Shown in pieces: positions 1 to 64,000 of a DNA stretch of 64,000 bases. The stretch comes from Halorientalis salina (GTDB lineage Archaea; Halobacteriota; Halobacteria; Halobacteriales; Haloarculaceae). The stretch covers positions 62,001 through 126,000 of the forward strand of contig NZ_SOSC01000005.1 in the NCBI RefSeq assembly GCF_005049285.1, read 5' to 3'. Position 1 is the stretch's first letter. Each line of letters opens with the position of its first letter. The translations under genes and the position numbers were made by a program. The notes below the pieces were generated by a model. The model searched no databases and was not told the origin of the DNA. It was given only the letters and a program-made list of their open reading frames with translations.

Positions 1-350
1 TTCGAGGTCCCCTCGTCTTTGGCCGCACCCGTCGCGACGACCATGTCACCGATCTCGATGCCTTCCTGGAGCGCGCCGGTCGTGCCGACGCGGATCACCG
101 TGTCGACGCCGACCGCCTGCAGTTCCTCGACGGCGATGGCCGCCGACGGACAGCCGATCCCGGTCGAACAGATCGTCAGCTCTCGCCCCTCGTAGGTGGC
201 GTTGACGACTTTGTACTCGCGGTTCTCCGAGAGCACCGTCGAGTCGTCGCACATGGCCGCGATGCGGTCGACCCGACCCGGATCGCCGGGAATCAGTGCG
301 ATGTCGGCCAGTTCGCCGTCACTCACGAGGAGATGCGGTTGCTTGGACAT
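1..350 (-). CDS. udp: Uridine phosphorylase-type nucleoside phosphorylase (partial)
   Basis: The first 116 or so residues are visible; the gene runs off the left edge, so its C-terminus is missing. It begins MSKQPHLL and carries the phosphate-binding stretch IPGDPGRVDRIA near residue 20 and STGIGCPSAAIAVEEL further on, both typical of the PNP/UDP phosphorylase family. Such enzymes split uridine or purine nucleosides with phosphate to give base and ribose-1-phosphate in the cytoplasm. With deoC 2.6 kb away it fits nucleoside salvage and catabolism. Family assignment is firm; uridine rather than purine specificity is inferred from overall resemblance. Confidence 0.85.
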   Translation of the reverse strand, partial: MSKQPHLLVSDGELADIALIPGDPGRVDRIAAMCDDSTVLSENREYKVVNATYEGRELTICSTGIGCPSAAIAVEELQAVGVDTVIRVGTTGALQEGIEIGDMVVATGAAKDEGTS

Positions 351-391
351 GGGACTCACTTGGCGGACCGACTACAAAATCACAGTGGAGT

Positions 392-895
392 TCACCAGAC
401 GGTCGTCGCGAGTAGCGGGACCGCGACCGCAAGCGTCACGCCGAAAGTCGCGGTCGAGGCGAGCCAGTGCCGGCGAACCGTCGGCATCCGATCGCGTGCG
501 GCACCGCCGTACCTCGGGAGGACGACCGAGGAGAACAGGGCGTAGACGAACGCGCTGACCAGTCCAACCGAGACGAGGTGGGCCGAAAGCGAGAGACCAG
601 CCGTGCGCGAGACGGGCGGCAGGATGGCGTCCAGCGCGATGGCACACCCCACGTACAGCAGCCCCGCGACCGGGCCGACGGCGTGATGCGTGACGACCGC
701 GGTCCGTCTCGACACCGTCGACGGAAGCGATCCGGAGAGCAGCGACGCGGCGACGATAGCCGGCGTGTACCCCTCGGCGAGTCCGCGCATAGGGACGTTC
801 ATCGCGAGCGCGCCGAGCAGGCCGGCGATGGCGGCGATTGCGATCCAGAGTCTGGCCGGCAAAGGCGTGACGTGGGTAGCGTGTGCGACGATCAT
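392..895 (-). CDS. Hypothetical multi-pass membrane protein
   Basis: This 167-residue protein is almost entirely hydrophobic, with four or five predicted transmembrane segments (roughly residues 14-32, 46-56, 68-92, 100-122 and 143-163). I recognise no catalytic motif. Its ATG overlaps the stop of the upstream gene by four bases (ATGA), so the two are translationally coupled and likely act together. It ends about 40 bases before the phosphorylase start. Function unknown. Confidence 0.7.
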   Translation of the reverse strand: MIVAHATHVTPLPARLWIAIAAIAGLLGALAMNVPMRGLAEGYTPAIVAASLLSGSLPSTVSRRTAVVTHHAVGPVAGLLYVGCAIALDAILPPVSRTAGLSLSAHLVSVGLVSAFVYALFSSVVLPRYGGAARDRMPTVRRHWLASTATFGVTLAVAVPLLATTVW

Positions 896-1551
896 CCTGT
901 CTCGTCACTACTGGAGAACGGACCGGAGAGTTGCGACATCGAGAGGTCGGTCGACTCGACGTACTTCTTGATCCGATAGACGGCGTACGACGGGAAGCCG
1001 ATGAGGAAGAAGACGAACGCCGTCAGGAAGAGCCGGCCGACGGAGACCGGGAGTAGCTGCTGGCTCACCGACGTCTCCGTGATCAGGAGTCCGAGCAGGA
1101 AGATGCCCGCGAAGATCGAATGCCGGCCGAGACTCCCGATGAAGGCCCACTTGGGGCTCTCCCGTTCGAGTTGGTCCGCCGTTCCAGCTCCGGAGGCCGA
1201 TCGTCCCGCGGGTTCTGGCGGTGGTGAGGCGGGTGATGACCGACTCTCAACCGGGCCTACGTCGGGCGATTCGACTTCGGTCGGTTCGGTCTCTGGTTCG
1301 TCAGGTTCCGCAGGCACCGCTCGCCACCAGACGCGCCCCACGCCCACGTCCTTGGAATCGATCTCCCCGCGGTCGACCAGGTCCTCCAGCCGATTGAGCG
1401 TCGCTCGCTTTCCGATGGGCAACTCCTCGGCGACCTCCGCCGTCGTCAGGACCGGCTCGTCGGTCGCCTCGAAGACTCCGATGATGTTCTCGTCACGAGC
1501 CTTCTGGGCCGGTGCCCGAGGATACTCGTCTGAACCGGAGTCTGAGGACAT
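892..1551 (-). CDS. Winged-helix domain protein with C-terminal membrane segments
   Basis: About 219 residues from ATG 1551 (MSSDSGSDEY); an upstream ATG at 1578 would add nine unlikely residues. Residues about 18-75 look like a winged helix (ENIIGVFEATDEPVLTTAEV... GKRATLNRLEDLVDRGEI), the type used by haloarchaeal MarR/ArsR-like sensors. An acidic, Pro-rich linker follows, then two transmembrane helices (about 145-165 and 170-192). The arrangement suggests a membrane-tethered DNA-binding or sensor protein. It is coupled by an ATGA overlap to the downstream membrane protein. No family name is certain. Confidence 0.7.
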   Translation of the reverse strand: MSSDSGSDEYPRAPAQKARDENIIGVFEATDEPVLTTAEVAEELPIGKRATLNRLEDLVDRGEIDSKDVGVGRVWWRAVPAEPDEPETEPTEVESPDVGPVESRSSPASPPPEPAGRSASGAGTADQLERESPKWAFIGSLGRHSIFAGIFLLGLLITETSVSQQLLPVSVGRLFLTAFVFFLIGFPSYAVYRIKKYVESTDLSMSQLSGPFSSSDETG

Positions 1552-2006
1552 ACGAATCCATATTTCGTGCATGCGCATTAACCTTGGGATTCCTACAATC
1601 GACCCAGAGCCGCTGAAAACCCAAATTTCTTCCTTACGAAGTAAGGTTCACGAGCAGTAACCTTTATACTCTCCCCCGTATATTGGACGAATAGGGACGC
1701 GGGGACGTTGGATGGTTCCGTTCGGTGTCCGTCCACGTCGGCCGCGTCCGACACCCCCCTCCCCACAAACACCGAACCTCACTCTCGTACCCCCAACACC
1801 ACGGGCGGTCAACACTGACCCCCCACTTCGTACCCCCTTCTCTCACTCTCCACAGGTCGAAAGCGACGGTACAGCAGGTGCTCGGCCGAGATATCCGAAC
1901 TGAAACGGATCACTCACCAGTCTTGGCTGTTCATAAGTCGATCCCAGTGTACTGAATCGGGAGCAGTCGTGCCACTTCAGACCGTGTCCTCAACATCGAG
2001 TTGTGC
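1552..2006. other. Gene-free stretch with palindrome and orphan promoter-like site
   Basis: I see no convincing gene in these 455 bases; the short reading frames are Pro/Arg-rich and look spurious. The left part contains the regulatory-looking sequences listed separately (1632-1670). The middle, about 1740-1860, is a C-rich run of repeated ccc blocks. A short non-coding transcript is possible but cannot be shown from sequence alone. Confidence 0.4.
1632..1670 (+). promoter_or_regulatory. Palindrome plus TATA-like box
   Basis: A perfect 6-bp inverted repeat with a 3-base centre (CCTTAC gaa GTAAGG, 1632-1646) lies just upstream of a TATA-like cctttatact (1661-1670). The spacing resembles an archaeal operator and promoter firing rightwards, yet no clear gene follows for 1.2 kb on that strand. 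Confidence 0.35.
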
Positions 2007-2858
2007 TCAGACGGGACCAGCGGCCGCGAACAACAGGAGGTTGTGCGCACCGGGACCCAGGCCGACGGCGGCGACGACGCCGAGTGCGGCGTTCCCCTGC
2101 ACCGGGTCCTCCTCGACGAAATCGACGAAGAGAGCGAGCACGGCGACGGCGACGCCGACCTTTACGAGGACGAACAACCACCCGGTACCGAGAACCGGTT
2201 CCGTGGGTAGTGAGCCGGCAACGTCCATGATGGCACGCGGGATGGGGCTGCGCTCCGCCGTATCGAGCAGGTCGACGCCGATCGTCGTCGACACGCCGTC
2301 CAGGACGTGGCCGAACACCACGAGCGCACCGAGGCTCCCGGTCGCCGTCGTGATCGAGGGCCGTACCCGCCGGAGCAGGCCGTACACCGCACCCGAGAGC
2401 ACGATCGAGGCGAGCAGTCCGGTCACGGGCCACGTCAGCGAGAGCGTTCCGCGCGCTGCGCCGGCCTGAACCACTATACCGCTGGCAGCCAGCGCAGCAA
2501 CTACCCCGGCCCCACCCAGTAGTTCGGGGACCGACCCAGTGTCGAGGGTCACGACGAGCGCCCAGACACCACCAGCGAGCAGGAACGTCGTCGCGTAGAC
2601 CGTCGGTGCGGACAGCAACGGAGCGACGGTCGTCGGGGCTCCACCGAGCTGGTAGAACGCGTGTAACGCCGCCCCAGTGACCATCCACGGCCCGAAGGCG
2701 ACGACTACTCGACGGGTGACGGGCGGTCGCTGGCTGTAGAGTCCGCCACCGACGAGGGCGAGGGCCACGGCCAACCCAGCCAGATACGGGAGCGGCGGGA
2801 CGACGAGACCGTCGGGGAGCACCTGTAACGCGACGGGTGTGAGGCCACGCGGGACCAT
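2007..2858 (-). CDS. DUF63 family membrane protein
   Basis: 283 residues with seven or so predicted transmembrane helices. It resembles the archaeal DUF63 family, recognisable by the [16 protein letters not shown] segment early on and [16 protein letters not shown] in the middle, where conserved polar and acidic residues sit inside membrane helices. The biochemical role of DUF63 is unknown. It is divergent from deoC (80 bases between starts), so the two share a promoter region. The length is normal for the family. Confidence 0.8.
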
Positions 2859-2938
2859 ACCGGAGGGGGCGGGCCGGCCCCCGAAAGCCTTCCGGTCCCG
2901 TCGGCTACTTTTTTGTCCACGGGGCGATACGCTCGCAC

Positions 2939-3583
2939 ATGCACGTACCGGGGCGGATCGACCACACGGTTCTCGGGCCGACGACGACTGACGAGGACGT
3001 CCTCGGCGTGCTCGACGAGGCCATCGAATACGGAACGAACGCGTGTGTCCCGCCGTGTTACGCGGAGTTGGCCGCCAACTACGCGCCGGAGACGACGGTC
3101 GCGACGGTCGTCGGTTTCCCGCACGGCCAGCACGCGACGGCCGTCAAGTCGGGCGAAGCCGAGGACGCCTGGACGGCCGGCGTCGACGAGATCGACGTGG
3201 TCGCCAACGCCGGACGGCTGAAAGCCGGTGACGACGACGCCTACCGGTCGGACCTCGCCGAAGTCGTCGCGGCGGTCCCGATCCCGGTGAAGGTCATCAT
3301 CGAAGCACCGCTGTTGACCGACGAGGAGATCGACCGCGCCTGCCGGTTGGCGGTCGAGGCCGACGCCGACTTCGTGAAAACCGCAACCGGCTTCGCCGAC
3401 GGCGGTGCGACTGTCGAAGCCGTCGAGCGAATGAGCGAGTACCTCCCGGTGAAGGCCAGCGGCGGCATCGGCTCGTGGGAACTGGCCGAAGCGATGTTCG
3501 AGGCCGGCGCCGAGCGCATCGGCGCGTCGAGCGGCGTGGCCATCGTCGAGGAGTGGCAACGGGCGACGAGCGACGGGGAGTGA
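2939..3583 (+). CDS. deoC: Deoxyribose-phosphate aldolase
   Basis: 214 residues, a class I aldolase that cleaves 2-deoxyribose-5-phosphate to glyceraldehyde-3-phosphate and acetaldehyde. The Schiff-base lysine is Lys147 in DFVKTATGF; the conserved acidic motif [16 protein letters not shown] and the second lysine in [10 protein letters not shown] are present. The C-terminal phosphate-binding loops (KASGGI, IGASSG) complete the TIM barrel. ATG 2939 is the natural start. Its stop is directly followed by the stop of the convergent spermidine-synthase-like gene with no spacer. It fits nucleoside degradation together with the phosphorylase at the left edge. Confidence 0.95.
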
Positions 3584-5146
3584 TCACGGCGCGGCCGTGT
3601 CGTTCGACCGCTCGACCACGTATCGCTTCCCGGCCTGGGACTGGAGGAGGCGGTCTACGGGCGCGTAGTCGTCGCGGAGGATCGGCGCGTCGCCGACCGA
3701 CACGTTCGATCGATAGTGAGAGACCGGATCGGCGAGTCCGATTCCGATATCACGGACTCGCTCTCGGCGTTCGAGTTCCGATCGCGTGACACGAGTCGTG
3801 TTCTTCGTCGCGATCACCGCGATGTTCTGCAGCGAGTTCGTCTCGCGGGTCGGGAAACTGTAGACCGTCGGGAATACCTGGCTCATGGTGCGGTACTCGG
3901 CGCGGTAGAACGCCGACCCCACGCCCGAACGCGCGGAGATGACGTTCGCCATTACGACGCCGTCGTCGGTCAGGTGGGACCTGGCCAGGCGCATGAACTC
4001 GACCGTAGTGAGGTGGTGGGGTGCTTGATCGGACCGGTAGGCGTCGACTACGATCAGGTCGTACGTCCTGTTCGTCTGGTCCAGATACACGCGACCGTCC
4101 TTCGTGTGTATGCGAAGGCGGTCGCGCTCCTCGACGCCGAAGTATTCTTTCGAGACCCGGACGACTTCCGGGTCGATCTCGACGGCGTCGACGGTTGCGT
4201 TGTACTCGTCGGCGAACCGCGTGGGACCGGAGAACGCGCCGCCACCGATGAACAGGACGCGATCGATGTCGGGGTCGTCCCGCAGAAGCAGCGGGAGGTG
4301 GAAATTGCGCGAGTACTCGAAAACGTACCTGTCGGGCCGGTCCTTGTCCAGGGCCCCGTGGGGCGACCCGTCGAGGTACAGCGTTCGAATCCCGTTCTCG
4401 TCGGCGACGCGAAGGTCCTGATAGGCGGTCTGGGTCTCATAGACCGTCGATTCGCTACCCGAGAACCCGACGCTTGCGGCGGTAAACGCACCGGCCAGAA
4501 GGGCGAGGACCAGTACCGCGCCGGCCCAGTTTTTGCGGTCCGATCTCGGGATGACCGCCACAGCAGCGCCGACCAGCATGAGGCCGAAGACGAGTTCGCT
4601 CGTGATCACGTCGACCGAGGGGACCAACACGAAGGTCGTCCCGAAGGCACCGACGATGCTGCCGACGGTGCCCAGCGCGTAGACGCGACCCGACGCAGTG
4701 CCCGTGCTTTCGGCTCGATCGAGTTCGGCCGCGTACGGGCTGATGAACCCGATCAAAACGGTCGGCGGGCCGAAGAGCACGGTGATCGGAATCACCGGTG
4801 CGTAGCGCTGGGGAACCGGGAGGCCAGCCATCGCGTCGAGGAACGGTTCGCCGAGGACGATCAACACCGCGACGCCCATCGCCGCGCCGAGCAGCAGCGC
4901 CGCCATCGCACTCCGGGACGCCCCGACGGCAGCCCGGATGCCGCCGATCCAGTACCCCAGACTCAGCGCGGCCAGGAAGACGCCGATGATCGAGCCCCAG
5001 ACGTAGATGCCGCTGCCGAAACTCGGGGCCAGGAGCCGACCGGCGAGGATTTCGAGGCCCATGCTCGCGACACCGGCGACGAACACTGCGATTCCGGTCC
5101 GGGTGATCCTCGGCGTCGAACCGGTCGCCCCGCTGTTCTGCGTCAC
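3584..5146 (-). CDS. Membrane-fused spermidine synthase-like protein
   Basis: 520 residues from a GTG at 5146; longer in-frame extensions run antisense through the neighbouring gene and are rejected. The N-terminal half (about 15-235) has many transmembrane helices including GLEILAGRLLAPSFGSGIYVWGS, and the C-terminal half (about 250-490) is a spermidine synthase/methyltransferase fold with VLFIGGGAFSGP, DAVEIDPEVV and DLIVVDAYRSDQAPHHL. This fused architecture is common in prokaryotes, and its reaction is not established; polyamine aminopropyl transfer is a family guess. It is convergent with deoC with zero spacing. Confidence 0.8.
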   Translation of the reverse strand: MTQNSGATGSTPRITRTGIAVFVAGVASMGLEILAGRLLAPSFGSGIYVWGSIIGVFLAALSLGYWIGGIRAAVGASRSAMAALLLGAAMGVAVLIVLGEPFLDAMAGLPVPQRYAPVIPITVLFGPPTVLIGFISPYAAELDRAESTGTASGRVYALGTVGSIVGAFGTTFVLVPSVDVITSELVFGLMLVGAAVAVIPRSDRKNWAGAVLVLALLAGAFTAASVGFSGSESTVYETQTAYQDLRVADENGIRTLYLDGSPHGALDKDRPDRYVFEYSRNFHLPLLLRDDPDIDRVLFIGGGAFSGPTRFADEYNATVDAVEIDPEVVRVSKEYFGVEERDRLRIHTKDGRVYLDQTNRTYDLIVVDAYRSDQAPHHLTTVEFMRLARSHLTDDGVVMANVISARSGVGSAFYRAEYRTMSQVFPTVYSFPTRETNSLQNIAVIATKNTTRVTRSELERRERVRDIGIGLADPVSHYRSNVSVGDAPILRDDYAPVDRLLQSQAGKRYVVERSNDTAAP

Positions 5147-5245
5147 GCGCGGTCGTACCCGGACCACGGGGAAAACGATGACGAGTTCGGCCGGCCCAAT
5201 CCGTCGCGTTTTTGCTCGCCGAGGCGTGAGGAACAGACGAATCGC

Positions 5246-6505
5246 ATGGCCCGCTATCACATCGAGACGTACGGGTGTACCTCCAATCGCGGGGAGACCC
5301 AGCAGATCGAGCAGGCGCTCCGCGAGGGGGGACACCACCCCGCCGAGGCCCCCGAGGAGGCCGACGTGGCCATCCTCAACACCTGTACCGTCCTGGAGAA
5401 GACGGAGCAGAACATGCTCCGGCGGGCCAAAGAACTGGACGCCGAGACGCCGGGTGATCTGGTCGTTACCGGCTGTATGGCGCTCGCACAGGGCGAGATG
5501 TTCCGCGAGGAGGACGTCGACGCCGAGGTTCTCCACTGGGACGACGTGCCCCAGCACGTCCTCAACGGCGAGTGCCCGACGGTCACGCCGGACACCGAAC
5601 CCGTCCTCTCGGGTGTCGTCGGCATCCTCCCCATCGCCCGCGGATGCATGAGCGACTGCTCGTACTGCATCACCAAGCAGGCGACGGGCCGCATCGAGAG
5701 CCCGAGCGTCGAGGAAAACGTCGAGAAGGCCCGCTCGCTCGTCCACGCGGGCGCGAAGGAGATCCGCATCACTGGCCAGGACACCGGCGTCTACGGCTGG
5801 GACACGAACCAGGGCACGAGCCTGCTCCCGGAACTCTTAGAGCGCATCTGTGCCATCGATGGGGAGTTCCGGGTCCGCGTCGGGATGGCCAATCCCAAGG
5901 GCGTCCATGGCGTTCGCGAGGAGTTGGCCCGGGTGTTCGCCGACAACGAGAAGCTGTACAACTTCCTGCACGCGCCGGTCCAGTCGGGCAGCGACGACGT
6001 GCTCGGGGACATGCGTCGCCAACACCAGGTCGAAGAATACGTCGAGGTCGTCGAGGCGTTCGACGAGCACCTGGACTACTGGACGCTCTCGACGGACTTC
6101 ATCGCGGGGTTCCCGACGGAGGAGTCCGAGGACCACGCTCAGAGCCTCGCGCTCATGCGCGAGACGCGCCCGGAGAAGATCAACGTCACTCGCTTTTCCA
6201 AGCGGCCGGGCACCGACGCCGCGAACATGAAGGGCCTGGGCGGCCAGACCAAGAAGGACCGCTCGAAGGAGCTGAGCGAACTGAAGATGGATCTCGTCGG
6301 CGAGGCCTACGAGGAAATGGTCGGCACCGAGCAGTCGGTCCTGCTGACCGAGGACGGAACAGAGGAGTCGCTGGTGGGGTACGACGAGGCCTATCGTCAG
6401 GTCGTCATCGCCGACGGGGAGGAACGGGGCCTCGAAGTGGGGGACGTGGTCGACGCCGAGATCACGAGCCACAACACCGTCTACGCGTTCGGCGTCCCGC
6501 TGTGA
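5246..6505 (+). CDS. tRNA t6A37 methylthiotransferase (MtaB/CDKAL1 type)
   Basis: 419 residues from ATG 5246. It has the three-part methylthiotransferase layout: an N-terminal UPF0004 domain (ETYGCTSNRGETQQIE, with Cys in NTCTV and TGCMA), a radical SAM core with CMSDCSYC, and a C-terminal TRAM domain (about 355-419). Archaeal members convert N6-threonylcarbamoyladenosine at tRNA position 37 to its 2-methylthio form, using two 4Fe-4S clusters. The stop codon overlaps the first base of an 82-base palindrome that separates it from the convergent CDF gene. Confidence 0.92.
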   Translation: MARYHIETYGCTSNRGETQQIEQALREGGHHPAEAPEEADVAILNTCTVLEKTEQNMLRRAKELDAETPGDLVVTGCMALAQGEMFREEDVDAEVLHWDDVPQHVLNGECPTVTPDTEPVLSGVVGILPIARGCMSDCSYCITKQATGRIESPSVEENVEKARSLVHAGAKEIRITGQDTGVYGWDTNQGTSLLPELLERICAIDGEFRVRVGMANPKGVHGVREELARVFADNEKLYNFLHAPVQSGSDDVLGDMRRQHQVEEYVEVVEAFDEHLDYWTLSTDFIAGFPTEESEDHAQSLALMRETRPEKINVTRFSKRPGTDAANMKGLGGQTKKDRSKELSELKMDLVGEAYEEMVGTEQSVLLTEDGTEESLVGYDEAYRQVVIADGEERGLEVGDVVDAEITSHNTVYAFGVPL

Positions 6506-6586
6506 TACGGTTTGCTGTAGCTGTGTACCGCTACGATCGCCCGCAATTGGGCGATCGATGCGGAATTGATCTACAGCAGTCCGTAT
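6505..6586. repeat. 82-base imperfect palindrome between convergent genes (copy 1)
   Basis: The whole segment reads nearly the same on both strands: it starts atacgg and ends ccgtat, with tgctgtag near the left end matching ctacagca near the right, and a perfect centre of cgatcgccc, six bases, gggcgatcg. A diverged relative lies at 8780-8856. It fills the space between the stops of two convergent genes, so a bidirectional terminator is the simplest role. Confidence 0.8.
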
Positions 6587-6589
6587 GAG

Positions 6590-7534
6590 TCAGGGGTCCT
6601 CGCGGCCGCCGTCGGCCTCCCAGCGGTGGCCGATGAGCCGGTCGATCTGGTCGTCCTCTTTCCACTCGCCGAGTTCCTTCGGGTCGACGTGGACGAACAC
6701 GTCGTCGACCTCCGGGAGGTCCCTGATGGATTCGATGACGGCCGTCTCGATGTCGTGGGCCTCCAGCAGCGTGCGCTCGCCCTCGACCTCGATGTGCAGG
6801 GACACGTCGATCTCCGGGCCGACGTAGTGGGCGATGACGTCGTGGACCCCCTCGACGTCGGGATGAGCCAGCGCCCGGCGGAGGATCTCGGCGCGGAGTT
6901 CCTCTGGCGGTGCGGCACCGACGAGGTAATCGAGGTTGTCCCGGACCACTTCGACGCCGGTGACGAAGATGCCGATCCCGACCAGGATGGCCGCCAGCGG
7001 GTCGAGCAGCGGGAACCCGGCGGCGGCACCGAGGACGCCGACGAGCGCAGCCCCGGCGGTGAGGATGTCGTTGCGGTTGTCCATCGCCGTGGCGATGACG
7101 GCCGGCGAGTGTTGCTCACGACCCTTCTCGAAGCAGTAGCGATAGAGCAGGTACTTCGCGACGGCCGACCCCGCCAGCACTGCGATCGCGACGGGATTGC
7201 GAGTGACCGTGACGGACCCGCTGAGGAGCGTCGTCACGGCCTGCCAGACGACGACGCCCCCGGCGGCGAAGATGCCGAGCGCGATGAACAGGCCGACGAA
7301 CGGTTCGATGCGCTCGTGGCCGTGCGGGTGCTCGAAGTCCGGTGGGCGGGTCGTCAGGTAGAGTCCGGCCAGGATGACGACGCTGTAGACCGTGTCGGCG
7401 AGGCTGTTGACGGCTTCGGACCCGACGGCGAGGCTCCCGGTGACGTACCACGCGCCCCCTTTGGCCAGCACCAACAGCAGGTTGACGGCGAGGACGACGA
7501 GTCCGACCCGCCGAAGCGCCGAAGACCGGGCCAT
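6590..7534 (-). CDS. Cation diffusion facilitator family transporter
   Basis: 314 residues from ATG 7534 (a GTG six bases upstream is possible). Six transmembrane helices occupy residues about 10-205, with the metal-site acidic residues in SLADTVYS and DNRNDILTAG and the characteristic PHGHERIEPF loop. The cytoplasmic C-terminal domain (about 210-295) follows. CDF proteins export divalent cations such as Zn or Mn by proton antiport; the metal here cannot be told. A 110-base inverted-repeat element lies directly upstream. Confidence 0.92.
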   Translation of the reverse strand: MARSSALRRVGLVVLAVNLLLVLAKGGAWYVTGSLAVGSEAVNSLADTVYSVVILAGLYLTTRPPDFEHPHGHERIEPFVGLFIALGIFAAGGVVVWQAVTTLLSGSVTVTRNPVAIAVLAGSAVAKYLLYRYCFEKGREQHSPAVIATAMDNRNDILTAGAALVGVLGAAAGFPLLDPLAAILVGIGIFVTGVEVVRDNLDYLVGAAPPEELRAEILRRALAHPDVEGVHDVIAHYVGPEIDVSLHIEVEGERTLLEAHDIETAVIESIRDLPEVDDVFVHVDPKELGEWKEDDQIDRLIGHRWEADGGREDP

Positions 7535-7587
7535 GACCACCCCTTCGGAACGGGGGATTAAAAGTCGCTCGTGGCAGTTCGCCGGTC

Positions 7588-7697
7588 ATACTGCCGGACA
7601 GAAATTTTCGCAACCGATGGTTGTCGAGCGGACAGCAAGCCACGCTATTTCGGCCTGCACATCGATCCGGTGTTCACGTACTTCTGTCCGGCAGTAT
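7588..7697. mobile_element. 110-base MITE-like element with 16-base terminal inverted repeats
   Basis: The left end atactgccggacagaa (7588-7603) is exactly repeated in inverse at 7682-7697. The interior has no open frame of note. Its right edge touches the stop codon of the HIT gene (TGA on the minus strand, 7697-7699). It looks like a miniature non-autonomous element or a long hairpin; no second copy is seen in this window and no obvious target duplication flanks it. Confidence 0.7.
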
Positions 7698-8239
7698 CAG
7701 TCGACGACGACCGCCTGCTCCTCGCCCGGGACAGTAACCCCGTCCTGCTCGGCGAACGCGTCGTGGAGCCGTTCCCAGGTGTCTTCGACGGCCTCGACGA
7801 TGACCTTCGTCTCGCTGATGACCGGCATGAAGTTGGTGTCACCCTCCCACCGCGGGACGACGTGAGTGTGGAGGTGGTCGTCGATGGAGCCGCCGGCGGC
7901 CCCGCCGCCGAGGTTGAGGCCGGCGTTGAACCCCTCGGGGCGGAGCGCGTCCTCCATCGCCTCGAAGGTCCGCTGTTTGAGCCTGGCGTGGTCGAGTAAC
8001 ACCTCGTCGCTCAGGTCCCGGTAATCACCGGTGTGTTGATGGGGAATGACCATCGCGTGGCCCGGGTTGTACGGGTAGTTGTTCAACAGGACGAACGCGT
8101 GGTCGCTCCGGGCGACGAGCCGGTTCTCGCGGTCCGCCCCCCAGTCCGGGAGTTCACAGAACACGCACTCCTCGACGTCGGGGTTCTTGTCCGGCTGCTC
8201 GATCCAGTCGATACGCCAGGGGGCGAACACCTGCTCCAT
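7697..8239 (-). CDS. HIT family nucleotide-binding protein
   Basis: 180 residues from ATG 8239 (MEQVFAPWRIDWIEQ). The histidine triad is clear in DDHLHTHVVPRW at about residue 118, and the adenosine-binding GHAMVIPHQHTGDY lies upstream. A CxxC (VFCELPDW context with ECVFC) near residue 25 suggests the Zn-containing Fhit-like branch seen in archaea. Such enzymes hydrolyse dinucleoside polyphosphates or AMP conjugates. The stop codon overlaps the end of the inverted-repeat element at 7588-7697. Confidence 0.93.
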   Translation of the reverse strand: MEQVFAPWRIDWIEQPDKNPDVEECVFCELPDWGADRENRLVARSDHAFVLLNNYPYNPGHAMVIPHQHTGDYRDLSDEVLLDHARLKQRTFEAMEDALRPEGFNAGLNLGGGAAGGSIDDHLHTHVVPRWEGDTNFMPVISETKVIVEAVEDTWERLHDAFAEQDGVTVPGEEQAVVVD

Positions 8240-8540
8240 ACGGAACCTGGAACCCCGACTGGGATAATGGCCACGGACACCGGGCTCCCAACCGAAATCA
8301 GAAACTGAGAACCGAATCCACCGTTCCAATCCCGACCCACCGGACAGAATCAACCATTGAAACCTCAGTTCTCGATTCGGCGCAATACCACTTATAAAAC
8401 ATTCGGCCGTTTTCATCGTTGGGAGTTAGACGAGCGGTTCAGAGTGGCGCTTAAACGATTTCGCCGGCTCTCAGCCCCTTAAAGAGTGGAATCGACAGAC
8501 AGCGATCGAAAAACGGTATGAACGGAGCCGAACGGAAGGG
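8240..8540. other. Intergenic region between divergent genes
   Basis: No gene is supported here. An AT-rich cttataaaac at about 8392-8401 is a possible promoter core. The rest is ordinary composition. Confidence 0.4.
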
Positions 8541-8550
8541 GGTTTTTATG
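8541..8550 (+). promoter_or_regulatory. TATA box of the zinc-ribbon gene
   Basis: ggtttttatg lies about 30 bases before the ATG at 8578, the spacing of a leaderless archaeal promoter. It is flanked by gggggt on the left and accccc on the right, a small inverted repeat that could hold a regulator over the TATA box. Confidence 0.45.
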
Positions 8551-8577
8551 CAGTATACCCCCCTCTATGCTGATGTG

Positions 8578-8778
8578 ATGTCAGCCACAGATGGGTCGTT
8601 CGACGGGATGGCCGAACACTGCGAACACTGTGGACGAGAAACGCCACACGACGTCTCCGTCCAGATCATGACGGAGAGTTCGCGTCCCGAAAACGCGGAG
8701 TACTCGCGTGAACCCTACCGGGTGAGCGAGTGCCGGATCTGCGGCAGTCAGACCGCCCTCCGCATGAACAACGCCTGA
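8578..8778 (+). CDS. Small four-cysteine zinc-ribbon protein (DUF7835-like)
   Basis: 66 residues from ATG 8578 (MSATDGSFDGMAEHC). I chose this start over an upstream ATG at 8518 because the TATA box sits between them. Two CxxC knuckles, CEHCGRET and CRICGSQT, bracket about 35 residues and would bind one zinc. It matches a small conserved haloarchaeal family; the function is unknown. An imperfect palindrome begins right after the stop. Confidence 0.8.
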   Translation: MSATDGSFDGMAEHCEHCGRETPHDVSVQIMTESSRPENAEYSREPYRVSECRICGSQTALRMNNA

Positions 8779-8779
8779 G

Positions 8780-8856
8780 ACGGCTGTTGGAACTGGCTAC
8801 CGCGACGACCACCCGAGAGCGGGCGGTCGATGCGGCAATTACGTACAGCAGTCCGT
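8780..8856. repeat. Imperfect palindrome between convergent genes (copy 2)
   Basis: This 77-base palindrome is related to the one at 6505-6586: its right arm (gatgcggcaatta, then tacagcagtccgt) nearly matches that of copy 1, while its left arm is more degenerate (acggctgttgg...ctaccgc). It lies between the convergent zinc-ribbon and map genes, the same setting as copy 1. Confidence 0.7.
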
Positions 8857-8931
8857 GCGCGCTGACATCCAGAACATCCTTTCCCTTCCCCCTTCGAGAC
8901 GCCACCGGACAGCCGCGTCTGTGCTCTCCGA

Positions 8932-9825
8932 CTACAGTTCGGTCGTCACTTCACAGCCGTCCTCGGTCACGATGATCGTGTGCTCTTTCTGACTGACGAG
9001 GAACCCGTCCTGCTCCTTGAGAACGGGGTAGCCGTGGAGGATGTCCTGTTGTTGCAGGCGGCGAATGGCCATCTCGGCTCGTGAGGTGTCGAGCCAGCGG
9101 GTCGCGAAGGGGAGCGTTCGGAACTCGTCGGTGATCTGTTCGAGCGCCTGTCGGGCCTGCCGGTTGCGGACCGATCCTTCGTTTTCGAGCGCGAAGATCT
9201 CCTCCTCGCTGCCCTCCCGGACCTTTCCGCCGCCGTCGGTTGCGAAGGGTTCGATGGCGACGACGTCACCGACCTCGAATTCGATACCCTGGTCGACCGC
9301 GCGGTTCGGGATGTTCGGCGGCGTGTGCTGTTGCCAGTGACCGAGGCCGTGGCCAGTGAGGTTCACGACCGGGTTGAACCCGTAGCCGTCGATGATGTCC
9401 TCGATGACCGCGCCCACCTCGCCGGTTTCGACGCCGGGAGCGACGGTGTCGAGGGCGGCGTTCAGTGCTTCCTCGCTGGCCTCGGCGAGTTCCGGGTTGC
9501 CCGAGAGGTCGACGGTGACAGCGGTGTCGGCCAGCCAGCCGTCGACGTGGACACCGATGTCTAAGTTGACCATGTCCTCGCCGAACGTGCTGGTGTCGTC
9601 GACGCTGGGCGTGGCGTGGGCCGCCTCCTCGTCGATACTGATGTTGACGGGGAACGCCGGTTCGCCGCCGAGTTCGCGGATGCGATCCTCGGCCCACTCG
9701 GCGATTTCGAGGTGGCTGGCACCGACCTCGACTTTCTCCGCTGCCTCGTTGCGTACCTGCGCGAGGATCTCTCCTGCCTCCCGATGTTTCTCGTACTTTT
9801 CGGCGTCGAGGTCCACGTCTGTCAT
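8932..9825 (-). CDS. map: Type II methionine aminopeptidase
   Basis: 297 residues from ATG 9825 (MTDVDLDAEKYEKH). It removes N-terminal methionine from nascent proteins. The dinuclear metal ligands can be placed: Asp in NLDIGVHVDGW and LADTAVTVDL, His in GHGLGHWQQHTPPN, Glu in AIEPFAT and Glu in the terminal QKEHTIIVTEDG. The HTPP motif and the helical insert (about 175-250) mark the archaeal/eukaryotic type II. The length is normal. It is convergent with the zinc-ribbon gene and divergent from icd. Confidence 0.96.
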   Translation of the reverse strand: MTDVDLDAEKYEKHREAGEILAQVRNEAAEKVEVGASHLEIAEWAEDRIRELGGEPAFPVNISIDEEAAHATPSVDDTSTFGEDMVNLDIGVHVDGWLADTAVTVDLSGNPELAEASEEALNAALDTVAPGVETGEVGAVIEDIIDGYGFNPVVNLTGHGLGHWQQHTPPNIPNRAVDQGIEFEVGDVVAIEPFATDGGGKVREGSEEEIFALENEGSVRNRQARQALEQITDEFRTLPFATRWLDTSRAEMAIRRLQQQDILHGYPVLKEQDGFLVSQKEHTIIVTEDGCEVTTEL

Positions 9826-10035
9826 ACCCGCTCGTTCGGCGAACGGTCCCAAAGGACTTGTGTTCGGGGCGGACCGGAGCGGTAGCGAACGAGCGTCGGC
9901 TTTTCCCGAGTACTTCTGGACGAATTCACATACCCTGGCCGGTTTCGAGTGGGAGAGAAATAACCGCTACGAAAGTTGTCGAGAGTTTCCCGCGAAGCGG
10001 TAGGCCTTTTAGCCCGACGTGTGAAGTTCGGCCAT

Positions 10036-11298
<1,263 letters not shown>

Positions 11299-11343
11299 CC
11301 CGACCGACCCCGCTTTTTCGCGCTGACCGACAGTAGACAGTCG

Positions 11344-11736
11344 CTACTCCTCCCAGTCCGGATTCGGCCGCGGCGGCGCGAAGACGTCGAGTCCTCTGAC
11401 CGGTTCGTCCCCGCGGTTGACCGCGGCGTGGGGTTCCTCGCTCGGAATCCCGAAGGACTCGTTGGGCCCGATGACGTACTCATCGCCACCGGACTGCGTC
11501 CGGTTCCCGGAGGCGTCCTCCGACGCCTCCCCGACCTCGAAGACCATCGTCCCCCGGTAGACGAAGCCCACCTGTTCGTGCTCGTGGCTGTGTTCAGGCA
11601 CCGTCGCCCCCGGTTCGATGTGAAAGTGCTGGACGCTCATGCGCTCGCCGGCGACCAGTTGCGTCAGGTGGACGCCGTCGACGACTTCGACCGTCTCGCT
11701 CGCCGCGAGTGGCATCGAATCCATGGGCCGGTTCAT
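11344..11736 (-). CDS. Cupin domain protein carrying an in-frame double-hairpin insertion
   Basis: 130 residues from ATG 11736 (MNRPMDSM; an internal ATG at 11724 is also possible). It is a single-domain cupin with metal-binding histidines in HFHIEPGATVPEHSHEHEQVG and a late PHAAVNRGDEPVRG. Function is unknown; such proteins often act as small isomerases or sensors. Between strands, after MVFEVG, there is an unusual stretch EASEDASGNRTQSGG encoded exactly by two adjacent DNA hairpins (11489-11530). It reads like an in-frame insertion into a surface loop; the rest of the fold is intact. Confidence 0.85.
   Translation of the reverse strand: MNRPMDSMPLAASETVEVVDGVHLTQLVAGERMSVQHFHIEPGATVPEHSHEHEQVGFVYRGTMVFEVGEASEDASGNRTQSGGDEYVIGPNESFGIPSEEPHAAVNRGDEPVRGLDVFAPPRPNPDWEE
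11489..11530. repeat. Double-hairpin unit inside the cupin gene
   Basis: First stem ccggac/gtccgg with loop tgc (11489-11503), five-base spacer ttccc, second stem ggaggcgtc/gacgcctcc with a four-base loop (11509-11530). The shape matches the units in the TnpB elements and nadB, although the stem sequences differ. Confidence 0.65.
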
Positions 11737-11833
11737 CGAACGGCGTCCACCTAAGCGTTCCGTGGACCGGGACAGTCGCGGTCGGCGAACCGTCCCCGGA
11801 GGATTCAATGGTCGGCGACCCCCACACCCGGCC

Positions 11834-12364
11834 ATGTACGCCGTCGTCGGGTGTAGCGAGTGCAGCGCCCTCTGGGTAGTCGAGGGACGCCCCGAACGCA
11901 GCGAGTGTCCCCAGTGCGGGACGACTCGCCAGTACGCCAAACGCAAGCAGTTCGTCACTACCGAGGACCCCGACCACGCACGCGAAGCGCGGGCGGCCAT
12001 GCTCGCCAAGCGCCAGGGCCACGAGGACGCCTTCGCCGAACTCGACTCCTTTTCGGAGATGGACGCGTACGTCGACGAGGTGGGCGTCGACGACGAGGAG
12101 TACCTCGAAGGTTCAGGGATCGACACCGACGAGGTGAGCGAGGCCGCCGAGCGCGTCGAGCGGGGCAGCGCCGGGAGCGGCGGCCAGAGCCGCAAAGAGA
12201 CCGTGCTGGCGGGCCTCCGGGAACTCGATCGGCCGACCGAAGACGACGTGGTCGGCTACGCCACCGACCGGGGCGTCCCCGCCGACTACGTCCGGGACGC
12301 ACTGGAGAAACTCACGCGGCGAGGCGAAGTGACCGAGAGCGGCGGGACCTACCGGCTGCTCTGA
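11834..12364 (+). CDS. DUF5817 family zinc-ribbon and winged-helix protein
   Basis: 176 residues. The N-terminus is a zinc ribbon with CSEC and CPQCG knuckles (MYAVVGCSECSALWVVEG), followed by an acidic middle. The C-terminal 60 residues (KETVLAGLRELDRPTEDDVV onward) look like a winged helix ending in GEVTESGGTYRLL. The architecture matches a conserved haloarchaeal family recalled as DUF5817, likely nucleic-acid binding. It is divergent from the cupin gene with about 100 bases between starts. Confidence 0.8.
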   Translation: MYAVVGCSECSALWVVEGRPERSECPQCGTTRQYAKRKQFVTTEDPDHAREARAAMLAKRQGHEDAFAELDSFSEMDAYVDEVGVDDEEYLEGSGIDTDEVSEAAERVERGSAGSGGQSRKETVLAGLRELDRPTEDDVVGYATDRGVPADYVRDALEKLTRRGEVTESGGTYRLL

Positions 12365-12409
12365 GTCGCGGTTTCGGCGAGCGAGAGAACCACATAGAAA
12401 CTCCCTACC

Positions 12410-12456
12410 GTCCGTTTTGGAGGTTCTAACCGGACAAACGGACTGTGGCATTTATC
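12410..12456 (+). promoter_or_regulatory. Inverted-repeat operator candidate and TATA box
   Basis: A perfect 8-bp inverted repeat, gtccgttt (12410-12417) and aaacggac (12436-12443), lies immediately upstream of the TATA-like catttatccc (12449-12458), some 25-30 bases before the ATG at 12480. This is the usual place for an archaeal activator site. Confidence 0.5.
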
Positions 12457-12479
12457 CCGAGCGATGTGGGCAAGCAATC

Positions 12480-12896
12480 ATGGAGGACCGGGAACGCTCG
12501 ACCGTCACGGTCGCGGTCTACGGGCTGTGGGGGTTACTGGTACTCGGTGCGCTCGCGGTGTTGATCGACGTGGCACTGGCACGGCCCAGGGTGCTCGGTA
12601 TCCGCTTTGCGCGCGTCGGTCAACTGCTGTTGTTCCTCGCGTTCGCGGTCGGCGCGGCGGGCTTCGCACAGGTGGGCTACCCGCGGTACACGCTGGGCTT
12701 TGCCTTCCTCGCAGCGGGGTGGGGATTGCTGTTCGTCGACTGGTTCCTGGGCGAGCAACTGGGCGAGTGGTTCGTGCCGGGCCTGCTGGTGCTGTTCGTC
12801 GTCGGCATGTCGATCCTCCTGGTCGGCATGGTCTCCGACGAAGAGGCACAGGAAGTGCTACTATCGGTCCCCGACCCGCTCGAAGACGTGGTGTGA
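12480..12896 (+). CDS. Hypothetical four-helix membrane protein
   Basis: 138 residues from ATG 12480 (MEDRERSTVTVAVYGL). Hydropathy gives four transmembrane helices: about 10-33, 45-66, 70-88 and 98-120. Short charged loops separate them and the tail is acidic. I recognise no family. An inverted repeat upstream of its TATA box suggests regulated expression. It is convergent with hmgA, with 22 bases between stops. Confidence 0.75.
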   Translation: MEDRERSTVTVAVYGLWGLLVLGALAVLIDVALARPRVLGIRFARVGQLLLFLAFAVGAAGFAQVGYPRYTLGFAFLAAGWGLLFVDWFLGEQLGEWFVPGLLVLFVVGMSILLVGMVSDEEAQEVLLSVPDPLEDVV

Positions 12897-12918
12897 GTCG
12901 GGCTACCCGCGGCCCCGG

Positions 12919-14130
12919 TTACCGCCCGAGTTCCTCGTGTGCCGAGGAGAGGTGACTCGACGCCAGCGCGCCGAGCAGTGAGAGTTCACCCGCCAGTGCG
13001 GCCGTGGCGATGACTTCCGCGAGCGCGTCGGCGTTGCTCCCGGCGGGGTCGCCGCCGCCGCGAACCCCGACCACGTCCAGCGCTTCGACCTGCGTGGGGA
13101 GTTTGGTCCCGCCGCCGACGGTCCCGACTTCGAGGCTCGCGATGGTGACGCTGGCGTACAGTCCCTCCTCGCGGGCTTCGACGGTCGTGATCGCGTTCGA
13201 GCCCTCGACGACCTGGGCGATGTCCTGGCCGAGCGCCAGGAACGAGGCGGCGATGACGTTCGCGGCGTGGGCGTTGAAGCCCAGACTCCCCGCCTTGGCC
13301 GATCCGACGAGGTTCTTCCGGGTGTTGGCTTCGGCGATCGCGTCGGCGGTCGTCTTGAGTCGGTCCTCGACCTGTTCGTGGGGGATGAGGACGTCGGCGG
13401 CGACGGTCCGACCGCGGCCCTCGACGGCGTTGATGGCTGCGGGCTTCTTGTCGGTACAGAGGTTCCCCGAGAGCGCGACCAGCGAGGCCGGCGTCTCGGC
13501 CTCGACCAGTTCGGCGGCCTCCTGGGTCGCGATGGTCGCCATGTTCATCCCCATCGCGTCTTTCGTGTCGTAGACGAACCGCAGGAAGACGGAGTCGCCG
13601 ACGACGTAGGGCGTCACGTCGGTCAGTTCGCCGTGGCTCGTCGTCGACTCGGCTGCCTCGGCGAGCGCGCCGACGTTCTCGCGCGTCCAGGCGGCGACTT
13701 CGGCGGCCTCGCCCACGTCCTCGACGCTGAAGACGGGCGCGCGAGTCATCCCGTTTTTGAGGACCCGAGCGGTCGCGCCGCCGGCCGCGCTGATGGCCGA
13801 ACAGCCCCGGTTGACGCTGGCGACGAGCGCACCCTCCGAGGTTGCCAGCGGCAGGTAGTGGTCGTCGTTCGTGGCCTCACCATCGACCGGGACCGGGCCG
13901 ACGACGCCCATCGGGACCTGCGCGCCGCCGATCATGTTCTCGATGTTCGGTTCGGCGGCCTCGGCGTCGAAGGCGTACTCGCCGACGGTGTCGAGGTCGG
14001 CGTCGGTCTCGGCTTCGAGCAGTTCCCGGCGGGCGGCGGCCGCCGTCTCGTGGTCGGCGTGGGCCTCCAGTTCGTGGAGGCGCAGGTCGCCCTCGCGGAC
14101 GCGGTCGGCGAGGTCACTGGCGTCTGTCAT
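12919..14130 (-). CDS. hmgA: Class I hydroxymethylglutaryl-CoA reductase (NADPH)
   Basis: 403 residues. It makes mevalonate from HMG-CoA, the committed step of archaeal lipid synthesis and the target of statins in haloarchaea. Signatures in order: ENMIGGAQVPMGVVGP, SEGALVASVNRGCSA (catalytic Glu), DAMGMNMAT, TDKKPAAINAVEG (catalytic Lys), ALGQDIAQV (Asp) and SSHLSSAH (His), with the NADPH loop VGGGTKLPTQ. The length is normal for the archaeal enzyme without membrane domain. The upstream region holds a strong hairpin (14183-14206). Confidence 0.97.
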   Translation of the reverse strand: MTDASDLADRVREGDLRLHELEAHADHETAAAARRELLEAETDADLDTVGEYAFDAEAAEPNIENMIGGAQVPMGVVGPVPVDGEATNDDHYLPLATSEGALVASVNRGCSAISAAGGATARVLKNGMTRAPVFSVEDVGEAAEVAAWTRENVGALAEAAESTTSHGELTDVTPYVVGDSVFLRFVYDTKDAMGMNMATIATQEAAELVEAETPASLVALSGNLCTDKKPAAINAVEGRGRTVAADVLIPHEQVEDRLKTTADAIAEANTRKNLVGSAKAGSLGFNAHAANVIAASFLALGQDIAQVVEGSNAITTVEAREEGLYASVTIASLEVGTVGGGTKLPTQVEALDVVGVRGGGDPAGSNADALAEVIATAALAGELSLLGALASSHLSSAHEELGR

Positions 14131-14182
14131 GCCTGGAGCGTCACGGGCCGGCCTCCTAACAGTTGCCGATTCTCACAGGAGA

Positions 14183-14206
14183 CCGGTGTGGGCGACCCCA
14201 CACCGG
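14183..14206. promoter_or_regulatory. Hairpin upstream of hmgA
   Basis: A perfect 10-bp stem, ccggtgtggg and cccacaccgg with a four-base loop, sits 53-76 bases upstream of the hmgA start. A second, looser inverted repeat (gtcgcaacg near 14219, cgttgcgac near 14261) lies further out. They could be regulator sites or the tail of the neighbouring non-coding stretch. Confidence 0.45.
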
Positions 14207-14368
14207 ACGCGGTGCGTTGTCGCAACGACGTTTCGGGCGGTTCGTGGGCGAAAGGACACCCGTTGCGACGACGGTGTGGCACGTCGCGCTGTCGCCGCAG
14301 ACTGCCCTTGTCGGCGCGCGGTCTTGACCCCTCGTGGTTCGTGTGACGTGACGGCACAACCGCGGGCG

Positions 14369-16078
14369 TCATCGGGATTCCAGTCGCGGTTCGCCTTCGG
14401 GGACCCGGAAGGCGGCGAGTTCCTCCTTGCTCGCGTTCGCCGAATCGACGGTCTTGTCGACAGCGTAGGCGGTGAACTCGCAGGCGTCGGGCGTGAACTC
14501 GGCGACGGCGTAGCCGTGGTGTGACCCGTCGAAGAATTCGAGGTGTGGGTTCCGACCGAGAATTCCGCGTTCGACCAGCGAGGTCGGGACGTCGACGTCG
14601 CGCATCGCCAGGATCTCGGCGAGGTTGGCGCTCGTGATCGCCGGCGTCATGAACTCGACGCCGACCCGGCCGTCGGGGTCGGTCTCGCCGTCGTAGTCGA
14701 CACGCATGTACCCCGCCAGGGCAGTGTGGAGGTCGCCGGTCAGCGCGACGAAGTTGTCGACGTTCTGCTCGTCGAGATAGCGCATGAGGAGGCGGCGCTC
14801 GGTCTCGTAGCCGTCCCAGGCGTCGGCGTTGTCGAACCGCTGTTGCCCGTTGTACTCGGTGTCGAGGCGCATGTTCAACACCTCGTTGGCCCAGGCCGTC
14901 CAGGTCGTCGCGTCGTCGGTGACCGCGTCGGCGAACCACTCCCGCTGGGACTGTCCCAGCATCGTGTGCTCCAACTCGACGCTCCCGAGAGCCGAGAGGG
15001 CGGCCTCGGAGACGTCGACCTGCGGGTCCCGGTCCGGCTTCGAGCGGAACAGGCGCTCGTCAGTCACCAGCAGGTCTACCAGGTCGCCGAAGCGAAAGGA
15101 TCGAAAGAGACGCAGTCGATCCTGCAGCGAGTCGGCGTCGGGGTCGTACTGCACCCGGACCGGCATGTACTCCCACCAGGCCCGCATGCCGTCGGCGAAC
15201 AGTTGCCGCATGAACTCGGCGTCGTCGTTCCGCGGATGAGCGCCGTCGCCGGCCCTGGGTCGGTCCGCCTCGTAGTCCCAGTAGCGGTTGTCGACGATCT
15301 CGTGGTCGTCCCAGGTGGCGATCATCGCGTACCGAGCGAGTGCTTGCTGGAAGAACCGGTCAGACCGGTAGGTGCGGTGGAGATACCGGTAATCCTCCAG
15401 TCCCCAGGCCATGCGTCGACCGCTCGGCAGGCGGATCCGTCGGCCGTCGAGCCCCAGGTGGCCGGCCCACTCGTAAATGATATCGCCCAGGTGCAACAGG
15501 AAATCGAGGTCCTCGTCGGCGAGGTGGTGGAACGCACCGTAGTACCCCTCCCGGTAGTCCTGGCAGGTCGCGACGCCCAAGCGGACCCGCTCCGGCGACG
15601 CGGTCGGGCGGGGCAGGGTCCGACAGCGACCCACCGGGCCGTGGACGCCGTCGTAGACGAACTGGTAGTAGTACTCCCGATCCGGTTCGAGCGCGCCGGC
15701 GAGGTCGACTTTGACGGTGTAGTCCCGGCCCGGCAGGCCCCCGGTTTCGACCGAGCGGAGCGGTCCCAGCCGGTGGAAGCCGCCGGTCGCGGCCATCCGC
15801 AGGGTCAGCGGCGCGGACCGACTGTAGGCGTCGGGGTCGATCCGCGTCCAGAGGACGACGCCGTCCGTCGTCGGGTCACCCGAGGCGACGCCCTGTGGGA
15901 ACACCCGGTCGGCTTCGGGGTCAGGGTCGACCGGCTCGGACTGCCCGGAGAGGGCCTCGGTCGAAAGCGATTGCCCGGACGGATCGGGACCGAGCGCGTC
16001 GACGAGGAGTGCCCCGGCGGGGACACCCCCGATCGACCTGAGCACGTCGCGGCGACCGGGGGTCGGTTCCTCGGTCAC
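14369..16078 (-). CDS. phoD: PhoD-like alkaline phosphatase, Tat-exported
   Basis: 569 residues from a GTG at 16078. The N-terminus carries a twin-arginine signal (GRRDVLRSIGG) followed by a short hydrophobic stretch, so the protein is exported folded. An N-terminal fibronectin-like PhoD_N domain (about 60-165) precedes a metallophosphatase core: GVATCQDYREGYYGAF, HLGDIIYEW, WDDHEIVDN and TGDLHTALAG supply the metal ligands. It would release phosphate from organic esters outside the cell. It lies beside a Tat lipoprotein gene on the same strand. Confidence 0.9.
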   Translation of the reverse strand: MTEEPTPGRRDVLRSIGGVPAGALLVDALGPDPSGQSLSTEALSGQSEPVDPDPEADRVFPQGVASGDPTTDGVVLWTRIDPDAYSRSAPLTLRMAATGGFHRLGPLRSVETGGLPGRDYTVKVDLAGALEPDREYYYQFVYDGVHGPVGRCRTLPRPTASPERVRLGVATCQDYREGYYGAFHHLADEDLDFLLHLGDIIYEWAGHLGLDGRRIRLPSGRRMAWGLEDYRYLHRTYRSDRFFQQALARYAMIATWDDHEIVDNRYWDYEADRPRAGDGAHPRNDDAEFMRQLFADGMRAWWEYMPVRVQYDPDADSLQDRLRLFRSFRFGDLVDLLVTDERLFRSKPDRDPQVDVSEAALSALGSVELEHTMLGQSQREWFADAVTDDATTWTAWANEVLNMRLDTEYNGQQRFDNADAWDGYETERRLLMRYLDEQNVDNFVALTGDLHTALAGYMRVDYDGETDPDGRVGVEFMTPAITSANLAEILAMRDVDVPTSLVERGILGRNPHLEFFDGSHHGYAVAEFTPDACEFTAYAVDKTVDSANASKEELAAFRVPEGEPRLESR

Positions 16079-16167
16079 GCTCCCACCTCGGCCGGCGGTA
16101 CCGAAGACTGAGGACTGCCCATCGGGAACACTGGTACGACTGCGAGCCAAAAATAAACGGGGGTGAC

Positions 16168-16938
16168 TTACAACCCGGCCGAGACTTTCCACTGGGTCGT
16201 GATCTCCAGCGGCGGCCCGTCCGAGGAGGTCTCGATCGATTCGGTCGCGTTCCCCGTCGTGCCGTCGGTCGCGTTCGCCGATTCGTCGTCGGACGTCTTT
16301 GATTCGACCGCCATGTCGACGTACTCCCAGCTGAAGTTGTGGTCGGCGTTCGCGGCGTTGAGTCGTCCGCCCACGCGGTACCAGCCTTCCTCGAAGTCCG
16401 TCAGGTAGCGGTTGCGCTTCTCCGGTTTCGTGAACAGCTTGTCCCAGTCCGGGGGCGTCGCGCCCGGCGGATCGTCCCGGTAGCGCTCGGCGGACCCGAA
16501 GTAAAAGACGCCGACGTCGACGACGTCGGCCTCGTACTCTGAGACCTTGTCGCCGTTCTCGTCCCACCACTGCGAGTAGTCGCCGCCGCGCCACTTCGCG
16601 CGGCCGTTCCGACCCTCCGGCGCGTCCTCGGCACCGCCCTCCCCGCGACCGGTCGCGCCCGTCTCGTTCGACTGAGCGCGGGCCACACCGATCGGTGCGA
16701 GGCTGGACAGCGCACCCCCTGGCGCGTTCAGCGCACCCTGCGTGTCGAGCCTGACGCGTGACTGGACGACCGGCGTGTCCTCGATTTCGATGATGAGTGC
16801 ACCGTCCTCGAAGTAGATGGACTCGAACACCTCCGACTCCCGGGGCGGCGCCCCCGACGCCGACCCCAGACAGCCCGCTGTTCCCACTGTCCCCCCGACC
16901 ACGACCCCGCTCGCAGCGAGGAATCGACGGCGTTTCAT
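16168..16938 (-). CDS. Tat lipoprotein of unknown function
   Basis: 256 residues. The start KRRRFLAASG is a twin-arginine motif and VGTAGC is a lipobox, so it is probably a lipid-anchored surface protein (mature Cys near residue 23). The body has a beta-rich region (IYFEDGALIIEIEDTP... LDTQGALNAPG) and a Trp-rich part (YSQWWDENG). It resembles haloarchaeal lipoproteins annotated as DUF6517, but I am not certain. It probably forms a unit with the phosphatase downstream (89 bases apart). Confidence 0.75.
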   Translation of the reverse strand: MKRRRFLAASGVVVGGTVGTAGCLGSASGAPPRESEVFESIYFEDGALIIEIEDTPVVQSRVRLDTQGALNAPGGALSSLAPIGVARAQSNETGATGRGEGGAEDAPEGRNGRAKWRGGDYSQWWDENGDKVSEYEADVVDVGVFYFGSAERYRDDPPGATPPDWDKLFTKPEKRNRYLTDFEEGWYRVGGRLNAANADHNFSWEYVDMAVESKTSDDESANATDGTTGNATESIETSSDGPPLEITTQWKVSAGL

Positions 16939-17050
16939 ACGTATTTACGTCCGGAAGGACTCAGACATACTTTAATCCACTGGATAGACTGAAATCAACA
17001 CCCTCGGCGCTCGCCGGAACGGTTAGGTCGCTACCGGCCCCCGTTCCGAT

Positions 17051-18613
17051 ATGACAGCGGCCGCCGATCGAATCTTCACCGACGCACGAGTCCACACGCT
17101 GACCGACGCCGACGAGTCGGCCAAGGCCGTCGCCGTCCGCGACGGGGAGATCGTCCGGGTGGGCAGCGCCTACGAGGTCGCGTTCCTGGAAGGCGTCGAC
17201 ACCGACGTGATCGAACTCGACGGGCGCGTGCTGGTCCCAGGCTTCGTCGACGCCCACACGCATCTCGCACTCCTGGGCCACTACCGGGTCGACGCCGACC
17301 TCTCGACGGCCGGGAGTCCCGGCGACTGTCGCGACGAACTGCGGGGGGCGGCCGACGCCCGTGAGGAGTGGATTCTGGGCTTTGGCTACGACGAGAGCGG
17401 TTGGGACGACGCCGGGTATCTCACACGCGAGGACCTAGACGCCGTCAGCGAGCGGCGACCGGTCGCGGCCTTCCGCGAGGACCTCCACCTGGTCTCGCTC
17501 AACAGCGAGGCCTTCGAGCGCGTTCGCGAGTCCGTCCCCGATGAGAACGTCCATACCGCCGACGGGGAGCCGACCGGCGTTCTGACTGAAGCCGGGACCG
17601 ACGCCGTCTGGGACGCCGTCGGCCTGACGCGGTCGGCAGCGGCAGATCTGCTCGTCGCCGCCCAGGAGCGCGCCCACGCGGTGGGCATCACGACGGTCCA
17701 CGACATGGTCCGTCGCCGGCCGATTCCGCGGGCCTACCACGACCTCGAACGGCGCGGCGATCTCACGCTCCGGGTTCGATTGAACTACTGGGACGACTAC
17801 CTCGACGCGTTCGAGGCGACGGGACTGGCACCGAACCACGGGAGCGACCGCCTTCGCACGGGCGCGATCAAAACCTATTGCGACGGCAGCATCGGGAGCC
17901 GAACCGCGAAGCTCTCCGAGCCATACGCCGACGCCGGCGGGGAGGACGACGAGGACCCCACCGGCCAGTGGCTTCGGACGCCCGAGGACCTCCGGGCGTT
18001 CGCCGAGCGCGTCGACGACGGGGGCCTCCAGGCGGCAGTCCACGCCATCGGCGACGAGGCCATCGAGGCGACGCTCGACGCGTTCGAGGACGCCGACGGA
18101 CGGGCCCGCCACCGCATCGAACACGCCGAGGTCCTGACCGGCGACTTGATCGAGCAACTCGGCGACTCGGACCTGGTCGTCTCCGCCCAGCCGAACTTCC
18201 TGAAGTGGGCGCGCGAGGACGGACTCTACGACGCTCGGCTGGGCGTCGAGCGCCGCGAATCGACGAACCGCTTCGCGGACCTCCTGGACGCGGGGGCACA
18301 CCTGGCGTTCGGGAGCGACTGCATGCCGCTGTCCCCGCTCTTTGGCATCCAGCAGGCCGTTACTGCACCCAGGGACGGACAGCGACTCTCCGTGACCGAG
18401 GCCATGCGGGCGTACACGCGAGGGAGTGCCTACGCCGGGTTCGACGAGGAGCGACTGGGAACCGTCGAGGTCGGCAAGCGAGCGGACTTCGCGATACTGG
18501 CACGGTCCCCGTGGGAAGTCCCCGACGAGGAGATCGCCGACATCGCGGTCGAGATGACCGTCGTCGACGGTGAGATCGTGGCCGATTCCCGCGACGGGAC
18601 CGAATCGCGATAG
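17051..18613 (+). CDS. Amidohydrolase family protein (YtcJ-like)
   Basis: 520 residues. Metal-dependent hydrolase with the HxH pair in VPGFVDAHTHLALLGH (about residue 70), the downstream histidine in HRIEHAEVLTG, and Asp in AFGSDCMPLSP; the YtcJ-type insertion with YCDGSIGSRTAKL is present. These enzymes hydrolyse exocyclic C-N bonds, and the natural substrate is unknown. The C-terminal GTVEVGKRADFAIL strand is typical. It is transcribed toward nadA but 140 bases separate them, with an operator-like repeat in the gap, so it is probably a separate unit. Confidence 0.88.
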   Translation: MTAAADRIFTDARVHTLTDADESAKAVAVRDGEIVRVGSAYEVAFLEGVDTDVIELDGRVLVPGFVDAHTHLALLGHYRVDADLSTAGSPGDCRDELRGAADAREEWILGFGYDESGWDDAGYLTREDLDAVSERRPVAAFREDLHLVSLNSEAFERVRESVPDENVHTADGEPTGVLTEAGTDAVWDAVGLTRSAAADLLVAAQERAHAVGITTVHDMVRRRPIPRAYHDLERRGDLTLRVRLNYWDDYLDAFEATGLAPNHGSDRLRTGAIKTYCDGSIGSRTAKLSEPYADAGGEDDEDPTGQWLRTPEDLRAFAERVDDGGLQAAVHAIGDEAIEATLDAFEDADGRARHRIEHAEVLTGDLIEQLGDSDLVVSAQPNFLKWAREDGLYDARLGVERRESTNRFADLLDAGAHLAFGSDCMPLSPLFGIQQAVTAPRDGQRLSVTEAMRAYTRGSAYAGFDEERLGTVEVGKRADFAILARSPWEVPDEEIADIAVEMTVVDGEIVADSRDGTESR

Positions 18614-18688
18614 CGGTACTACCAGGGAACGCACGGATTAGTCTCGTTCGACGCGGCAATACCTGCCCTGAAACCCACCATAGGCGAA

Positions 18689-18713
18689 TATTGAAGGCAA
18701 AATCTTTTCAATA
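18689..18713 (+). promoter_or_regulatory. Operator-like inverted repeat upstream of nadABC
   Basis: A perfect 7-bp repeat, tattgaa (18689-18695) and ttcaata (18707-18713), with an 11-base spacer, overlaps the AT-rich probable TATA region of nadA. Binding there would block the promoter, so control by NAD status through a repressor is a reasonable inference. Confidence 0.5.
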
Positions 18714-18763
18714 CGCGAGTCCGTTAGTACAGATACTCAACAGGGTGGTCGACCGTGCCGGAA

Positions 18764-19885
18764 ATGGAAACAGCCCAATTCGAGACTGACCTCAGTCTCT
18801 TCAAGTACGACAATTTGGAACAGCTCCCGCCAGCGTATCGGGACCTGGACGAGGACGAGCGCTCCGAGCGCATCGAGGCCGCACTCGACGAACTCGGCGA
18901 CGACGTAGTCATCCTCGGCCACAACTACCAGCGACGGGAGATCGTCGAACACGCCGACTTCATCGGCGACTCCTACCAGCTCTCGAAGGAGGCGGCCAAC
19001 GCCGACGCCGACTACGTGATCTTCGGCGGCGTCACGTTCATGGCCGAATCGGCGGACATCATCACCGACGACAACCAGTCGGTGATCCTCCCGAGCATGG
19101 AGGCGTCCTGTCCGATGGCCGGGATGGCCGAAGCGCTGCAGGTCGACGCCGCCTGGGCCGAGATCACGGCCGAGACCGACGACGACATCATCCCGATCAC
19201 CTACATGAACTCGTATGCGGACCTCAAGGCCTTCTGCGCCGAGCAGGGCGGCCTGGTCTGTACCTCCTCGAACGCCCACAAGGCCTTCGAGTACGCCTTC
19301 GAGAAAGGGGACAAGGTCCTCTTTCTCCCCGACAAGCACCTGGGGACGAACACGGCCCACAGACTGGGGATGGAAGACGAGATCGTCGAGTGGGACCCCT
19401 GGGACCCCGAGGGGAAAGACGCCAGCGCGGCCGCCGCCAACGACATCATCCTCTGGGACGGCTACTGCCAGGTCCACGAGCGGTTCCGCGAGAGCCACAT
19501 CGAGGAGATCCGCGAGGAACACGACGACGTCAACGTCGTCGTTCACCCCGAATGCCGTCGCGAGGTCGTCGAGGCCGCCGACGTGGCTGGCTCGACCTCG
19601 ACGATCTGTGACGTCGTCGAGAACGCCGATCCCGGCGAGAAGTGGGCCATCGGCACCGAGATCCACCTGGCGAACCACCTCAGCCGCTGGCACCCCGAGG
19701 TCGAGGTGTTGCCGCTCTGTGGCGACGCCTGTATGGACTGTAACGCGATGCGTCAGATCGATCCGAACTACCTCGCGTGGGTCCTCGAAGAGCTCGTCGA
19801 GGGTCGCGAGCGCAACGTCATCCAGGTCGCACCGGAAGAGAAAGAACTCGCACAGGTCGCCCTGGACCGGATGCTGGAAATCTAA
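18764..19885 (+). CDS. nadA: Quinolinate synthase
   Basis: 373 residues from ATG 18764; a GTG at 18755 would add three residues. It condenses iminoaspartate with dihydroxyacetone phosphate to quinolinate, using a 4Fe-4S cluster. Cysteine-bearing motifs are present: MEASCPMAGMAEA, GLVCTSSNA, HPECRREV and CGDACMDCNAMRQ; ILGHNYQRREI opens the first domain. The length is normal. It is first in nadA-nadB-nadC, three bases before nadB, the usual archaeal NAD operon order. Confidence 0.96.
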   Translation: METAQFETDLSLFKYDNLEQLPPAYRDLDEDERSERIEAALDELGDDVVILGHNYQRREIVEHADFIGDSYQLSKEAANADADYVIFGGVTFMAESADIITDDNQSVILPSMEASCPMAGMAEALQVDAAWAEITAETDDDIIPITYMNSYADLKAFCAEQGGLVCTSSNAHKAFEYAFEKGDKVLFLPDKHLGTNTAHRLGMEDEIVEWDPWDPEGKDASAAAANDIILWDGYCQVHERFRESHIEEIREEHDDVNVVVHPECRREVVEAADVAGSTSTICDVVENADPGEKWAIGTEIHLANHLSRWHPEVEVLPLCGDACMDCNAMRQIDPNYLAWVLEELVEGRERNVIQVAPEEKELAQVALDRMLEI

Positions 19886-19888
19886 CGC

Positions 19889-21445
19889 ATGAGCGAGAAC
19901 ACCACCGATGTCCTCGTCGTCGGCTCCGGTATCGCCGGCCTCGCGTCGGCACTCGCCGCGGCCCGCGAAGGGGCCGAGGTCACCGTCGCGACCAAAGCGA
20001 CCCGTCCCGAAGGCTCCTCCTCGTGGTGGGCCCAGGGCGGCATCGCCATCGCGCGGGACGACCCCGAGCAGTTCAAAGCCGACATCGTCGAAGCCTCCAG
20101 CGGAACGGCCGATCACGAGGCCGTCGACGTGCTGGTCGACGGCGCGAACGACGCGGTGCGAGACGTGCTCCTCGAAACCCTGGACGTCGAATTCGACGAG
20201 GCAGAGGGCGACGACGAGTTCGACTTCGGCCGGGAGGCCGCCCACTCCTCGGACCGCATCTTACACGTCGACGCCTCGACGGGCAAACACATCCACGTCC
20301 CCTTCCTGAACTACCTCGACGACCACGAGCACGTCGAAATCAGGGACGACACCGCGGCGCTGGAACTCGTCCGCCACGAGGGACGCGTCTACGGCGCGAT
20401 CCTCGAATCCGACGGGGAGTTCGAACCGTACTACGCCGGGGCGACGATCCTGGCGACGGGCGGGATCGGCGACCTCTACCCGCGGACGACCAATCCCGAC
20501 GGTTCGACCGGCGACGGCATCGCCATGGCCGCGCTGGCAGGGGCCGAGGTCACGGACATGGAGTACATCCAGTTCCATCCAACTGTCTGCGTGGCAGGCG
20601 AGGCGCGAAGCGCCTCGAAGCGAAGCGGCGACGCCGCGGAGCGCGACAGTCCGTTTCTGGTTTCCGAGGCCGTCCGCGGCGAGGGTGCGGTACTCCGGAA
20701 CGGCGACGGCGAGCGGTTCATGCCCGACTACCACGCGGACGCCGAACTCGCGCCCCGCGACGTGGTCGCACGCGCGGTCAAAACCGAACGCGACGAGACG
20801 GGCGAGGTCACGCTGGACGTCTCCCCCCTCGACTTCGAGGGCGAGTTCCCGGACCTCGTCGACAAATGCGAGGACCACGGCGTCGACTGGGAGGACGGGA
20901 TTCCGGTCGCGCCTGCCGAGCACTTCCTCTGTGGCGGCATCGACGTGGACGACCGCGGCCAGTCTTCGCTCGATCGCCTCTACGCGGTCGGCGAGTGTTC
21001 CCGGACGGGCGTTCACGGTGCGAACCGACTCGCCTCCACGTCGCTGCTGGAGGGACTGGTCTGGGGGCTTCGCGCCGGCGAGGATGCTGCTGGGAACGAC
21101 GTCGAGACCATCGAGGCCCCGGAACTGCTGGAACGCGACCCCGAACTCCCCGAGAACTTCGCTCGCGAGAAGTTCCACCGCCTCCGGCGCGTGATGGACG
21201 AGTACATCGGCCTGGAGCGGGACCCCGACGACCTCACTCGGGCGATGTCCGTCCTGCGACGGCTCAAAGGCGAGGTCGACGCCTACACCCGGACCCGGAC
21301 CTCGCGGTCGCTGTACGAACTCCGGTCGGCGTCGGTTACATCCTTACTCATCGCCCGCCAGGCCGCCGAGAACGACCGATCGGTGGGCTGTCACCACCTG
21401 GTCGAGGACGAGCAGGACCCCGCCGAATCCACCGCCGACGACTGA
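19889..21445 (+). CDS. nadB: L-aspartate oxidase with in-frame insertion
   Basis: 518 residues. FAD enzyme that oxidises aspartate to iminoaspartate for NadA. The FAD fold opens with VLVVGSGIAGLASALAAA, followed by SSWWAQGGIA and the substrate loop QFHPTVCV; SEAVRGEGAVLRN and GVHGANRLASTSLLEG are also conserved. Between CVAG and PFLVSEA lies EARSASKRSGDAAERDS, encoded by a DNA double hairpin (20599-20637). This is a lid-loop position, so an in-frame insertion is likely tolerated. Its stop overlaps the nadC start by one base. Confidence 0.95.
   Translation: MSENTTDVLVVGSGIAGLASALAAAREGAEVTVATKATRPEGSSSWWAQGGIAIARDDPEQFKADIVEASSGTADHEAVDVLVDGANDAVRDVLLETLDVEFDEAEGDDEFDFGREAAHSSDRILHVDASTGKHIHVPFLNYLDDHEHVEIRDDTAALELVRHEGRVYGAILESDGEFEPYYAGATILATGGIGDLYPRTTNPDGSTGDGIAMAALAGAEVTDMEYIQFHPTVCVAGEARSASKRSGDAAERDSPFLVSEAVRGEGAVLRNGDGERFMPDYHADAELAPRDVVARAVKTERDETGEVTLDVSPLDFEGEFPDLVDKCEDHGVDWEDGIPVAPAEHFLCGGIDVDDRGQSSLDRLYAVGECSRTGVHGANRLASTSLLEGLVWGLRAGEDAAGNDVETIEAPELLERDPELPENFAREKFHRLRRVMDEYIGLERDPDDLTRAMSVLRRLKGEVDAYTRTRTSRSLYELRSASVTSLLIARQAAENDRSVGCHHLVEDEQDPAESTADD
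20599..20637. repeat. Double-hairpin unit inside nadB
   Basis: Stem cgaggcgc/gcgcctcg with loop gaa (20599-20617), seven-base spacer aagcgaa, then stem gcggc/gccgc with loop gac (20625-20637). It is in frame and translated. The shape matches the units around the TnpB elements. Confidence 0.65.
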
Positions 21446-22260
21446 TGATTCCCGACTCGAAAATCGAAGCGTGGCTCCGGGAAGACGTCGGCCATCACGA
21501 CGTGACAAACCAGGTCCCCGGCGAGACCACGGGCCGACTCGTGGCCAAAGAGGCGGGCGTGGCCGCCGGCCTCGACGCCGCCGTGGCCGTCTTCGAGTAC
21601 CTCGACGTTCTCGCCGAGCGGCAGGTCGAGGCGGGCGACCGCATCGACGCCGGCGAGACCGTGCTGTCCGTCGAGGGGGCCGCCCGTGAGATCCTCCGGG
21701 GCGAGCGCGTGGCCGTCAACATCGCCGGCCACGCGTCGGGTGTCGCCACGCGGACCCGTCGGGCCGTCGATGCCGCTGCGAGCGAGGGCGAGGACGTAGC
21801 CATCGCCGGAACCCGGAAGACGACGCCCGGGCTCCGCGGCATCGAGAAGCGCGCAGTGGTCGCGGGCGGCGGCGACACCCACCGGCTGGACCTCTCGCAC
21901 ATGGTGATGGTCAAGGACAACCACGTCGCCGAGATGGGGATGGAGACGGCCGTCGCCCACTTCCGCGAGCGCGCCTCGTTCGCGACGAAGATCGAAGTCG
22001 AGGTCGAGACACCCGACGACGCGCCGCGAGCGGCCGAGGCCGGCGCGGATATCGTGTTGCTCGACAACATGACGCCGGGCGAGACCGCCGAGGCGATCGA
22101 GCGACTTCGAGCGACCGACGCCGACGTGCTGGCGGAGGCGTCCGGTGGGATCACCATCGAGGACGTGCCCGACTACGCTAAGACTGGCGTGGACGTGATT
22201 TCGATGGGGAACCTCACCCACTCGGCGAACACATTGGATTACTCGTTCCGGACCGGATGA
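21445..22260 (+). CDS. nadC: Nicotinate-nucleotide pyrophosphorylase (carboxylating)
   Basis: 271 residues. It converts quinolinate and PRPP to nicotinate mononucleotide. Recognisable parts: an N-terminal domain with ILRGERVAVNIAGHASGVAT, then the barrel with AGTRKTTPGLRGIEKRAVVAGGG, MVMVKDNHV, EVEVETPDDA and LLDNM. The ATG overlaps the nadB stop (TGATG), so translation is coupled. The stop codon touches the right end of the broken TnpB element, but the C-terminus SFRTG looks complete. Confidence 0.96.
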   Translation: MIPDSKIEAWLREDVGHHDVTNQVPGETTGRLVAKEAGVAAGLDAAVAVFEYLDVLAERQVEAGDRIDAGETVLSVEGAAREILRGERVAVNIAGHASGVATRTRRAVDAAASEGEDVAIAGTRKTTPGLRGIEKRAVVAGGGDTHRLDLSHMVMVKDNHVAEMGMETAVAHFRERASFATKIEVEVETPDDAPRAAEAGADIVLLDNMTPGETAEAIERLRATDADVLAEASGGITIEDVPDYAKTGVDVISMGNLTHSANTLDYSFRTG

Positions 22261-22282
22261 CATCCTCCGCGCCGTAAACGGA

Positions 22283-22323
22283 GAGGGATCGAAGATCCCT
22301 CAGGCAGCCGGGCAAAGCCCGGC
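22283..22323. repeat. Double-hairpin unit in the right-end hairpin of the element
   Basis: Stems gagggatc/gatccctc (loop gaa) and gccgggc/gcccggc (loop aaa), spacer aggca. The pair sits inside the loop of an outer 9-bp stem (ccgcgccgt 22267-22275, acggcgcgg 22325-22333) that corresponds to the simple ccccggc/gccgggg end hairpin of the other copy. Confidence 0.7.
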
Positions 22324-22359
22324 GACGGCGCGGTTTCCTCCGTGGGAGTCTCAGCCGGT

Positions 22360-23130
22360 CTAGGACTCGCCGGAGGCAACATTCCCGTCACGGTGGACGG
22401 TACTCGGGTCTGTGCGCTGTTCTTTGGGACGATGAGAGTGTGATACCTCCAGCCAATCGTGGCTGTCCCACTCCAACCGCACGGGCCGTGCCATCGGCCT
22501 GACTGCCTGTTTTGTCTGCCGTTGACGAGACACGTCGTGTCTCGTTCGCAAGCCAGAACTCGAAGAGTTCTGGTGACGCTTCAGGAACGTTGCTGAGGCT
22601 GTAAGGTCGGCGTGGGCCTCGAACCCACACGGACAGGTGAGCGTGTCCCGATGCCGTGTCGTTCTGTCTGTCGAACCGCACTGGGGACACTCTTGACTGG
22701 TCCACGCTTCCGACCGGACCTCGACCGAGATACCGTATTCCTCGGCGGTACACGCTAATCGCTCGGTGAACTGCTTGAACGCCCAGAAGTTGTGGGTCTT
22801 GGCGTTCGTCTCGACCGACCAGTGGGTTTCGAGTACGTCGGTCAAGCCACCGACATACACCGTGTCCACGCCCTCGGTGTACAACCGCTCCAGCAGGTCA
22901 CGACACAGTGCTTCTTGGGCGTGGTCGCGGCGCCGAGTTCGCTTGCGGTACAGCCGCCGGATACGCTTGCTACTGTATCGTCTTTCCCGTAATTTGGACT
23001 GCAACTGAGCGATTTCTCGTGTCGTCTCACGGAACCGCTGGAACAACTCGCGGCCTTCGTACAAATATTGCTCGCCGGTCGTGGTGGTACAGGCAACGAG
23101 ATTGTTCGCACCAATATCCAGAGCGGTCAT
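22360..23130 (-). pseudogene. TnpB C-terminal half (RuvC and zinc ribbon)
   Basis: 256 residues if started at ATG 23130, which is supplied by the inserted hairpin unit. It covers the RuvC-I motif [13 protein letters not shown], the bridge region, [14 protein letters not shown] (where Glu-Asp is expected Gly-Gly stands), the zinc ribbon CPQCG...CPCG and the RuvC-III HADLTAS. After the zinc ribbon an extra 18 residues ([18 protein letters not shown]) come from another in-frame double hairpin at 22525-22573. It ends [11 protein letters not shown]. It may be translated by restart after the N-terminal half, whose TAG lies four bases before this ATG. Confidence 0.8.
22525..22573. repeat. In-frame double-hairpin unit after the TnpB zinc ribbon
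   Basis: Stems acgagacac/gtgtctcgt (loop gtc) and ccagaactc/gagttctgg (loop gaa), spacer tcgcaag. Alignment with the second tnpB shows a 54-base in-frame gain here. Confidence 0.8.
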
Positions 23131-23172
23131 CAGACTACGTCTGATGGGCAACCAGAAATCTCCGATTTCTGG
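23128..23172. repeat. Double-hairpin unit that splits tnpB
   Basis: Stems catcagac/gtctgatg (loop tac) and ccagaaatc/gatttctgg (loop tcc), spacer ggcaa. The insertion is 52 bases relative to the intact copy, shifts the frame by one, and brings in both a TAG stop and a new ATG. Confidence 0.85.
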
Positions 23173-23812
23173 TGACGGCCGTCTCGTCGGCCAGTGGAGT
23201 CTCCCGTGCATCGTCAGGAACAGTCACGGGTTGCGAAGCTCTGAAGGTGCTGTCTGTCTCGTCGTACCACAGTTCGAGGCGGCTCTGATCCTTGTAGTCA
23301 GGCCAGTTCGGGTCGCCAACGATTTCCAGTCGGAGACGGCTTTTCGGGCTGTTATGCCTGTCTCGGAGTTGCTTTCCGACGACCATCTCAAGTCGGGAGC
23401 GGTCGCCCCACTCAACGGTGTAGGCGTCCTTTCGGACGACGCCTTTGAGAACACGTCCGTCGTCCTCGTTCCCACGGAAGCCCGGCGGTTCCGGGTGTTT
23501 CGTAACCGACGTGTTTGACTCGTCGTGAAACTTCTTCTTGTTCTCGAAGAATCCGCGCCACGCTTCGCTGTTTGCTCGCCGGACAGTTTGGGCGGTGGAC
23601 GCGCCAAGAACGCCTTTGTATTTGCCTTCGAGTCGGCCTGTATCGGCGTTCCAGACATCATCTCCCTCGAAACCGTCTTCGTCGTTGTAGCGCATGAGGC
23701 GCTGGTAATTGATCTCGTTCCAGAGCGCGGCGGAAGCGTCCAACAGGTCCCGTAGCACCTGCTCATCGTCGTCGGTGAGCGGTCGCACGGTAAACGTGTT
23801 GGTACGCTTCAT
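23135..23812 (-). pseudogene. TnpB N-terminal half
   Basis: 225 residues from ATG 23812 (MKRTNTFTVRPL). It is about 85 to 90 percent identical by eye to residues 1-210 of the intact copy ([32 protein letters not shown]), comprising the helical and wedge regions that bind the guide RNA in TnpB. After LADETA the sequence reads into the inserted hairpin unit and stops at TAG (23135-23137). Alone it lacks any RuvC residue. Confidence 0.85.
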
Positions 23813-23967
23813 CGCCTGTGTTGATGTTCGAACGAGGATATCATGAAGGCTGGCCATCCATGGTGAAAGTGAAAGTGACGCCAACTGGGTGAGACTCACG
23901 ACCAGCAGTATCACGGCAGTTTCTCACCGGAGCGTACGCGATTCTCTCCTGCCCTGTTCGCTCCTCG

Positions 23968-23988
23968 GTTCCGACTGAGTGTCGGAAC
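23968..23988. repeat. Hairpin near the left end of the broken element
   Basis: A perfect 8-bp stem gttccgac/gtcggaac with a five-base loop. It occupies the place where the intact copy has a full double-hairpin unit (43271-43319); no second stem is clear. Confidence 0.55.
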
Positions 23989-24142
23989 ACTCGTCACTCA
24001 CGGGAAGGGCGGGATTCTCTCGCTGATTCAAGATAGCCCCGTCCGGGCGTCGTCTCCAACCTCGGTATCCGTTCTCAAAGTTCGGGAACGTCACGCCCCC
24101 TTCACGGTCGCTTGCGACGTAGTGGTAACTGAGGTGAGTACA

Positions 24143-24355
24143 ATGACTACGTTCCGGGAGACGCTGACTGGGGTCGGACTGCTGACGATCGGGGCGACAC
24201 TCGCTGCGCTCGTCCTCCTCCAGGGGTTCATGGCCCATCCGCCGATCGCGCTCCCGGTCGCACTGCTGACGATCGGGGCCGGCATCGCCACGCTCGACGT
24301 GCCCGAACCCACCGGCACGCCCGACGCCATCGGAACCGGCAGGCGGACGGCCTAA
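24143..24355 (+). CDS. Small hydrophobic protein
   Basis: 70 residues from ATG 24143 (MTTFRETLTGVGLLTIG). Two transmembrane helices, about 10-30 and 36-52, are followed by a short polar tail. No family is recognised. It lies just outside the left end of the broken TnpB element and ends one base before the stop of gpmI on the other strand. Confidence 0.55.
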   Translation: MTTFRETLTGVGLLTIGATLAALVLLQGFMAHPPIALPVALLTIGAGIATLDVPEPTGTPDAIGTGRRTA

Positions 24356-24356
24356 C

Positions 24357-25874
24357 TCACTCCAGCAGGGATTCGCCGGTCATCGCTGCCGGCTTTTCGA
24401 TACCCATCAGCGACAGCAGCGTCGGCGCGATGTCGGCGAGCGTCCCGCCCTCTCTGGCGGTCCGCCCGCCGTCAGTACCGTCGGGCGCGAGGTAGACGAA
24501 CGGGACCGGGTTCAGCGTGTGGGCAGTATGCGGGTTCTCCTCCGTGCCCATGTCGTCGGCGTTGCCGTGATCGGCGGTGAGAACGACGTGTGCGCCGGCG
24601 GCTTCGAGGGCGTCGACGAGTCGCCCGAGTTGCGCGTCCACGGCTTCGACTGCCGCGATGGCGGCGTCCAGATCGCCCGTGTGGCCGACCATGTCGGGGT
24701 TCGCGAAGTTGAGCACCATCGCGTCGGGGTCCTCGCGCTCGACCACGTCGATGGCCGTGTCGGCGACCTCGGGCGCGCTCATCTCGGGTTGCTGGTCGTA
24801 GGTCGGCACGTCGGGGCTCTCTACGATCTCGCGGATCTCGCCGGGGAACTCCACCTCGCGGCCGCCGTTCAGGAAGTAGGTGACGTGGGCGTACTTCTCG
24901 GTCTCGGCGAGGCGAAGCTGGGTGTGGTTGGTGTCGGCGAGCACCTCGCCGAACACGTCCTCGGGCTGTCGTGGGGGGTAGGCGACCGGCACCCCGAACG
25001 TGCTGTCGTACTCGGTCATCGTCACTACGCGAGTCTCCGGCGGGTCGGTCTCGAAGTCCCAGTCGGGACGGATGTCGGCGAGCATCCGGGTTAGCTGGCG
25101 GGCCCGGTCCGATCGGAAATTGAAGAAGACCACGCTGTCGCCGTCTTCGAGCGCGGGGGCACCGTCGATCAGAGTCGGCTCGACGAACTCGTCGGTGTCG
25201 CCCTGGTCGTAGGACTCGGTGGCGGCGTCGACGGCCGTCGCCGCGGTGTGGTCGGCCTCGCGGTTCACGATGGCGTCGTAGGCACGCCTCGTGCGGTCCC
25301 AGTTCTCGTCGCGGTCCATCGCGTAGTAGCGGCCGGTGACGCTGGCGACGTGGCCCGTCCCCTGCTCGTCGGCGTGGGCCTGGAGGGCCGCGAGGTACGA
25401 TTCACCACCCGTCGGCGAGGTGTCGCGGCCGTCGGTGAAGGCGTGGGTGACGGCGTCGACGCCGCGGTCGGCCGCGATGTCGATGAGGGCGTGGAGATGT
25501 GCCTGGTAGGAGTGGACGCCGCCGTCGCTGACCAGGCCCATGAAGTGAACCCGGCCGTCGTTGCCCTGGGCGTGGCCGAGCGCGGAGACGATGGCGTCGT
25601 TCTCGCGGAGGGTTCCGGCGTCGATATCGTCGGTGATGCGGGTCGCCTCCTGCTTGACGACGCGGCCGGCACCGATGTTGAGGTGGCCGACCTCGCTGTT
25701 GCCCATCTGTCCCTGGGGGAGGCCGACGCGGCGGCCGTGGGTTTCGAGCGTGCCGGCGGCTCCCTGCTGTCGATACCGGTCGAAGTTCGGTGTCTCGGCG
25801 GCGCGGACGGCGTCGCGGGCGTCCGTGTCGGGGTTGAGCCCCCAGCCGTCGAGAATGACCAGGCCCACCTGCAT
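24357..25874 (-). CDS. gpmI: 2,3-bisphosphoglycerate-independent phosphoglycerate mutase
   Basis: 505 residues from ATG 25874 (MQVGLVILDGWGL). It interconverts 3- and 2-phosphoglycerate in glycolysis and gluconeogenesis. The Mn-binding residues and nucleophile are visible: VILDGWG, GQMGNSEVGHLNIGAGR (phosphoserine), FTDGRDTSPT, the substrate-loop RYYAMDRDENWDR, LNFANPDMVGHTG and VVLTADHGNADDM. The length is that of the bacterial-type enzyme rather than the short archaeal ApgM. It is divergent from the gene at 25993. Confidence 0.96.
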   Translation of the reverse strand: MQVGLVILDGWGLNPDTDARDAVRAAETPNFDRYRQQGAAGTLETHGRRVGLPQGQMGNSEVGHLNIGAGRVVKQEATRITDDIDAGTLRENDAIVSALGHAQGNDGRVHFMGLVSDGGVHSYQAHLHALIDIAADRGVDAVTHAFTDGRDTSPTGGESYLAALQAHADEQGTGHVASVTGRYYAMDRDENWDRTRRAYDAIVNREADHTAATAVDAATESYDQGDTDEFVEPTLIDGAPALEDGDSVVFFNFRSDRARQLTRMLADIRPDWDFETDPPETRVVTMTEYDSTFGVPVAYPPRQPEDVFGEVLADTNHTQLRLAETEKYAHVTYFLNGGREVEFPGEIREIVESPDVPTYDQQPEMSAPEVADTAIDVVEREDPDAMVLNFANPDMVGHTGDLDAAIAAVEAVDAQLGRLVDALEAAGAHVVLTADHGNADDMGTEENPHTAHTLNPVPFVYLAPDGTDGGRTAREGGTLADIAPTLLSLMGIEKPAAMTGESLLE

Positions 25875-25963
25875 GTCCGAGGGGACGGCACAGGTGCCTA
25901 AAGAGGCGTCGGAGTCCCCGCTCTCGTCACCGACCCCGGCAGAGGGGTCGGCGACCACCGATG

Positions 25964-25970
25964 TTATATA
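25964..25970 (+). promoter_or_regulatory. TATA box for the gene at 25993
   Basis: ttatata lies 23-29 bases before ATG 25993, indicating a leaderless transcript. Confidence 0.7.
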
Positions 25971-25992
25971 AGAGGGGGGCCAGAGCTAACGC

Positions 25993-26388
25993 ATGGCTTC
26001 CACGATCGTGGACGAGGACTTCGCTGACAGACTCGTCACCACCGCTCGGACAGCGGCCGGTGACAGCCTGCGCTCGCTCACGTATTTCACGCGCTCGAAC
26101 TTCGAGCAACTGTATCTCCGCGAGGACCTCCAGCGGGACGCCGACCTCGATAGCTTCATCGGCCACGAGTGGCGTGGCTTCAAGAACACCACCAACGCCT
26201 ATCGGGGCACCGAACTCGGCGAGTACAAGTACACCATCCGGGTCTTCGAGAACGGCTTTCTCGTCCGCGTCACCAGCGACCGCGACGGCGTGTTCCTGAC
26301 CACCGACGGCGCGACCATCCGCGACTTCAACTCCTACGCGAAAGCCATCAAGGAAGTGCTGAACGAGAAGACCGGTCGCGACGACTGA
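25993..26388 (+). CDS. Conserved haloarchaeal protein (DUF7522-like)
   Basis: 131 residues with a compact alpha/beta pattern: a helical N-terminus (ADRLVTTARTAAGDSLRSLTYF), then strands YKYTIRVFENGFLVRVT and GVFLTTDGATIRDF. It resembles a family of small haloarchaeal proteins, recalled as DUF7522; the function is unknown. It has its own TATA box and precedes nurA on the same strand by about 90 bases. Confidence 0.75.
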   Translation: MASTIVDEDFADRLVTTARTAAGDSLRSLTYFTRSNFEQLYLREDLQRDADLDSFIGHEWRGFKNTTNAYRGTELGEYKYTIRVFENGFLVRVTSDRDGVFLTTDGATIRDFNSYAKAIKEVLNEKTGRDD

Positions 26389-26477
26389 CCGGGCGCTTTC
26401 TGGACCGTCGTCCCCGGAGTCGGTGCGTAGCGTCCGGTCCCAGATGTTTTTGATGCCCCCCTTCGATGGGGTGGGTA

Positions 26478-27725
26478 ATGACGCTCGACCCGGTGCATTT
26501 CGACGGCATCGCCCAGCTCGCCGGCCGTATCCAGAGCGGTGTCGACTCCAGCGACCACCGGGATTTCGCGGGCACTGTCTGGGCGGAGTTCCTCGACCCG
26601 CTCTACGTGGACGGCAGTCCGGTGCTGGAACCGCTCGGCGAGCAACGCCGCCGCCTCGTCGACGTCGAGGACGCCGCCCTCATGGAGTCCCCGTTTCCCA
26701 CCCAGCACGGACTGGATTCTGGCACCATCAACCCCACGACGTTCAAGAACGGACTGGTCATCGACGTGGCACAGGCTGCGATGGCATCGGTCCCCTCGGA
26801 ACTCGAACTCCACCGCGCGCGCTCGGTCGTGAGCACGGTCCACTCGAACGACGCCACCGTCGCCGTCGGCGAGGACGACTGGACCATGTTCGACGACGGC
26901 TTTAGCAGGGGCCGTATCCTCCAGGCACCCCGCGTCGACCGGTTCGAACAGACCGTCGTCCACGCGCTCGCGCTCTATCTCGCCGAGAGCCACCACGCCG
27001 ATCTCCAGGCAGAGGTGGTCGACGATCTGTTGATTCTCGACGGCCCCATCTATCCCACCGGCCTGCTGAAGTGGACCAATCAGGACCCCACGCTCGCGGA
27101 AGTCCTCGTCGAGGACGAACGCCCCCGCGACGTGGTCCAGAACTACGTCGACCTCGTGGAGACGTTCGTCACACGCGACGTCCCGCTGATCGGCTTCGTC
27201 AAGAGCACGGCCTCGAAGGCCATCACCCGCGCGGTTCGCCGCCAGCACAACGCTCCCTGGGTCAACGACGCCGCTTTCTTCGAGCAACTGCTCCGCCGGA
27301 CCGACGACGACGGCGAGACGGAGACCGACGCGCTGACCTTCACTAACTGGTTCGTCTCCCGATGCGGAGCCGACCGCACGCTCTCGGTGGAGGGTGACCT
27401 CGATCTGGACCTCGACAAGGAACTCGCCCCCGAGCAGTACGAGGTCACGTTCTTCGTCATCTACGACCCGCGCGAGGAGTTGCTCTATCGCGTCGAGGCC
27501 CCCTACGCGTTCACGAGCGACGAAGAATTGCGCGAAGACCTGACGATGCAGATGTTGACGGACGTGGCCGCACGGAACGGCCCACCCCTGGCCGTCGAGA
27601 AGGCCGACGAACTCGCGCGCATCAGCCGCCAGGAGAAGCGGGCACTCCAGCAGCAACTCGAAGACACGTTTTCGAGCGGCCAGCAGCGCGAGTACAACGA
27701 CGTGCGCTGGGACCACGTCGAGTGA
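26478..27725 (+). CDS. nurA: DNA repair nuclease NurA
   Basis: 415 residues from ATG 26478. NurA is a 5'-3' nuclease that works with HerA helicase in archaeal DNA end resection. The NurA fold shows as NGLVIDVAQAAMA (first metal aspartate region), LLILDGPIYPTG, VPLIGFVKST and TFFVIYDPREELLYRVEAPYA near the end. HerA is not next to it here. A TATA-like gtttttga (26445-26452) lies about 26 bases upstream. Confidence 0.85.
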   Translation: MTLDPVHFDGIAQLAGRIQSGVDSSDHRDFAGTVWAEFLDPLYVDGSPVLEPLGEQRRRLVDVEDAALMESPFPTQHGLDSGTINPTTFKNGLVIDVAQAAMASVPSELELHRARSVVSTVHSNDATVAVGEDDWTMFDDGFSRGRILQAPRVDRFEQTVVHALALYLAESHHADLQAEVVDDLLILDGPIYPTGLLKWTNQDPTLAEVLVEDERPRDVVQNYVDLVETFVTRDVPLIGFVKSTASKAITRAVRRQHNAPWVNDAAFFEQLLRRTDDDGETETDALTFTNWFVSRCGADRTLSVEGDLDLDLDKELAPEQYEVTFFVIYDPREELLYRVEAPYAFTSDEELREDLTMQMLTDVAARNGPPLAVEKADELARISRQEKRALQQQLEDTFSSGQQREYNDVRWDHVE

Positions 27726-27799
27726 GAGATCGAGCGCCCGCTCCCCGTTCGTCGTATTTTCCGAACAATTATGAACGGAAACGAGTCTATCGACGGACA

Positions 27800-27886
27800 A
27801 TGAGTTTGCTCGACTACATGAAGTCCCGTCGGTCACCAGCGTATCGAACGTCGTCGATCGCAGTTAGTGGAGGCCGCCACCGATGA
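27800..27886 (+). CDS. Short upstream ORF overlapping a lipoprotein gene
   Basis: A 28-codon frame (MSLLDYMKSRRSPAYRTSS...) whose TGA overlaps the ATG of the next gene (ATGA). The coupling suggests either a leader peptide that tunes the lipoprotein gene or chance. No homologue is recognised. Confidence 0.25.
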   Translation: MSLLDYMKSRRSPAYRTSSIAVSGGRHR

Positions 27887-28995
27887 GACGTGGCCTCCGC
27901 ATCGGAATCGTGCTGGTTCTGGCGCTCTCGATCGCCGGTGCTGGCTGCTCCGCGCTCACTGGTAATGGAACGCCCACACCCGCAAACGAGACCACTTCGA
28001 GAACGCCCGCCACCGTGACGCCGACGACTCCCCAATCGAATACCACTGCGACGCCTGAGGAAAACGCGTCCGAAAGTCCGGCCCCTGGCAACAACACCAC
28101 ACGTAACGAGTCCGGAGAGTCGCTGCCGAAATACGCCGCGATGATGAGCGATATCTTGCGATCGGACGATACGAATATGTCCTCGCTCGATTTGCCGGGG
28201 GAGAACAGTACGACCTTACACTCCAGCCAAATCGAGATCAAGTCGGTCGAACTCGAACCGTACGGGAACGAATCGAACAACGACACTCGACTCAGGGTCG
28301 AATACTACAATACTGAAGACGGGTTGAACGAGATCCGTGTCGCCGCCCTCGCATACACTCACGCGATGAATAATTCGCTACAAAGCGATGAGATTCTCTC
28401 TTTCGACGAAGTTGATGTTATTTCATATCAAAATAGAACTTCAACGGAACCAGCAGCACGTGTAAAAATTGACGGAGCATGGGTACTCAAATATATAGAA
28501 GGTGCTTGGAATGGGGAGTCATTTTTAAAATCAATTACTGCGACAGCTAGTGAATATAAATATGGCAATTTTGGGCCGAGTCCATATAATTTCAAACAGC
28601 GTCTTGAAAAACAATCACCAGAGAATGTTTCCATTGTTCGGGTCGAAGAATATGGTGCAATGGTGTTTGTTGATTATTCAACGGTGACACATCCAAAAAA
28701 CACAGATAAGCGGATGAATGAGATGATAAAAATATTAGAGACATATAGCAAAAGCGACAATAAGGACGAATTCAGTAGTGGTCATGATATATATAATTCA
28801 AATACGACAATTGGCCCAGATTTATATCTAGAAGAACGATACGTTGAGAACAGTAACACACATGATGTCAAAACCTGGCAAATACAAAATTCAGTTGATA
28901 CTTCCAAGATTGCCACCAATGAAATGTCATATAATGAGGTTTCATTATTAATTGAGGACAGACTCAATTATGAATCTAATATACTAGGTAAATAA
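27883..28995 (+). CDS. Putative lipoprotein with AT-rich 3' half
   Basis: 370 residues. A signal peptide with lipobox (ALSIAGAGCSAL) is followed by a Thr/Asn/Pro-rich glycosylatable stalk (about 25-75) and a folded body. The first 145 codons have normal haloarchaeal GC; from about base 28330 the DNA becomes strongly AT-rich with codons foreign to the genome. The body (VELEPYGNESNNDTRLRVEYYN...) is unknown. The gene converges on another exported protein whose 3' end is also AT-rich. Confidence 0.75.
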   Translation: MRRGLRIGIVLVLALSIAGAGCSALTGNGTPTPANETTSRTPATVTPTTPQSNTTATPEENASESPAPGNNTTRNESGESLPKYAAMMSDILRSDDTNMSSLDLPGENSTTLHSSQIEIKSVELEPYGNESNNDTRLRVEYYNTEDGLNEIRVAALAYTHAMNNSLQSDEILSFDEVDVISYQNRTSTEPAARVKIDGAWVLKYIEGAWNGESFLKSITATASEYKYGNFGPSPYNFKQRLEKQSPENVSIVRVEEYGAMVFVDYSTVTHPKNTDKRMNEMIKILETYSKSDNKDEFSSGHDIYNSNTTIGPDLYLEERYVENSNTHDVKTWQIQNSVDTSKIATNEMSYNEVSLLIEDRLNYESNILGK

Positions 28996-29215
28996 TACAT
29001 TATCAGTTATTGATTGCAATATATTGAATTACCACAAAGAGAAACAATTAAAACATCCTGAATTTCTATAATCCTCCAGTATTCCCAGATTCCCCGCCAT
29101 CTTTGACACTATCAGAATCATCTGATCCTTTATCAGATTCTTCATCACTTTCATCAACGCTATATGGACTATCTCCATTGTCCCCCTCATAACAGCACTC
29201 TACTGTTCCCTCGAC
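28330..29215. other. AT-rich block spanning the 3' ends of two convergent genes
   Basis: Composition drops sharply inside the lipoprotein gene at about 28330 and returns to normal inside the PKD gene at about 29215. The block contains no complete gene of its own. I see no transposase, no terminal repeats and no tRNA, so how it arrived is open. Confidence 0.65.
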
Positions 29216-29977
29216 TTCACCAGTATTTTCGTCGATGACGGTATTGTAGCCTTCCTTATCCACACTCGGCGCGGCCTCGACGTATTCGCCCCCGTCAACC
29301 CCCGATCGATAGAACCCTTGTCGGTGATCACCACCACCACTACGACGAGCCTGCGGTCGGACGACCAGTGACTCGTTCGTCCGCTGCCCGGCTACGTCGA
29401 TGACGGTCGCAGTCACGTTCCGGGGCGTCGCGTTAGCGAACGTGAACTCGTGGTCCACAGCCTGCTGGTCGCCCCCGATGGCTTGACTCCCCACCTCGCT
29501 ATCGTTCTCGTGCCACTCGACGCGTTCGAGGGGGACGTTCCCGGCGCTCGCGTCGGCGGTATAGGTCGTATCACTGCCAACGGTCGGGTTTTCCGTTCCG
29601 GAGAGCTGTACCGACGGCCCGGTGCCTGCGTTCGCTTCGACGTACAGCGTGTCCGACTGATTCAAACCGTCCTCGCCGGTGACGGAAACGGTCACGTTGT
29701 ACTGGCCGATGCGGGTCGGACGGAACGTGGTCGTCCCGCAACTCCCACAGGACGGTTCGAGGGTCGAGCCGTTGGGTGCCTCGATCGTCCAGTTGTAGGC
29801 GGTGATCGATCCGTCGGGGTCGCGGGAACCGGTCGCGTCCAGTTGCACCGTCGCACCGACGGTCGTCTGCTGGTCCAGCCCGGCGTCGGCCAGCGGCGGC
29901 TCCCCGGCGAGGCCGACCCCCGGCGCCCCTGTAGACAGTACGACTACCACGAAAACCCCCACTACCACCGATCTCAT
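29066..29977 (-). CDS. Secreted PKD-domain protein
   Basis: 303 residues. After a signal peptide (MRSVVVGVFVVVVLSTG) comes a PKD fold (about 28-112: PLADAGLDQQTTVGATVQLDATGS...) and a second beta-sandwich region (about 118-205). Such domains support cell-surface adhesion. The last 50 residues are an acidic, Ser/Asp-rich tail (DESDEESDKGSDDSDS) encoded in AT-rich DNA, unlike the rest. No membrane anchor or PGF-CTERM is visible, so the end may have been replaced or truncated. Confidence 0.75.
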   Translation of the reverse strand: MRSVVVGVFVVVVLSTGAPGVGLAGEPPLADAGLDQQTTVGATVQLDATGSRDPDGSITAYNWTIEAPNGSTLEPSCGSCGTTTFRPTRIGQYNVTVSVTGEDGLNQSDTLYVEANAGTGPSVQLSGTENPTVGSDTTYTADASAGNVPLERVEWHENDSEVGSQAIGGDQQAVDHEFTFANATPRNVTATVIDVAGQRTNESLVVRPQARRSGGGDHRQGFYRSGVDGGEYVEAAPSVDKEGYNTVIDENTGEVEGTVECCYEGDNGDSPYSVDESDEESDKGSDDSDSVKDGGESGNTGGL

Positions 29978-30144
29978 GTCCGTACACCTGGCCGTACTTT
30001 CGGTTTCACACTTAAACCTGGCTAGTCTGTTGGCCCGTTGTCAGGTAGTCTCGTGGGACACGGGACTGGCGAGGTGACTGGCAGCGACTCTCACGAGGGG
30101 CACCGCTCCGAAATCGTTTTGACTGGGGCGCGCGGACCGTCGGT

Positions 30145-31803
30145 ATGCCGACGGAATCAGCGCAGAATTACGACCCTACGAAGGGCCGGAAGTTCATTTT
30201 TGTAACCGGCGGGGTCATGTCAGGGCTCGGAAAGGGAATCACAGCCGCGAGTACCGGACGACTACTCGCCAACGCCGGGTTCGACGTGACTGCCGTGAAG
30301 ATCGATCCGTACCTCAACGTCGACGCGGGGACGATGAACCCCTACCAGCACGGGGAGGTCTACGTCCTGAAAGACGGCGGTGAGGTCGACCTCGATCTGG
30401 GGAACTACGAGCGGTTCCTCGACATCGACATGACCTTCGACCACAACGTCACGACGGGCAAAGTCTATCAGGAGGTCATCGAGCGGGAGCGCTCCGGCGA
30501 CTACCTGGGCAAGACCGTCCAGATCATCCCGCACATCACCGACGACATCAAGCGCCGGATCCGGGAAGCGGCAGAGGGTCACGACGTCTGTATCGTCGAG
30601 GTCGGCGGCACAGTCGGAGACATCGAAGGGATGCCCTTCCTGGAGGCCCTGCGACAGTTCGCACACGAGCAAGACGAGGACGATATTCTCTTTACCCACG
30701 TCACGCTCGTGCCCTACTCGAAGAACGGCGAGCAGAAGACCAAACCCACCCAGCACTCCGTGAAGGAACTGCGTTCTATCGGTCTGCAGCCGGACATCCT
30801 CGTCGGGCGCTGTGAGGACAAACTCCACCCAGACGTCAAGGAGAAAATCGCGCTGTTCTGCGACGTGCCCACCGAAGCGGTGTTCTCGAACCCCGACGTC
30901 GAGGACATCTACCACGTCCCGCTGATGGTCGAGGAGGAGGGACTCGACCAGTACGTCATGGAGCGACTCGACCTGGCCGAGGAGGCGCTCCCCGAGGACG
31001 AGCGGGACAACCGCTGGCGGAACCTCGTGACACAGGAGACGACGGGCGAGATCGACATCGCACTCGTCGGGAAGTACGGCCTCGAAGACGCCTACATCTC
31101 CATCCACGAGTCGCTCAAACACGCCGGACTGGAGGCCGGCGTCGACGTGAATCCCATCTGGGTCCACTCCGAAGAACTGGCGGACGGCTACGACGGGGAA
31201 CTCGACGACGTCGACGGCGTCGTCGTCCCCGGTGGCTTCGGCTCCCGCGGCATCGAAGGGAAGATCGAGGCCGTACGGTACGCCCGTGAGAACGACCTAC
31301 CGTATCTGGGACTCTGTCTGGGCTTCCAGATGGCCGTCGTCGAGTTCGCGCGGAACGTCCTCGGACTGGACGACGCCCACTCGGCCGAGATCGAACCGGA
31401 AACATCCCACCCGATCATCGACCTGCTGCCCGAGCAGTACGACCTGGAGGACATGGGCGGAACGATGCGACTCGGTGCCCACGAGACGGACATCGACGAG
31501 GGGACCGTCGCACACGAGATCTACGGCGACACGTCCTGTACGGAGCGCCACCGCCACCGCTACGAGGTCAATCCCGAGTACATCGACGACCTGGAGGAGG
31601 CAGGACTACGGTTCTCCGGCCACACCAACAACCGCATGGAGATCCTCGAACTCCCCGACCACCCGTACTTCGTGGGCACGCAGTTCCACCCCGAGTTCCG
31701 CTCGCGGCCCGGCCGGGCCTCACCGCCCTTCGTCGGCCTGCTGGAGGCGATCCTCGACGGTGACGACGCTCGCGGTCGCACCGAAGAGGAGGTGGAGGCA
31801 TAA
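30145..31803 (+). CDS. pyrG: CTP synthase
   Basis: 552 residues. It makes CTP from UTP, ATP and glutamine. The N-terminal amidoligase domain opens with [20 protein letters not shown] and contains [21 protein letters not shown]. The C-terminal class I glutaminase has its nucleophile in [12 protein letters not shown] and the partner histidine/glutamate in THFHPEF-like [10 protein letters not shown]. The stop overlaps the guaA start by one base (TAATG), so nucleotide synthesis genes are coupled. Confidence 0.97.
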
Positions 31804-32720
31804 TGGTCGACGTCGATTCGTTCATCGACGAGAAGATCGAGGAGATCGCCGAATCGGTCGGCGACGCCCACGCCATCATCGCGCTGTCGGGCGGCGTCGA
31901 CTCCTCGACGGCCGCGGCACTGGCCTACGAGGCCATCGGCGACCAGTTGACCCCCGTCTACGTCGACACCGGACTGATGCGGAAAGGCGAGACCGAGGAG
32001 ATCCGCGAGACCTTCGACTACATGGACTCCCTGCGCATCGTCGAGGCCAAAGACCGCTTCCTCGACGCCCTCGAAGGCGAGACCGACCCCGAGGAGAAGC
32101 GCCACATCATCGGCGAGCAGTTCATCCGCGAGTTCGAGACGGTCGCCAACGAGGTCGAGGCGGACTACCTCGTCCAGGGGACGATCTACCCCGACCGCAT
32201 CGAGAGCGAGGGGACGATCAAGTCCCACCACAACGTCGGCGGGCTGCCCGACGTCGTCGACTTCGAGGGCATCGTCGAGCCGATGCGGGACCTCTACAAG
32301 GACGAAGTACGGGAGGTCGCGCGCGAACTCGACTTAGAGGAGATCATCTCCGAGCGGATGCCGTTCCCCGGTCCCGGGCTCGCGGTCCGCATCATCGGCG
32401 AAGTCACCGACGAGAAACTCGACGTCGCACGCGAGGCCAACCACGTCGTCGAGGAAGAACTCGAAGACCACGACCCGTGGCAGGCGCTCGCGGCCGTCAT
32501 CGGCAAGGCGACGGGCGTCAAGGGCGACAACCGCGTCCACGGGTGGGTCGTCGCCGTCCGGTCGGTCGAGAGCCGTGACGGGATGACCGCCCGCGCCCAG
32601 GAGGTCGACTGGGGGACGCTCCAGCGCATCCAGTCGCGCATCACCGGCGAGAACGACAACGTCGCGCGCGTCCTCTACGACGTGACACACAAGCCGCCGG
32701 CGACGATCGAGTACGAGTAA
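31803..32720 (+). CDS. guaA: GMP synthase ATP-pyrophosphatase subunit (subunit B)
   Basis: 305 residues. In archaea GMP synthase is split; this is the ATP-PPase and dimerisation part that adenylates XMP. The PP-loop is [39 protein letters not shown] and the C-terminal dimer region ([19 protein letters not shown] end) are present. The glutaminase subunit is not in this window. Translation is coupled to pyrG by a one-base overlap. Confidence 0.95.
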
Positions 32721-32765
32721 CCCTCGACACCTTCTTTTCGCTGGCACGGGTGGTCGCCGCTATCG

Positions 32766-33347
32766 ATGGCGAATCCCGACCTCCCAGGAGTCCCGGAGCC
32801 GATCCGCTCGACCGTCCGGGCAGTGCCGGTCTGCAACCCGCTCTTGCTGGCCATCGCGGGCGTCGTCTACGCGCTCGTCCTCGGCGTCCTCGTCGTGCTG
32901 TGGTGGGGCGTCGCGGCGCTCGGTGGGGTTCCCGCACCTCCGCTTTCGCTCCGGACGGCCGCGCTCCTGTGGGGCGTCGGGGTCGGGCTGGCACTCCTGC
33001 GGGACACGGCCAGGAAGCGTCGGATGGCCGTCGAGATCACTCCCGGGTGGGTACGGCGGACGTTCGGGGCGAACACGGTGACGGTTCCGCGGGCCGAGAT
33101 CGCGGACGTGCAGGTACGGGTGACCGTCGCTGACCGACTCGCCCGCACCCGGACGTTCGACGTGTACGACGCCGACGGCCACAGGCTTCGATTGCCACGC
33201 GTCCGCGACGCCGACGCCATCGAGCGCGCACTGCAGGCCGATGTCGAGGACCGGGGAGACGGAGCGGACGGCGACGACGAGGGAGCGGAGCCAGCGGGCC
33301 AGGACCGTGAGAGCCAAACCCCGGGGGCGTCACGGAACGATACATGA
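32766..33347 (+). CDS. Membrane protein with PH-like domain
   Basis: 193 residues. Two transmembrane helices (about 28-52 and 60-78) precede a bacterial PH-type domain (AVEITPGWVRRTFGANTVTVPRAEIADVQV...), then a polar acidic tail. The role is unknown. Its stop overlaps the next gene by four bases (ATGA), and it follows guaA by 45 bases, so it probably belongs to the same transcript. Confidence 0.7.
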   Translation: MANPDLPGVPEPIRSTVRAVPVCNPLLLAIAGVVYALVLGVLVVLWWGVAALGGVPAPPLSLRTAALLWGVGVGLALLRDTARKRRMAVEITPGWVRRTFGANTVTVPRAEIADVQVRVTVADRLARTRTFDVYDADGHRLRLPRVRDADAIERALQADVEDRGDGADGDDEGAEPAGQDRESQTPGASRNDT

Positions 33348-33667
33348 ACGCAGTCATCGCCGGTCCCGACGAGCACGACCTGGGGACGGCACTCGACGAG
33401 ACGGGTATCGTCGTCACGCGCGCGGGCGGCACCGCGAACCGTCCTGCACTGGAAGACGCCGGCATCGTCGACGCCGACGTGCTGGTGCTGACCGACACCG
33501 AGCTCGCGACCTCGATCCCGGTCGCCAAGGACTTAAACGACGACCTGCACGTCATCGTCTACGCGAGCGACTCGCTCCCGGAGTTCGCGAAGGGACAGGC
33601 CGACATGCTGCTCGACCCGGAGCTGTTCAGCCCCGAGGCCGTCGCGGAAGAACTCGCTGCCGACTGA
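33344..33667 (+). CDS. Small Rossmann-like protein (DUF7126-like)
   Basis: 107 residues. The pattern AVIAGPDEHDLGTALDETGIVV, VLVLTDTELATSIPVAKDLN and VIVYASDSLPEF looks like half a TrkA-N/Rossmann domain. Homologues in haloarchaea are commonly found beside pyrG and are often mislabelled CTP synthetase; it lacks any such catalytic motif. Regulation of nucleotide synthesis is a plausible inference from position only. Confidence 0.75.
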   Translation: MNAVIAGPDEHDLGTALDETGIVVTRAGGTANRPALEDAGIVDADVLVLTDTELATSIPVAKDLNDDLHVIVYASDSLPEFAKGQADMLLDPELFSPEAVAEELAAD

Positions 33668-33670
33668 GAT

Positions 33671-34345
33671 CTACAGGGAACGCGCCAGTCGTTCGAGGCG
33701 CACACTGCCGCCCGTCCGGAACGGGACGCCGTGTCCCATCCCGGCAATCTCGAACGACGGGGCACGGTCGGCGAGATCCTGGATGCTCGCCGCCACGTCG
33801 TCCGTGTCGTAGCTCATGAGCCACGGCGACGGCCGGAGGTCGCCACCGGACTCGACGACGAGGTCGCCGAGGAACGCGGCATCCAGCGAGTCGCTGACGT
33901 AGGCGACGTGACCCGGCGTGTGCCCGGGCGTGTGGTACGCAGTGAAGGACCCGATCTCGTCACCGTCTTCGACCGTTTCGACGGGAAGACCCGGTGGCTT
34001 GAGTACGGGGCCGAGAACGGTCTGGAGGAGGCCCTTGTGATTGGTGACCGGCGGTCGTTTTTCCCCGGAAACGAGCGGTGCGTCGGCCTCGCCGACGTAG
34101 ACCGTCGCATCGAGTCCAGGGAGTCGACCCAGCGTCCCGACGTGGTCGAAGTCGTAGTGGGTCAGGAGAACGCGGTCGAGGTCCTCGGGAGCATGTCCGG
34201 CTTCCTCGATACCGAGGACGAGGGATCGGCTGTCCCAGGGGTTGCCTGCGTCGACGAGCGTCAGCGTCCCGCCGTCGTCGACGAGATAGGCGTTCACCCC
34301 GAACAGGTCGTACCACCAGAGACCGTCCCCGAGAGCGGTGACCAT
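33671..34345 (-). CDS. Metallo-beta-lactamase fold hydrolase
   Basis: 224 residues from ATG 34345 (MVTALGDGLWWYDL). The MBL metal motif is LLTHYDFDHVG, with Asp where the second His of HxHxDH normally sits; later ligands HTPGHTPGHVA and FLGDLVV, and GMGHGVPF near the end, are in place. Such single-domain enzymes hydrolyse thioesters or lactones; the substrate is unknown. The altered ligand may change metal content. It is convergent with the previous gene and divergent from the cupin at 34452. Confidence 0.88.
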   Translation of the reverse strand: MVTALGDGLWWYDLFGVNAYLVDDGGTLTLVDAGNPWDSRSLVLGIEEAGHAPEDLDRVLLTHYDFDHVGTLGRLPGLDATVYVGEADAPLVSGEKRPPVTNHKGLLQTVLGPVLKPPGLPVETVEDGDEIGSFTAYHTPGHTPGHVAYVSDSLDAAFLGDLVVESGGDLRPSPWLMSYDTDDVAASIQDLADRAPSFEIAGMGHGVPFRTGGSVRLERLARSL

Positions 34346-34451
34346 GTGTCCGTTCGGACCTGGAGCGAGTAAAAGCCACGTCTGGCGGCAGACTGGGCTC
34401 CCGCGTGGTGGTCGCCCGAACCGATAAGGCAGGGCCGACCGACCTGTCGGT

Positions 34452-34769
34452 ATGGCACTCGACAGGCTTCCCGACCTCGACCCGGACGACGGCGAGGTCA
34501 TCGACGAGGAACTGGCGGTGACCGACGACGTGCTGGTGAAAGTCTTCGCGCTCGGTCCCGGTGCGACGCTCGATCCGCACGAACACGCCGACGCAACGAA
34601 CGTCTTCCACGTGGTGGAGGGGACGGTCACGGTCCTCCAGGGCGACGACGCGGAGACCGTAACTGCACCGGGAGTCGTTCTCAACGAACGGGGGCAGGCA
34701 CACGGGGCACGCAACGACACGGACGAAACGGCAGTGCTGACCGCGAGCCTCTGTCCACTTCCAGGGTAG
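34452..34769 (+). CDS. Cupin domain protein
   Basis: 105 residues forming one cupin barrel. The metal-binding histidines are in LDPHEHADATNVFHVVEGTVTV and GQAHGARNDTDE. It is unrelated in sequence detail to the cupin at 11344 and has no hairpin insertion. The function is unknown; it could be a small-molecule sensor or isomerase. Confidence 0.85.
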   Translation: MALDRLPDLDPDDGEVIDEELAVTDDVLVKVFALGPGATLDPHEHADATNVFHVVEGTVTVLQGDDAETVTAPGVVLNERGQAHGARNDTDETAVLTASLCPLPG

Positions 34770-35204
34770 GGCCGCGCTTACGGGACGATTTCTCCGACCG
34801 ACGATCCGTTTCGTTTCCGACAGAGACGGGAGGAACCCGCCGATGTGCCGGTAAACGCCGATTTCTCGACCCGGATAGTTTCGCGTGTACGGACGGCCAC
34901 AAAGCACATAACGGGCATTTACTGGCGGTCGTAGACGACGCTTTCCGCATCCGATCATAGCCAGCCGGCAGACTGTTCATAACAATGGGCGGGAACGTGG
35001 ACGGTTCTCCTCGTATCCTATGACTGGATTACCCATTCGTAATCCGACAACCAGTGCAAGCCGCCGTCGTCGACCCCACGACAGATTGGGCAGACGACGG
35101 TTCAGAGGGACGACGGCCGCCCGTTCGAGTTCGTCCCCGGGACCAACCCCGTTCACCTCGGCTCCGACCCGCCTGAACGACACTCTCGCGGGAGGCGGGG
35201 TCGC
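34770..35204. other. Intergenic region upstream of the PGF-CTERM surface protein
   Basis: No convincing gene. A TATA-like ttcataacaa (34976-34985) is followed by a 62-codon Arg/Pro-rich frame (35020-35208) overlapping the next start by ATGA, which I regard as non-coding leader. The long distance to the coding start suggests a long 5' leader. Confidence 0.35.
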
Positions 35205-37736
35205 ATGACCGGTACGCGAGGACGCTGGCAGGCCGGCATACTCGTCGCCCTGCTCTGTTGTTCGGTCTTCGCCCTGGCCGTGCCCGCCGGCGCGACCGAT
35301 ACAGGAGGGGCGTCGACCGACCTCGCGCAAAGCAACGATACCGACTCCGAGGAGTCGTTCGCCATCAGACAAGGGGGAGAGTGTTACGAAGTCAGGCCCC
35401 TGGGAGACGGTACGCAGACGATCGAGGACTACTACAATTATAGCACCGCCGCCGATTTCAGCTCGGCTGGGACGACCGCCCTCCAGGACAACCAGGTGAG
35501 TAACCTCTTTGTCTATCACGGAAGTGAGGGGTACAGTCTTGTTTTCCTCCACGACGAGTACGCCGATGACGCAGCCCACGGGAGCACGCTCACGATGGAG
35601 TTCTCCGGGCTCCCCGCCGACGGTGAGTGGGCCGTCAGGGACGACTACTACACGATCGATAACCAGACTCAGGACGACGATTACACCATCGAGGAGACCT
35701 ACACCAAGATCGACTGGAAGTGGACGGACGACCGAACCGACGGCGGCGCCTTCCGTGGACTGACCGCCTCGGAAGAGGTCAGTATCACCATCGATCCAGC
35801 GTTCAACGAGGCGGCCGACCACTGGGGCGACTGGTATAGCGCCGGCGGTGACGACCGCGTCGAGAGCTGGCGGCTCTACACCGACAGGGAAACCACTCAG
35901 GAGTTAGAGATGGACAGCAACGTCACGGTCACCCGTTCGTCGTGTGACTCGACAGCCCCCTCGGCGGAACTCGAGGCAAGTTCCGGGAGCGTCCCCGTCG
36001 ACGAGTCCGTCACATTCGACGCGGGTGCGAGCACGGACGACTCGGCGATCAGCGAGTACCGCTGGGACTTCGACGGTGACGGGTCCGTCGAACGGACGAC
36101 CTCGGACGCGACGATCACCCACACGTACGGAACGGCCGACACGTACGACGCCAGTGTCACGGTGGCTGACGAGGCGGGCAACACCGATACGGCGACCGTC
36201 TCCGTGACTGTCACCGACGAATCCGACGGTTCCGATGGTGACGACGGCAGCGATGGATCTGACGGTTCCGATGGTGACGACGGCAGCGATGGATCTGACG
36301 GTTCCGATGGTGACGATGGCAGCGATGGATCTGACGGATCAGACGGTGACGATGGCAGCGATGGATCTGACGGCTCTGATGGCGACGATGGCAGCGATGG
36401 ATCTGACGGCTCTGATGGTGACGACGGCTCCGATGGATCTGACGGCTCTGATGGCGACGATGGCAGCGATGGATCTGACGGCTCTGATGGTGACGACGGC
36501 TCCGATGGATCTGACGGTTCCGATGGTGACAATGGCAGCGATGGATCTGACGGCTCTGATGGCGACGACGGCTCCGATGGGTCTGATGGTGACGACGGCG
36601 AGGACACGGAACCACCGACCGCCGACATCGTGATCCCGGAGACCGTGACCGTCGACGAGACCGTCACGATCACTGCCGAGAACGTCACGGATCAGAGCGA
36701 AATCACGCACGTCTGCTGGTACGTCGACGGAGAACCGGGTCCCGACGGTCGAACCCTCGAAGAGACGTTCTCGACTACCGGAACCCACACCGTCACCGTC
36801 GAATTACGGGACAGCGCCGGGAACTCCGACAAGCTAACGGAGGAGTTCGAGGTGACCGCCGAGGAATCCGACGGTGACGGCGGTAACGACGGCAATGACG
36901 GCTCCGACGGTTCCGATGGCGACGAATCCGACGGAAGCGACGGTGACGACGGTGACAGCGGAGACGGAGACGAAAGCGACGACTCGGCGGACGACGAGAT
37001 CGACATCGATCCGAGCGGGTCGATGGCCGACTATTCGGGCGATTACGGTCCCTACTTCGAGGAGTCAACCAGCAACCCCGCGGTCGAGTACATCGAACTC
37101 AACGCGAGTTCGATACCACGCGGCGAGGCGGTCGAAGTGAGCGTCTGGCTCTCGGACACCGAGGACATCGACGACGAGTACGGGTTCGATCTGACCGTCC
37201 ACAGAGAGGGACACAACGGCAGTAACGCCACGGTCGTGAACGAATCCGAGTTGACGATATCGCCAGGGCAGCGGTCCGTTACCTCCTCGTCGCTGGTGTT
37301 CGAGAAGTCGGGCGCGTACCGGGCGGTCATCGGCAACCACAGCAGGTCGTTCACCGTCGAGAACGAGACGGACGACGACGAGTCAACGACGGACAACGAC
37401 GAGTCAACGACTGACGACGGGTCGGACGGAGACGAGTCGACCGAGCAGGACGTCGACAGCGACCCCGAGGAGGAAGGGCTGAGTCAGGAAACGCCCGGTA
37501 ACCAGACGACGGTCGATCAGCGGACGGTTACTGCGGGCACCGCCAACGTGACGACCGAAACCGAGACAGCCACGACCGAAACCGACACGGCACGGACCGA
37601 GAGCGACACGGAGACACCCGAGACCGAAACCGAGCGTTCGGAGACTACGACTAGTTCCGACGGTCCCGGATTCGGCATCCTCGGTGGGTTCGTCGCGGTG
37701 GTGCTCTCGGTCGCTGCAGTGACGCGACGGTACTAG
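35205..37736 (+). CDS. Cell-surface PKD protein with Ser-Asp-Gly repeats and PGF-CTERM
   Basis: 843 residues. Signal peptide (GILVALLCCSVFALAVPAGA), an unknown beta-rich region (about 30-250), a PKD domain (about 252-338: DSTAPSAELEASSGSV...), a low-complexity SDGSDGDDG repeat (about 342-465), a second Ig-like domain (about 468-555), an acidic linker and a third beta domain (about 615-715). The Thr/Glu-rich stalk ends in GPGFGILGGFVAVVLSVAAV plus RRY, a PGF-CTERM sorting signal for archaeosortase and lipid attachment. A large surface adhesin or S-layer-associated protein is likely. Confidence 0.9.
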   Translation: MTGTRGRWQAGILVALLCCSVFALAVPAGATDTGGASTDLAQSNDTDSEESFAIRQGGECYEVRPLGDGTQTIEDYYNYSTAADFSSAGTTALQDNQVSNLFVYHGSEGYSLVFLHDEYADDAAHGSTLTMEFSGLPADGEWAVRDDYYTIDNQTQDDDYTIEETYTKIDWKWTDDRTDGGAFRGLTASEEVSITIDPAFNEAADHWGDWYSAGGDDRVESWRLYTDRETTQELEMDSNVTVTRSSCDSTAPSAELEASSGSVPVDESVTFDAGASTDDSAISEYRWDFDGDGSVERTTSDATITHTYGTADTYDASVTVADEAGNTDTATVSVTVTDESDGSDGDDGSDGSDGSDGDDGSDGSDGSDGDDGSDGSDGSDGDDGSDGSDGSDGDDGSDGSDGSDGDDGSDGSDGSDGDDGSDGSDGSDGDDGSDGSDGSDGDNGSDGSDGSDGDDGSDGSDGDDGEDTEPPTADIVIPETVTVDETVTITAENVTDQSEITHVCWYVDGEPGPDGRTLEETFSTTGTHTVTVELRDSAGNSDKLTEEFEVTAEESDGDGGNDGNDGSDGSDGDESDGSDGDDGDSGDGDESDDSADDEIDIDPSGSMADYSGDYGPYFEESTSNPAVEYIELNASSIPRGEAVEVSVWLSDTEDIDDEYGFDLTVHREGHNGSNATVVNESELTISPGQRSVTSSSLVFEKSGAYRAVIGNHSRSFTVENETDDDESTTDNDESTTDDGSDGDESTEQDVDSDPEEEGLSQETPGNQTTVDQRTVTAGTANVTTETETATTETDTARTESDTETPETETERSETTTSSDGPGFGILGGFVAVVLSVAAVTRRY
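36226..36600 (+). repeat. Tandem 36-base repeats coding for Ser-Asp-Gly units
   Basis: About ten tandem 36-base units each encode a 12-residue SDG/DDG block; third-position changes (ggc/ggt, tct/tcc) distinguish them. The array probably varies in copy number by slippage. It is coding, not a CRISPR. Confidence 0.9.
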
Positions 37737-37750
37737 GCGTCACGTTGCAG

Positions 37751-38398
37751 TCACTCGCGGGTCGCGAGACCGGCGAGGTGGGCCGCTTCGGGGAGGATGA
37801 TCTCCTCGACGCCGAGCGTCGCGGCGTCCTCGCTGCCGGGGAGACAGAACACGGGGACGCCGTCGGCGATCCCGGCGGTCGCACGGGTACAGATGGCCTT
37901 CGTGCCGACTTTTTCGTAGGAGAGGAGACGCAGGAGTTCGCCGAACCCAGGCAGTTCCTTGTCGAAGAGCGGTTCCGAGGCCTCGACGGTCACGTCGTCG
38001 GGCGTGACGCCGGTCCCGCCGGTCGTGAGGACGAGGTCTACGTCACTCCGGCTGACCAGCGCGTCGACCGCGTTCTGGATGCCGTCGTAGTTGTCTCGAA
38101 CGACGTCCCTGACCGCGATCTCGTGGCCCGCGTTCTCGACGGCCGCCTGAATGGCGTCGCCCGACGGGTCGTCTTCGCGTGTGCGCGTCGATGACACCGT
38201 CACGATGCCGACGCCGAGGTCAGCCTTGTCGTGGGCGTGGTGGTCGTGGTCAGTGTGGTCGGCGTGCTGATCGTGCTCGGCGTGGTCACCATGGTCGTCC
38301 CCGCCGGGGTCATCGTCCGGGGGGTCCGCGTCCTCGTCTTCCTCGTCCGCCGCGTCGTCGTCGGTGTATCGGCTGTCGCGTGACTGGAAGTCGACCAT
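37751..38398 (-). CDS. moaB: MoaB/Mog-type molybdopterin protein with His-rich N-terminus
   Basis: 215 residues. The C-terminal 160 residues are the MoaB/MogA fold, with LVLTTGGTGVTPDDVT as molybdopterin-binding signature and GSEDAATLGVEEIILPE near the end. It adenylates molybdopterin or takes part in cofactor assembly. The N-terminal 60 residues are acidic and then extremely His/Asp-rich (GDHAEHDQHADHTDHDHHAH), which could bind or store metal ions. The catalytic domain itself looks complete. Confidence 0.88.
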   Translation of the reverse strand: MVDFQSRDSRYTDDDAADEEDEDADPPDDDPGGDDHGDHAEHDQHADHTDHDHHAHDKADLGVGIVTVSSTRTREDDPSGDAIQAAVENAGHEIAVRDVVRDNYDGIQNAVDALVSRSDVDLVLTTGGTGVTPDDVTVEASEPLFDKELPGFGELLRLLSYEKVGTKAICTRATAGIADGVPVFCLPGSEDAATLGVEEIILPEAAHLAGLATRE

Positions 38399-38480
38399 GG
38401 GCGGTGTTGTGGTGCCGTGCTTGTAAACTTCCCCTGCGAGATCCGGCAGCGTTTTGGACACGCGAGCGTACCTACGGAGT

Positions 38481-39521
38481 ATGCAGGCAGTTCAGTTCTC
38501 GGAGCACGGCGATACCGATGTCCTGGAATACGGCGAGTTCGCAGATCCGGACCCGGACGACGACGAGGTCCTCGTGGACGTGAAAGCGGCCGCGCTGAAC
38601 CACCTCGACGTCTGGACACGGCGCGGCCTCCCGGGGATCGACCTGGAGATGCCGCACATCCCCGGCAGCGACGCCGCGGGGGTCGTCGAGTCGGTCGGTG
38701 ACGACGTGAGCCGTTTCGAGCCGGGCGACCGCGTCGCCGTCTCCGCGGGCGTCTCGTGTGGCCACTGCGAGTTCTGCCGAGACGGCGATCCGACGCTGTG
38801 TGTCAACTTCCACATCATCGGCGAGCACGTCCGTGGCGTCCACGCCGAACAGGCGGCCGTCCCGGCTGACAACCTCGTACCGGTTCCCGACGGCGTCGAC
38901 TGGGAAGTCGCGGGGTCGACCTCGCTCGTGTTCCAGACCGCCTGGCGGATGCTGATGACGCGTGCGGAGGTCAAACCCGGCGAGACGGTGCTGGTGCTCG
39001 GTGCCAGCGGTGGCGTCGGCCACGCCGCGCTCCAGATCGCCAAGTACGCCGGTGCGGAAGTGTACGCCACGGCGAGCAGCGAGGTGAAACTCGAGTACGC
39101 GCGGGAACTCGGCGCCGACGAAGTCATCAACTACGAGAACGAGGACTTCGCCGACGAGATCCGCGACCTGACGGGCAGGCGCGGCGTCGACGTGGTGGTC
39201 GACCACGTCGGGGCCGCGACCTGGCAGAACTCACTGGCGAGTCTGGCGAAAGGAGGCCGGGTCGTCACCTGCGGCGCGACGACCGGTCCGAACCCCGAAA
39301 CCGACATCAACCGCATCTTCTGGAACCAGCTCAACGTGCTCGGGTCGACGATGGGGACGCCCGGCGAGGTCGACGACGTGCTGGAACTGGTCTGGGAGGG
39401 GCACCTCGAACCCCGCGTCCGGGACACCCTGCCGATGAGCGAGGCGAGCCGGGCCCACGAGATGCTGGAGAACCGCGAGGGGTTCGGCAAGGTCGTCGTC
39501 GTCCCCGACAGCGAACTGTAA
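38481..39521 (+). CDS. Zinc-containing medium-chain dehydrogenase/quinone reductase
   Basis: 346 residues. GroES-like domain (about 1-130) and Rossmann domain with VLVLGASGGVGHAALQIAK. The structural zinc site is complete (CGHCEFCRDGDPTLC), but the usual catalytic-zinc cysteine near residue 38 is replaced by ALNHLDVW, and GEHVRG follows, so it belongs to the quinone-oxidoreductase-like branch. The substrate is unknown. It is followed by a small membrane protein gene three bases after its stop. Confidence 0.9.
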   Translation: MQAVQFSEHGDTDVLEYGEFADPDPDDDEVLVDVKAAALNHLDVWTRRGLPGIDLEMPHIPGSDAAGVVESVGDDVSRFEPGDRVAVSAGVSCGHCEFCRDGDPTLCVNFHIIGEHVRGVHAEQAAVPADNLVPVPDGVDWEVAGSTSLVFQTAWRMLMTRAEVKPGETVLVLGASGGVGHAALQIAKYAGAEVYATASSEVKLEYARELGADEVINYENEDFADEIRDLTGRRGVDVVVDHVGAATWQNSLASLAKGGRVVTCGATTGPNPETDINRIFWNQLNVLGSTMGTPGEVDDVLELVWEGHLEPRVRDTLPMSEASRAHEMLENREGFGKVVVVPDSEL

Positions 39522-39524
39522 CCC

Positions 39525-39872
39525 GTGACCGACGACACCTACGTCCACGAACCGGACGCTGATCGCGCGGGCACAGCCCCTGCTGGCGACGACGGAGACA
39601 GTCCCGGAACCGGGCCCGCGGACACGTACCCGCGGAACACGCCGTCGGAAACCGGGGCGGAGTTCGACTGGCGCGGCTGGCTGCTGGTGGGTGCCGTCGT
39701 GACGGCCTTCCTGATCGTCCCGGGGATACTCTACCTCCTCCCGACGGCACGTGGGGCCATTGCGGGTCTCGGACTCGGGCTCCGACACACCTACCTGGTC
39801 TTGCCGCTGGTTCCCGCGTTCCTGCTCGGCCTCGTCGCCGTCTGGTCGGCCGTTCGTTCTCGTTCGAGATAA
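39525..39872 (+). CDS. Small two-helix membrane protein
   Basis: 115 residues from a GTG at 39525. A polar, acidic N-terminus (about 1-45) leads to two transmembrane helices (about 50-72 and 85-108) and a basic tail. No family is recognised. It is tightly linked to the dehydrogenase upstream, so it is likely co-transcribed. Confidence 0.65.
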   Translation: MTDDTYVHEPDADRAGTAPAGDDGDSPGTGPADTYPRNTPSETGAEFDWRGWLLVGAVVTAFLIVPGILYLLPTARGAIAGLGLGLRHTYLVLPLVPAFLLGLVAVWSAVRSRSR

Positions 39873-39977
39873 CTGCGGCCGAAACCACCTGTTGTCCGCA
39901 ACTCTCCGTTCTCAATATTGGGCCTGAAGCCCGAATCCTTATTCCGGGCTGTGTCAAACATCGGCGTACGCTGAGCG

Positions 39978-41759
39978 ATGGCCTTCCAGTACACTCCGTA
40001 CACTGCGCCTGTGTTCCTCTCGGCCGTAGTGGGGCTTGGAGTGGCTGGGTTCGCGCTCCAGAACCGGGACCGGCCGGGAGCGTTCCCCTTGGCGGTGTTC
40101 CTGGTCGGTGCCGGCCTCTGGTCGTTCGCCGAGGGGATGAACCTCGCACACGCCGACCTGGCCGGGAAGGTGTTCTGGACGAACGTCGAGATCGCCATCA
40201 CCGGACTCGTTCCGTTGTCGTTTCTGTGGCTGGTGCTCGAGTACACCGGCAACGAAAAGTGGATGACCCCGTGGACGCTGGGCGTCTTGCTCGTCGAGCC
40301 GATCCTGAACGGGGCCATCGTCTGGTTCCGCCCGACGTACGTCCGGACCGAGCTCGGGGTCACCACTGTCGACGGGTTCCGGGTCATCACCGAGGCGTTC
40401 GGGCCGTGGTATTTCGTCCACCTCATCTACTCGTATCTGGTCATCCTCGTGGCCGGAGCGTTCCTGTTGCGCGTCATTCTGTTCGCTGAGGGACTCTACC
40501 GCGCCCAGGCGACGGCATTGCTCGTCGCCGCGTTCGTTCCCGCGGTCGGGAACGTCCTGTATACCTTCGACTACCTCCCGGCCGGGATCGACCCGACGAA
40601 CGTCGGATTCCTGTTCACCGGCATCATCATCGCCGCGACGATCCTCCGCAGGCAACTGCTCGAAATCGTGCCGGTGGCTCGCGAGGTCGCCCGGGACGAG
40701 GTCTTGGAGAACCTCGAAGACCAGGTCATCGTCACGGACGAGAACGACCGCATCGCCGACCTGAACCCCGCCGCGGTCGACCTGCTCGACTGCACCGAAG
40801 ACGAAGCGATCGGCAGGCCCATCGGGGAGTTGCTCCCCGAGATCGCCGAGATCCTCGACGCGGAGGGGAGCGGTCGGACCCAATCGGAACTCTCAGTGGA
40901 GAACGGCGGCGGCGTCCGGTACTACGACGTGCGAATCAACCCGCTACACCGCGCCGGCGGGATGGTCGCGGGCCAGCTGATCAGTCTCCGGGACGTGACC
41001 GAACAGCGCCAGCAACGCCAGCGACTGGACGTGCTCAATCGCCTGCTGCGGCACAACCTCCGCAACGAGATGAACGTCATCGCCGGCAACGCGGAACTGG
41101 TCGAGCGAAAGCTCTCCGACACCGAACTCGTCGACCGCATCGAACAGATCGAGGCGACCGCCAGCGAGATCACCGCGCGGAGCGACAAGGTCGGTCGGGT
41201 CGCCCGCATGCTCGACGACGCCGAGACGGTCGAGATGAACCTCGAAGACATCGTCATGGCGGAAGTCGAACAGATCCGCGAGCGGTACCCGGCGGCCGAT
41301 ATCACGGTCGATATCCCCTCCAAGCGTCGCGTCGTGGCCGGTTCCTCGGTCACCATCGCCATCCACGAACTGCTGGCCAACGCGATCGAACACAACGACG
41401 GGCAACCGGCCGTCTCCGTCACCAGCCGGGCCTCGGAGCAGTTCACCGTCCTGGAGATTTCGGACAACGGTCCCGGGATCGACGATCACGAACTCGACGT
41501 GCTCGACGAGGGCAAGGAGACCGCCCTCCAGCACGGCAGCGGCGTCGGCCTCTGGGTCGTCAACTGGGTCGTCGAACAGTTCGGCGGCCGCCTCGTCTTC
41601 GAGAACGACGGCGACGGCTGTACCGTGACGATGAAACTCCCGCGCCGAACCGGCGACGCCGAGGACGGCCCCGAGTCCCAGAGCCTCGACGACGCGGCCC
41701 CGGATCCGTCGAACGGCCTCCGATCCGAGCGACAACAGACGGTCGAGGGCCGTGACTAG
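39978..41759 (+). CDS. Sensor histidine kinase with 7TM and PAS domains
   Basis: 593 residues. The first 225 are a seven-helix histidine-kinase N-terminal 7TM region (LSAVVGLGVAGFALQNRDRPG, WTNVEIAITGLVPLSFLWLVLEYTG motifs). A PAS domain follows (about 240-355: DEVLENLEDQVIVTDENDRIADLNPAA). The phosphoaccepting His is in LLRHNLRNEMNVI (about residue 359) and the HATPase has ELLANAIEHND and ISDNGPGI. A small extracellular or membrane signal is probably sensed. No response regulator is adjacent. Confidence 0.93.
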   Translation: MAFQYTPYTAPVFLSAVVGLGVAGFALQNRDRPGAFPLAVFLVGAGLWSFAEGMNLAHADLAGKVFWTNVEIAITGLVPLSFLWLVLEYTGNEKWMTPWTLGVLLVEPILNGAIVWFRPTYVRTELGVTTVDGFRVITEAFGPWYFVHLIYSYLVILVAGAFLLRVILFAEGLYRAQATALLVAAFVPAVGNVLYTFDYLPAGIDPTNVGFLFTGIIIAATILRRQLLEIVPVAREVARDEVLENLEDQVIVTDENDRIADLNPAAVDLLDCTEDEAIGRPIGELLPEIAEILDAEGSGRTQSELSVENGGGVRYYDVRINPLHRAGGMVAGQLISLRDVTEQRQQRQRLDVLNRLLRHNLRNEMNVIAGNAELVERKLSDTELVDRIEQIEATASEITARSDKVGRVARMLDDAETVEMNLEDIVMAEVEQIRERYPAADITVDIPSKRRVVAGSSVTIAIHELLANAIEHNDGQPAVSVTSRASEQFTVLEISDNGPGIDDHELDVLDEGKETALQHGSGVGLWVVNWVVEQFGGRLVFENDGDGCTVTMKLPRRTGDAEDGPESQSLDDAAPDPSNGLRSERQQTVEGRD

Positions 41760-41804
41760 CAACCTGCAAGGACGCTTTTGGGACGGTTCGTGGTACGGCA
41801 TGCC

Positions 41805-43160
41805 ATGACAACGACAGCGGAGGTCGCGGACTTCGTACAGAGCGTTTCCTACGACGAACTCAGCGACGAGGCGGTCACCGAACTGGAGAAGCGCGTCCTC
41901 GACTCGGTCGGCATCGCCATCGGTGCCCTGGGTGCCGAACCGGTCGACATCGTCGCCGAGACGGTCTTCGAGGTCGAAGAGGACGGCCCCTGTCAACTGT
42001 GGGGGCGAGACGGGGCCGCGTCCCCGCCCCAGGCGGCCATGCACAACACCGCCCTGACCCGGTATCTCGACTACATGGACTCGTTTCTCGCCCCCGGGGA
42101 GACGCCGCACCCGAGCGACAACATCGCCAGCGTCGTCGCCTGCGGCGAACTCGTCGACGCCACCGGCCGGGAACTCCTCGAAGGCATCGGCGTGGCTTAC
42201 GAGGTCCAGGGGGAACTCGCCTGGAACGCCCCCGTTCGGGACCGCGGCTTCGATCACGTGACCCACACCGTCATCTCGGCGGCCTGCGGGGCCGGGAAGG
42301 TCCTCGGTCTCGACCGCGAACAGCTACGCAACGCGATCGGCATCGCCGGTACCGCCCACAACGCGCTCCGGGTGACCAGAACGGGCGGCATCAACGAGTG
42401 GAAGGGGGTCGCCAGCGCCAACGCCGCCCGGAACGCCGTCTACGCCTGCCTGCTCGCCCGCAACGGGATGGAGGGGCCGACGAACCTCTTCGAGGGCCAG
42501 AAGGGGTGGAACCAGATCATCGCCAGGACCGACTTCGAGGTGAACCTGGACCCCGGGTGTGGCCACGTGTTCGACACGATGACCAAGCGCTACGTCGCCG
42601 AGACGTACGCCCAGTCGGCCGTCGAGGGCATCGTCGAACTCGCCGCGGAGTTCGAGATCGACCCCGACGACGTGGAGGCCATCCACCTCGAAACCTTCCA
42701 CGGTGCGAAACTCATCATCGGCGGCGGCGAGGGGAGTCGCTACGAGGTCGAGACCAAAGCCCAGGCCGACCACTCGCTGCCCTACATGCTCGCGGCCGCG
42801 CTCGTCGACCGCGAGCTGACCAGCGCCCAGTACGACCCCGACCGCATCCAGCGCGACGACGTGCAGCGACTCCTCCGGGTCGTCGACGTCGAGGAGAACG
42901 ACGCGTTCACCAAGCGGTTCGAGGACGGCGAGATGCCCGCCGCCATCCAGGTCGTGCTCGACGACGGGACGACCTTCGACGTCGAGAAGGACGCCTTCCA
43001 GGGCCACCCGACCCAGCCGATGACCTGGGACCGGATCGAAGCGAAGTACGAGCGATTGGCCGCCCAGCGGTACGACGACGAACGCGTCCGAAACATCGCG
43101 GCCGTGGTCGAAACGCTCCGCGACCGCGACGTCGGCGATCTGGTCTCCCTGCTCGACTGA
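41805..43160 (+). CDS. prpD: MmgE/PrpD family protein (2-methylcitrate dehydratase-like)
   Basis: 451 residues from ATG 41805. PrpD dehydrates 2-methylcitrate in propionate breakdown. Family features are DYMDSFLAPGETPHPSDNIA (active-site Asp/His region), GIGVAYEVQGEL, and HNALRVTRTGGINEWKGVASANAARNA, with KAQADHSLPYM near residue 330. No other methylcitrate-cycle gene is in the window, so the exact role is inferred. A TnpB element lies 70 bases downstream. Confidence 0.88.
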   Translation: MTTTAEVADFVQSVSYDELSDEAVTELEKRVLDSVGIAIGALGAEPVDIVAETVFEVEEDGPCQLWGRDGAASPPQAAMHNTALTRYLDYMDSFLAPGETPHPSDNIASVVACGELVDATGRELLEGIGVAYEVQGELAWNAPVRDRGFDHVTHTVISAACGAGKVLGLDREQLRNAIGIAGTAHNALRVTRTGGINEWKGVASANAARNAVYACLLARNGMEGPTNLFEGQKGWNQIIARTDFEVNLDPGCGHVFDTMTKRYVAETYAQSAVEGIVELAAEFEIDPDDVEAIHLETFHGAKLIIGGGEGSRYEVETKAQADHSLPYMLAAALVDRELTSAQYDPDRIQRDDVQRLLRVVDVEENDAFTKRFEDGEMPAAIQVVLDDGTTFDVEKDAFQGHPTQPMTWDRIEAKYERLAAQRYDDERVRNIAAVVETLRDRDVGDLVSLLD

Positions 43161-43270
43161 GCGGGGTCGCAGGCTCGGACGGAACGGGCGGTCACGGACC
43201 GAATAGTGCTCGCCGCCCGTGTGACACGCTATCTTGATACAGCGAGAGAATCCCGCCGTTCACGGCGTTG

Positions 43271-43319
43271 ACGAGACGCGAAGCGTCTCGTTCGCACACC
43301 AGAACGCTTCGCGTTCTGG
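43271..43319. repeat. Double-hairpin unit upstream of tnpB
   Basis: Stems acgagacgc/gcgtctcgt (loop gaa) and ccagaacgc/gcgttctgg (loop ttc), spacer tcgcaca. It is the closest relative of the in-frame unit at 22525-22573, with compensated stem changes. Confidence 0.8.
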
Positions 43320-43461
43320 GGACGGGCGTGAATCGCGTCCGCTCCGATGAGAAACCGCCGCGTCACTGCCGATCGTGAGTCTCCACCACCTGACGCGAGT
43401 TCCACTTTCGCCGCGGGTGGCTGCCCTTTAATACACCCTGCGTTGTACGGGAAACTGGCCG

Positions 43462-44862
43462 ATGAAACGCTCCAACACGTTCGTCGTGCGCCCGCTCTCC
43501 AATGATGGAGAACAGGTGCTACGGGACCTGTTGGACGCGTCCGCCGCTCTCTGGAACGAGATCAATTATCAGCGCCTCATGCGGTACAACGACGAAGACG
43601 GCTTTGAGGGTGAAGACGTGTGGGACGCCGACACGGGCCGACTCGAAGGAAAATACAAGGGTGTTCTCGGCGCTTCCACTGCCCAAACTGTCCGGCGGGC
43701 AAACAGCGAAGCGTGGCGCGGGTTCTTCGAGAACAAGAAGGCGTATCACGACGAGTCCAACACGTCGGTCAAAGAACATCCGGAACCGCCGGGATTCCGT
43801 GGCAACGAAGACGACGGACGTGTCCTCAAAGGCGTCGTCCGAAAAGACGCATACACCGTCAAATGGGGCGACCGCTCCCGACTTGAGATCGTCGTCGGAG
43901 AAGAACTCCGAGACAGGCACAACAGCCCGAAAAGCCGTCTCCGGCTGGAAATTGTTGGCGATCCGAACTGGCCTGACTACGAGGACCAGAGCCGGTTGGA
44001 ATTCTGGTATGACGAGACCGATTGCACCTTCCGAGCTTCGCAGCCCGTGACTGTTTCTGACGAGACACGGGACACTCCACTGGCCGACGAGACGGCCGCT
44101 CTGGACATTGGTGCAAACAATCTCGTCGCCTGTACCACCACGACCGGCGAGCAATACCTGTACGAAGGCCGCCAGTTGTTCGACCGCTTCCGTGAGACGA
44201 CGCGAGAGATCGCCCGATTGCAGGCCAAGCTACCGGAAGACCGGGACAGCAGCGAGCGCATCCGGCGACTGTACCGGAAGCGGACTCGACGCCGCGACCA
44301 TGCCCAAGAAGCGTTGTGTCGCGATCTACTGGAACGCTTGTACACCGAAGGTATCAACACGGTGTACGTCGGTGGCCTGACCGACGTGTTAGACACGCAC
44401 TGGTCGGTTGAGACCAACACCAAGACGCACAACTTCTGGGCGTTCGTGAAATTCACGAAGCGACTGGCGTGTACCGCCGAGGAGTACGGAATCTCCGTCG
44501 AGATTCGGTCGGAGGCGTGGACCAGTCAGGAGTGCCCGCAGTGTGGCGGCACAGACCGGACGACGCGACACCAAGACACGCTCACTTGTCCATGTGGGTT
44601 CGAGGGCCATGCCGACCTCACGGCGTCGGAAACGTTCCTGGAGCGGTATGCAGAGCAGGCAGTCAGGCCGATGGCACGGCCCGTGCGGTTCGAGTGGGAC
44701 GACCACGTCTGGTCGGAGTCACCACGCTCTCACCGTCCCAAAGAACAGCGCACAGACCCGAGTATCGTCCACCGTGACGGGAATGTTGCCTCCGGGGTCG
44801 TTCGGAAATCGGAGATTTCCGTGATGACGAGAATCTCTGATTCTCGGACCGAATCGGCATAG
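43462..44862 (+). CDS. TnpB family RNA-guided nuclease, likely active-site variant
   Basis: 466 residues. N-terminal RNA-binding helical region (1-205), then a RuvC-like core. RuvC-I Asp215 is in [10 protein letters not shown] and RuvC-III Asp385 in GHADLTAS. Where the RuvC-II Glu normally stands (VVxEDL), this protein has VYVGGLTDV with Gly304-Gly305. The zinc ribbon has Cys358, Cys361, Cys376 and Cys378. Loss of Glu should cripple cleavage, as in nuclease-dead TnpB-like regulators. The last 20 residues come from an inserted hairpin pair that changes the C-terminus relative to the other copy. Confidence 0.88.
44803..44846. repeat. Double-hairpin unit at the 3' end of tnpB
   Basis: Stems cggaaatc/gatttccg (loop gga) and cgagaatc/gattctcg (loop tct), spacer tgatga. 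The unit is absent at the same point in the other copy, where tnpB stops earlier. Confidence 0.8.
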
Positions 44863-44909
44863 CCGAGACTCCCACGGAGGAAACCCCGGCGTTCATGCCG
44901 GGGAGGATG

Positions 44910-45167
44910 TCATCCTTCGCCCTCGGACTGGTAGGGCTCGCCCACGGCGTGTCTGGGGAGCATGTTCCGGACCTCCGTTTCGAGGTCCTCGGCGGTCTCG
45001 AACCCGTCGGCGTTCGAGTCGGCGATGATCGCACCGAGGTTCACCGTTCCGTCCGCCAACTGCAGCGTCACGTCGTCGAACGCCTCGCTCGCGGTGTCGG
45101 GGTCCAGCGGGTAGTGGAGTTCGGCCGCCAGCTCGCTGAGTTCGTTGAGTTTGCTAGTCCGTCCCAT
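44910..45167 (-). CDS. DUF5789-like small acidic protein
   Basis: 85 residues from ATG 45167 (MGRTSKLNELSELAAELHYP). A conserved haloarchaeal pattern is evident: YPLDPDTASEAFDDVTLQLADGTVNLGAII and the C-terminal LPRHAVGEPYQSEGEG. The function is unknown. Its TGA stop lies at the right edge of the intact TnpB element, the same arrangement as nadC and the broken copy. Confidence 0.85.
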   Translation of the reverse strand: MGRTSKLNELSELAAELHYPLDPDTASEAFDDVTLQLADGTVNLGAIIADSNADGFETAEDLETEVRNMLPRHAVGEPYQSEGEG

Positions 45168-45235
45168 GGGAACGGGTACGTGCTCGGCCGTCTTGAGCCC
45201 ACGATGCCAGTTGCGACCGGGTTGCAGTCGTTCTG

Positions 45236-45934
45236 TTACCAGTCGATGACCTGTCCGTCGCGCCAGAACTCGCCGCTGGGGCTGCCGGGTTTGAACCGGG
45301 CGAGCCGGACGGGCATTTCCGCGCCTTCCTCGGGACTGCGCTCGGCGTAGGGGCCGCCCATCTCCGTGCGGGTCCAGCCGGGACAGACGGAGTTGGCGAT
45401 GAGTCCCTGGTCGTGGTACTCCCCGTCGAGATAGACGGTCAGCCCGTTCAGGCCGGTCTTCGAGACCCGGTAGGCCGCCATGCCCCGCCCCATCTCGGCG
45501 GTCAGCGAGGCCAGCCCCGAGGAGACGTTCACGACGCGGCTGCCGTCGCGCAACAACAGCAGCGGCAGCGCGTACTTCGTGAGGAGAACGGGGCCGCGGA
45601 GGTTCGTCGCGAACGTCTCGTCGATGACGCCCGTGGGCATCTCTTCGAGTGCGACGCGAGTGTCCATCACGCCGGCGTTGTTGACGAGGATGTCGAGTCG
45701 GCCCTTCTCGTCGTCGATCCGGTTGATCGCGTCGACGATGTCGTCCTCGGAAGTGACGTCGAGTTCGAGCGCTCGGTGGTCCGAGCGGGACAGGTCGCTC
45801 GTATCGCGCGCACCGGCGTACACCGTCGCGCCCAGTCCCGCGAGTTTCGCGGCGATGGCCTCGCCGATCCCCCGCGATGCCCCCGTGACCAGGGCGACCT
45901 GGCCGCCGAGCGACTCGTAGGTCTCGACGTCCAT
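45236..45934 (-). CDS. Short-chain dehydrogenase/reductase
   Basis: 232 residues. Rossmann NAD(P)-binding signature TGASRGIGEAIAAKLAGLG, the NNAGVMD motif, catalytic Ser in VNVSSGLAS and the YRVSKTGL tyrosine-lysine pair are all present, followed by CPGWTRTEMGG. The substrate is unknown. The length is that of a classical SDR. It stands alone between the DUF5789 and Nudix genes, all on the minus strand. Confidence 0.93.
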   Translation of the reverse strand: MDVETYESLGGQVALVTGASRGIGEAIAAKLAGLGATVYAGARDTSDLSRSDHRALELDVTSEDDIVDAINRIDDEKGRLDILVNNAGVMDTRVALEEMPTGVIDETFATNLRGPVLLTKYALPLLLLRDGSRVVNVSSGLASLTAEMGRGMAAYRVSKTGLNGLTVYLDGEYHDQGLIANSVCPGWTRTEMGGPYAERSPEEGAEMPVRLARFKPGSPSGEFWRDGQVIDW

Positions 45935-46005
45935 GTGCTACCTCCCGGCGTGCGGGGGCAAAAACCCGACCCACCAGTTACCAGGGATGAAAATCAGCCG
46001 GTCGG

Positions 46006-46593
46006 TTAGTCGTCGAAGTCCCGTCGCATGGCGATCTCGAACCAGGGACAGAGTCGCAGTTGGCGATACCAGCGCGGGTTCTCGTGGAGGCGCTCGTAGG
46101 GGACCCACATGATGCCGGCGACCTCCTCGGGATCGGGGTCGAGGTCGGTATCCATGAGCGTCGCCTTCAGCACGGCACAGACCTCGTGTTCGACGCCGGC
46201 GTTCTGGTAGTAGCGCTTGTACTCGAAGCGGTCGGTCACCCGGAGGTTGTCGTACTGGTCGGGCGTGACGCCCAGTTCCTCTTCGAGCCGTTCGCGAGTG
46301 GCGGCCTCCTGGCTCTGGCCCTCGACGGGGTGGGAGGCGACGGTGCCGTCCCAGTGCGTGTCCCAGAGGCGCTTGTCGGGACTGCGCTGGGCCAGCAGGA
46401 TGCGGTCGTCCTCGTCGAACAGGAGGCTGGTGAACGCGCGGTGGCGGATGCCGTCACCGGTGTGTGCGTCGAGTCTGTTTACGGTCCCCAGGGAGTTGTC
46501 GTCGGCGTCGACCCGGATGACGTCCTGCCCAGCGTTCTCGTGCTGGCGGTCGTCGCCGAGTTCGCCCGCCCCGGGCGTCTCGTCGGAACTCAT
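46006..46593 (-). CDS. idi: Isopentenyl-diphosphate isomerase-like Nudix protein
   Basis: 195 residues from ATG 46593. It matches type I IPP isomerase over the Nudix region: RHRAFTSLLFDEDDRILLAQRS, EGQSQEAATRERLEEELGV, GVEHEVCAVLKAT (acid near the metal) and the C-terminal NPRWYRQLRLCPWFEIAM. That enzyme would supply DMAPP for archaeal lipids, with hmgA in the same window. However, where E. coli Idi has its catalytic cysteine (WTNSVCGHP), this protein has WDGTVASHP. Either haloarchaeal enzymes use another acid or this is a different Nudix activity. Confidence 0.75.
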   Translation of the reverse strand: MSSDETPGAGELGDDRQHENAGQDVIRVDADDNSLGTVNRLDAHTGDGIRHRAFTSLLFDEDDRILLAQRSPDKRLWDTHWDGTVASHPVEGQSQEAATRERLEEELGVTPDQYDNLRVTDRFEYKRYYQNAGVEHEVCAVLKATLMDTDLDPDPEEVAGIMWVPYERLHENPRWYRQLRLCPWFEIAMRRDFDD

Positions 46594-46708
46594 GCGTGTT
46601 GCAATGACGAGCGGGTTCAAAAGGATAACGAGGCGGGTTCTTCCCCTCAGTGGGCCTGAAAGTCGCTCGGAGTCCCGTCCTGGCGGTCGTCAGCGAGCAC
46701 CCGACCGG

Positions 46709-47677
46709 CTACGAGTCCGGATGCGGGTCGTAGGCGTCCCCGACCCGCAATCGCAGCGCGGCCGGCCTGGTTTCGATCGTCAGTTCGCCGGCGGTCACCA
46801 TCTCCCCGTCGAGGCTGAACGTCGCGGGGTCCTCGGCCGTGACGCTGACGACCAGTCGATCGGTTTTGAGCCGGGTCACGTAGTCGGCGTCGGCACCGAG
46901 GAGGCGTTCCAGGGCCGTCGACCGGGCCAGGCCGGCGAGGTTCGACCCCGGCGTGTCCTCGATGATCGCCACGTCGAAGCGCCCGTCCTCCATGTCAGCC
47001 TGTGCCTGGCCCCTGGTGGGGAACCGTCGACCGTTCCCGACCAGCAACAACACGGCGTTACCGGTCCAGGTCTCCTCGCCGGCATCGCCAGTCTCGATGT
47101 GGAGCGGCGTTCCCTCGAAGTCGACGGCCGTCCGAACCGTGTTGAGGACGTACGCCACGACGCCCAGATCGGCTTTCATCTCGGGCGTCGTCTCGCGACT
47201 CGCCTCGGCGGTCAGCCCGCCGACACAGGAGTTCAGGAACGGGCGGTCGTCGGCGAATCCGAGGTCGACCGTCCGCTCGTCTCCCCGTTCCATGACCTCG
47301 AACGCCTGGGACAGTCCCGTGATGCCGACGTTTTTCGCGAAGTTGTTGCCGGTTCCCGTCGGGACGATTCCGAACCGTACCGCGTCGAGCGCGCCGGCCG
47401 CGACGAGTCCCTCGACGACCTCGTTGACCGTTCCGTCGCCACCGGCCGCGGCGACCACGGATGCGCCCTCGCTGGCGGCCTCGCTGGCCAGGTCGACGGC
47501 GTGACCCTCCCGTTCCGTCTCCCGGACCGCAAACCCGTGTTCGGCCGCCAGCGCCGATAGCTGGTCCTGGTGAGAGCGAGTCCCGCTCGCCGGGTTGACG
47601 ATCAGGACGCGTTGCTCGTCCGGTCGGTCGCCACCGTCCGGTACCGCGGCGTCCGGTTCACGCGGTCTGTCGGTCAC
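46709..47677 (-). CDS. Diacylglycerol/lipid kinase family protein
   Basis: 322 residues. The DAGK catalytic domain (about 20-160) shows IVNPASGTRSHQDQ, the nucleotide loop AAAGGDGTVNEVVEGL and GIVPTGTGNNFAKN. The C-terminal lobe (FDVAIIEDTPGSN, FSLDGEMVTAGE) is typical of YegS/DgkB. It phosphorylates a lipid or sphingoid substrate at the membrane surface; which one in an ether-lipid archaeon is unknown. It is divergent from the PHP gene. Confidence 0.9.
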   Translation of the reverse strand: MTDRPREPDAAVPDGGDRPDEQRVLIVNPASGTRSHQDQLSALAAEHGFAVRETEREGHAVDLASEAASEGASVVAAAGGDGTVNEVVEGLVAAGALDAVRFGIVPTGTGNNFAKNVGITGLSQAFEVMERGDERTVDLGFADDRPFLNSCVGGLTAEASRETTPEMKADLGVVAYVLNTVRTAVDFEGTPLHIETGDAGEETWTGNAVLLLVGNGRRFPTRGQAQADMEDGRFDVAIIEDTPGSNLAGLARSTALERLLGADADYVTRLKTDRLVVSVTAEDPATFSLDGEMVTAGELTIETRPAALRLRVGDAYDPHPDS

Positions 47678-47733
47678 TACCTGCTAGAGAAGTGGACAAA
47701 ACCCAAAAGGAATCTTACCGCTTTCTTGCGGTC

Positions 47734-48438
47734 GTGTTCGCCGTTGACCTCCACACGCATACCCGATTTTTCCACGGGTTTTCGTCCCGGTCGACGCCGT
47801 TCGACCCGGTCGGGGCCGTTCTCCTGTCGGCCGTGGCCCGACACCGCGGACTGGACGGCCTCGCGCTCACGAACCACGACTACTACACTCCGTTGCCGGT
47901 CGTGGGTGGCGTGACGGCCATCCCGGGGATCGAGGTGTCGAGCAGCCGCGGCCACGTCCTCGTCGTCGGCCCGGACCCGCCGGTCGCGACTCGCGTCGAC
48001 GGGCTGGCTCCCCCCGAAGTCGTCGAGTTGGCACACGACCGCGACTGTGCCGCCATCGTCGCCCACCCCTATCGCAACAGCACCGTCCGGGAGGTCGACG
48101 CCGACTTCGACGCCATCGAAGTCAACGGCAAACACCCGCGGACCAGCGAATGGGTCCGCCGCCTCGCCGACGAACACGATATCCCCGTCGTCGGCGGAAG
48201 TGACGCCCACTACCCCGTCGAAGTCGGTCGCGCCTTCACCCGCGTCGAGGCCGACCGGCTCACCCCCGAAAGCGTCGTCGCCGCCATCCGCGACGGCCGC
48301 GTCGAGGCCCGCGTCGACGACTGGCTCCCACATCGGCTCCTCCGACGACTCTACCGATACGTCCACGCCGAGAAAGAACACCTCGACCGCCCCGAGTGGA
48401 AAACGCCCGGCGTCGGAGCCCCGCCCGGCGAGCGGTAG
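47734..48438 (+). CDS. PHP domain metal-dependent phosphoesterase
   Basis: 234 residues from GTG 47734, giving MFAVDLHTHTRFFHG at the very N-terminus; an upstream GTG at 47692 would add 14 unlikely residues. The PHP metal motifs are DLHTHT, LTNHDYY, IPGIEVSSSRGHVL, VAHPYRN and GSDAHYP. Such enzymes hydrolyse phosphoesters, and the substrate is not known. It shares a short divergent promoter region with the lipid kinase. Confidence 0.88.
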   Translation: MFAVDLHTHTRFFHGFSSRSTPFDPVGAVLLSAVARHRGLDGLALTNHDYYTPLPVVGGVTAIPGIEVSSSRGHVLVVGPDPPVATRVDGLAPPEVVELAHDRDCAAIVAHPYRNSTVREVDADFDAIEVNGKHPRTSEWVRRLADEHDIPVVGGSDAHYPVEVGRAFTRVEADRLTPESVVAAIRDGRVEARVDDWLPHRLLRRLYRYVHAEKEHLDRPEWKTPGVGAPPGER

Positions 48439-48439
48439 C

Positions 48440-48590
48440 TCAGCCCAGCCGCTCGTCCAGAATCAATCTCTCGTCGAATCCTCGAATCGGCGACTCGCTT
48501 CCCGGCTCGCGGGCGTGGCCCGCTCGCGGAACTCGAGGTCGCATCCCGACCTCGCCTCGTTCAGCCGAGTCGCTCGTCCAAAATGAGACG
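48440..48590. repeat. Duplicated 3' tail of lrp with hairpins between
   Basis: The last codons of the lrp gene (reading RLILDERLG and a stop) occur twice on the minus strand: as the real end (48561-48590) and again at 48440-48469, differing mainly at synonymous sites. The 90 bases between contain two hairpins (gcgggc/gcccgc; cgaggtcg/cgacctcg). It may be the eroded end of a second lrp copy or an insertion-linked duplication. Confidence 0.6.
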
Positions 48591-48974
48591 GGTCTTCGTA
48601 CTCACGACCTCGTCTAGCTCCCTGGCCCTGGTGATGAGTTCGTTGATCCGCTCGGTGTCGGCGGCGTCGACCACCATGACCAGATCCTCGTCACCGGAAA
48701 CCTGCCAGACCGAATCGACCTCCTTCCACTCGATGAACCGGTCCGCCACCGCGCCGGTGTCGACGTTGACGTCGACGCTGACCTCGATCATCGACTTGAC
48801 GTTCCCCGTCGACGTCGCGACGGTAAAGCGCTCGATGATCCCGTCCTCGACCAGGCTTTCGACGCGGTTTCGGACCGTCCCCTCCGAGGTCCCCACCCGG
48901 TCGGCGATCTCCGTATACGGCGTCCTGGCGTCCCGCCGCAGGATCGACAGGATCTGACGATCCAGTTCGTCCAT
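48561..48974 (-). CDS. Lrp/AsnC family transcriptional regulator
   Basis: 137 residues from ATG 48974. The N-terminal HTH (MDELDRQILSILRRDARTPYTEIADRVGTSEGTVRNRVESL) is followed by an RAM ligand-binding domain (IEVSVDVNVDTGAVADRF, VSGDEDLVMVVDA). It probably responds to an amino acid. Divergent from carA with about 100 bases between starts, it may regulate itself and arginine/pyrimidine synthesis; this is inference from position. Confidence 0.92.
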   Translation of the reverse strand: MDELDRQILSILRRDARTPYTEIADRVGTSEGTVRNRVESLVEDGIIERFTVATSTGNVKSMIEVSVDVNVDTGAVADRFIEWKEVDSVWQVSGDEDLVMVVDAADTERINELITRARELDEVVSTKTRLILDERLG

Positions 48975-49040
48975 GGAGATTCGAGGGTATTCCCCGGCTC
49001 TACTTGAGGATTGCGAATTTCGTAGCGCAGCTTCGAAAGC

Positions 49041-49050
49041 AACACTTATG
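49041..49050 (+). promoter_or_regulatory. TATA box of carA
   Basis: aacacttatg lies about 27-36 bases before the ATG at 49077, in the divergent lrp-carA region, consistent with leaderless transcription. Confidence 0.5.
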
Positions 49051-49076
49051 AACGGCGAGAGGATACGCATCTCGTA

Positions 49077-50120
49077 ATGTCGGACGCCTATGTGGCCATC
49101 GAGGGCGGGCGCGTCGTGGAAGCACGCGCTCGCGCTCCGGGTACGACTCGCGGGGAACTGGTGTTTACGACCGCCTACACGGGGTACGAAGAGAGCCTGA
49201 CCGATCCCTCCTACGAGGAGCAGATCCTGACGTTCTCGTATCCGCTCATCGGAAACTACGGCGTCCGAGAGGAGCGATTCGAGTCCGACCGGGTCCACCC
49301 GCGCGGCGTCGTCGCGCGCGAACTCACCGACGACGTCGCCGAGTGGCTCGAATCCGAAGGTGTGCCGGCCGTCGACCACCTCGACACGCGCGAACTCGTC
49401 ACCGGCATCCGCGACGAGGGAGCCATGAAATGCGGCATCGCCGCCGGCCCGGACGTCACCGAGCAGGACGCCCTGGACGAACTCGACCAGTGCAAGCACA
49501 TGTCCGACCACACGGACATCGGCGCCCAGGTCAGCGTCAGCGACACCACCGTCTACAACGAGGGCGGCACCGGTGCCGACGTCGCGCTCGTCGACTGCGG
49601 CGCGAAGGGATCGATCACGAACTCGCTGGTCGAACGCAACGCCACAGTCCACGTCCTGCCCTACGACGCGACGGCCGACGACGTGGCCGCCGTCGACCCG
49701 GACCTGCTCTTCATCTCCAACGGTCCCGGCGACCCTCAGAACTTCGAGCAGGCCGCGACCATCGTCGACGAGTTCGCCGGCGAGACGCCGCTGGCCGGCA
49801 TCTGTCTCGGCCAGCAGGTCATCGCCAACGCCCTCGGTGGATCGACCGAGAAGATGGAGTTCGGCCACCGCGGCGTCAACCAGCCGGTCCGTGACCTCCG
49901 GACCGACAAAGTCGTGATGACCACCCAGAACCACGGCTACACCGTCGCCGAACCCGGCGACCTGGAAGTCACGCAGATCAACGTCAACGACGACACCCCC
50001 GAGGGCCTGGAGAACGACGACCTGGAGATCATCACCCGCCAGTACCACCCCGAGGCACACCCCGGCCCGCACGACTCGCTGGGCTTCTTCGACGACGTGC
50101 TGGCGATGACTGAGAACTAA
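49077..50120 (+). CDS. carA: Carbamoyl-phosphate synthase small subunit
   Basis: 347 residues. It supplies ammonia from glutamine for carbamoyl phosphate. The N-terminal CPSase small-chain domain (LVFTTAYTGYEESLTDPSYEEQI) is followed by a class I glutaminase: FISNGPGDPQN, GICLGQQVIANALGG (Cys nucleophile) and RQYHPEAHPGPHDS (His/Glu). The large subunit carB is not here. It is followed by an AT-rich insertion region. Confidence 0.96.
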   Translation: MSDAYVAIEGGRVVEARARAPGTTRGELVFTTAYTGYEESLTDPSYEEQILTFSYPLIGNYGVREERFESDRVHPRGVVARELTDDVAEWLESEGVPAVDHLDTRELVTGIRDEGAMKCGIAAGPDVTEQDALDELDQCKHMSDHTDIGAQVSVSDTTVYNEGGTGADVALVDCGAKGSITNSLVERNATVHVLPYDATADDVAAVDPDLLFISNGPGDPQNFEQAATIVDEFAGETPLAGICLGQQVIANALGGSTEKMEFGHRGVNQPVRDLRTDKVVMTTQNHGYTVAEPGDLEVTQINVNDDTPEGLENDDLEIITRQYHPEAHPGPHDSLGFFDDVLAMTEN

Positions 50121-50335
50121 CTCCTCTTTCTGCTGTTTCGACTCGCGTCGAGTGTGGGACTACCGTCGGCTATGGACTGGGATAGATGACAGACTACGAA
50201 GTGAATCCGCCGCCAGACCGGCCGACCGAGTTTAGTTTTCGACCGCCTTCACAACTGATAGCGGGACAGTCACCCTCCGGAACGGATCGTGTTTGCGGTT
50301 GCGACTATCAAGAATGAAATAGCATAGAAAAGATG
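50121..50335. other. Intergenic transition into AT-rich DNA
   Basis: No gene is seen. Composition falls from about 50270 on, where the AT-rich segment begins. Confidence 0.4.
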
Positions 50336-50343
50336 TATATAAA
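50336..50343 (+). promoter_or_regulatory. TATA box of the AT-rich lipoprotein gene
   Basis: tatataaa ends 19 bases before ATG 50363, indicating a leaderless message. Confidence 0.7.
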
Positions 50344-50362
50344 CCCCAAATAATTTGATACT

Positions 50363-51334
50363 ATGTCAAACTTGGACCAAATCAAGAAGCGAGACGTTCT
50401 CGCTGGTTTGTCTACTATTTGCTCGCTTGGAATCGCTGGTTGTACTGGCGGTGGCAATTCAGGTGAAGACGGTAGCGAAACCAATGACGAAGATAGCACA
50501 GACACGCCAACAGAAGCAGCGTACGACCCACAGGACTATTATGGATTACCGAAGTGTGACGGAAGTAGACCTATTCGGCTTGTTTCTGTCAATAGCGATG
50601 GGACTGGAATAATTCAGAATATGAGAGGGGAGGACCAGCTGGTGTATGTCAAGCATGATGACGGGTTAACTTCTGGTGATTATTGTGGCGGCACTATTGT
50701 TGAAGGTGGGGAACAAACTGCTTACGAAGTAACATACGGAGGCGAACCAAGCCAAATCGAAATAGGGGCTGTTGAAGCCACCAGCAGGAATGAAGACGCG
50801 GCATGCAGTCAGTCAGGGGCACTTCCAGATGGTGATTATACTGACGGGTGTGTTGACCCAAACACATTCCAGGGCTTCCGAGAAGTGAACAACACACCTC
50901 AAGATGATGATGAGAGCGACATAGTGGAAAAAGCCCAGGAGGCACAATTAGAGGACAAAGATACGCCGGAGGGTACTCCAAAGGCACCCATAGAGATTAG
51001 TCATGTTAAAGCAACACTTCGGAAACATTTAGTTAATACACCATGGATCGAGATCGACGCCCGAATCACAAACAATCGTGATGAGGAACAGGACGTTTCA
51101 TACACATATACTGTTGATGGACCAAAAGAAACGTTCAGACATGATGGAAAGATCACATTGTCTGGCCAAAGCGGCGACTTTGTATCCCACACATTCCAAA
51201 TTTCGGAGTGGGAAAACGTGGAGGGAGATTCGAGGGAGGAACGACAAGAAAAACGAGAGGAATTGTTCGAGAATTCAACAGTGTATATTGAATACGATGG
51301 TCGTAGATTTGCGGCAGAAAAGATCATTTCTTAA
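50363..51334 (+). CDS. Lipoprotein of unknown function in AT-rich DNA
   Basis: 323 residues. The N-terminus KKRDVLAGLSTICSLGIAGC combines a Tat-like KR motif (Lys in place of the first Arg) and a lipobox, then an acidic Ser/Thr linker. The body contains several cysteines (KCDGSRP, DYCGGTI, AACSQSG, DGCVDP) and a beta-rich C-terminal part (VSYTYTVDGPKETFRHDGKITLSG). The base composition is far lower in GC than in neighbouring genes, so horizontal origin is likely. No family is recognised. Confidence 0.7.
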   Translation: MSNLDQIKKRDVLAGLSTICSLGIAGCTGGGNSGEDGSETNDEDSTDTPTEAAYDPQDYYGLPKCDGSRPIRLVSVNSDGTGIIQNMRGEDQLVYVKHDDGLTSGDYCGGTIVEGGEQTAYEVTYGGEPSQIEIGAVEATSRNEDAACSQSGALPDGDYTDGCVDPNTFQGFREVNNTPQDDDESDIVEKAQEAQLEDKDTPEGTPKAPIEISHVKATLRKHLVNTPWIEIDARITNNRDEEQDVSYTYTVDGPKETFRHDGKITLSGQSGDFVSHTFQISEWENVEGDSREERQEKREELFENSTVYIEYDGRRFAAEKIIS

Positions 51335-51879
51335 ATTTCAGTAAAGCCGTGTTGAGAGAGTGAGAAATGGGTAGTAAGAGGTGAGAATTGTCAATAATAC
51401 AAATATAGATACAACAACGATATTGGAAAGAACCAGATTTAGCCGCAAGTCAAATCATATTTGGTTTAAAATCACGAATACAGAGGGAAGAGAGGGGTTT
51501 ATCTTTACATTTGGGCTTGGTTCATAGATCGTCTTCTGAACCATAGTGTTCTCAGTCCGTTCTACTGAGTTCGGCTATTGCGATGGGGTCATCAGTCTCT
51601 CACTGATGGGCTTCGACTTCGCCAGTACCGGTCTCGAATGTACTAGCCAGGGTTACGCCTCGAAGATATCCTACTCGGGCGTGATCAGCCAGCTCACCCT
51701 GCTGGCCACCTGCGCAACCAATCGCCGGGATTGGTCGGATATGCAGGCCGTCGAGTTGTGGTCCGTCACCGCTCGGTCTGGAGATCACCCTTTCGTCCCG
51801 AGTTGGCCGTACTACTCGCTCAAAATCGTAATAGCGCCGAAAGTTAGGTGGCTGGGGAGTTGCGGCCCGCGTTGAAAGT
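51335..51879. other. Unassigned stretch between AT-rich gene and tRNA-Ile
   Basis: The first 210 bases are AT-rich without genes. From about 51590 to 51860 the GC content is normal but no reading frame looks like a protein; composition and short internal complementarities would allow a structured RNA, though none of the known archaeal RNAs could be matched by eye. No direct repeat of the tRNA 3' end was found here. Confidence 0.35.
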
Positions 51880-51953
51880 GGGCCAATCCGGATTTGAACC
51901 GGAGGCCTCCCGGTTATCAGCCGAGCGCTCAACCTGACTGAGCTATTGGCCCA
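51880..51953 (-). tRNA. tRNA-Ile (GAU)
   Basis: 74 bases fold as a cloverleaf: acceptor GGGCCAA pairs with TTGGCCC, D arm GCTC...GAGC, anticodon loop CTGATAA with anticodon GAU, and T arm CCGG TTCAAAT CCGG. The 3' CCA is not encoded. No intron. A TATA-like cttaaca lies upstream at about 51985-51991 on the opposite strand sense. Confidence 0.95.
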
Positions 51954-52065
51954 GGTGAGCGCATCTGAGTGTTCCGCCGTCGGTATGTTAAGCGTTTCTT
52001 TTCGCAAGCAGGGTGGGCGACGGTCACACCCGCCGCGAAACCCGAAACAAGAGAGCCGTCGGCCG

Positions 52066-52608
52066 CTACCGTCGGTCGTCGTCGCCCTGGCCCGACGATC
52101 CGTCGTCCGGGCCGATGTCGTAGGCGTCCTCATCCATCTCGTAGGTGTCGCCGCCGGTGTTCTGGCCCTGGCCCTGCCCGGGCGTCTCGCCGCCGGGGAA
52201 GCCGCCGACGTAGACGTTTCCAGACGCGAAACCCTGCGTTTTGGCGTCGATGTAGGGGTTGACGACCCACTTTTTCGTCGCGACGCGGACGGGGATGCGG
52301 GTCAGCGGGACCACGAGGAGCAAGCCGATGAGGTCCGTGACGAGCCCGGGCGTCAGCAACATCGCGCCCGAAACCAGCAGGAGGCCACCGTCGACGAGTT
52401 CGTCGGTCGGGGACTCGCCCTGGGCGACCTTGCGCTGTATCTTCTGGAGGGTGTGGCGGCCCTCGGCGCGGACCAGCAGCATGCCGACCAGTGCGGTCAG
52501 GACGACGATGAGCACCGTCTCGACTGCGCCGAGCCACCCTGCCACCGCCACGAGCAGCATGACGTCGAACAGCGGGATGAGCAACAACAGCGCGATGATG
52601 CGCAGCAT
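52066..52608 (-). CDS. FxsA family membrane protein
   Basis: 180 residues from ATG 52608. FxsA proteins are inner-membrane proteins of uncertain role (in E. coli linked to phage exclusion). Here the N-terminus MLRIIALLLLIPLFDVMLLV, GAVETVLIVVLTALVGMLLVRAEG and LLLVSGAMLLTPGLVTDLIGLLLVVP are the conserved FxsA segments, with about four helices. A Gly/Gln/Asp-rich tail follows. Its upstream side carries a cluster of hairpin repeats. Confidence 0.9.
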   Translation of the reverse strand: MLRIIALLLLIPLFDVMLLVAVAGWLGAVETVLIVVLTALVGMLLVRAEGRHTLQKIQRKVAQGESPTDELVDGGLLLVSGAMLLTPGLVTDLIGLLLVVPLTRIPVRVATKKWVVNPYIDAKTQGFASGNVYVGGFPGGETPGQGQGQNTGGDTYEMDEDAYDIGPDDGSSGQGDDDRR

Positions 52609-52668
52609 ACACTCCTCTATCGGCCCGACACTCAAAATAGAACCGCTTGGCAACCACTTTTTTACTGC

Positions 52669-52906
52669 GGGGGGTCGCCTGTGGCGACCCCCCATTGCAA
52701 AAACCTGGACTAAAAACGGCTCCAGACTCGCTACGCTCGTCTGGAGTGAACCGCCTCGCGCCTGCGGCGCTCGGCGGATGCTCACCTGCTCAATAGCTCA
52801 AACCACCGAACAGTAGCGGGCAAGCATCCGCGCGACCGAAGGGAGCGCGGTTCACGCGAGCGGCTTGCCGCTCGCGCCTTTTTCACCCATGTTTTTCAAG
52901 GAGCGG
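52669..52906. repeat. Hairpin repeat cluster: two facing units with a TGAACC...ATGCT core
   Basis: An 11-bp stem (52669-52694) is followed by unit A on the plus strand (stem ctccagac/gtctggag, then tgaacc and a stem of ccgcc..gcgcc with tc/tc mismatch, ending ggatgct, 52721-52783). Unit B is its inverse on the minus strand (52823-52906), with a perfect 10-bp stem cgcgagcggc/gccgctcgcg and a second stem with the same kind of mismatch. A third unit lies at 63535-63672. Confidence 0.75.
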
Positions 52907-52981
52907 TTCGCGACCAGCGGGAGCGAACCCGACGCAGAAAAAGATGGTGGGATATTTGGGTGGTGACCGCCACGCTCCGGT

Positions 52982-54613
52982 ATGGACGATTCGGCGGCGG
53001 ACACCAAAGTCGAGTGGCGAGAGTGGGGGCCCGAGGCCTTCGAGGCGGCGTCCCGCAGCGGCAAACCGGTCCTGCTCTCGCTGTCGGCCCCGTGGTGCGC
53101 CCACTGTCACGAGATGGACGCAACCACCTACTCGGAGCCGCGCATCGCGGCCAACATCAACGACGGGTTCGTCCCCGTTCGCGTCGACGTCGACCGGCAC
53201 CCCCGCGTGCGCGAACGCTACAACATGGGCGGGTTCCCCTCGACTGTCTTCTGTACGCCCGAGGGGGACATCATCACGGGCGCGGGCTACCTGGGGATCG
53301 ACGGGTTCCGCGACATCCTCGACTCCGTCCGCCAGACCTGGGACGCCAAGGGAACCGAAGCGGGCCGGGTTCCCCGTGCGCTCCGGGACGGGACGCCACC
53401 GGGCGGCGAGCTCACCCCGCGCATCGAGGAGCACATGGTCGAACAGCTCCTGGCGGCCTTCGACGAGGAGTTCGGCGGGTGGGGTACCGACACGAAGTTC
53501 CCCCTGCCTCGAACCGTCGAGTTCGCGCTGGTCCGGGCGCGCGATCAGGCCACCCGGACGCTGGAGGCCATCCGGACGCACCTGCTGGACACCTACGAGG
53601 GCGGGTTCTACCGCTACGCGACCGAGCGCAGCTGGGGGTCGCCCAGCCGGGAGAAGCTGCTGGACGAGAACGCGGCCCTCGTCCGCGCGTTCGCTCGCGC
53701 CTACCGGTACACCGGCGAGGAAGCCTACCGCCAGCCGGCCGAACAGACCGTCGAGTACCTGACGACGACGCTCTGGACCGGTGCGGCCTTCGCGGCGAGT
53801 CAGGCCGGTGACGACCAGTACTCCCACCTCGAACCGACCGAACGCGAGGACGCCGACGCGCCCCCCGTCGACGAGACGGTGCTGGCCGACCGCAACGGAC
53901 TGGCCGCAGAGGCGCTGCTTTCCCTCCACGCCTACACCGACGACGAGCAGGCCAGGCGGTACGCCGAGCGCGCGCTCGATCACGTCCTGACCGAACTCGT
54001 CGACGACGGGGAAGTCATCCACTTTGCCGACCCCGAAACCGGCGAGGTCGGCGAGTCCGGGCTCCTGCTCGACCAGGCCCGCGTGCTGGCCGGACTGACC
54101 ACGGCCTGGCAGGTCACCGGCGAGTACAGCGAGGAGGCTCGTGAGATCGCGGACTACACGCTCACGCAGCACCGCCCCGAGGACGACGGCGCGTTCCGCG
54201 ACGGGCCGGCCGAGGGCGCTGGGCTCTGCGACCAGCCGCTGTATCCGCTGGACACGAACGTCGAACTCGCGGACGCGCTGGTTGACCTCGCGGCGCTGAC
54301 CGGCGAGGAACGCTACCGCGAAGCGGCCCGCGACGCCGTCGCGGCGTTTGCGGGTGCGTTAGATCGCATGGGCGTCGAGGTCGCCGGCTACGCGAGCGTC
54401 TCGGCGCGGCTCCAGTCGCCGCGGACCTTCCGGGTGGGAACGGCGGCGGGCAGCGACCTCCACCGGGCGGCGCTGCGCATCGCCGACCACGAGGCCGTCG
54501 TCGTCCCCGACGCCGACGTGCCCGACGGGGAAGTCCACCTCTTCCAAGACGACGAACAGGTCGGGACTGCGGACACGCCCGACGCGCTGGCGGACCTGGC
54601 GACCGACGCCTGA
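52982..54613 (+). CDS. Thioredoxin-fold DUF255/YyaL-type protein
   Basis: 543 residues. N-terminal thioredoxin-like domain (about 1-120) with the active-site CAHC at residues 39-42 and cis-Pro GGFPSTVF, then an (alpha/alpha)6-barrel-like helical region (about 150-540: FDEEFGGWGTDTKFPLP, GGFYRYATERSWGSPS, NGLAAEALLSLHAYT). This is the widespread DUF255 spermatogenesis-associated protein 20 family, somewhat shorter than usual. The function is unknown, perhaps redox-linked sugar metabolism. Confidence 0.88.
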   Translation: MDDSAADTKVEWREWGPEAFEAASRSGKPVLLSLSAPWCAHCHEMDATTYSEPRIAANINDGFVPVRVDVDRHPRVRERYNMGGFPSTVFCTPEGDIITGAGYLGIDGFRDILDSVRQTWDAKGTEAGRVPRALRDGTPPGGELTPRIEEHMVEQLLAAFDEEFGGWGTDTKFPLPRTVEFALVRARDQATRTLEAIRTHLLDTYEGGFYRYATERSWGSPSREKLLDENAALVRAFARAYRYTGEEAYRQPAEQTVEYLTTTLWTGAAFAASQAGDDQYSHLEPTEREDADAPPVDETVLADRNGLAAEALLSLHAYTDDEQARRYAERALDHVLTELVDDGEVIHFADPETGEVGESGLLLDQARVLAGLTTAWQVTGEYSEEAREIADYTLTQHRPEDDGAFRDGPAEGAGLCDQPLYPLDTNVELADALVDLAALTGEERYREAARDAVAAFAGALDRMGVEVAGYASVSARLQSPRTFRVGTAAGSDLHRAALRIADHEAVVVPDADVPDGEVHLFQDDEQVGTADTPDALADLATDA

Positions 54614-54687
54614 TCGGGTCGAAACGGCCCGTTACGCCGGCCGAAACCGTCCCAGCCCATAATACACGGTGGTAAACCTGCGATGCG

Positions 54688-54693
54688 TTTATA
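54688..54693 (+). promoter_or_regulatory. TATA box of the TrmB-type regulator
   Basis: tttata centred about 29 bases before ATG 54720, consistent with a leaderless message. Confidence 0.7.
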
Positions 54694-54719
54694 ACCCCCC
54701 GAGCCAACCCAACACAGTA

Positions 54720-55523
54720 ATGGCAAGTCTGAGAGACTTGGGGTTGTCCGAATACGAGGCCCGCGCCTACCGTGCACTGTTGAAAACGGGGCCGACAACT
54801 GCCAAAGAGTTGTCACGTGTGAGCGACGTGCCGATGGGTCGCATCTACGACGTCCTCAATAGCATCGAGACGTACAACCTCGTCCGGAGTCAGAGCGCGA
54901 GCCGGCCGAAAAAGTACGTCGCGGTCGAGCCCCAGACCGCCCTCGACAGGTTGCTGGAGGACAAGAAACGGGAACTCGACGAGAAGGCAAACCAGTACGA
55001 GAGCATCGTCGACGACCTCGTGGGCGAACTCGAGACCGCCGAACCGGTCGAGGAGACGTTCTGGACGGCCGCCGTCGGCCCCGAGGAGACCGTCGACCTG
55101 CTGGTCGAGCGGCTCGCGGCCGCCGACGAGCGCATCATCATGGTCGCGTCGACGCTCTCCCAGCAGTTCGACATCGACATGGTCGGCGACCTCATCGTCG
55201 AGGAACTCGGCGAGGCGCTCGACCGGGGCGTGGACGTCTCGCTGTTGATGCGGCCGGAACTGGTCGAGGAACTGCCCGAGAGCGTCGGCGAGCACTACCG
55301 GTCGCATCTGTCCCGACACGAGCAGTTCTCCCTGCGGACCTCCCGAAACGTCAGCGGGACCTTCGAGCTCATCGACAACGCCGAGGTCTGCATCGAGGTG
55401 CCCCACCCGCTCAACGCCGAGGAGACGTTCGCCATGATCGACCTCAAAGACCGGGAGTTCGCCGCCAACGTTCGATCCGAGTTCGACCCGAAGTGGGAGG
55501 ACGCCGAGCCGCTGAACCTCTGA
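54720..55523 (+). CDS. TrmB family transcriptional regulator (OxsR-like)
   Basis: 267 residues from ATG 54720. The N-terminal winged HTH reads MASLRDLGLSEYEARAYRALLKTGPTTAKELSRVSDVPMGRIYDVLN, followed by a coiled segment and the TrmB C-terminal domain (FWTAAVGPEETVDLLVERLAAADERIIMVAST). In Haloferax a close relative called OxsR controls genes under oxidative stress; the resemblance to the N-terminal region is good but orthology is not proven. No sugar-transport genes are nearby, which argues against a sugar regulator. Confidence 0.88.
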   Translation: MASLRDLGLSEYEARAYRALLKTGPTTAKELSRVSDVPMGRIYDVLNSIETYNLVRSQSASRPKKYVAVEPQTALDRLLEDKKRELDEKANQYESIVDDLVGELETAEPVEETFWTAAVGPEETVDLLVERLAAADERIIMVASTLSQQFDIDMVGDLIVEELGEALDRGVDVSLLMRPELVEELPESVGEHYRSHLSRHEQFSLRTSRNVSGTFELIDNAEVCIEVPHPLNAEETFAMIDLKDREFAANVRSEFDPKWEDAEPLNL

Positions 55524-55528
55524 GGCAG

Positions 55529-55672
55529 TTACAGCTCGACCGGCTGTGTCACGTTCGACTGAATCCAGGCGTTGGGGTTCTCCGGATCGGAGATCATCGA
55601 GACGGTGCCCGCACCGAGCGGGAATTCTTCGTACAGTTCGCGGATCGTGGGATCGGTATCTGTCGTATGCAT
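55529..55672 (-). CDS. Small haloarchaeal protein (DUF7331-like)
   Basis: 47 residues from ATG 55672 (MHTTDTDPTIRELYEEFPLG). The conserved centre is ISDPENPNAWIQSN, seen in many small haloarchaeal proteins. The function is unknown. It directly follows the HalOD1 gene (eight bases apart), so they are probably transcribed together. Confidence 0.75.
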   Translation of the reverse strand: MHTTDTDPTIRELYEEFPLGAGTVSMISDPENPNAWIQSNVTQPVEL

Positions 55673-55680
55673 GGAGTTGT

Positions 55681-55941
55681 TTAGTGTTCGGGTCGGATTT
55701 CGGTGCCGTCGACGGTGACGGTCAGGTCGGAGTCGAGTTCGATCTCGTGACCGTGGTATCGGAACGTCACGCCCAGGTCGTCGGACGGTGATTCGAAGAG
55801 ACTGTCCAGCGCGTCGGGATCGATGACTGTGAACAGCGGGATATCGAGGTCGACCGGTTCGACGCCTTCGACCGTCGCAACGGCCTGGACTACCGCGTCG
55901 GTCGGTTGGTTGCTCCGCACCCGGGTTTGCATCGCATTCAT
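55681..55941 (-). CDS. HalOD1 output domain protein
   Basis: 86 residues consisting of a single HalOD1 domain: AVVQAVATVEGVEPVDLDIPLF, VIDPDALDSLFES and VTFRYHGHEIELDS. HalOD1 domains end several haloarchaeal signalling proteins; stand-alone copies like this may act as soluble output partners. Upstream lies a TATA-like tatacatata with a short palindrome (55981-56010) that is partly repeated beyond the Bat-like gene. Confidence 0.88.
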   Translation of the reverse strand: MNAMQTRVRSNQPTDAVVQAVATVEGVEPVDLDIPLFTVIDPDALDSLFESPSDDLGVTFRYHGHEIELDSDLTVTVDGTEIRPEH

Positions 55942-56380
55942 GGATAGACACAGCAGCGAGAGCGGCCTGAGGCTGGTGACTATATGTATAAGTCATCCCC
56001 GGATCGGGGAGTAACTGTATTCACAGCCGACTGCTGGGTTCGGAGTGGCACCCACACACAGCGTGCCGACAGGTCAGGAGTCGGCCGCAGTGACAGCGGG
56101 CGTCCCGCGAAACTGACGGTGGGCCGACGCTTCGACGTGTGGCTTTCGCTCGGTTTCGCCTGTCTCGGAGACGATTCGTGCGGGTTCCGCCCCGTTTCGG
56201 TCCGTAAGCTCGTGTTATGCCAGCCGTTCCGTCGGCCGCTCGGCACAACCGGTCGCTGTGAGAGCCTCGCGCGGTGGACCGCTATCGTCTCAGTCGACGG
56301 TACAGTTGCGGGGGAGACAGGTAGTAGGGTAATCCTTACCGTTGCGCTCTTTACCGGCAGAATCCTCCGGCTACGAAGAG
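55942..56380. other. Intergenic region before the Bat-type regulator
   Basis: Apart from the promoter motif at 55981-56010 I see no gene. The region between 56010 and 56340 is normal in GC with no convincing frame; it is probably a long upstream control region. Confidence 0.35.
55981..56010. promoter_or_regulatory. Shared motif: TATATGTAT plus CCCCGGATCGG palindrome (copy 1)
   Basis: tatatgtat (55981-55989) and tccccg gat cgggga (55996-56010). On the minus strand it reads palindrome, then TATA box, about 40 bases before the HalOD1 start. The same two pieces recur at 62121-62143. Confidence 0.5.
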
Positions 56381-59300
56381 ATGGAACGGTCCGGACCGAG
56401 GTGGCTCGTCTCGAAGGCGTTCAGGGAGCGGTTGGCGGTGAAGCTCGCAGTCTCACTGGTGGTGTCCGCGCTCGTTTTGGGGGCGTTCGGTATCGGTGCG
56501 ACGCTGCTGATCCGAGAGGACGTGAGCGGGACGGTGACCGAGAAGTACACCAGTATCGCGACACAGGAGAGCCAGACGCTCGAACTCTGGCACGAGAACA
56601 ACCAGGCGTTCCTGCAGGCAGCGAGCGCGACCCAGGACGTACAGAGCGACGACCGGGCGACGGTCCGCGCGTTCCTGCAGTCACAGAAGAACGGACGGGC
56701 TGACCGGATCCAGAACCTCCATTACGTGAACCGGACGAGCGGGACCGTCGAAGTCAGCACGAACGGGGACATCGAGGGACTGGCGTTCGACCGGATCGAC
56801 GCCCCGTGGACGGAACTCGGAAACCGATCGATCAGCGGCGTGGCGACGACTGGCGTCTACCAGGGGAACGGGAGCGACGAGAACCGACCGCTGATCGCCT
56901 ACGTCACACCGATCGACAGCGGCACCACCGGTCAGCAACCCCGGCTGCTCGTCGCGACTGTCCGGCCGTCGTCGTTCACTGAGCACGTCCAGAAACGGCC
57001 GGACACGCGGACGATGGTCGTCGATGGGGACGGGCGCGTGGTCTTCGCACACCGACCCGCGACACTGAGTGAGTACGCGTCCGATCAGGCGAGCAACGCA
57101 CCCGCCGACCGCGCACGGGCGGGGGGACCGTCGGCGCCGGGGGCACTGCGAGCGCCGGCTTCGACGACGGTCGCCAACGCGCTCGGGGTTCAACCCGGCA
57201 CTGACGTGTTCGTCGGCTACGATCAGGTGGCCGGTACCGACTGGGTCGTCCTGGTCCACACACCGGCCAGCCGAGCGATGGGTCTCGTCGATAACATCAC
57301 CGAGTTCGGGCTCCTCGCGACCCTCCTGGGCGTCGGCCTCGTCGCGTTCGTCGGGTACTACCTCGGGAAGGACCTCACCGAAGCCATCGAGCGGCTCGCC
57401 GGGAAGGCGAAACGCCTGGCAGCAGGGGAGTACGACGTCGACCTCTCGACGAACCGCACCGACGACATCGGCCGGCTATACGGGAGTTTCGAGCGGATGG
57501 CCGCCGCACTCAGTGCGCGCGAACAGTCGCTGGGGTCCGAACGTGACCGGCTCGGGGCCCTGTTCGAGAACTCGACGGACAGTATCGTCCAGGTGGACAT
57601 CCGCGGGGACGAACCGGAGATCGTCGACGTCAATCGCTGCTTCGAGAAGCGCTTCGGCTACGAGCGCGAGGACGTCGTCGGGGAGTCGTTGATCGACCTC
57701 ATCGTGCCGGCCGAGTACGCGGGCGAAACCGGCGAGATCCTCCACGGGGCCAAACACGGCGACCCCGTCGAGCGAGAGGTCCTCCGGGAGACGGTCGACG
57801 GCGAGCGGGCCTTTCGCTTCCGCTTCGTCCCGATACGGAGCGAGGACGAAATCGATGGGGAGTTCACCGAAGGTTACGCGGTGTACACCGACATCACCGA
57901 GCGCAGACAGACCCGGGAGCGTCTCGAAGCCGCCAACCGGAGTCTCCGCGACCTCCACGAGGTCACGACGGACCGGGGGGACTTCGAGGCGACCACGGAA
58001 CGGCTGCTCGAACTCGGCTGTGAGCGGTTCGACCTCGACCTGGGTATCCTCTCGCACGTCGTGGACGGGCAGTACGAGATCGCCGATGTCGTCGATCCAG
58101 CCGGAACGATCGCCGACGGCGACGTCTTCGACCTGGGGGAGACGGTCTGTGACATCACCCTCGGGAGCGACACGAGCAACGTGGTCACCCTGCCGGACAT
58201 CGGCGCGACCGAACACCGGACACACCCGGCCTACCAGACCAGGATCGCCGAAGCGTACATCGGGACACCCGTGGTCGTCGACGGCGAAACGTACGGGACG
58301 GTCAACTTCTCGAGTCAGTCACCGAAAGACGGGGCGTTCACCGAAAGCGAGTGTGAGTTCATCAAACTCCTCGCCCAGTGGCTCGGCGTCGAACTCGAAC
58401 GCCGGCAGCGAGAGCGGGAACTGGAAGTCGCCGAGGCGCTCTTCGAGAACACGCAGGACCTGCTTTTCGTCAACGAGGTCTGCGAGGACGGCGAGTTCCG
58501 GATGGAGCGTGTGAATCCGGCCTTCGAGACGGAAACCGGGTTCACGAACGCGGACGTTCGCGGACAGAATCTTCGGGAGGTCTTCGGCGACGACGAGGGA
58601 CGCGCGATGCGGGAGAACAACCGCGAGTGTCTTCGCCGGTGTGAGCCCATCAAATACGAAGAAGAGGTCTCTGTCCGCGACGAGGAGCGGTTCTGGGAGA
58701 CGCGACTGGCACCGGTGGTCATCGACGGCGAGGTCGCACAGATCGTCGGCGCCTCGGTCGACATCTCCGAACGGAAACGCCAGGAGGAAGAACTCGAACG
58801 CCAGCGCCACCTCCTCGAACGGACCCAGCAACTCGCACACGTCGGCGGCTGGGAATTCGATGCGGCCTCAGAGACACACCGATGGACGGACGAAGTCTAT
58901 CGCATTCACGGGCTACCACAGGACTACGAACTGACACATTCGGAGTGGATCGAGTTCTACCATCCCGACGATAGAGCACTGATCGAGGATGTAGTCGAGC
59001 GCTGTATCACCGACGGCGAACCCTATGATCTGGAGATACGGGTGATTCTCCCCAGCGGCGAGACACGCTGGCTCCGCACACGGGGACAGCCGTGGTACGA
59101 CGACGACGAGATCATCGGTGCACGAGGAGCGGTCCAGGACATCACCGACCGCAAACGCCACGAGGAGGAACTCGAACGCCAGCGCACGCTCCTCGAACGG
59201 ACCCAGCAACTCGCCGACGTGGGCGGCTGGGAACTCGACATCCGGTCCGGTCACCCCTACGACGTGCAACTCACGGACGAGCTCAAACGGATCCACGAGG

Positions 59301-62074
59301 TGCCGCTCGACGAGCCGTTCGACATGGCGAAAGCGATCGAGTTCTACCACCCCGAAGACCGACCGCGCGTCAGCGCGGCGGTCGAACACGTCATCGAGAC
59401 CGGCGAGCCCTACGACCTCGAAGCCCGGCTCATCACGGCCACGGGCGGCGAGCGCTGGATCCGGACGAACAGCGAGCCAGTGTTCGCCGACGGGGAAGTC
59501 ATCAAGCTACGGGGTGCACTCCAGGACATCACCGAGCGCAAGGAGCGCGAGCGGAAACTGGAAGCGACCACCGAACGGCTCGACTCGGTCGTGTCGAACA
59601 TCCCGGTCATCCTGTACGCTATCGATCCCGACGGGGTCTTCACCCTCTCCGAGGGGAAGGGGCTGGCCAAACTCGGGCTGGACCCCGGCGCGGTCGTCGG
59701 CGAGTCGATACACGACGTCTACCCGGACCACGCGGAGATCCGCCACGACATCGAGCGGGCGCTGGACGGGGAGCGCCCGACGGTGACCCGCGAGGTCGAT
59801 GGCGTGGTGTTCGAGAGCACGTATCAGCCAGTATACGACAGCGACGGCGAACTGACGGAAGTGATCGGGGTCTCGTTCGACGTGACCGAGCGCAAAGACC
59901 GCGAGCAGGAACTGCGATGGCAACAGCACCTCCTCAAACAGACCCAGCAGCTGGCAAACGTCGGCGGCTGGGAACTCGACATCCGGAGCGGGGCCCCGTA
60001 CTCGGGGATGGTCACGGACGAAGTCAATCGCATCCACGAGGTGCCCCCGGAGGCGGAGTTCGACATGGAGGACGGAATCGGGTTCTACCACCCCGAGGAC
60101 CAGCCGCGCGTCCGCGCGGCCGTCGAAGGTGTCATCGAGACCGGCGAGCCCTACGACCTCGAAGCGCGGCTCATCACTGCACGGGACAACGAGCGCTGGG
60201 TCCGGACGGTCGGAGAGCCAGTGTACGAGGACGGCGATCTCGTCACGGTTCGGGGTGCGTTCCAGGACATCACCGAACGCAAGCAGCGCGAACTCGCACT
60301 GGAATCGCTCCACGTCGCGACCCGGGAGTTGCTGCACACCGAATCCGAGGAGGACATCTGCGACGTCGTCGTCGACATCGCCGAGGAGATCACCGACGTT
60401 CCGGGCGTCGGCCTCTACGTGCTCGATAGCGAACACAGCGAGTTCGTTCCGGCCGCGTTCACGGCGGGACTTATCGACCTCTGTGACGGCACGCCGTCGC
60501 TGCCGATGGGGGACGAGCAGTCGCCCGCCTGGAACGCGTTCGTCAGCGGAGAGACGGTCCCCGTCGACGCGACGACCATCCCGTGGTCCGGTCGCGACGG
60601 ATCACAGGAGACCGAGACTCACACGACTACGCGGGCAGATCCGGCGGAGTCCCGAACGCCGCCAGCCGATCGCATCCGGAACGGGCTGTTCGTGCCGGTC
60701 GGGGACCACGGCGTCCTGGCGGCGCTTTCCGCGGACGAGGGGGCCCTCGACGCCGGTACCCGACAACTGATCGAGACGCTCGTCGCGACGGCGGAGGCCG
60801 CCTTCGACCGCCTCGAAAGCGAAGCGAGCCTCCGCGAACGGGACGTGCAACTCCAGGCACGGAACAGCAGACTCGGTCGGCAGGTCCGGATCACCGACAT
60901 CCTTCGGAGCATCGACCAATCGCTGATCGACGCCACTTCCCGCGCGGAGATCCAGACCGCCGTCTGTGATCGACTGGTCGAAAGCGAGATGGTGTCGTTC
61001 GCCTGGATCGGCGAACGGGACCCGACCGACGAGACGATCCGCCCAAATACCTGGGCCGGGGACGGCCACCGCTACCTCGACACCGTGTCGCTGGCCAGCA
61101 GCGACGAACCCGCAGCGCGGACGGCCGAAACGCGGACACCGACAGTCGTCTCGAGCGTCGTCGACCGCCTCCGATCCGAGCCCTGGCGGAAGGTCGCGCT
61201 CGAACACGGGTTCCAGTCGGTCATCAGCGTCCCCGTCAGACACGGCGAGTACACCTACGGCGTCCTGACGGCCTACGCGCCCGAGCCGAACGCGTTCGGC
61301 GATCTCGAACGGCCGGTGTTCGTCGAACTCGGCGAGACCGTCGGGAACACGATCAACGCCGTCCGGACCAAACAGGCGCTGTACGCCGACAGCGTGACGG
61401 AGCTGAAACTCCGGTTCACCGGCGAGGAGTCGCTCCTGTTGAAGCTCGCGACCGAGGCGGACTGCCGCGTGGCGTTCGACGGAGTCTCGACTGACGGGGG
61501 CGACGAGACGCAACTATTCTTCAGCGCCACCGGGGCGGACCCGGAGGCGGTAACCGCGATCCTCGGCCGACTCGTGGTCGCCACCGATCCGAGAGTCATC
61601 AGCACGAACGAGGACGGGGCGCGCTTCGAGGCCACCATCTCGGACGGACTGCTCGCCGCGACGCTCGTCTCCCAGGGCGTCAGCACCCGCTCGATGGTCG
61701 CGGAGAACGGGACGCTCGACGTCGTCATCGACGTGTCGCGCCAGACCGACATCAGGGAGTTGGTCCAACTGCTCGAAGACCGGTATCAGTCGGCCGAGTT
61801 GGTCGCCCGGCGGAACGTCGAGCGGTCCCTCGGAACGAAAGCCGACCTCGTCGAGTCGCTCCTCGAGGAGTTGACCCAGCGCCAGCGCGAAATCCTCATG
61901 ACGGCCTACTACAGCGGCTTCTTCGAGTGCCCGCGGGAGACCACTGGCCAGGAGATCGCGACCATGCTCGACGTCTCACAGCCCACCGTCAACCGGCACC
62001 TCCGCCTCGCCCAGCAGTCGCTGCTCGATCAGCTGTTCGATACCGAGTACGAGACCCCGGTAGCCACAGCCTAA
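56381..62074 (+). CDS. Membrane-anchored PAS/GAF multi-sensor with Bat-type HTH
   Basis: 1,897 residues from ATG 56381. In order: TM helix (about 19-45), an extracellular sensor region (about 46-300), second TM (about 309-329), HAMP (330-385), PAS1 (390-510), GAF1 (525-680), PAS2 to PAS6 (about 685-1300), GAF2 (1307-1480), GAF3 (1500-1663), a bacterio-opsin-activator middle domain (1667-1820) and a C-terminal HTH_10 (LTQRQREILMTAYYSGFFECP...VSQPTVNRHLRLA). There is no kinase domain, so it would be a one-component regulator held in the membrane. PAS4 and PAS6 are nearly identical. Its target genes are unknown. Confidence 0.9.
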   Translation: MERSGPRWLVSKAFRERLAVKLAVSLVVSALVLGAFGIGATLLIREDVSGTVTEKYTSIATQESQTLELWHENNQAFLQAASATQDVQSDDRATVRAFLQSQKNGRADRIQNLHYVNRTSGTVEVSTNGDIEGLAFDRIDAPWTELGNRSISGVATTGVYQGNGSDENRPLIAYVTPIDSGTTGQQPRLLVATVRPSSFTEHVQKRPDTRTMVVDGDGRVVFAHRPATLSEYASDQASNAPADRARAGGPSAPGALRAPASTTVANALGVQPGTDVFVGYDQVAGTDWVVLVHTPASRAMGLVDNITEFGLLATLLGVGLVAFVGYYLGKDLTEAIERLAGKAKRLAAGEYDVDLSTNRTDDIGRLYGSFERMAAALSAREQSLGSERDRLGALFENSTDSIVQVDIRGDEPEIVDVNRCFEKRFGYEREDVVGESLIDLIVPAEYAGETGEILHGAKHGDPVEREVLRETVDGERAFRFRFVPIRSEDEIDGEFTEGYAVYTDITERRQTRERLEAANRSLRDLHEVTTDRGDFEATTERLLELGCERFDLDLGILSHVVDGQYEIADVVDPAGTIADGDVFDLGETVCDITLGSDTSNVVTLPDIGATEHRTHPAYQTRIAEAYIGTPVVVDGETYGTVNFSSQSPKDGAFTESECEFIKLLAQWLGVELERRQRERELEVAEALFENTQDLLFVNEVCEDGEFRMERVNPAFETETGFTNADVRGQNLREVFGDDEGRAMRENNRECLRRCEPIKYEEEVSVRDEERFWETRLAPVVIDGEVAQIVGASVDISERKRQEEELERQRHLLERTQQLAHVGGWEFDAASETHRWTDEVYRIHGLPQDYELTHSEWIEFYHPDDRALIEDVVERCITDGEPYDLEIRVILPSGETRWLRTRGQPWYDDDEIIGARGAVQDITDRKRHEEELERQRTLLERTQQLADVGGWELDIRSGHPYDVQLTDELKRIHEVPLDEPFDMAKAIEFYHPEDRPRVSAAVEHVIETGEPYDLEARLITATGGERWIRTNSEPVFADGEVIKLRGALQDITERKERERKLEATTERLDSVVSNIPVILYAIDPDGVFTLSEGKGLAKLGLDPGAVVGESIHDVYPDHAEIRHDIERALDGERPTVTREVDGVVFESTYQPVYDSDGELTEVIGVSFDVTERKDREQELRWQQHLLKQTQQLANVGGWELDIRSGAPYSGMVTDEVNRIHEVPPEAEFDMEDGIGFYHPEDQPRVRAAVEGVIETGEPYDLEARLITARDNERWVRTVGEPVYEDGDLVTVRGAFQDITERKQRELALESLHVATRELLHTESEEDICDVVVDIAEEITDVPGVGLYVLDSEHSEFVPAAFTAGLIDLCDGTPSLPMGDEQSPAWNAFVSGETVPVDATTIPWSGRDGSQETETHTTTRADPAESRTPPADRIRNGLFVPVGDHGVLAALSADEGALDAGTRQLIETLVATAEAAFDRLESEASLRERDVQLQARNSRLGRQVRITDILRSIDQSLIDATSRAEIQTAVCDRLVESEMVSFAWIGERDPTDETIRPNTWAGDGHRYLDTVSLASSDEPAARTAETRTPTVVSSVVDRLRSEPWRKVALEHGFQSVISVPVRHGEYTYGVLTAYAPEPNAFGDLERPVFVELGETVGNTINAVRTKQALYADSVTELKLRFTGEESLLLKLATEADCRVAFDGVSTDGGDETQLFFSATGADPEAVTAILGRLVVATDPRVISTNEDGARFEATISDGLLAATLVSQGVSTRSMVAENGTLDVVIDVSRQTDIRELVQLLEDRYQSAELVARRNVERSLGTKADLVESLLEELTQRQREILMTAYYSGFFECPRETTGQEIATMLDVSQPTVNRHLRLAQQSLLDQLFDTEYETPVATA

Positions 62075-62120
62075 GGGAGTGATTCGTCCCGCTTCCGCTG
62101 TCTGCGGTCCGAGGCGAGCG

Positions 62121-62143
62121 TATATGTATTGCCCCCGGATCGG
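62121..62143. promoter_or_regulatory. Shared motif: TATATGTAT plus CCCCGGATCGG (copy 2)
   Basis: tatatgtat (62121-62129), tgc, then ccccggatcgg (62133-62143), 47 bases after the Bat-type gene and 128 bases before the MaoC gene. The spacing between the pieces is four bases shorter than in copy 1. Confidence 0.5.
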
Positions 62144-62248
62144 CGGGCGGGGTATACACGTACCGGCCAGCCATATCGGTAACAGGACCCTACCGCAGGG
62201 TAGCCGGGGCACGGGGCGACACCGCTCGTCCCGACCCCGCATCAACAG

Positions 62249-62839
62249 ATGTTACAGAACACACTCACCGACTCGTCGACACACCTCCGAGCGAGTCTCC
62301 TCGAAGCGAACCGCGCACTGCTGGCCGCAACCGGCGTCTCGACCGCGCCAGCCGATGGGACCGACCGGGGACCCGAGAGCGTCGAACCGGCCGCCGATCT
62401 CCCTGGCTGGGACGTAACGACCGACATCGCCGACGACGAACGGCTCAGCGTCGGGGACAGTATCGAGTTCGCCAAGACCGTCTCGGACGCGGACGTCAGG
62501 CGATTCGCCGCCGCGAGCGGCGACACCAACCCAATCCACTTAGACGAGGACGCCGCGAGCGACACCCGGTTCGGAAACCGCATCGCCCACGGCCTGCTCG
62601 TCTCGGGACTCATCAGCGCCGCACTGGCCCGGCTCCCGGGCGGCGTCGTCTACCTCTCGCAGGACCTGGAGTTCCACAACCCGGTGGCCGTCGGCGACCG
62701 GGTCAGCGCCGACTGTTCGATCGTCGAATCCCTCGGCGACGACCGCTACCGGCTATCGACGACCATCAGTGACGACGACGGCGTCGTCGTGGACGGCGAG
62801 GCAGTGGTACTGGTCGAACGCGACAGCACCGCCGAGTAG
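62249..62839 (+). CDS. MaoC family (R)-enoyl-CoA hydratase-like protein
   Basis: 196 residues. The hot-dog fold hydratase 2 motif is FAAASGDTNPIHLDEDAASDTRFGNRIAHGLL (catalytic Asp and His), with NPVAVGDRVSADC after it. An N-terminal extension (about 1-55, helical) precedes the domain. Such enzymes hydrate enoyl-CoA, often linked to polyhydroxyalkanoate supply in haloarchaea; no pha genes are in the window, so the role is inferred. Confidence 0.88.
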   Translation: MLQNTLTDSSTHLRASLLEANRALLAATGVSTAPADGTDRGPESVEPAADLPGWDVTTDIADDERLSVGDSIEFAKTVSDADVRRFAAASGDTNPIHLDEDAASDTRFGNRIAHGLLVSGLISAALARLPGGVVYLSQDLEFHNPVAVGDRVSADCSIVESLGDDRYRLSTTISDDDGVVVDGEAVVLVERDSTAE

Positions 62840-62865
62840 CCACTGAGACGTACGGAGAACCTCCC

Positions 62866-63495
62866 TTAACGCGAGAGGAACCGCGCCCCGTGTCGCCGTT
62901 TCTGTAGCAGGTAGACGACCGCCGCAACGAACCCGAAGAGCCCGCCCGCAGCCAGAAAGAAGCTCGGCTGGCTGATCAGCGTGAACACTAGCATGATCGC
63001 CAGCGGAATATAGTAGGTCCAGCTGGGCGTCCAGGCGGTCGTCTCCGATCCGTCCGCAGCCGCGTCCTCGTTCTTGTCAGTTCCCGAGTTCTCACTGTTT
63101 TCGGCGGCGATGGCGTGGGCGACCCGTTCGTGATAGACGTGCTGGGCAAGGAACACCGGTGACATCCCGGCAACGATGAACGAGAACAGCGGTCGTTGCA
63201 CGACTATGAGCATCGGGATCGCGAGTACAGGAAGCAGCAGTGCCGCGAGCGCGTGTATCTGCCAGGGAATCGCCCGCCAGACGGGCAGCAAGACGGTTAT
63301 CCGCGGGAGCGACGGTAGCGAAACCGACGGCGACTCGACGGTCGCAGTCCCCCCATCGGACGCGGTCGCCGCTGCCGTCGCCGGCGTACAGTCGTGGTCG
63401 TCGGGTAACCGACAGTCCACGCAGAAGGCGTTCCCGCAGTCGTGACAGTCGTATGTGGTATCCATCCCCTCCCCACACTCGGCACAGGTCCCCAT
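62866..63495 (-). CDS. Membrane protein with AN1-like zinc finger
   Basis: 209 residues. The N-terminus is a zinc-finger of the AN1/B-box sort: CAECGEGMDTTYDCHDCGNAFCVDCRLPDDHDC. After a Ser/Thr linker come four transmembrane helices (about 80-98, 102-118, 160-178 and 182-198). The fusion of a zinc finger with a rhomboid-free membrane region occurs in haloarchaea, with unknown function. It stands between two unrelated genes. Confidence 0.75.
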   Translation of the reverse strand: MGTCAECGEGMDTTYDCHDCGNAFCVDCRLPDDHDCTPATAAATASDGGTATVESPSVSLPSLPRITVLLPVWRAIPWQIHALAALLLPVLAIPMLIVVQRPLFSFIVAGMSPVFLAQHVYHERVAHAIAAENSENSGTDKNEDAAADGSETTAWTPSWTYYIPLAIMLVFTLISQPSFFLAAGGLFGFVAAVVYLLQKRRHGARFLSR

Positions 63496-63534
63496 ACATC
63501 GTTAAATTCGGATAATATCGTATGAATCTTTCCA

Positions 63535-63672
63535 CCGCTCCTTGAAAAACGTGGTCTCCGTGAGCCGTAGGCGAACGGAGGCTCGGAAGACGCGTCGCGT
63601 CTTCCGGTGGCGAAAAAGACGCGAGCGACAGAGTCGCTCGCGTGAACCGCGCGCCTGCGGCGCGCGGATGCT
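63535..63672 (-). repeat. Hairpin repeat unit C (TGAACC...ATGCT core) with nested hairpins
   Basis: Starts ccgctccttgaaaaac as in unit B and ends tgaacc, stem ccgcgcgcc/ggcgcgcgg (loop tgc), atgct. The first stem is cgcgagcgac/gtcgctcgcg (loop aga, 63620-63642). Compared with unit B it carries an extra 55 or so bases (63556-63605) with stems ctccgt/acggag and ggaagacgcg/cgcgtcttcc. It lies just 3' of mptA. Confidence 0.75.
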
Positions 63673-63675
63673 GGT

Positions 63676-64000
63676 CTAGTTCTCGCCGTTGACTTCGCCC
63701 TGCAGCGTCGAGAACTCGGCGACTCGCTCGGCGTGGGCGTTGTGCTGGTGGATAGACTCGTCGTTGGACTGTTTCATCGTCACGATGGCGTCCTCGGGGA
63801 GGTCCGGGAACGCGTCGACGACGCCCTCGGCCATCGAGCGCACGCAGTCCTCGACGAACTTGGCGTCCTTGTGTGACTCGTAGGTCATGTGGTCCTCGTC
63901 GGGCCGTTTGGCCAGATTGTAGATGCGCGCGCTCATCGAGTCGCGGGCGACCCGGATGATGTCGTTCAGGTCCGCTTCGGGCGCGCCCTCGCTCTCGATG
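63676..64000 (-). CDS. mptA: GTP cyclohydrolase MptA (partial)
   Basis: Only the C-terminal 107 residues are in the window; the start lies beyond the right edge. The sequence [23 protein letters not shown] and [25 protein letters not shown] match archaeal MptA/FolE2, the Fe-dependent GTP cyclohydrolase that starts methanopterin-type and related pterin synthesis; haloarchaea use it for folate. The histidine cluster IHQHNAH is characteristic. The stop sits four bases after a hairpin repeat unit. Confidence 0.9.

Follow-up and report, generated by a model that had tools for sequence, protein, structure and literature searches.

Structured repeats at gene boundaries of halophilic archaea as candidate mobile two-way terminators

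Units A, B and C, three hairpin-rich repeats in a 64,000-nucleotide stretch of Halorientalis salina DNA (the window, by which we mean the whole stretch analyzed), are best explained, with a probability of about 60%, as non-autonomous structured repeats that were inserted at gene boundaries and have been tolerated or kept there as bidirectional terminators or insulators. They belong to an apparently undescribed hairpin family of short structured DNA elements in salt-loving archaea; the literature on haloarchaeal REP-like repeats, loop sequences and Halorientalis palindromes held no description of it, which is weak evidence because open-access papers alone were covered. Gene calls were made with a codon model for which the window served as training sequence, and work on the whole genome (3.66 Mb, 23 contigs) was based on patterns, a covariance model and selected stretches.

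The facing pair in the window and the plan of the unit

Unit A (52654-52782, + strand) consists of an outer stem, a hairpin named hp0, two A5 runs, a second hairpin (hp1), TGAA, a third hairpin (hp2) and ATGCT. Its outer stem P1 (52654-52703, +), in which CCAC and T6 pair with A5 and CCTGG, encloses hp0 (52669-52693, +), and the T6 itself (52658-52663) is a terminator-like run on the + strand. The linker that follows (52699-52716, assigned to the - strand; G000:C19:114699-114716) is AAAAA-CCTGGACT-AAAAA, which reads TTTTTAGTCCAGGTTTTT on the - strand and places two T5 runs 3' of hp2 and hp1. Then come hp1 (52720-52746, +), composed of CTCCAGAC-TC-GC-TAC-GC-TC-GTCTGGAG with a TC/TC mismatch inside, and the TGAA, hp2 and ATGCT segment (52747-52782, +), whose hp2 (52751-52777) also has a TC/TC mismatch. 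A 40-bp spacer (52783-52822) separates the facing ATGCT ends of A and of unit B, an inverted copy (52823-52947, - strand) with the outer stem CCATC-T5/A5-CATGG, its ATGCT end at 52823-52827, hp2 at 52828-52850, hp1 at 52855-52876 and hp0 at 52905-52929; TTTTTCACCCATGTTTTT (52879-52896, +) provides two T5C runs 3' of hp2/hp1 of B, pointing at the downstream DUF255 gene. The core of unit C (63620-63672, +; hp1, TGAA, hp2 and ATGCT) is preceded by an inserted hairpin domain at about 63540-63619, and the unit is truncated, without the 5' part of the outer stem and without hp0. TGAACC starts at 52747 (+) in A, 52854 (-) in B and 63643 (+) in C.

The first-pass annotation had described A and B as inverse copies with C some 11 kb away, sharing constant TGAACC and ATGCT motifs and variable stems that stay paired around a conserved 2-base mismatch. 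All of this was confirmed: A and B face each other, both motifs are invariant, the two units have different but still paired hp1 and hp2 sequences, and the mismatch, which is TC/TC in both of these hairpins in A and in B's hp2, recurs throughout the family. The limits given for the A/B feature (52669-52906) enclosed real hairpins but were too narrow, since the conserved unit also has hp0, the outer stem CCAC-TTTTT/AAAAA-xTGG and the second A-run, so that A and B together occupy about 52654-52947. This larger unit, the T-runs on both strands and the duplicated gene ends had not been foreseen.

The whole facing pair (~294 bp, 52654-52947) is a lineage-specific gain between two promoters, those of a leftward FxsA-like membrane protein gene (52070-52608, -) and a rightward gene for a DUF255/YyaL-like thioredoxin-domain protein (52982-54613, +), both named from their translations. 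Six relatives with the same divergent fxsA/DUF255 gene pair lack the units, and their spacer at this place is about 40 bp long. No gene-end duplication is visible at the window pair, which sits between divergent genes. The covariance model's hits in the window were precisely A, B and C (E = 1.6e-13, 6.6e-8 and 3.9e-10, respectively; next match E 0.16), with bit scores of 64.8 for A (52720-52782) and 50.4 for C.

Copies printed with their flanks shared the plan CCAYc-TTTTT-[hp0]-AAAAA-CxTGG-xxx-AAAAA-xG-[hp1]-TGAA-CC[hp2]GG-ATGCT, with a unit length of ~90-180 bp and T5 runs on both strands of complete units. In the outer stem, CCAC is the partner of GTGG and the T-run that of the A-run; variants include CCA/TGG, CTAAA/TTTAG, GTA/TAC, CGA/TCG and GCAC/GTGC. 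It was complementary in 94 of 95 units, in at least five sequence classes, as parsed by a procedure that took the best-fitting T-run, and when left arms of the rarer classes were matched with partner strands from other classes, 208 of 2149 combinations fitted. Some units have additional hairpin domains, placed between the two A-runs or 5' of hp1, and many have no hp2 (of the genome's 33 T5/T5 core sites, 21 were absent from the hp2 lists when compared by coordinates). A whole-unit pattern with a strict spacer had no matches because hp2 varies in length, and the P1/hp0 module did not form a separate abundant repeat within the window. In a check for terminal inverted repeats of the kind that copies of a classical MITE or SMR share, facing pairs ended in CCAYC-T5/A5-GRTGG and the two ends of single units were unlike.

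Several additional features were observed. Many units have, 3' of ATGCT, a further weak motif, GGTNNTCAGTACAG or CTCACTGTGT(C)TGCG, which recurs within facing pairs (for example, L035 7042, L040 3081 and L091 3081). Three facing pairs of this genome (L006 1533-2122, L035 7042-7533 and L040 3081-3498) contain in their AT-rich interior a small, membrane-protein-like ORF of ~65 aa, which is unrelated between pairs. Two loci 3' of SRP RNA, L286 (G006) and L284 (G000), hold compact remnants resembling a facing pair minus its middle, in which the outer stems of two units, one of them inverted, are joined. A large cargo transposon was rejected for the facing pairs read in this genome, which enclose 32 to ~600 bp and at times one small ORF; no transposase was recognized among these ORFs.

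Distribution, position relative to genes and predicted termination

The pattern TGAACC-N(8-34)-GGATGCT had 38 exact matches in the genome and none in the reversed control, and the core hp1-TGAA-hp2-ATGCT was present in ~40 copies. The outcome that the first-pass annotation had named as refuting, few further copies without an excess of compensated changes, clearly did not occur: pattern and covariance-model searches returned 38-40 copies, and compensated changes were in excess. The covariance model had matches in 68 of 97 genomes, including 51 of 57 from the same family and 17 of the 40 others; among the named hosts are Halorientalis, Halosimplex, Halomicrobium, Haloarcula, Halovenus, Natronomonas and Salinibaculum.

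The expectation that units occur mostly at gene ends also held. Almost all placed units in six genomes (131 of 133) were extragenic; the hp0 side adjoined a gene end in 92 of the 131 and a gene start in about 30%. On the hp0 side, TGAACC and the gene end were a median 125 bp apart, and ATGCT was frequently 3-10 bp off the stop codon of a convergent gene. Orientation was biased in gaps between co-directional genes (51:22), and hp2-less units lay downstream of a gene end by 24:5, a count that includes within-array repeats. Units also occurred directly 3' of tRNA genes in other genera, and one was located 3' of SRP RNA in four Halorientalis species. Behind tRNA genes of other genera (L294, L300 and L306), we observed chains of units with a tRNA 3' end fragment after each, and near those tRNAs a GAAGCCGCAG...GACCGTCTTC-like domain that is also an inserted domain in Halorientalis units L087 and L088.

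Judging from its sequence, the unit probably acts as a transcription stop signal in both directions, and we propose that units are tolerated or kept at gene boundaries because they work in this way. Insertion would occur at or beside gene boundaries, above all at 3' ends. Read in the sense of the gene on the ATGCT/hp1 side, the order would be stop codon, optional hp2, hp1, CTTTTTCGCCCACGTTTTT, hp0 and AAAAAGGTGG, so that its polymerase would meet GC-rich hairpins and then two T5 runs; a polymerase from the opposite side would meet the T5 run in the outer stem. RNA of the ATGCT-side gene would then end at the first T5 after hp1, and that of the hp0-side gene at CCACCTTTTTC. In the window, the facing pair between divergent promoters would insulate both genes. 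The T5C motif gave 95% termination in Haloferax volcanii in vivo (PMC7237163), and T5C-type runs shortly downstream of genes, the sequence mark of a terminator, are present in the units; by this analogy we infer termination activity. Several observations count against this explanation: a sizeable share of hp0 sides adjoin a gene start, the window pair sits between divergent genes and shows no duplication, most hp2 units have no gene-end copy, inserted domains are of mixed strand polarity, and the stems turn over faster than a simple conserved terminator needs. No mobilizing enzyme for the units was found.

Stem pairing, strand preference and stem turnover

Pairing was analyzed in 19 aligned copies. 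Paired cells made up 89.5% of 399 (64.6 in shuffles), 96 pair cells were altered on both sides (mean 33 in shuffles), the covariation score was 0.608 (0.155 in shuffles), and structures slid along the alignment paired in 28-46% of cells. One-sided changes numbered 0 among the 399 cells, a value favored by the choice of rows, which were picked because their lengths were equal and their stems good. Three of five covariation measures exceeded all shuffles, under a control that leaves relatedness in. Covariation alone is no proof of a functional RNA.

Mismatches and loops suggested which strand folds. TC/TC accounted for 59 of 77 internal hp2 mismatches, and among two-base internal mismatches the ratio of TC/TC to GA/GA was 46:0 in hp2 and 45:2 in hp1. 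On the opposite, gene-sense strand, TC/TC is a tandem G.A mismatch, and the hairpin loops, mostly C(TNC)G, become GNA triloops. Tandem G.A mismatches and GNA triloops stabilize single-strand hairpins, and the strand that carries them has the sense of the gene located upstream on the ATGCT side. RNA folding of A gave z -7.2 on the - strand and z -5.6 on the + strand; for B, the + strand (gene sense) gave z -4.4 and the other strand z -2.4. Single hp2 mismatches read on the + strand (15 A.C, 2 G.T) also favored the - strand; single hp1 mismatches were mixed (12 to 9), and inserted domains had mixed polarity, both kinds being present. Since mismatches and loops are strand-specific, a single strand probably folds, and this is most probably the nascent transcript at a terminator.

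Such a strand might instead be DNA, as in REP/REPIN-like elements: an HUH Y1 transposase (TnpA_REP or IS200/IS605 type) would mobilize the units in trans, its substrate would be folded ssDNA with tandem G.A mismatches, and termination would be a side effect. The facing pairs are indeed REPIN-like, the stems are strand-specific and mismatched, wobble changes are nearly absent, as fits DNA pairing, and Y1 genes are present in most of the 14 genomes tested. However, two genomes with at least 15 (G005) and 27 (G009) units have 0 Y1 genes, the flanks of 30 Y1 loci contained no unit, and Y1 elements leave no target duplication, yet some units have on their far side 25-83 bp duplicated from the 3' end of the host gene itself. 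We therefore consider this origin unlikely.

Stem turnover was followed by comparison between species. Of 103 sites, 24 were shared, with flanks mostly 70-94% identical, a rate that is a lower bound as the relatives' units were selected for containing the motif. At orthologous sites, stem similarity was 0.553 for hp1 and 0.722 for hp2, compared with 0.532 and 0.647 for random pairs. In nuoI, the duplication starts at residues 126, 128 and 129 of three species (within four codons), and this near-identical start makes it probable that the insertion is old; the nuoI units of these species have wholly different stems. A shared site with unlike stems implies that whole hairpins were replaced rather than stepwise mutated, or that sites were hit repeatedly. 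Outer arms of hp1, CCGGACG and CTCCGCG among them, reappear at unrelated sites in five genomes, and behind SRP RNA of G002 and G005 hp1 is identical and hp0 unrelated, both of which fit exchange among copies; the stems may thus be renewed by recombination among copies. Slow divergence by point mutation from a common ancestor was rejected, given the dissimilar stems at orthologous sites and the absence of one-sided changes. Here structure appears to be kept as sequence is swapped wholesale, a case that stepwise compensatory mutation does not describe.

The same observations bear on a functional structured RNA family (3'UTR or small RNA) dispersed by duplication with its fold under selection, which would be in line with the strong covariation, the strand preference, the conserved unpaired linkers and the modular domains. 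RNAs evolving through G.U should show one-sided changes, yet none was seen; orthologous-site stems differ as much as random copies, T-runs come before much of the structure in either direction, and Rfam matches above threshold were limited to tRNA, both in the window and in five loci. A regulatory RNA is therefore unsupported, in view of the lack of an Rfam match to the units, the missing one-sided changes and the wholesale stem replacement, and we regard it as quite improbable. The annotation had left open a structured RNA or a REP-like mobile unit, and it is the latter that is well supported: the units are dispersed, extragenic and palindromic, were gained in a single lineage at the A/B site of the window, and elsewhere are flanked by direct repeats of host sequence.

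Gene-end duplications and known systems

Direct repeats of gene 3' ends with a score of at least 12 accompanied 7 of 94 hp2 units, compared with 2 of 600 mismatched pairings; 87 of the 94 had no gene-end copy, and such copies were commoner beside hp2-less units than beside hp2 units. The gene-end copies include 30 bp of nuoI in H. marina, 37 bp of a tRNA in G003 and 25 bp at a tRNA-like end in this genome. Among hp2-less units, an identical 83-bp copy behind nuoI of this genome (L341) is followed by a second unit and shorter copies, and identical copies of 53 bp and 37 bp were present at L331 and L333; nuoI of G002 and of G004 had neither unit nor copy. Tandem arrays were found in G001, G002, G004 and G006, at loci chosen for close spacing in the core pattern. 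At four loci (L325, L327, L329 and L333), the gene now has a stop or tail unlike the one in the displaced copy, as would be expected if insertion rewrote the gene end, and the gene-end duplications may well have been created by insertion. Two arrays showed further peculiarities. At L326 (G004), an inner duplicated gene end is closer to the G002 ortholog than to its own gene, which suggests that gene end and unit were acquired between species; at L327 (G006), the array gene is seemingly truncated by insertion, and the displaced copy runs on to a longer C-terminus.

The layout of new gene end, unit and displaced old gene end, often in tRNA genes, resembles integration into 3' ends, and the units could be attachment-site scars of larger elements that site-specific recombinases placed in gene or tRNA 3' ends, every integration bringing a new gene end and terminator. 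However, each genome has dozens of unrelated host genes, the duplications range in length between 25 and 83 bp, and neither an integrase nor a large element was seen in the arrays, which makes such scars a doubtful source. Amplification of local, immobile terminators by slipped replication, with ectopic gene conversion homogenizing the linkers, would suit the tandem arrays of unit and gene end and the displaced fragment, which matches the gene of its own species, but is very unlikely, as the same linkers at unrelated genes of several genera need dispersal and the A/B gain is lineage-specific.

Returning to inserted terminators, we tentatively propose, with less than even confidence, that they form a class of ~100-bp mobile units which enter the last codons of genes, produce long and variable (25-83 bp) target duplications, rewrite the tail and stop codon, bring a two-way terminator and then swap whole hairpins so quickly that units at one orthologous site have a common architecture but different stem sequences. 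We know of no short-repeat transposase that such duplications match; if the proposal is true, they suggest target-primed or template-switching insertion instead. If inserted terminators are the right explanation, a spreading repeat provides part of the terminators in these archaea, comparable to the way insertion sequences sometimes provide promoters, and the history of insertion is traceable, since it leaves readable copies of gene 3' ends.

Among known systems, BOX elements of Streptococcus pneumoniae are modular short stem-loop repeats with optional internal modules, mobilized in trans if at all; they share the modular design of the units and differ in sequence and host, and to our knowledge have no outer T/A stem or gene-end duplication. 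Bacterial REP/BIME/REPIN sequences (TnpA_REP-associated) are likewise short, extragenic, palindromic and dispersed, often at gene 3' ends, as single copies or facing pairs, with variable stems under constant tags. The units, too, are short extragenic palindromes in many copies; unlike REPs, they have at least three hairpins, an outer stem, T/A runs and gene-end duplications, and no linked Y1 (RAYT) gene, whereas REPs usually flank the dedicated transposase gene of their genome. Bacterial REP superfamilies carry the tag GTAG or CGTC at one end, whereas the tags of the units are TGAACC and ATGCT (PMC3733652).

Haloarchaeal PATEs (palindrome-associated elements) are also non-coding, palindromic and heterogeneous with conserved terminal oligonucleotides, but originate from IS605 ends and insert without target duplication (PMC3119063); the units, judged by proximity to Y1 loci and by flanking copies, show no IS605 link and do show gene-end copies. 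The small mobile repeats (SMRs) of Haloquadratum have a comparable size (about 110 bp) and, like the units, are not known to be moved by a particular enzyme; copies of one SMR type share >95% identity, and the targets of SMR-A are other mobile elements (PMC3119063), whereas the stems of the units are highly diverse and their hosts are gene ends. Finally, haloarchaeal intrinsic terminators resemble the units in having T5C soon after genes, some with preceding hairpins (PMC7237163); ordinary terminators of this kind are local sequences, whereas the units are copies of one dispersed element.
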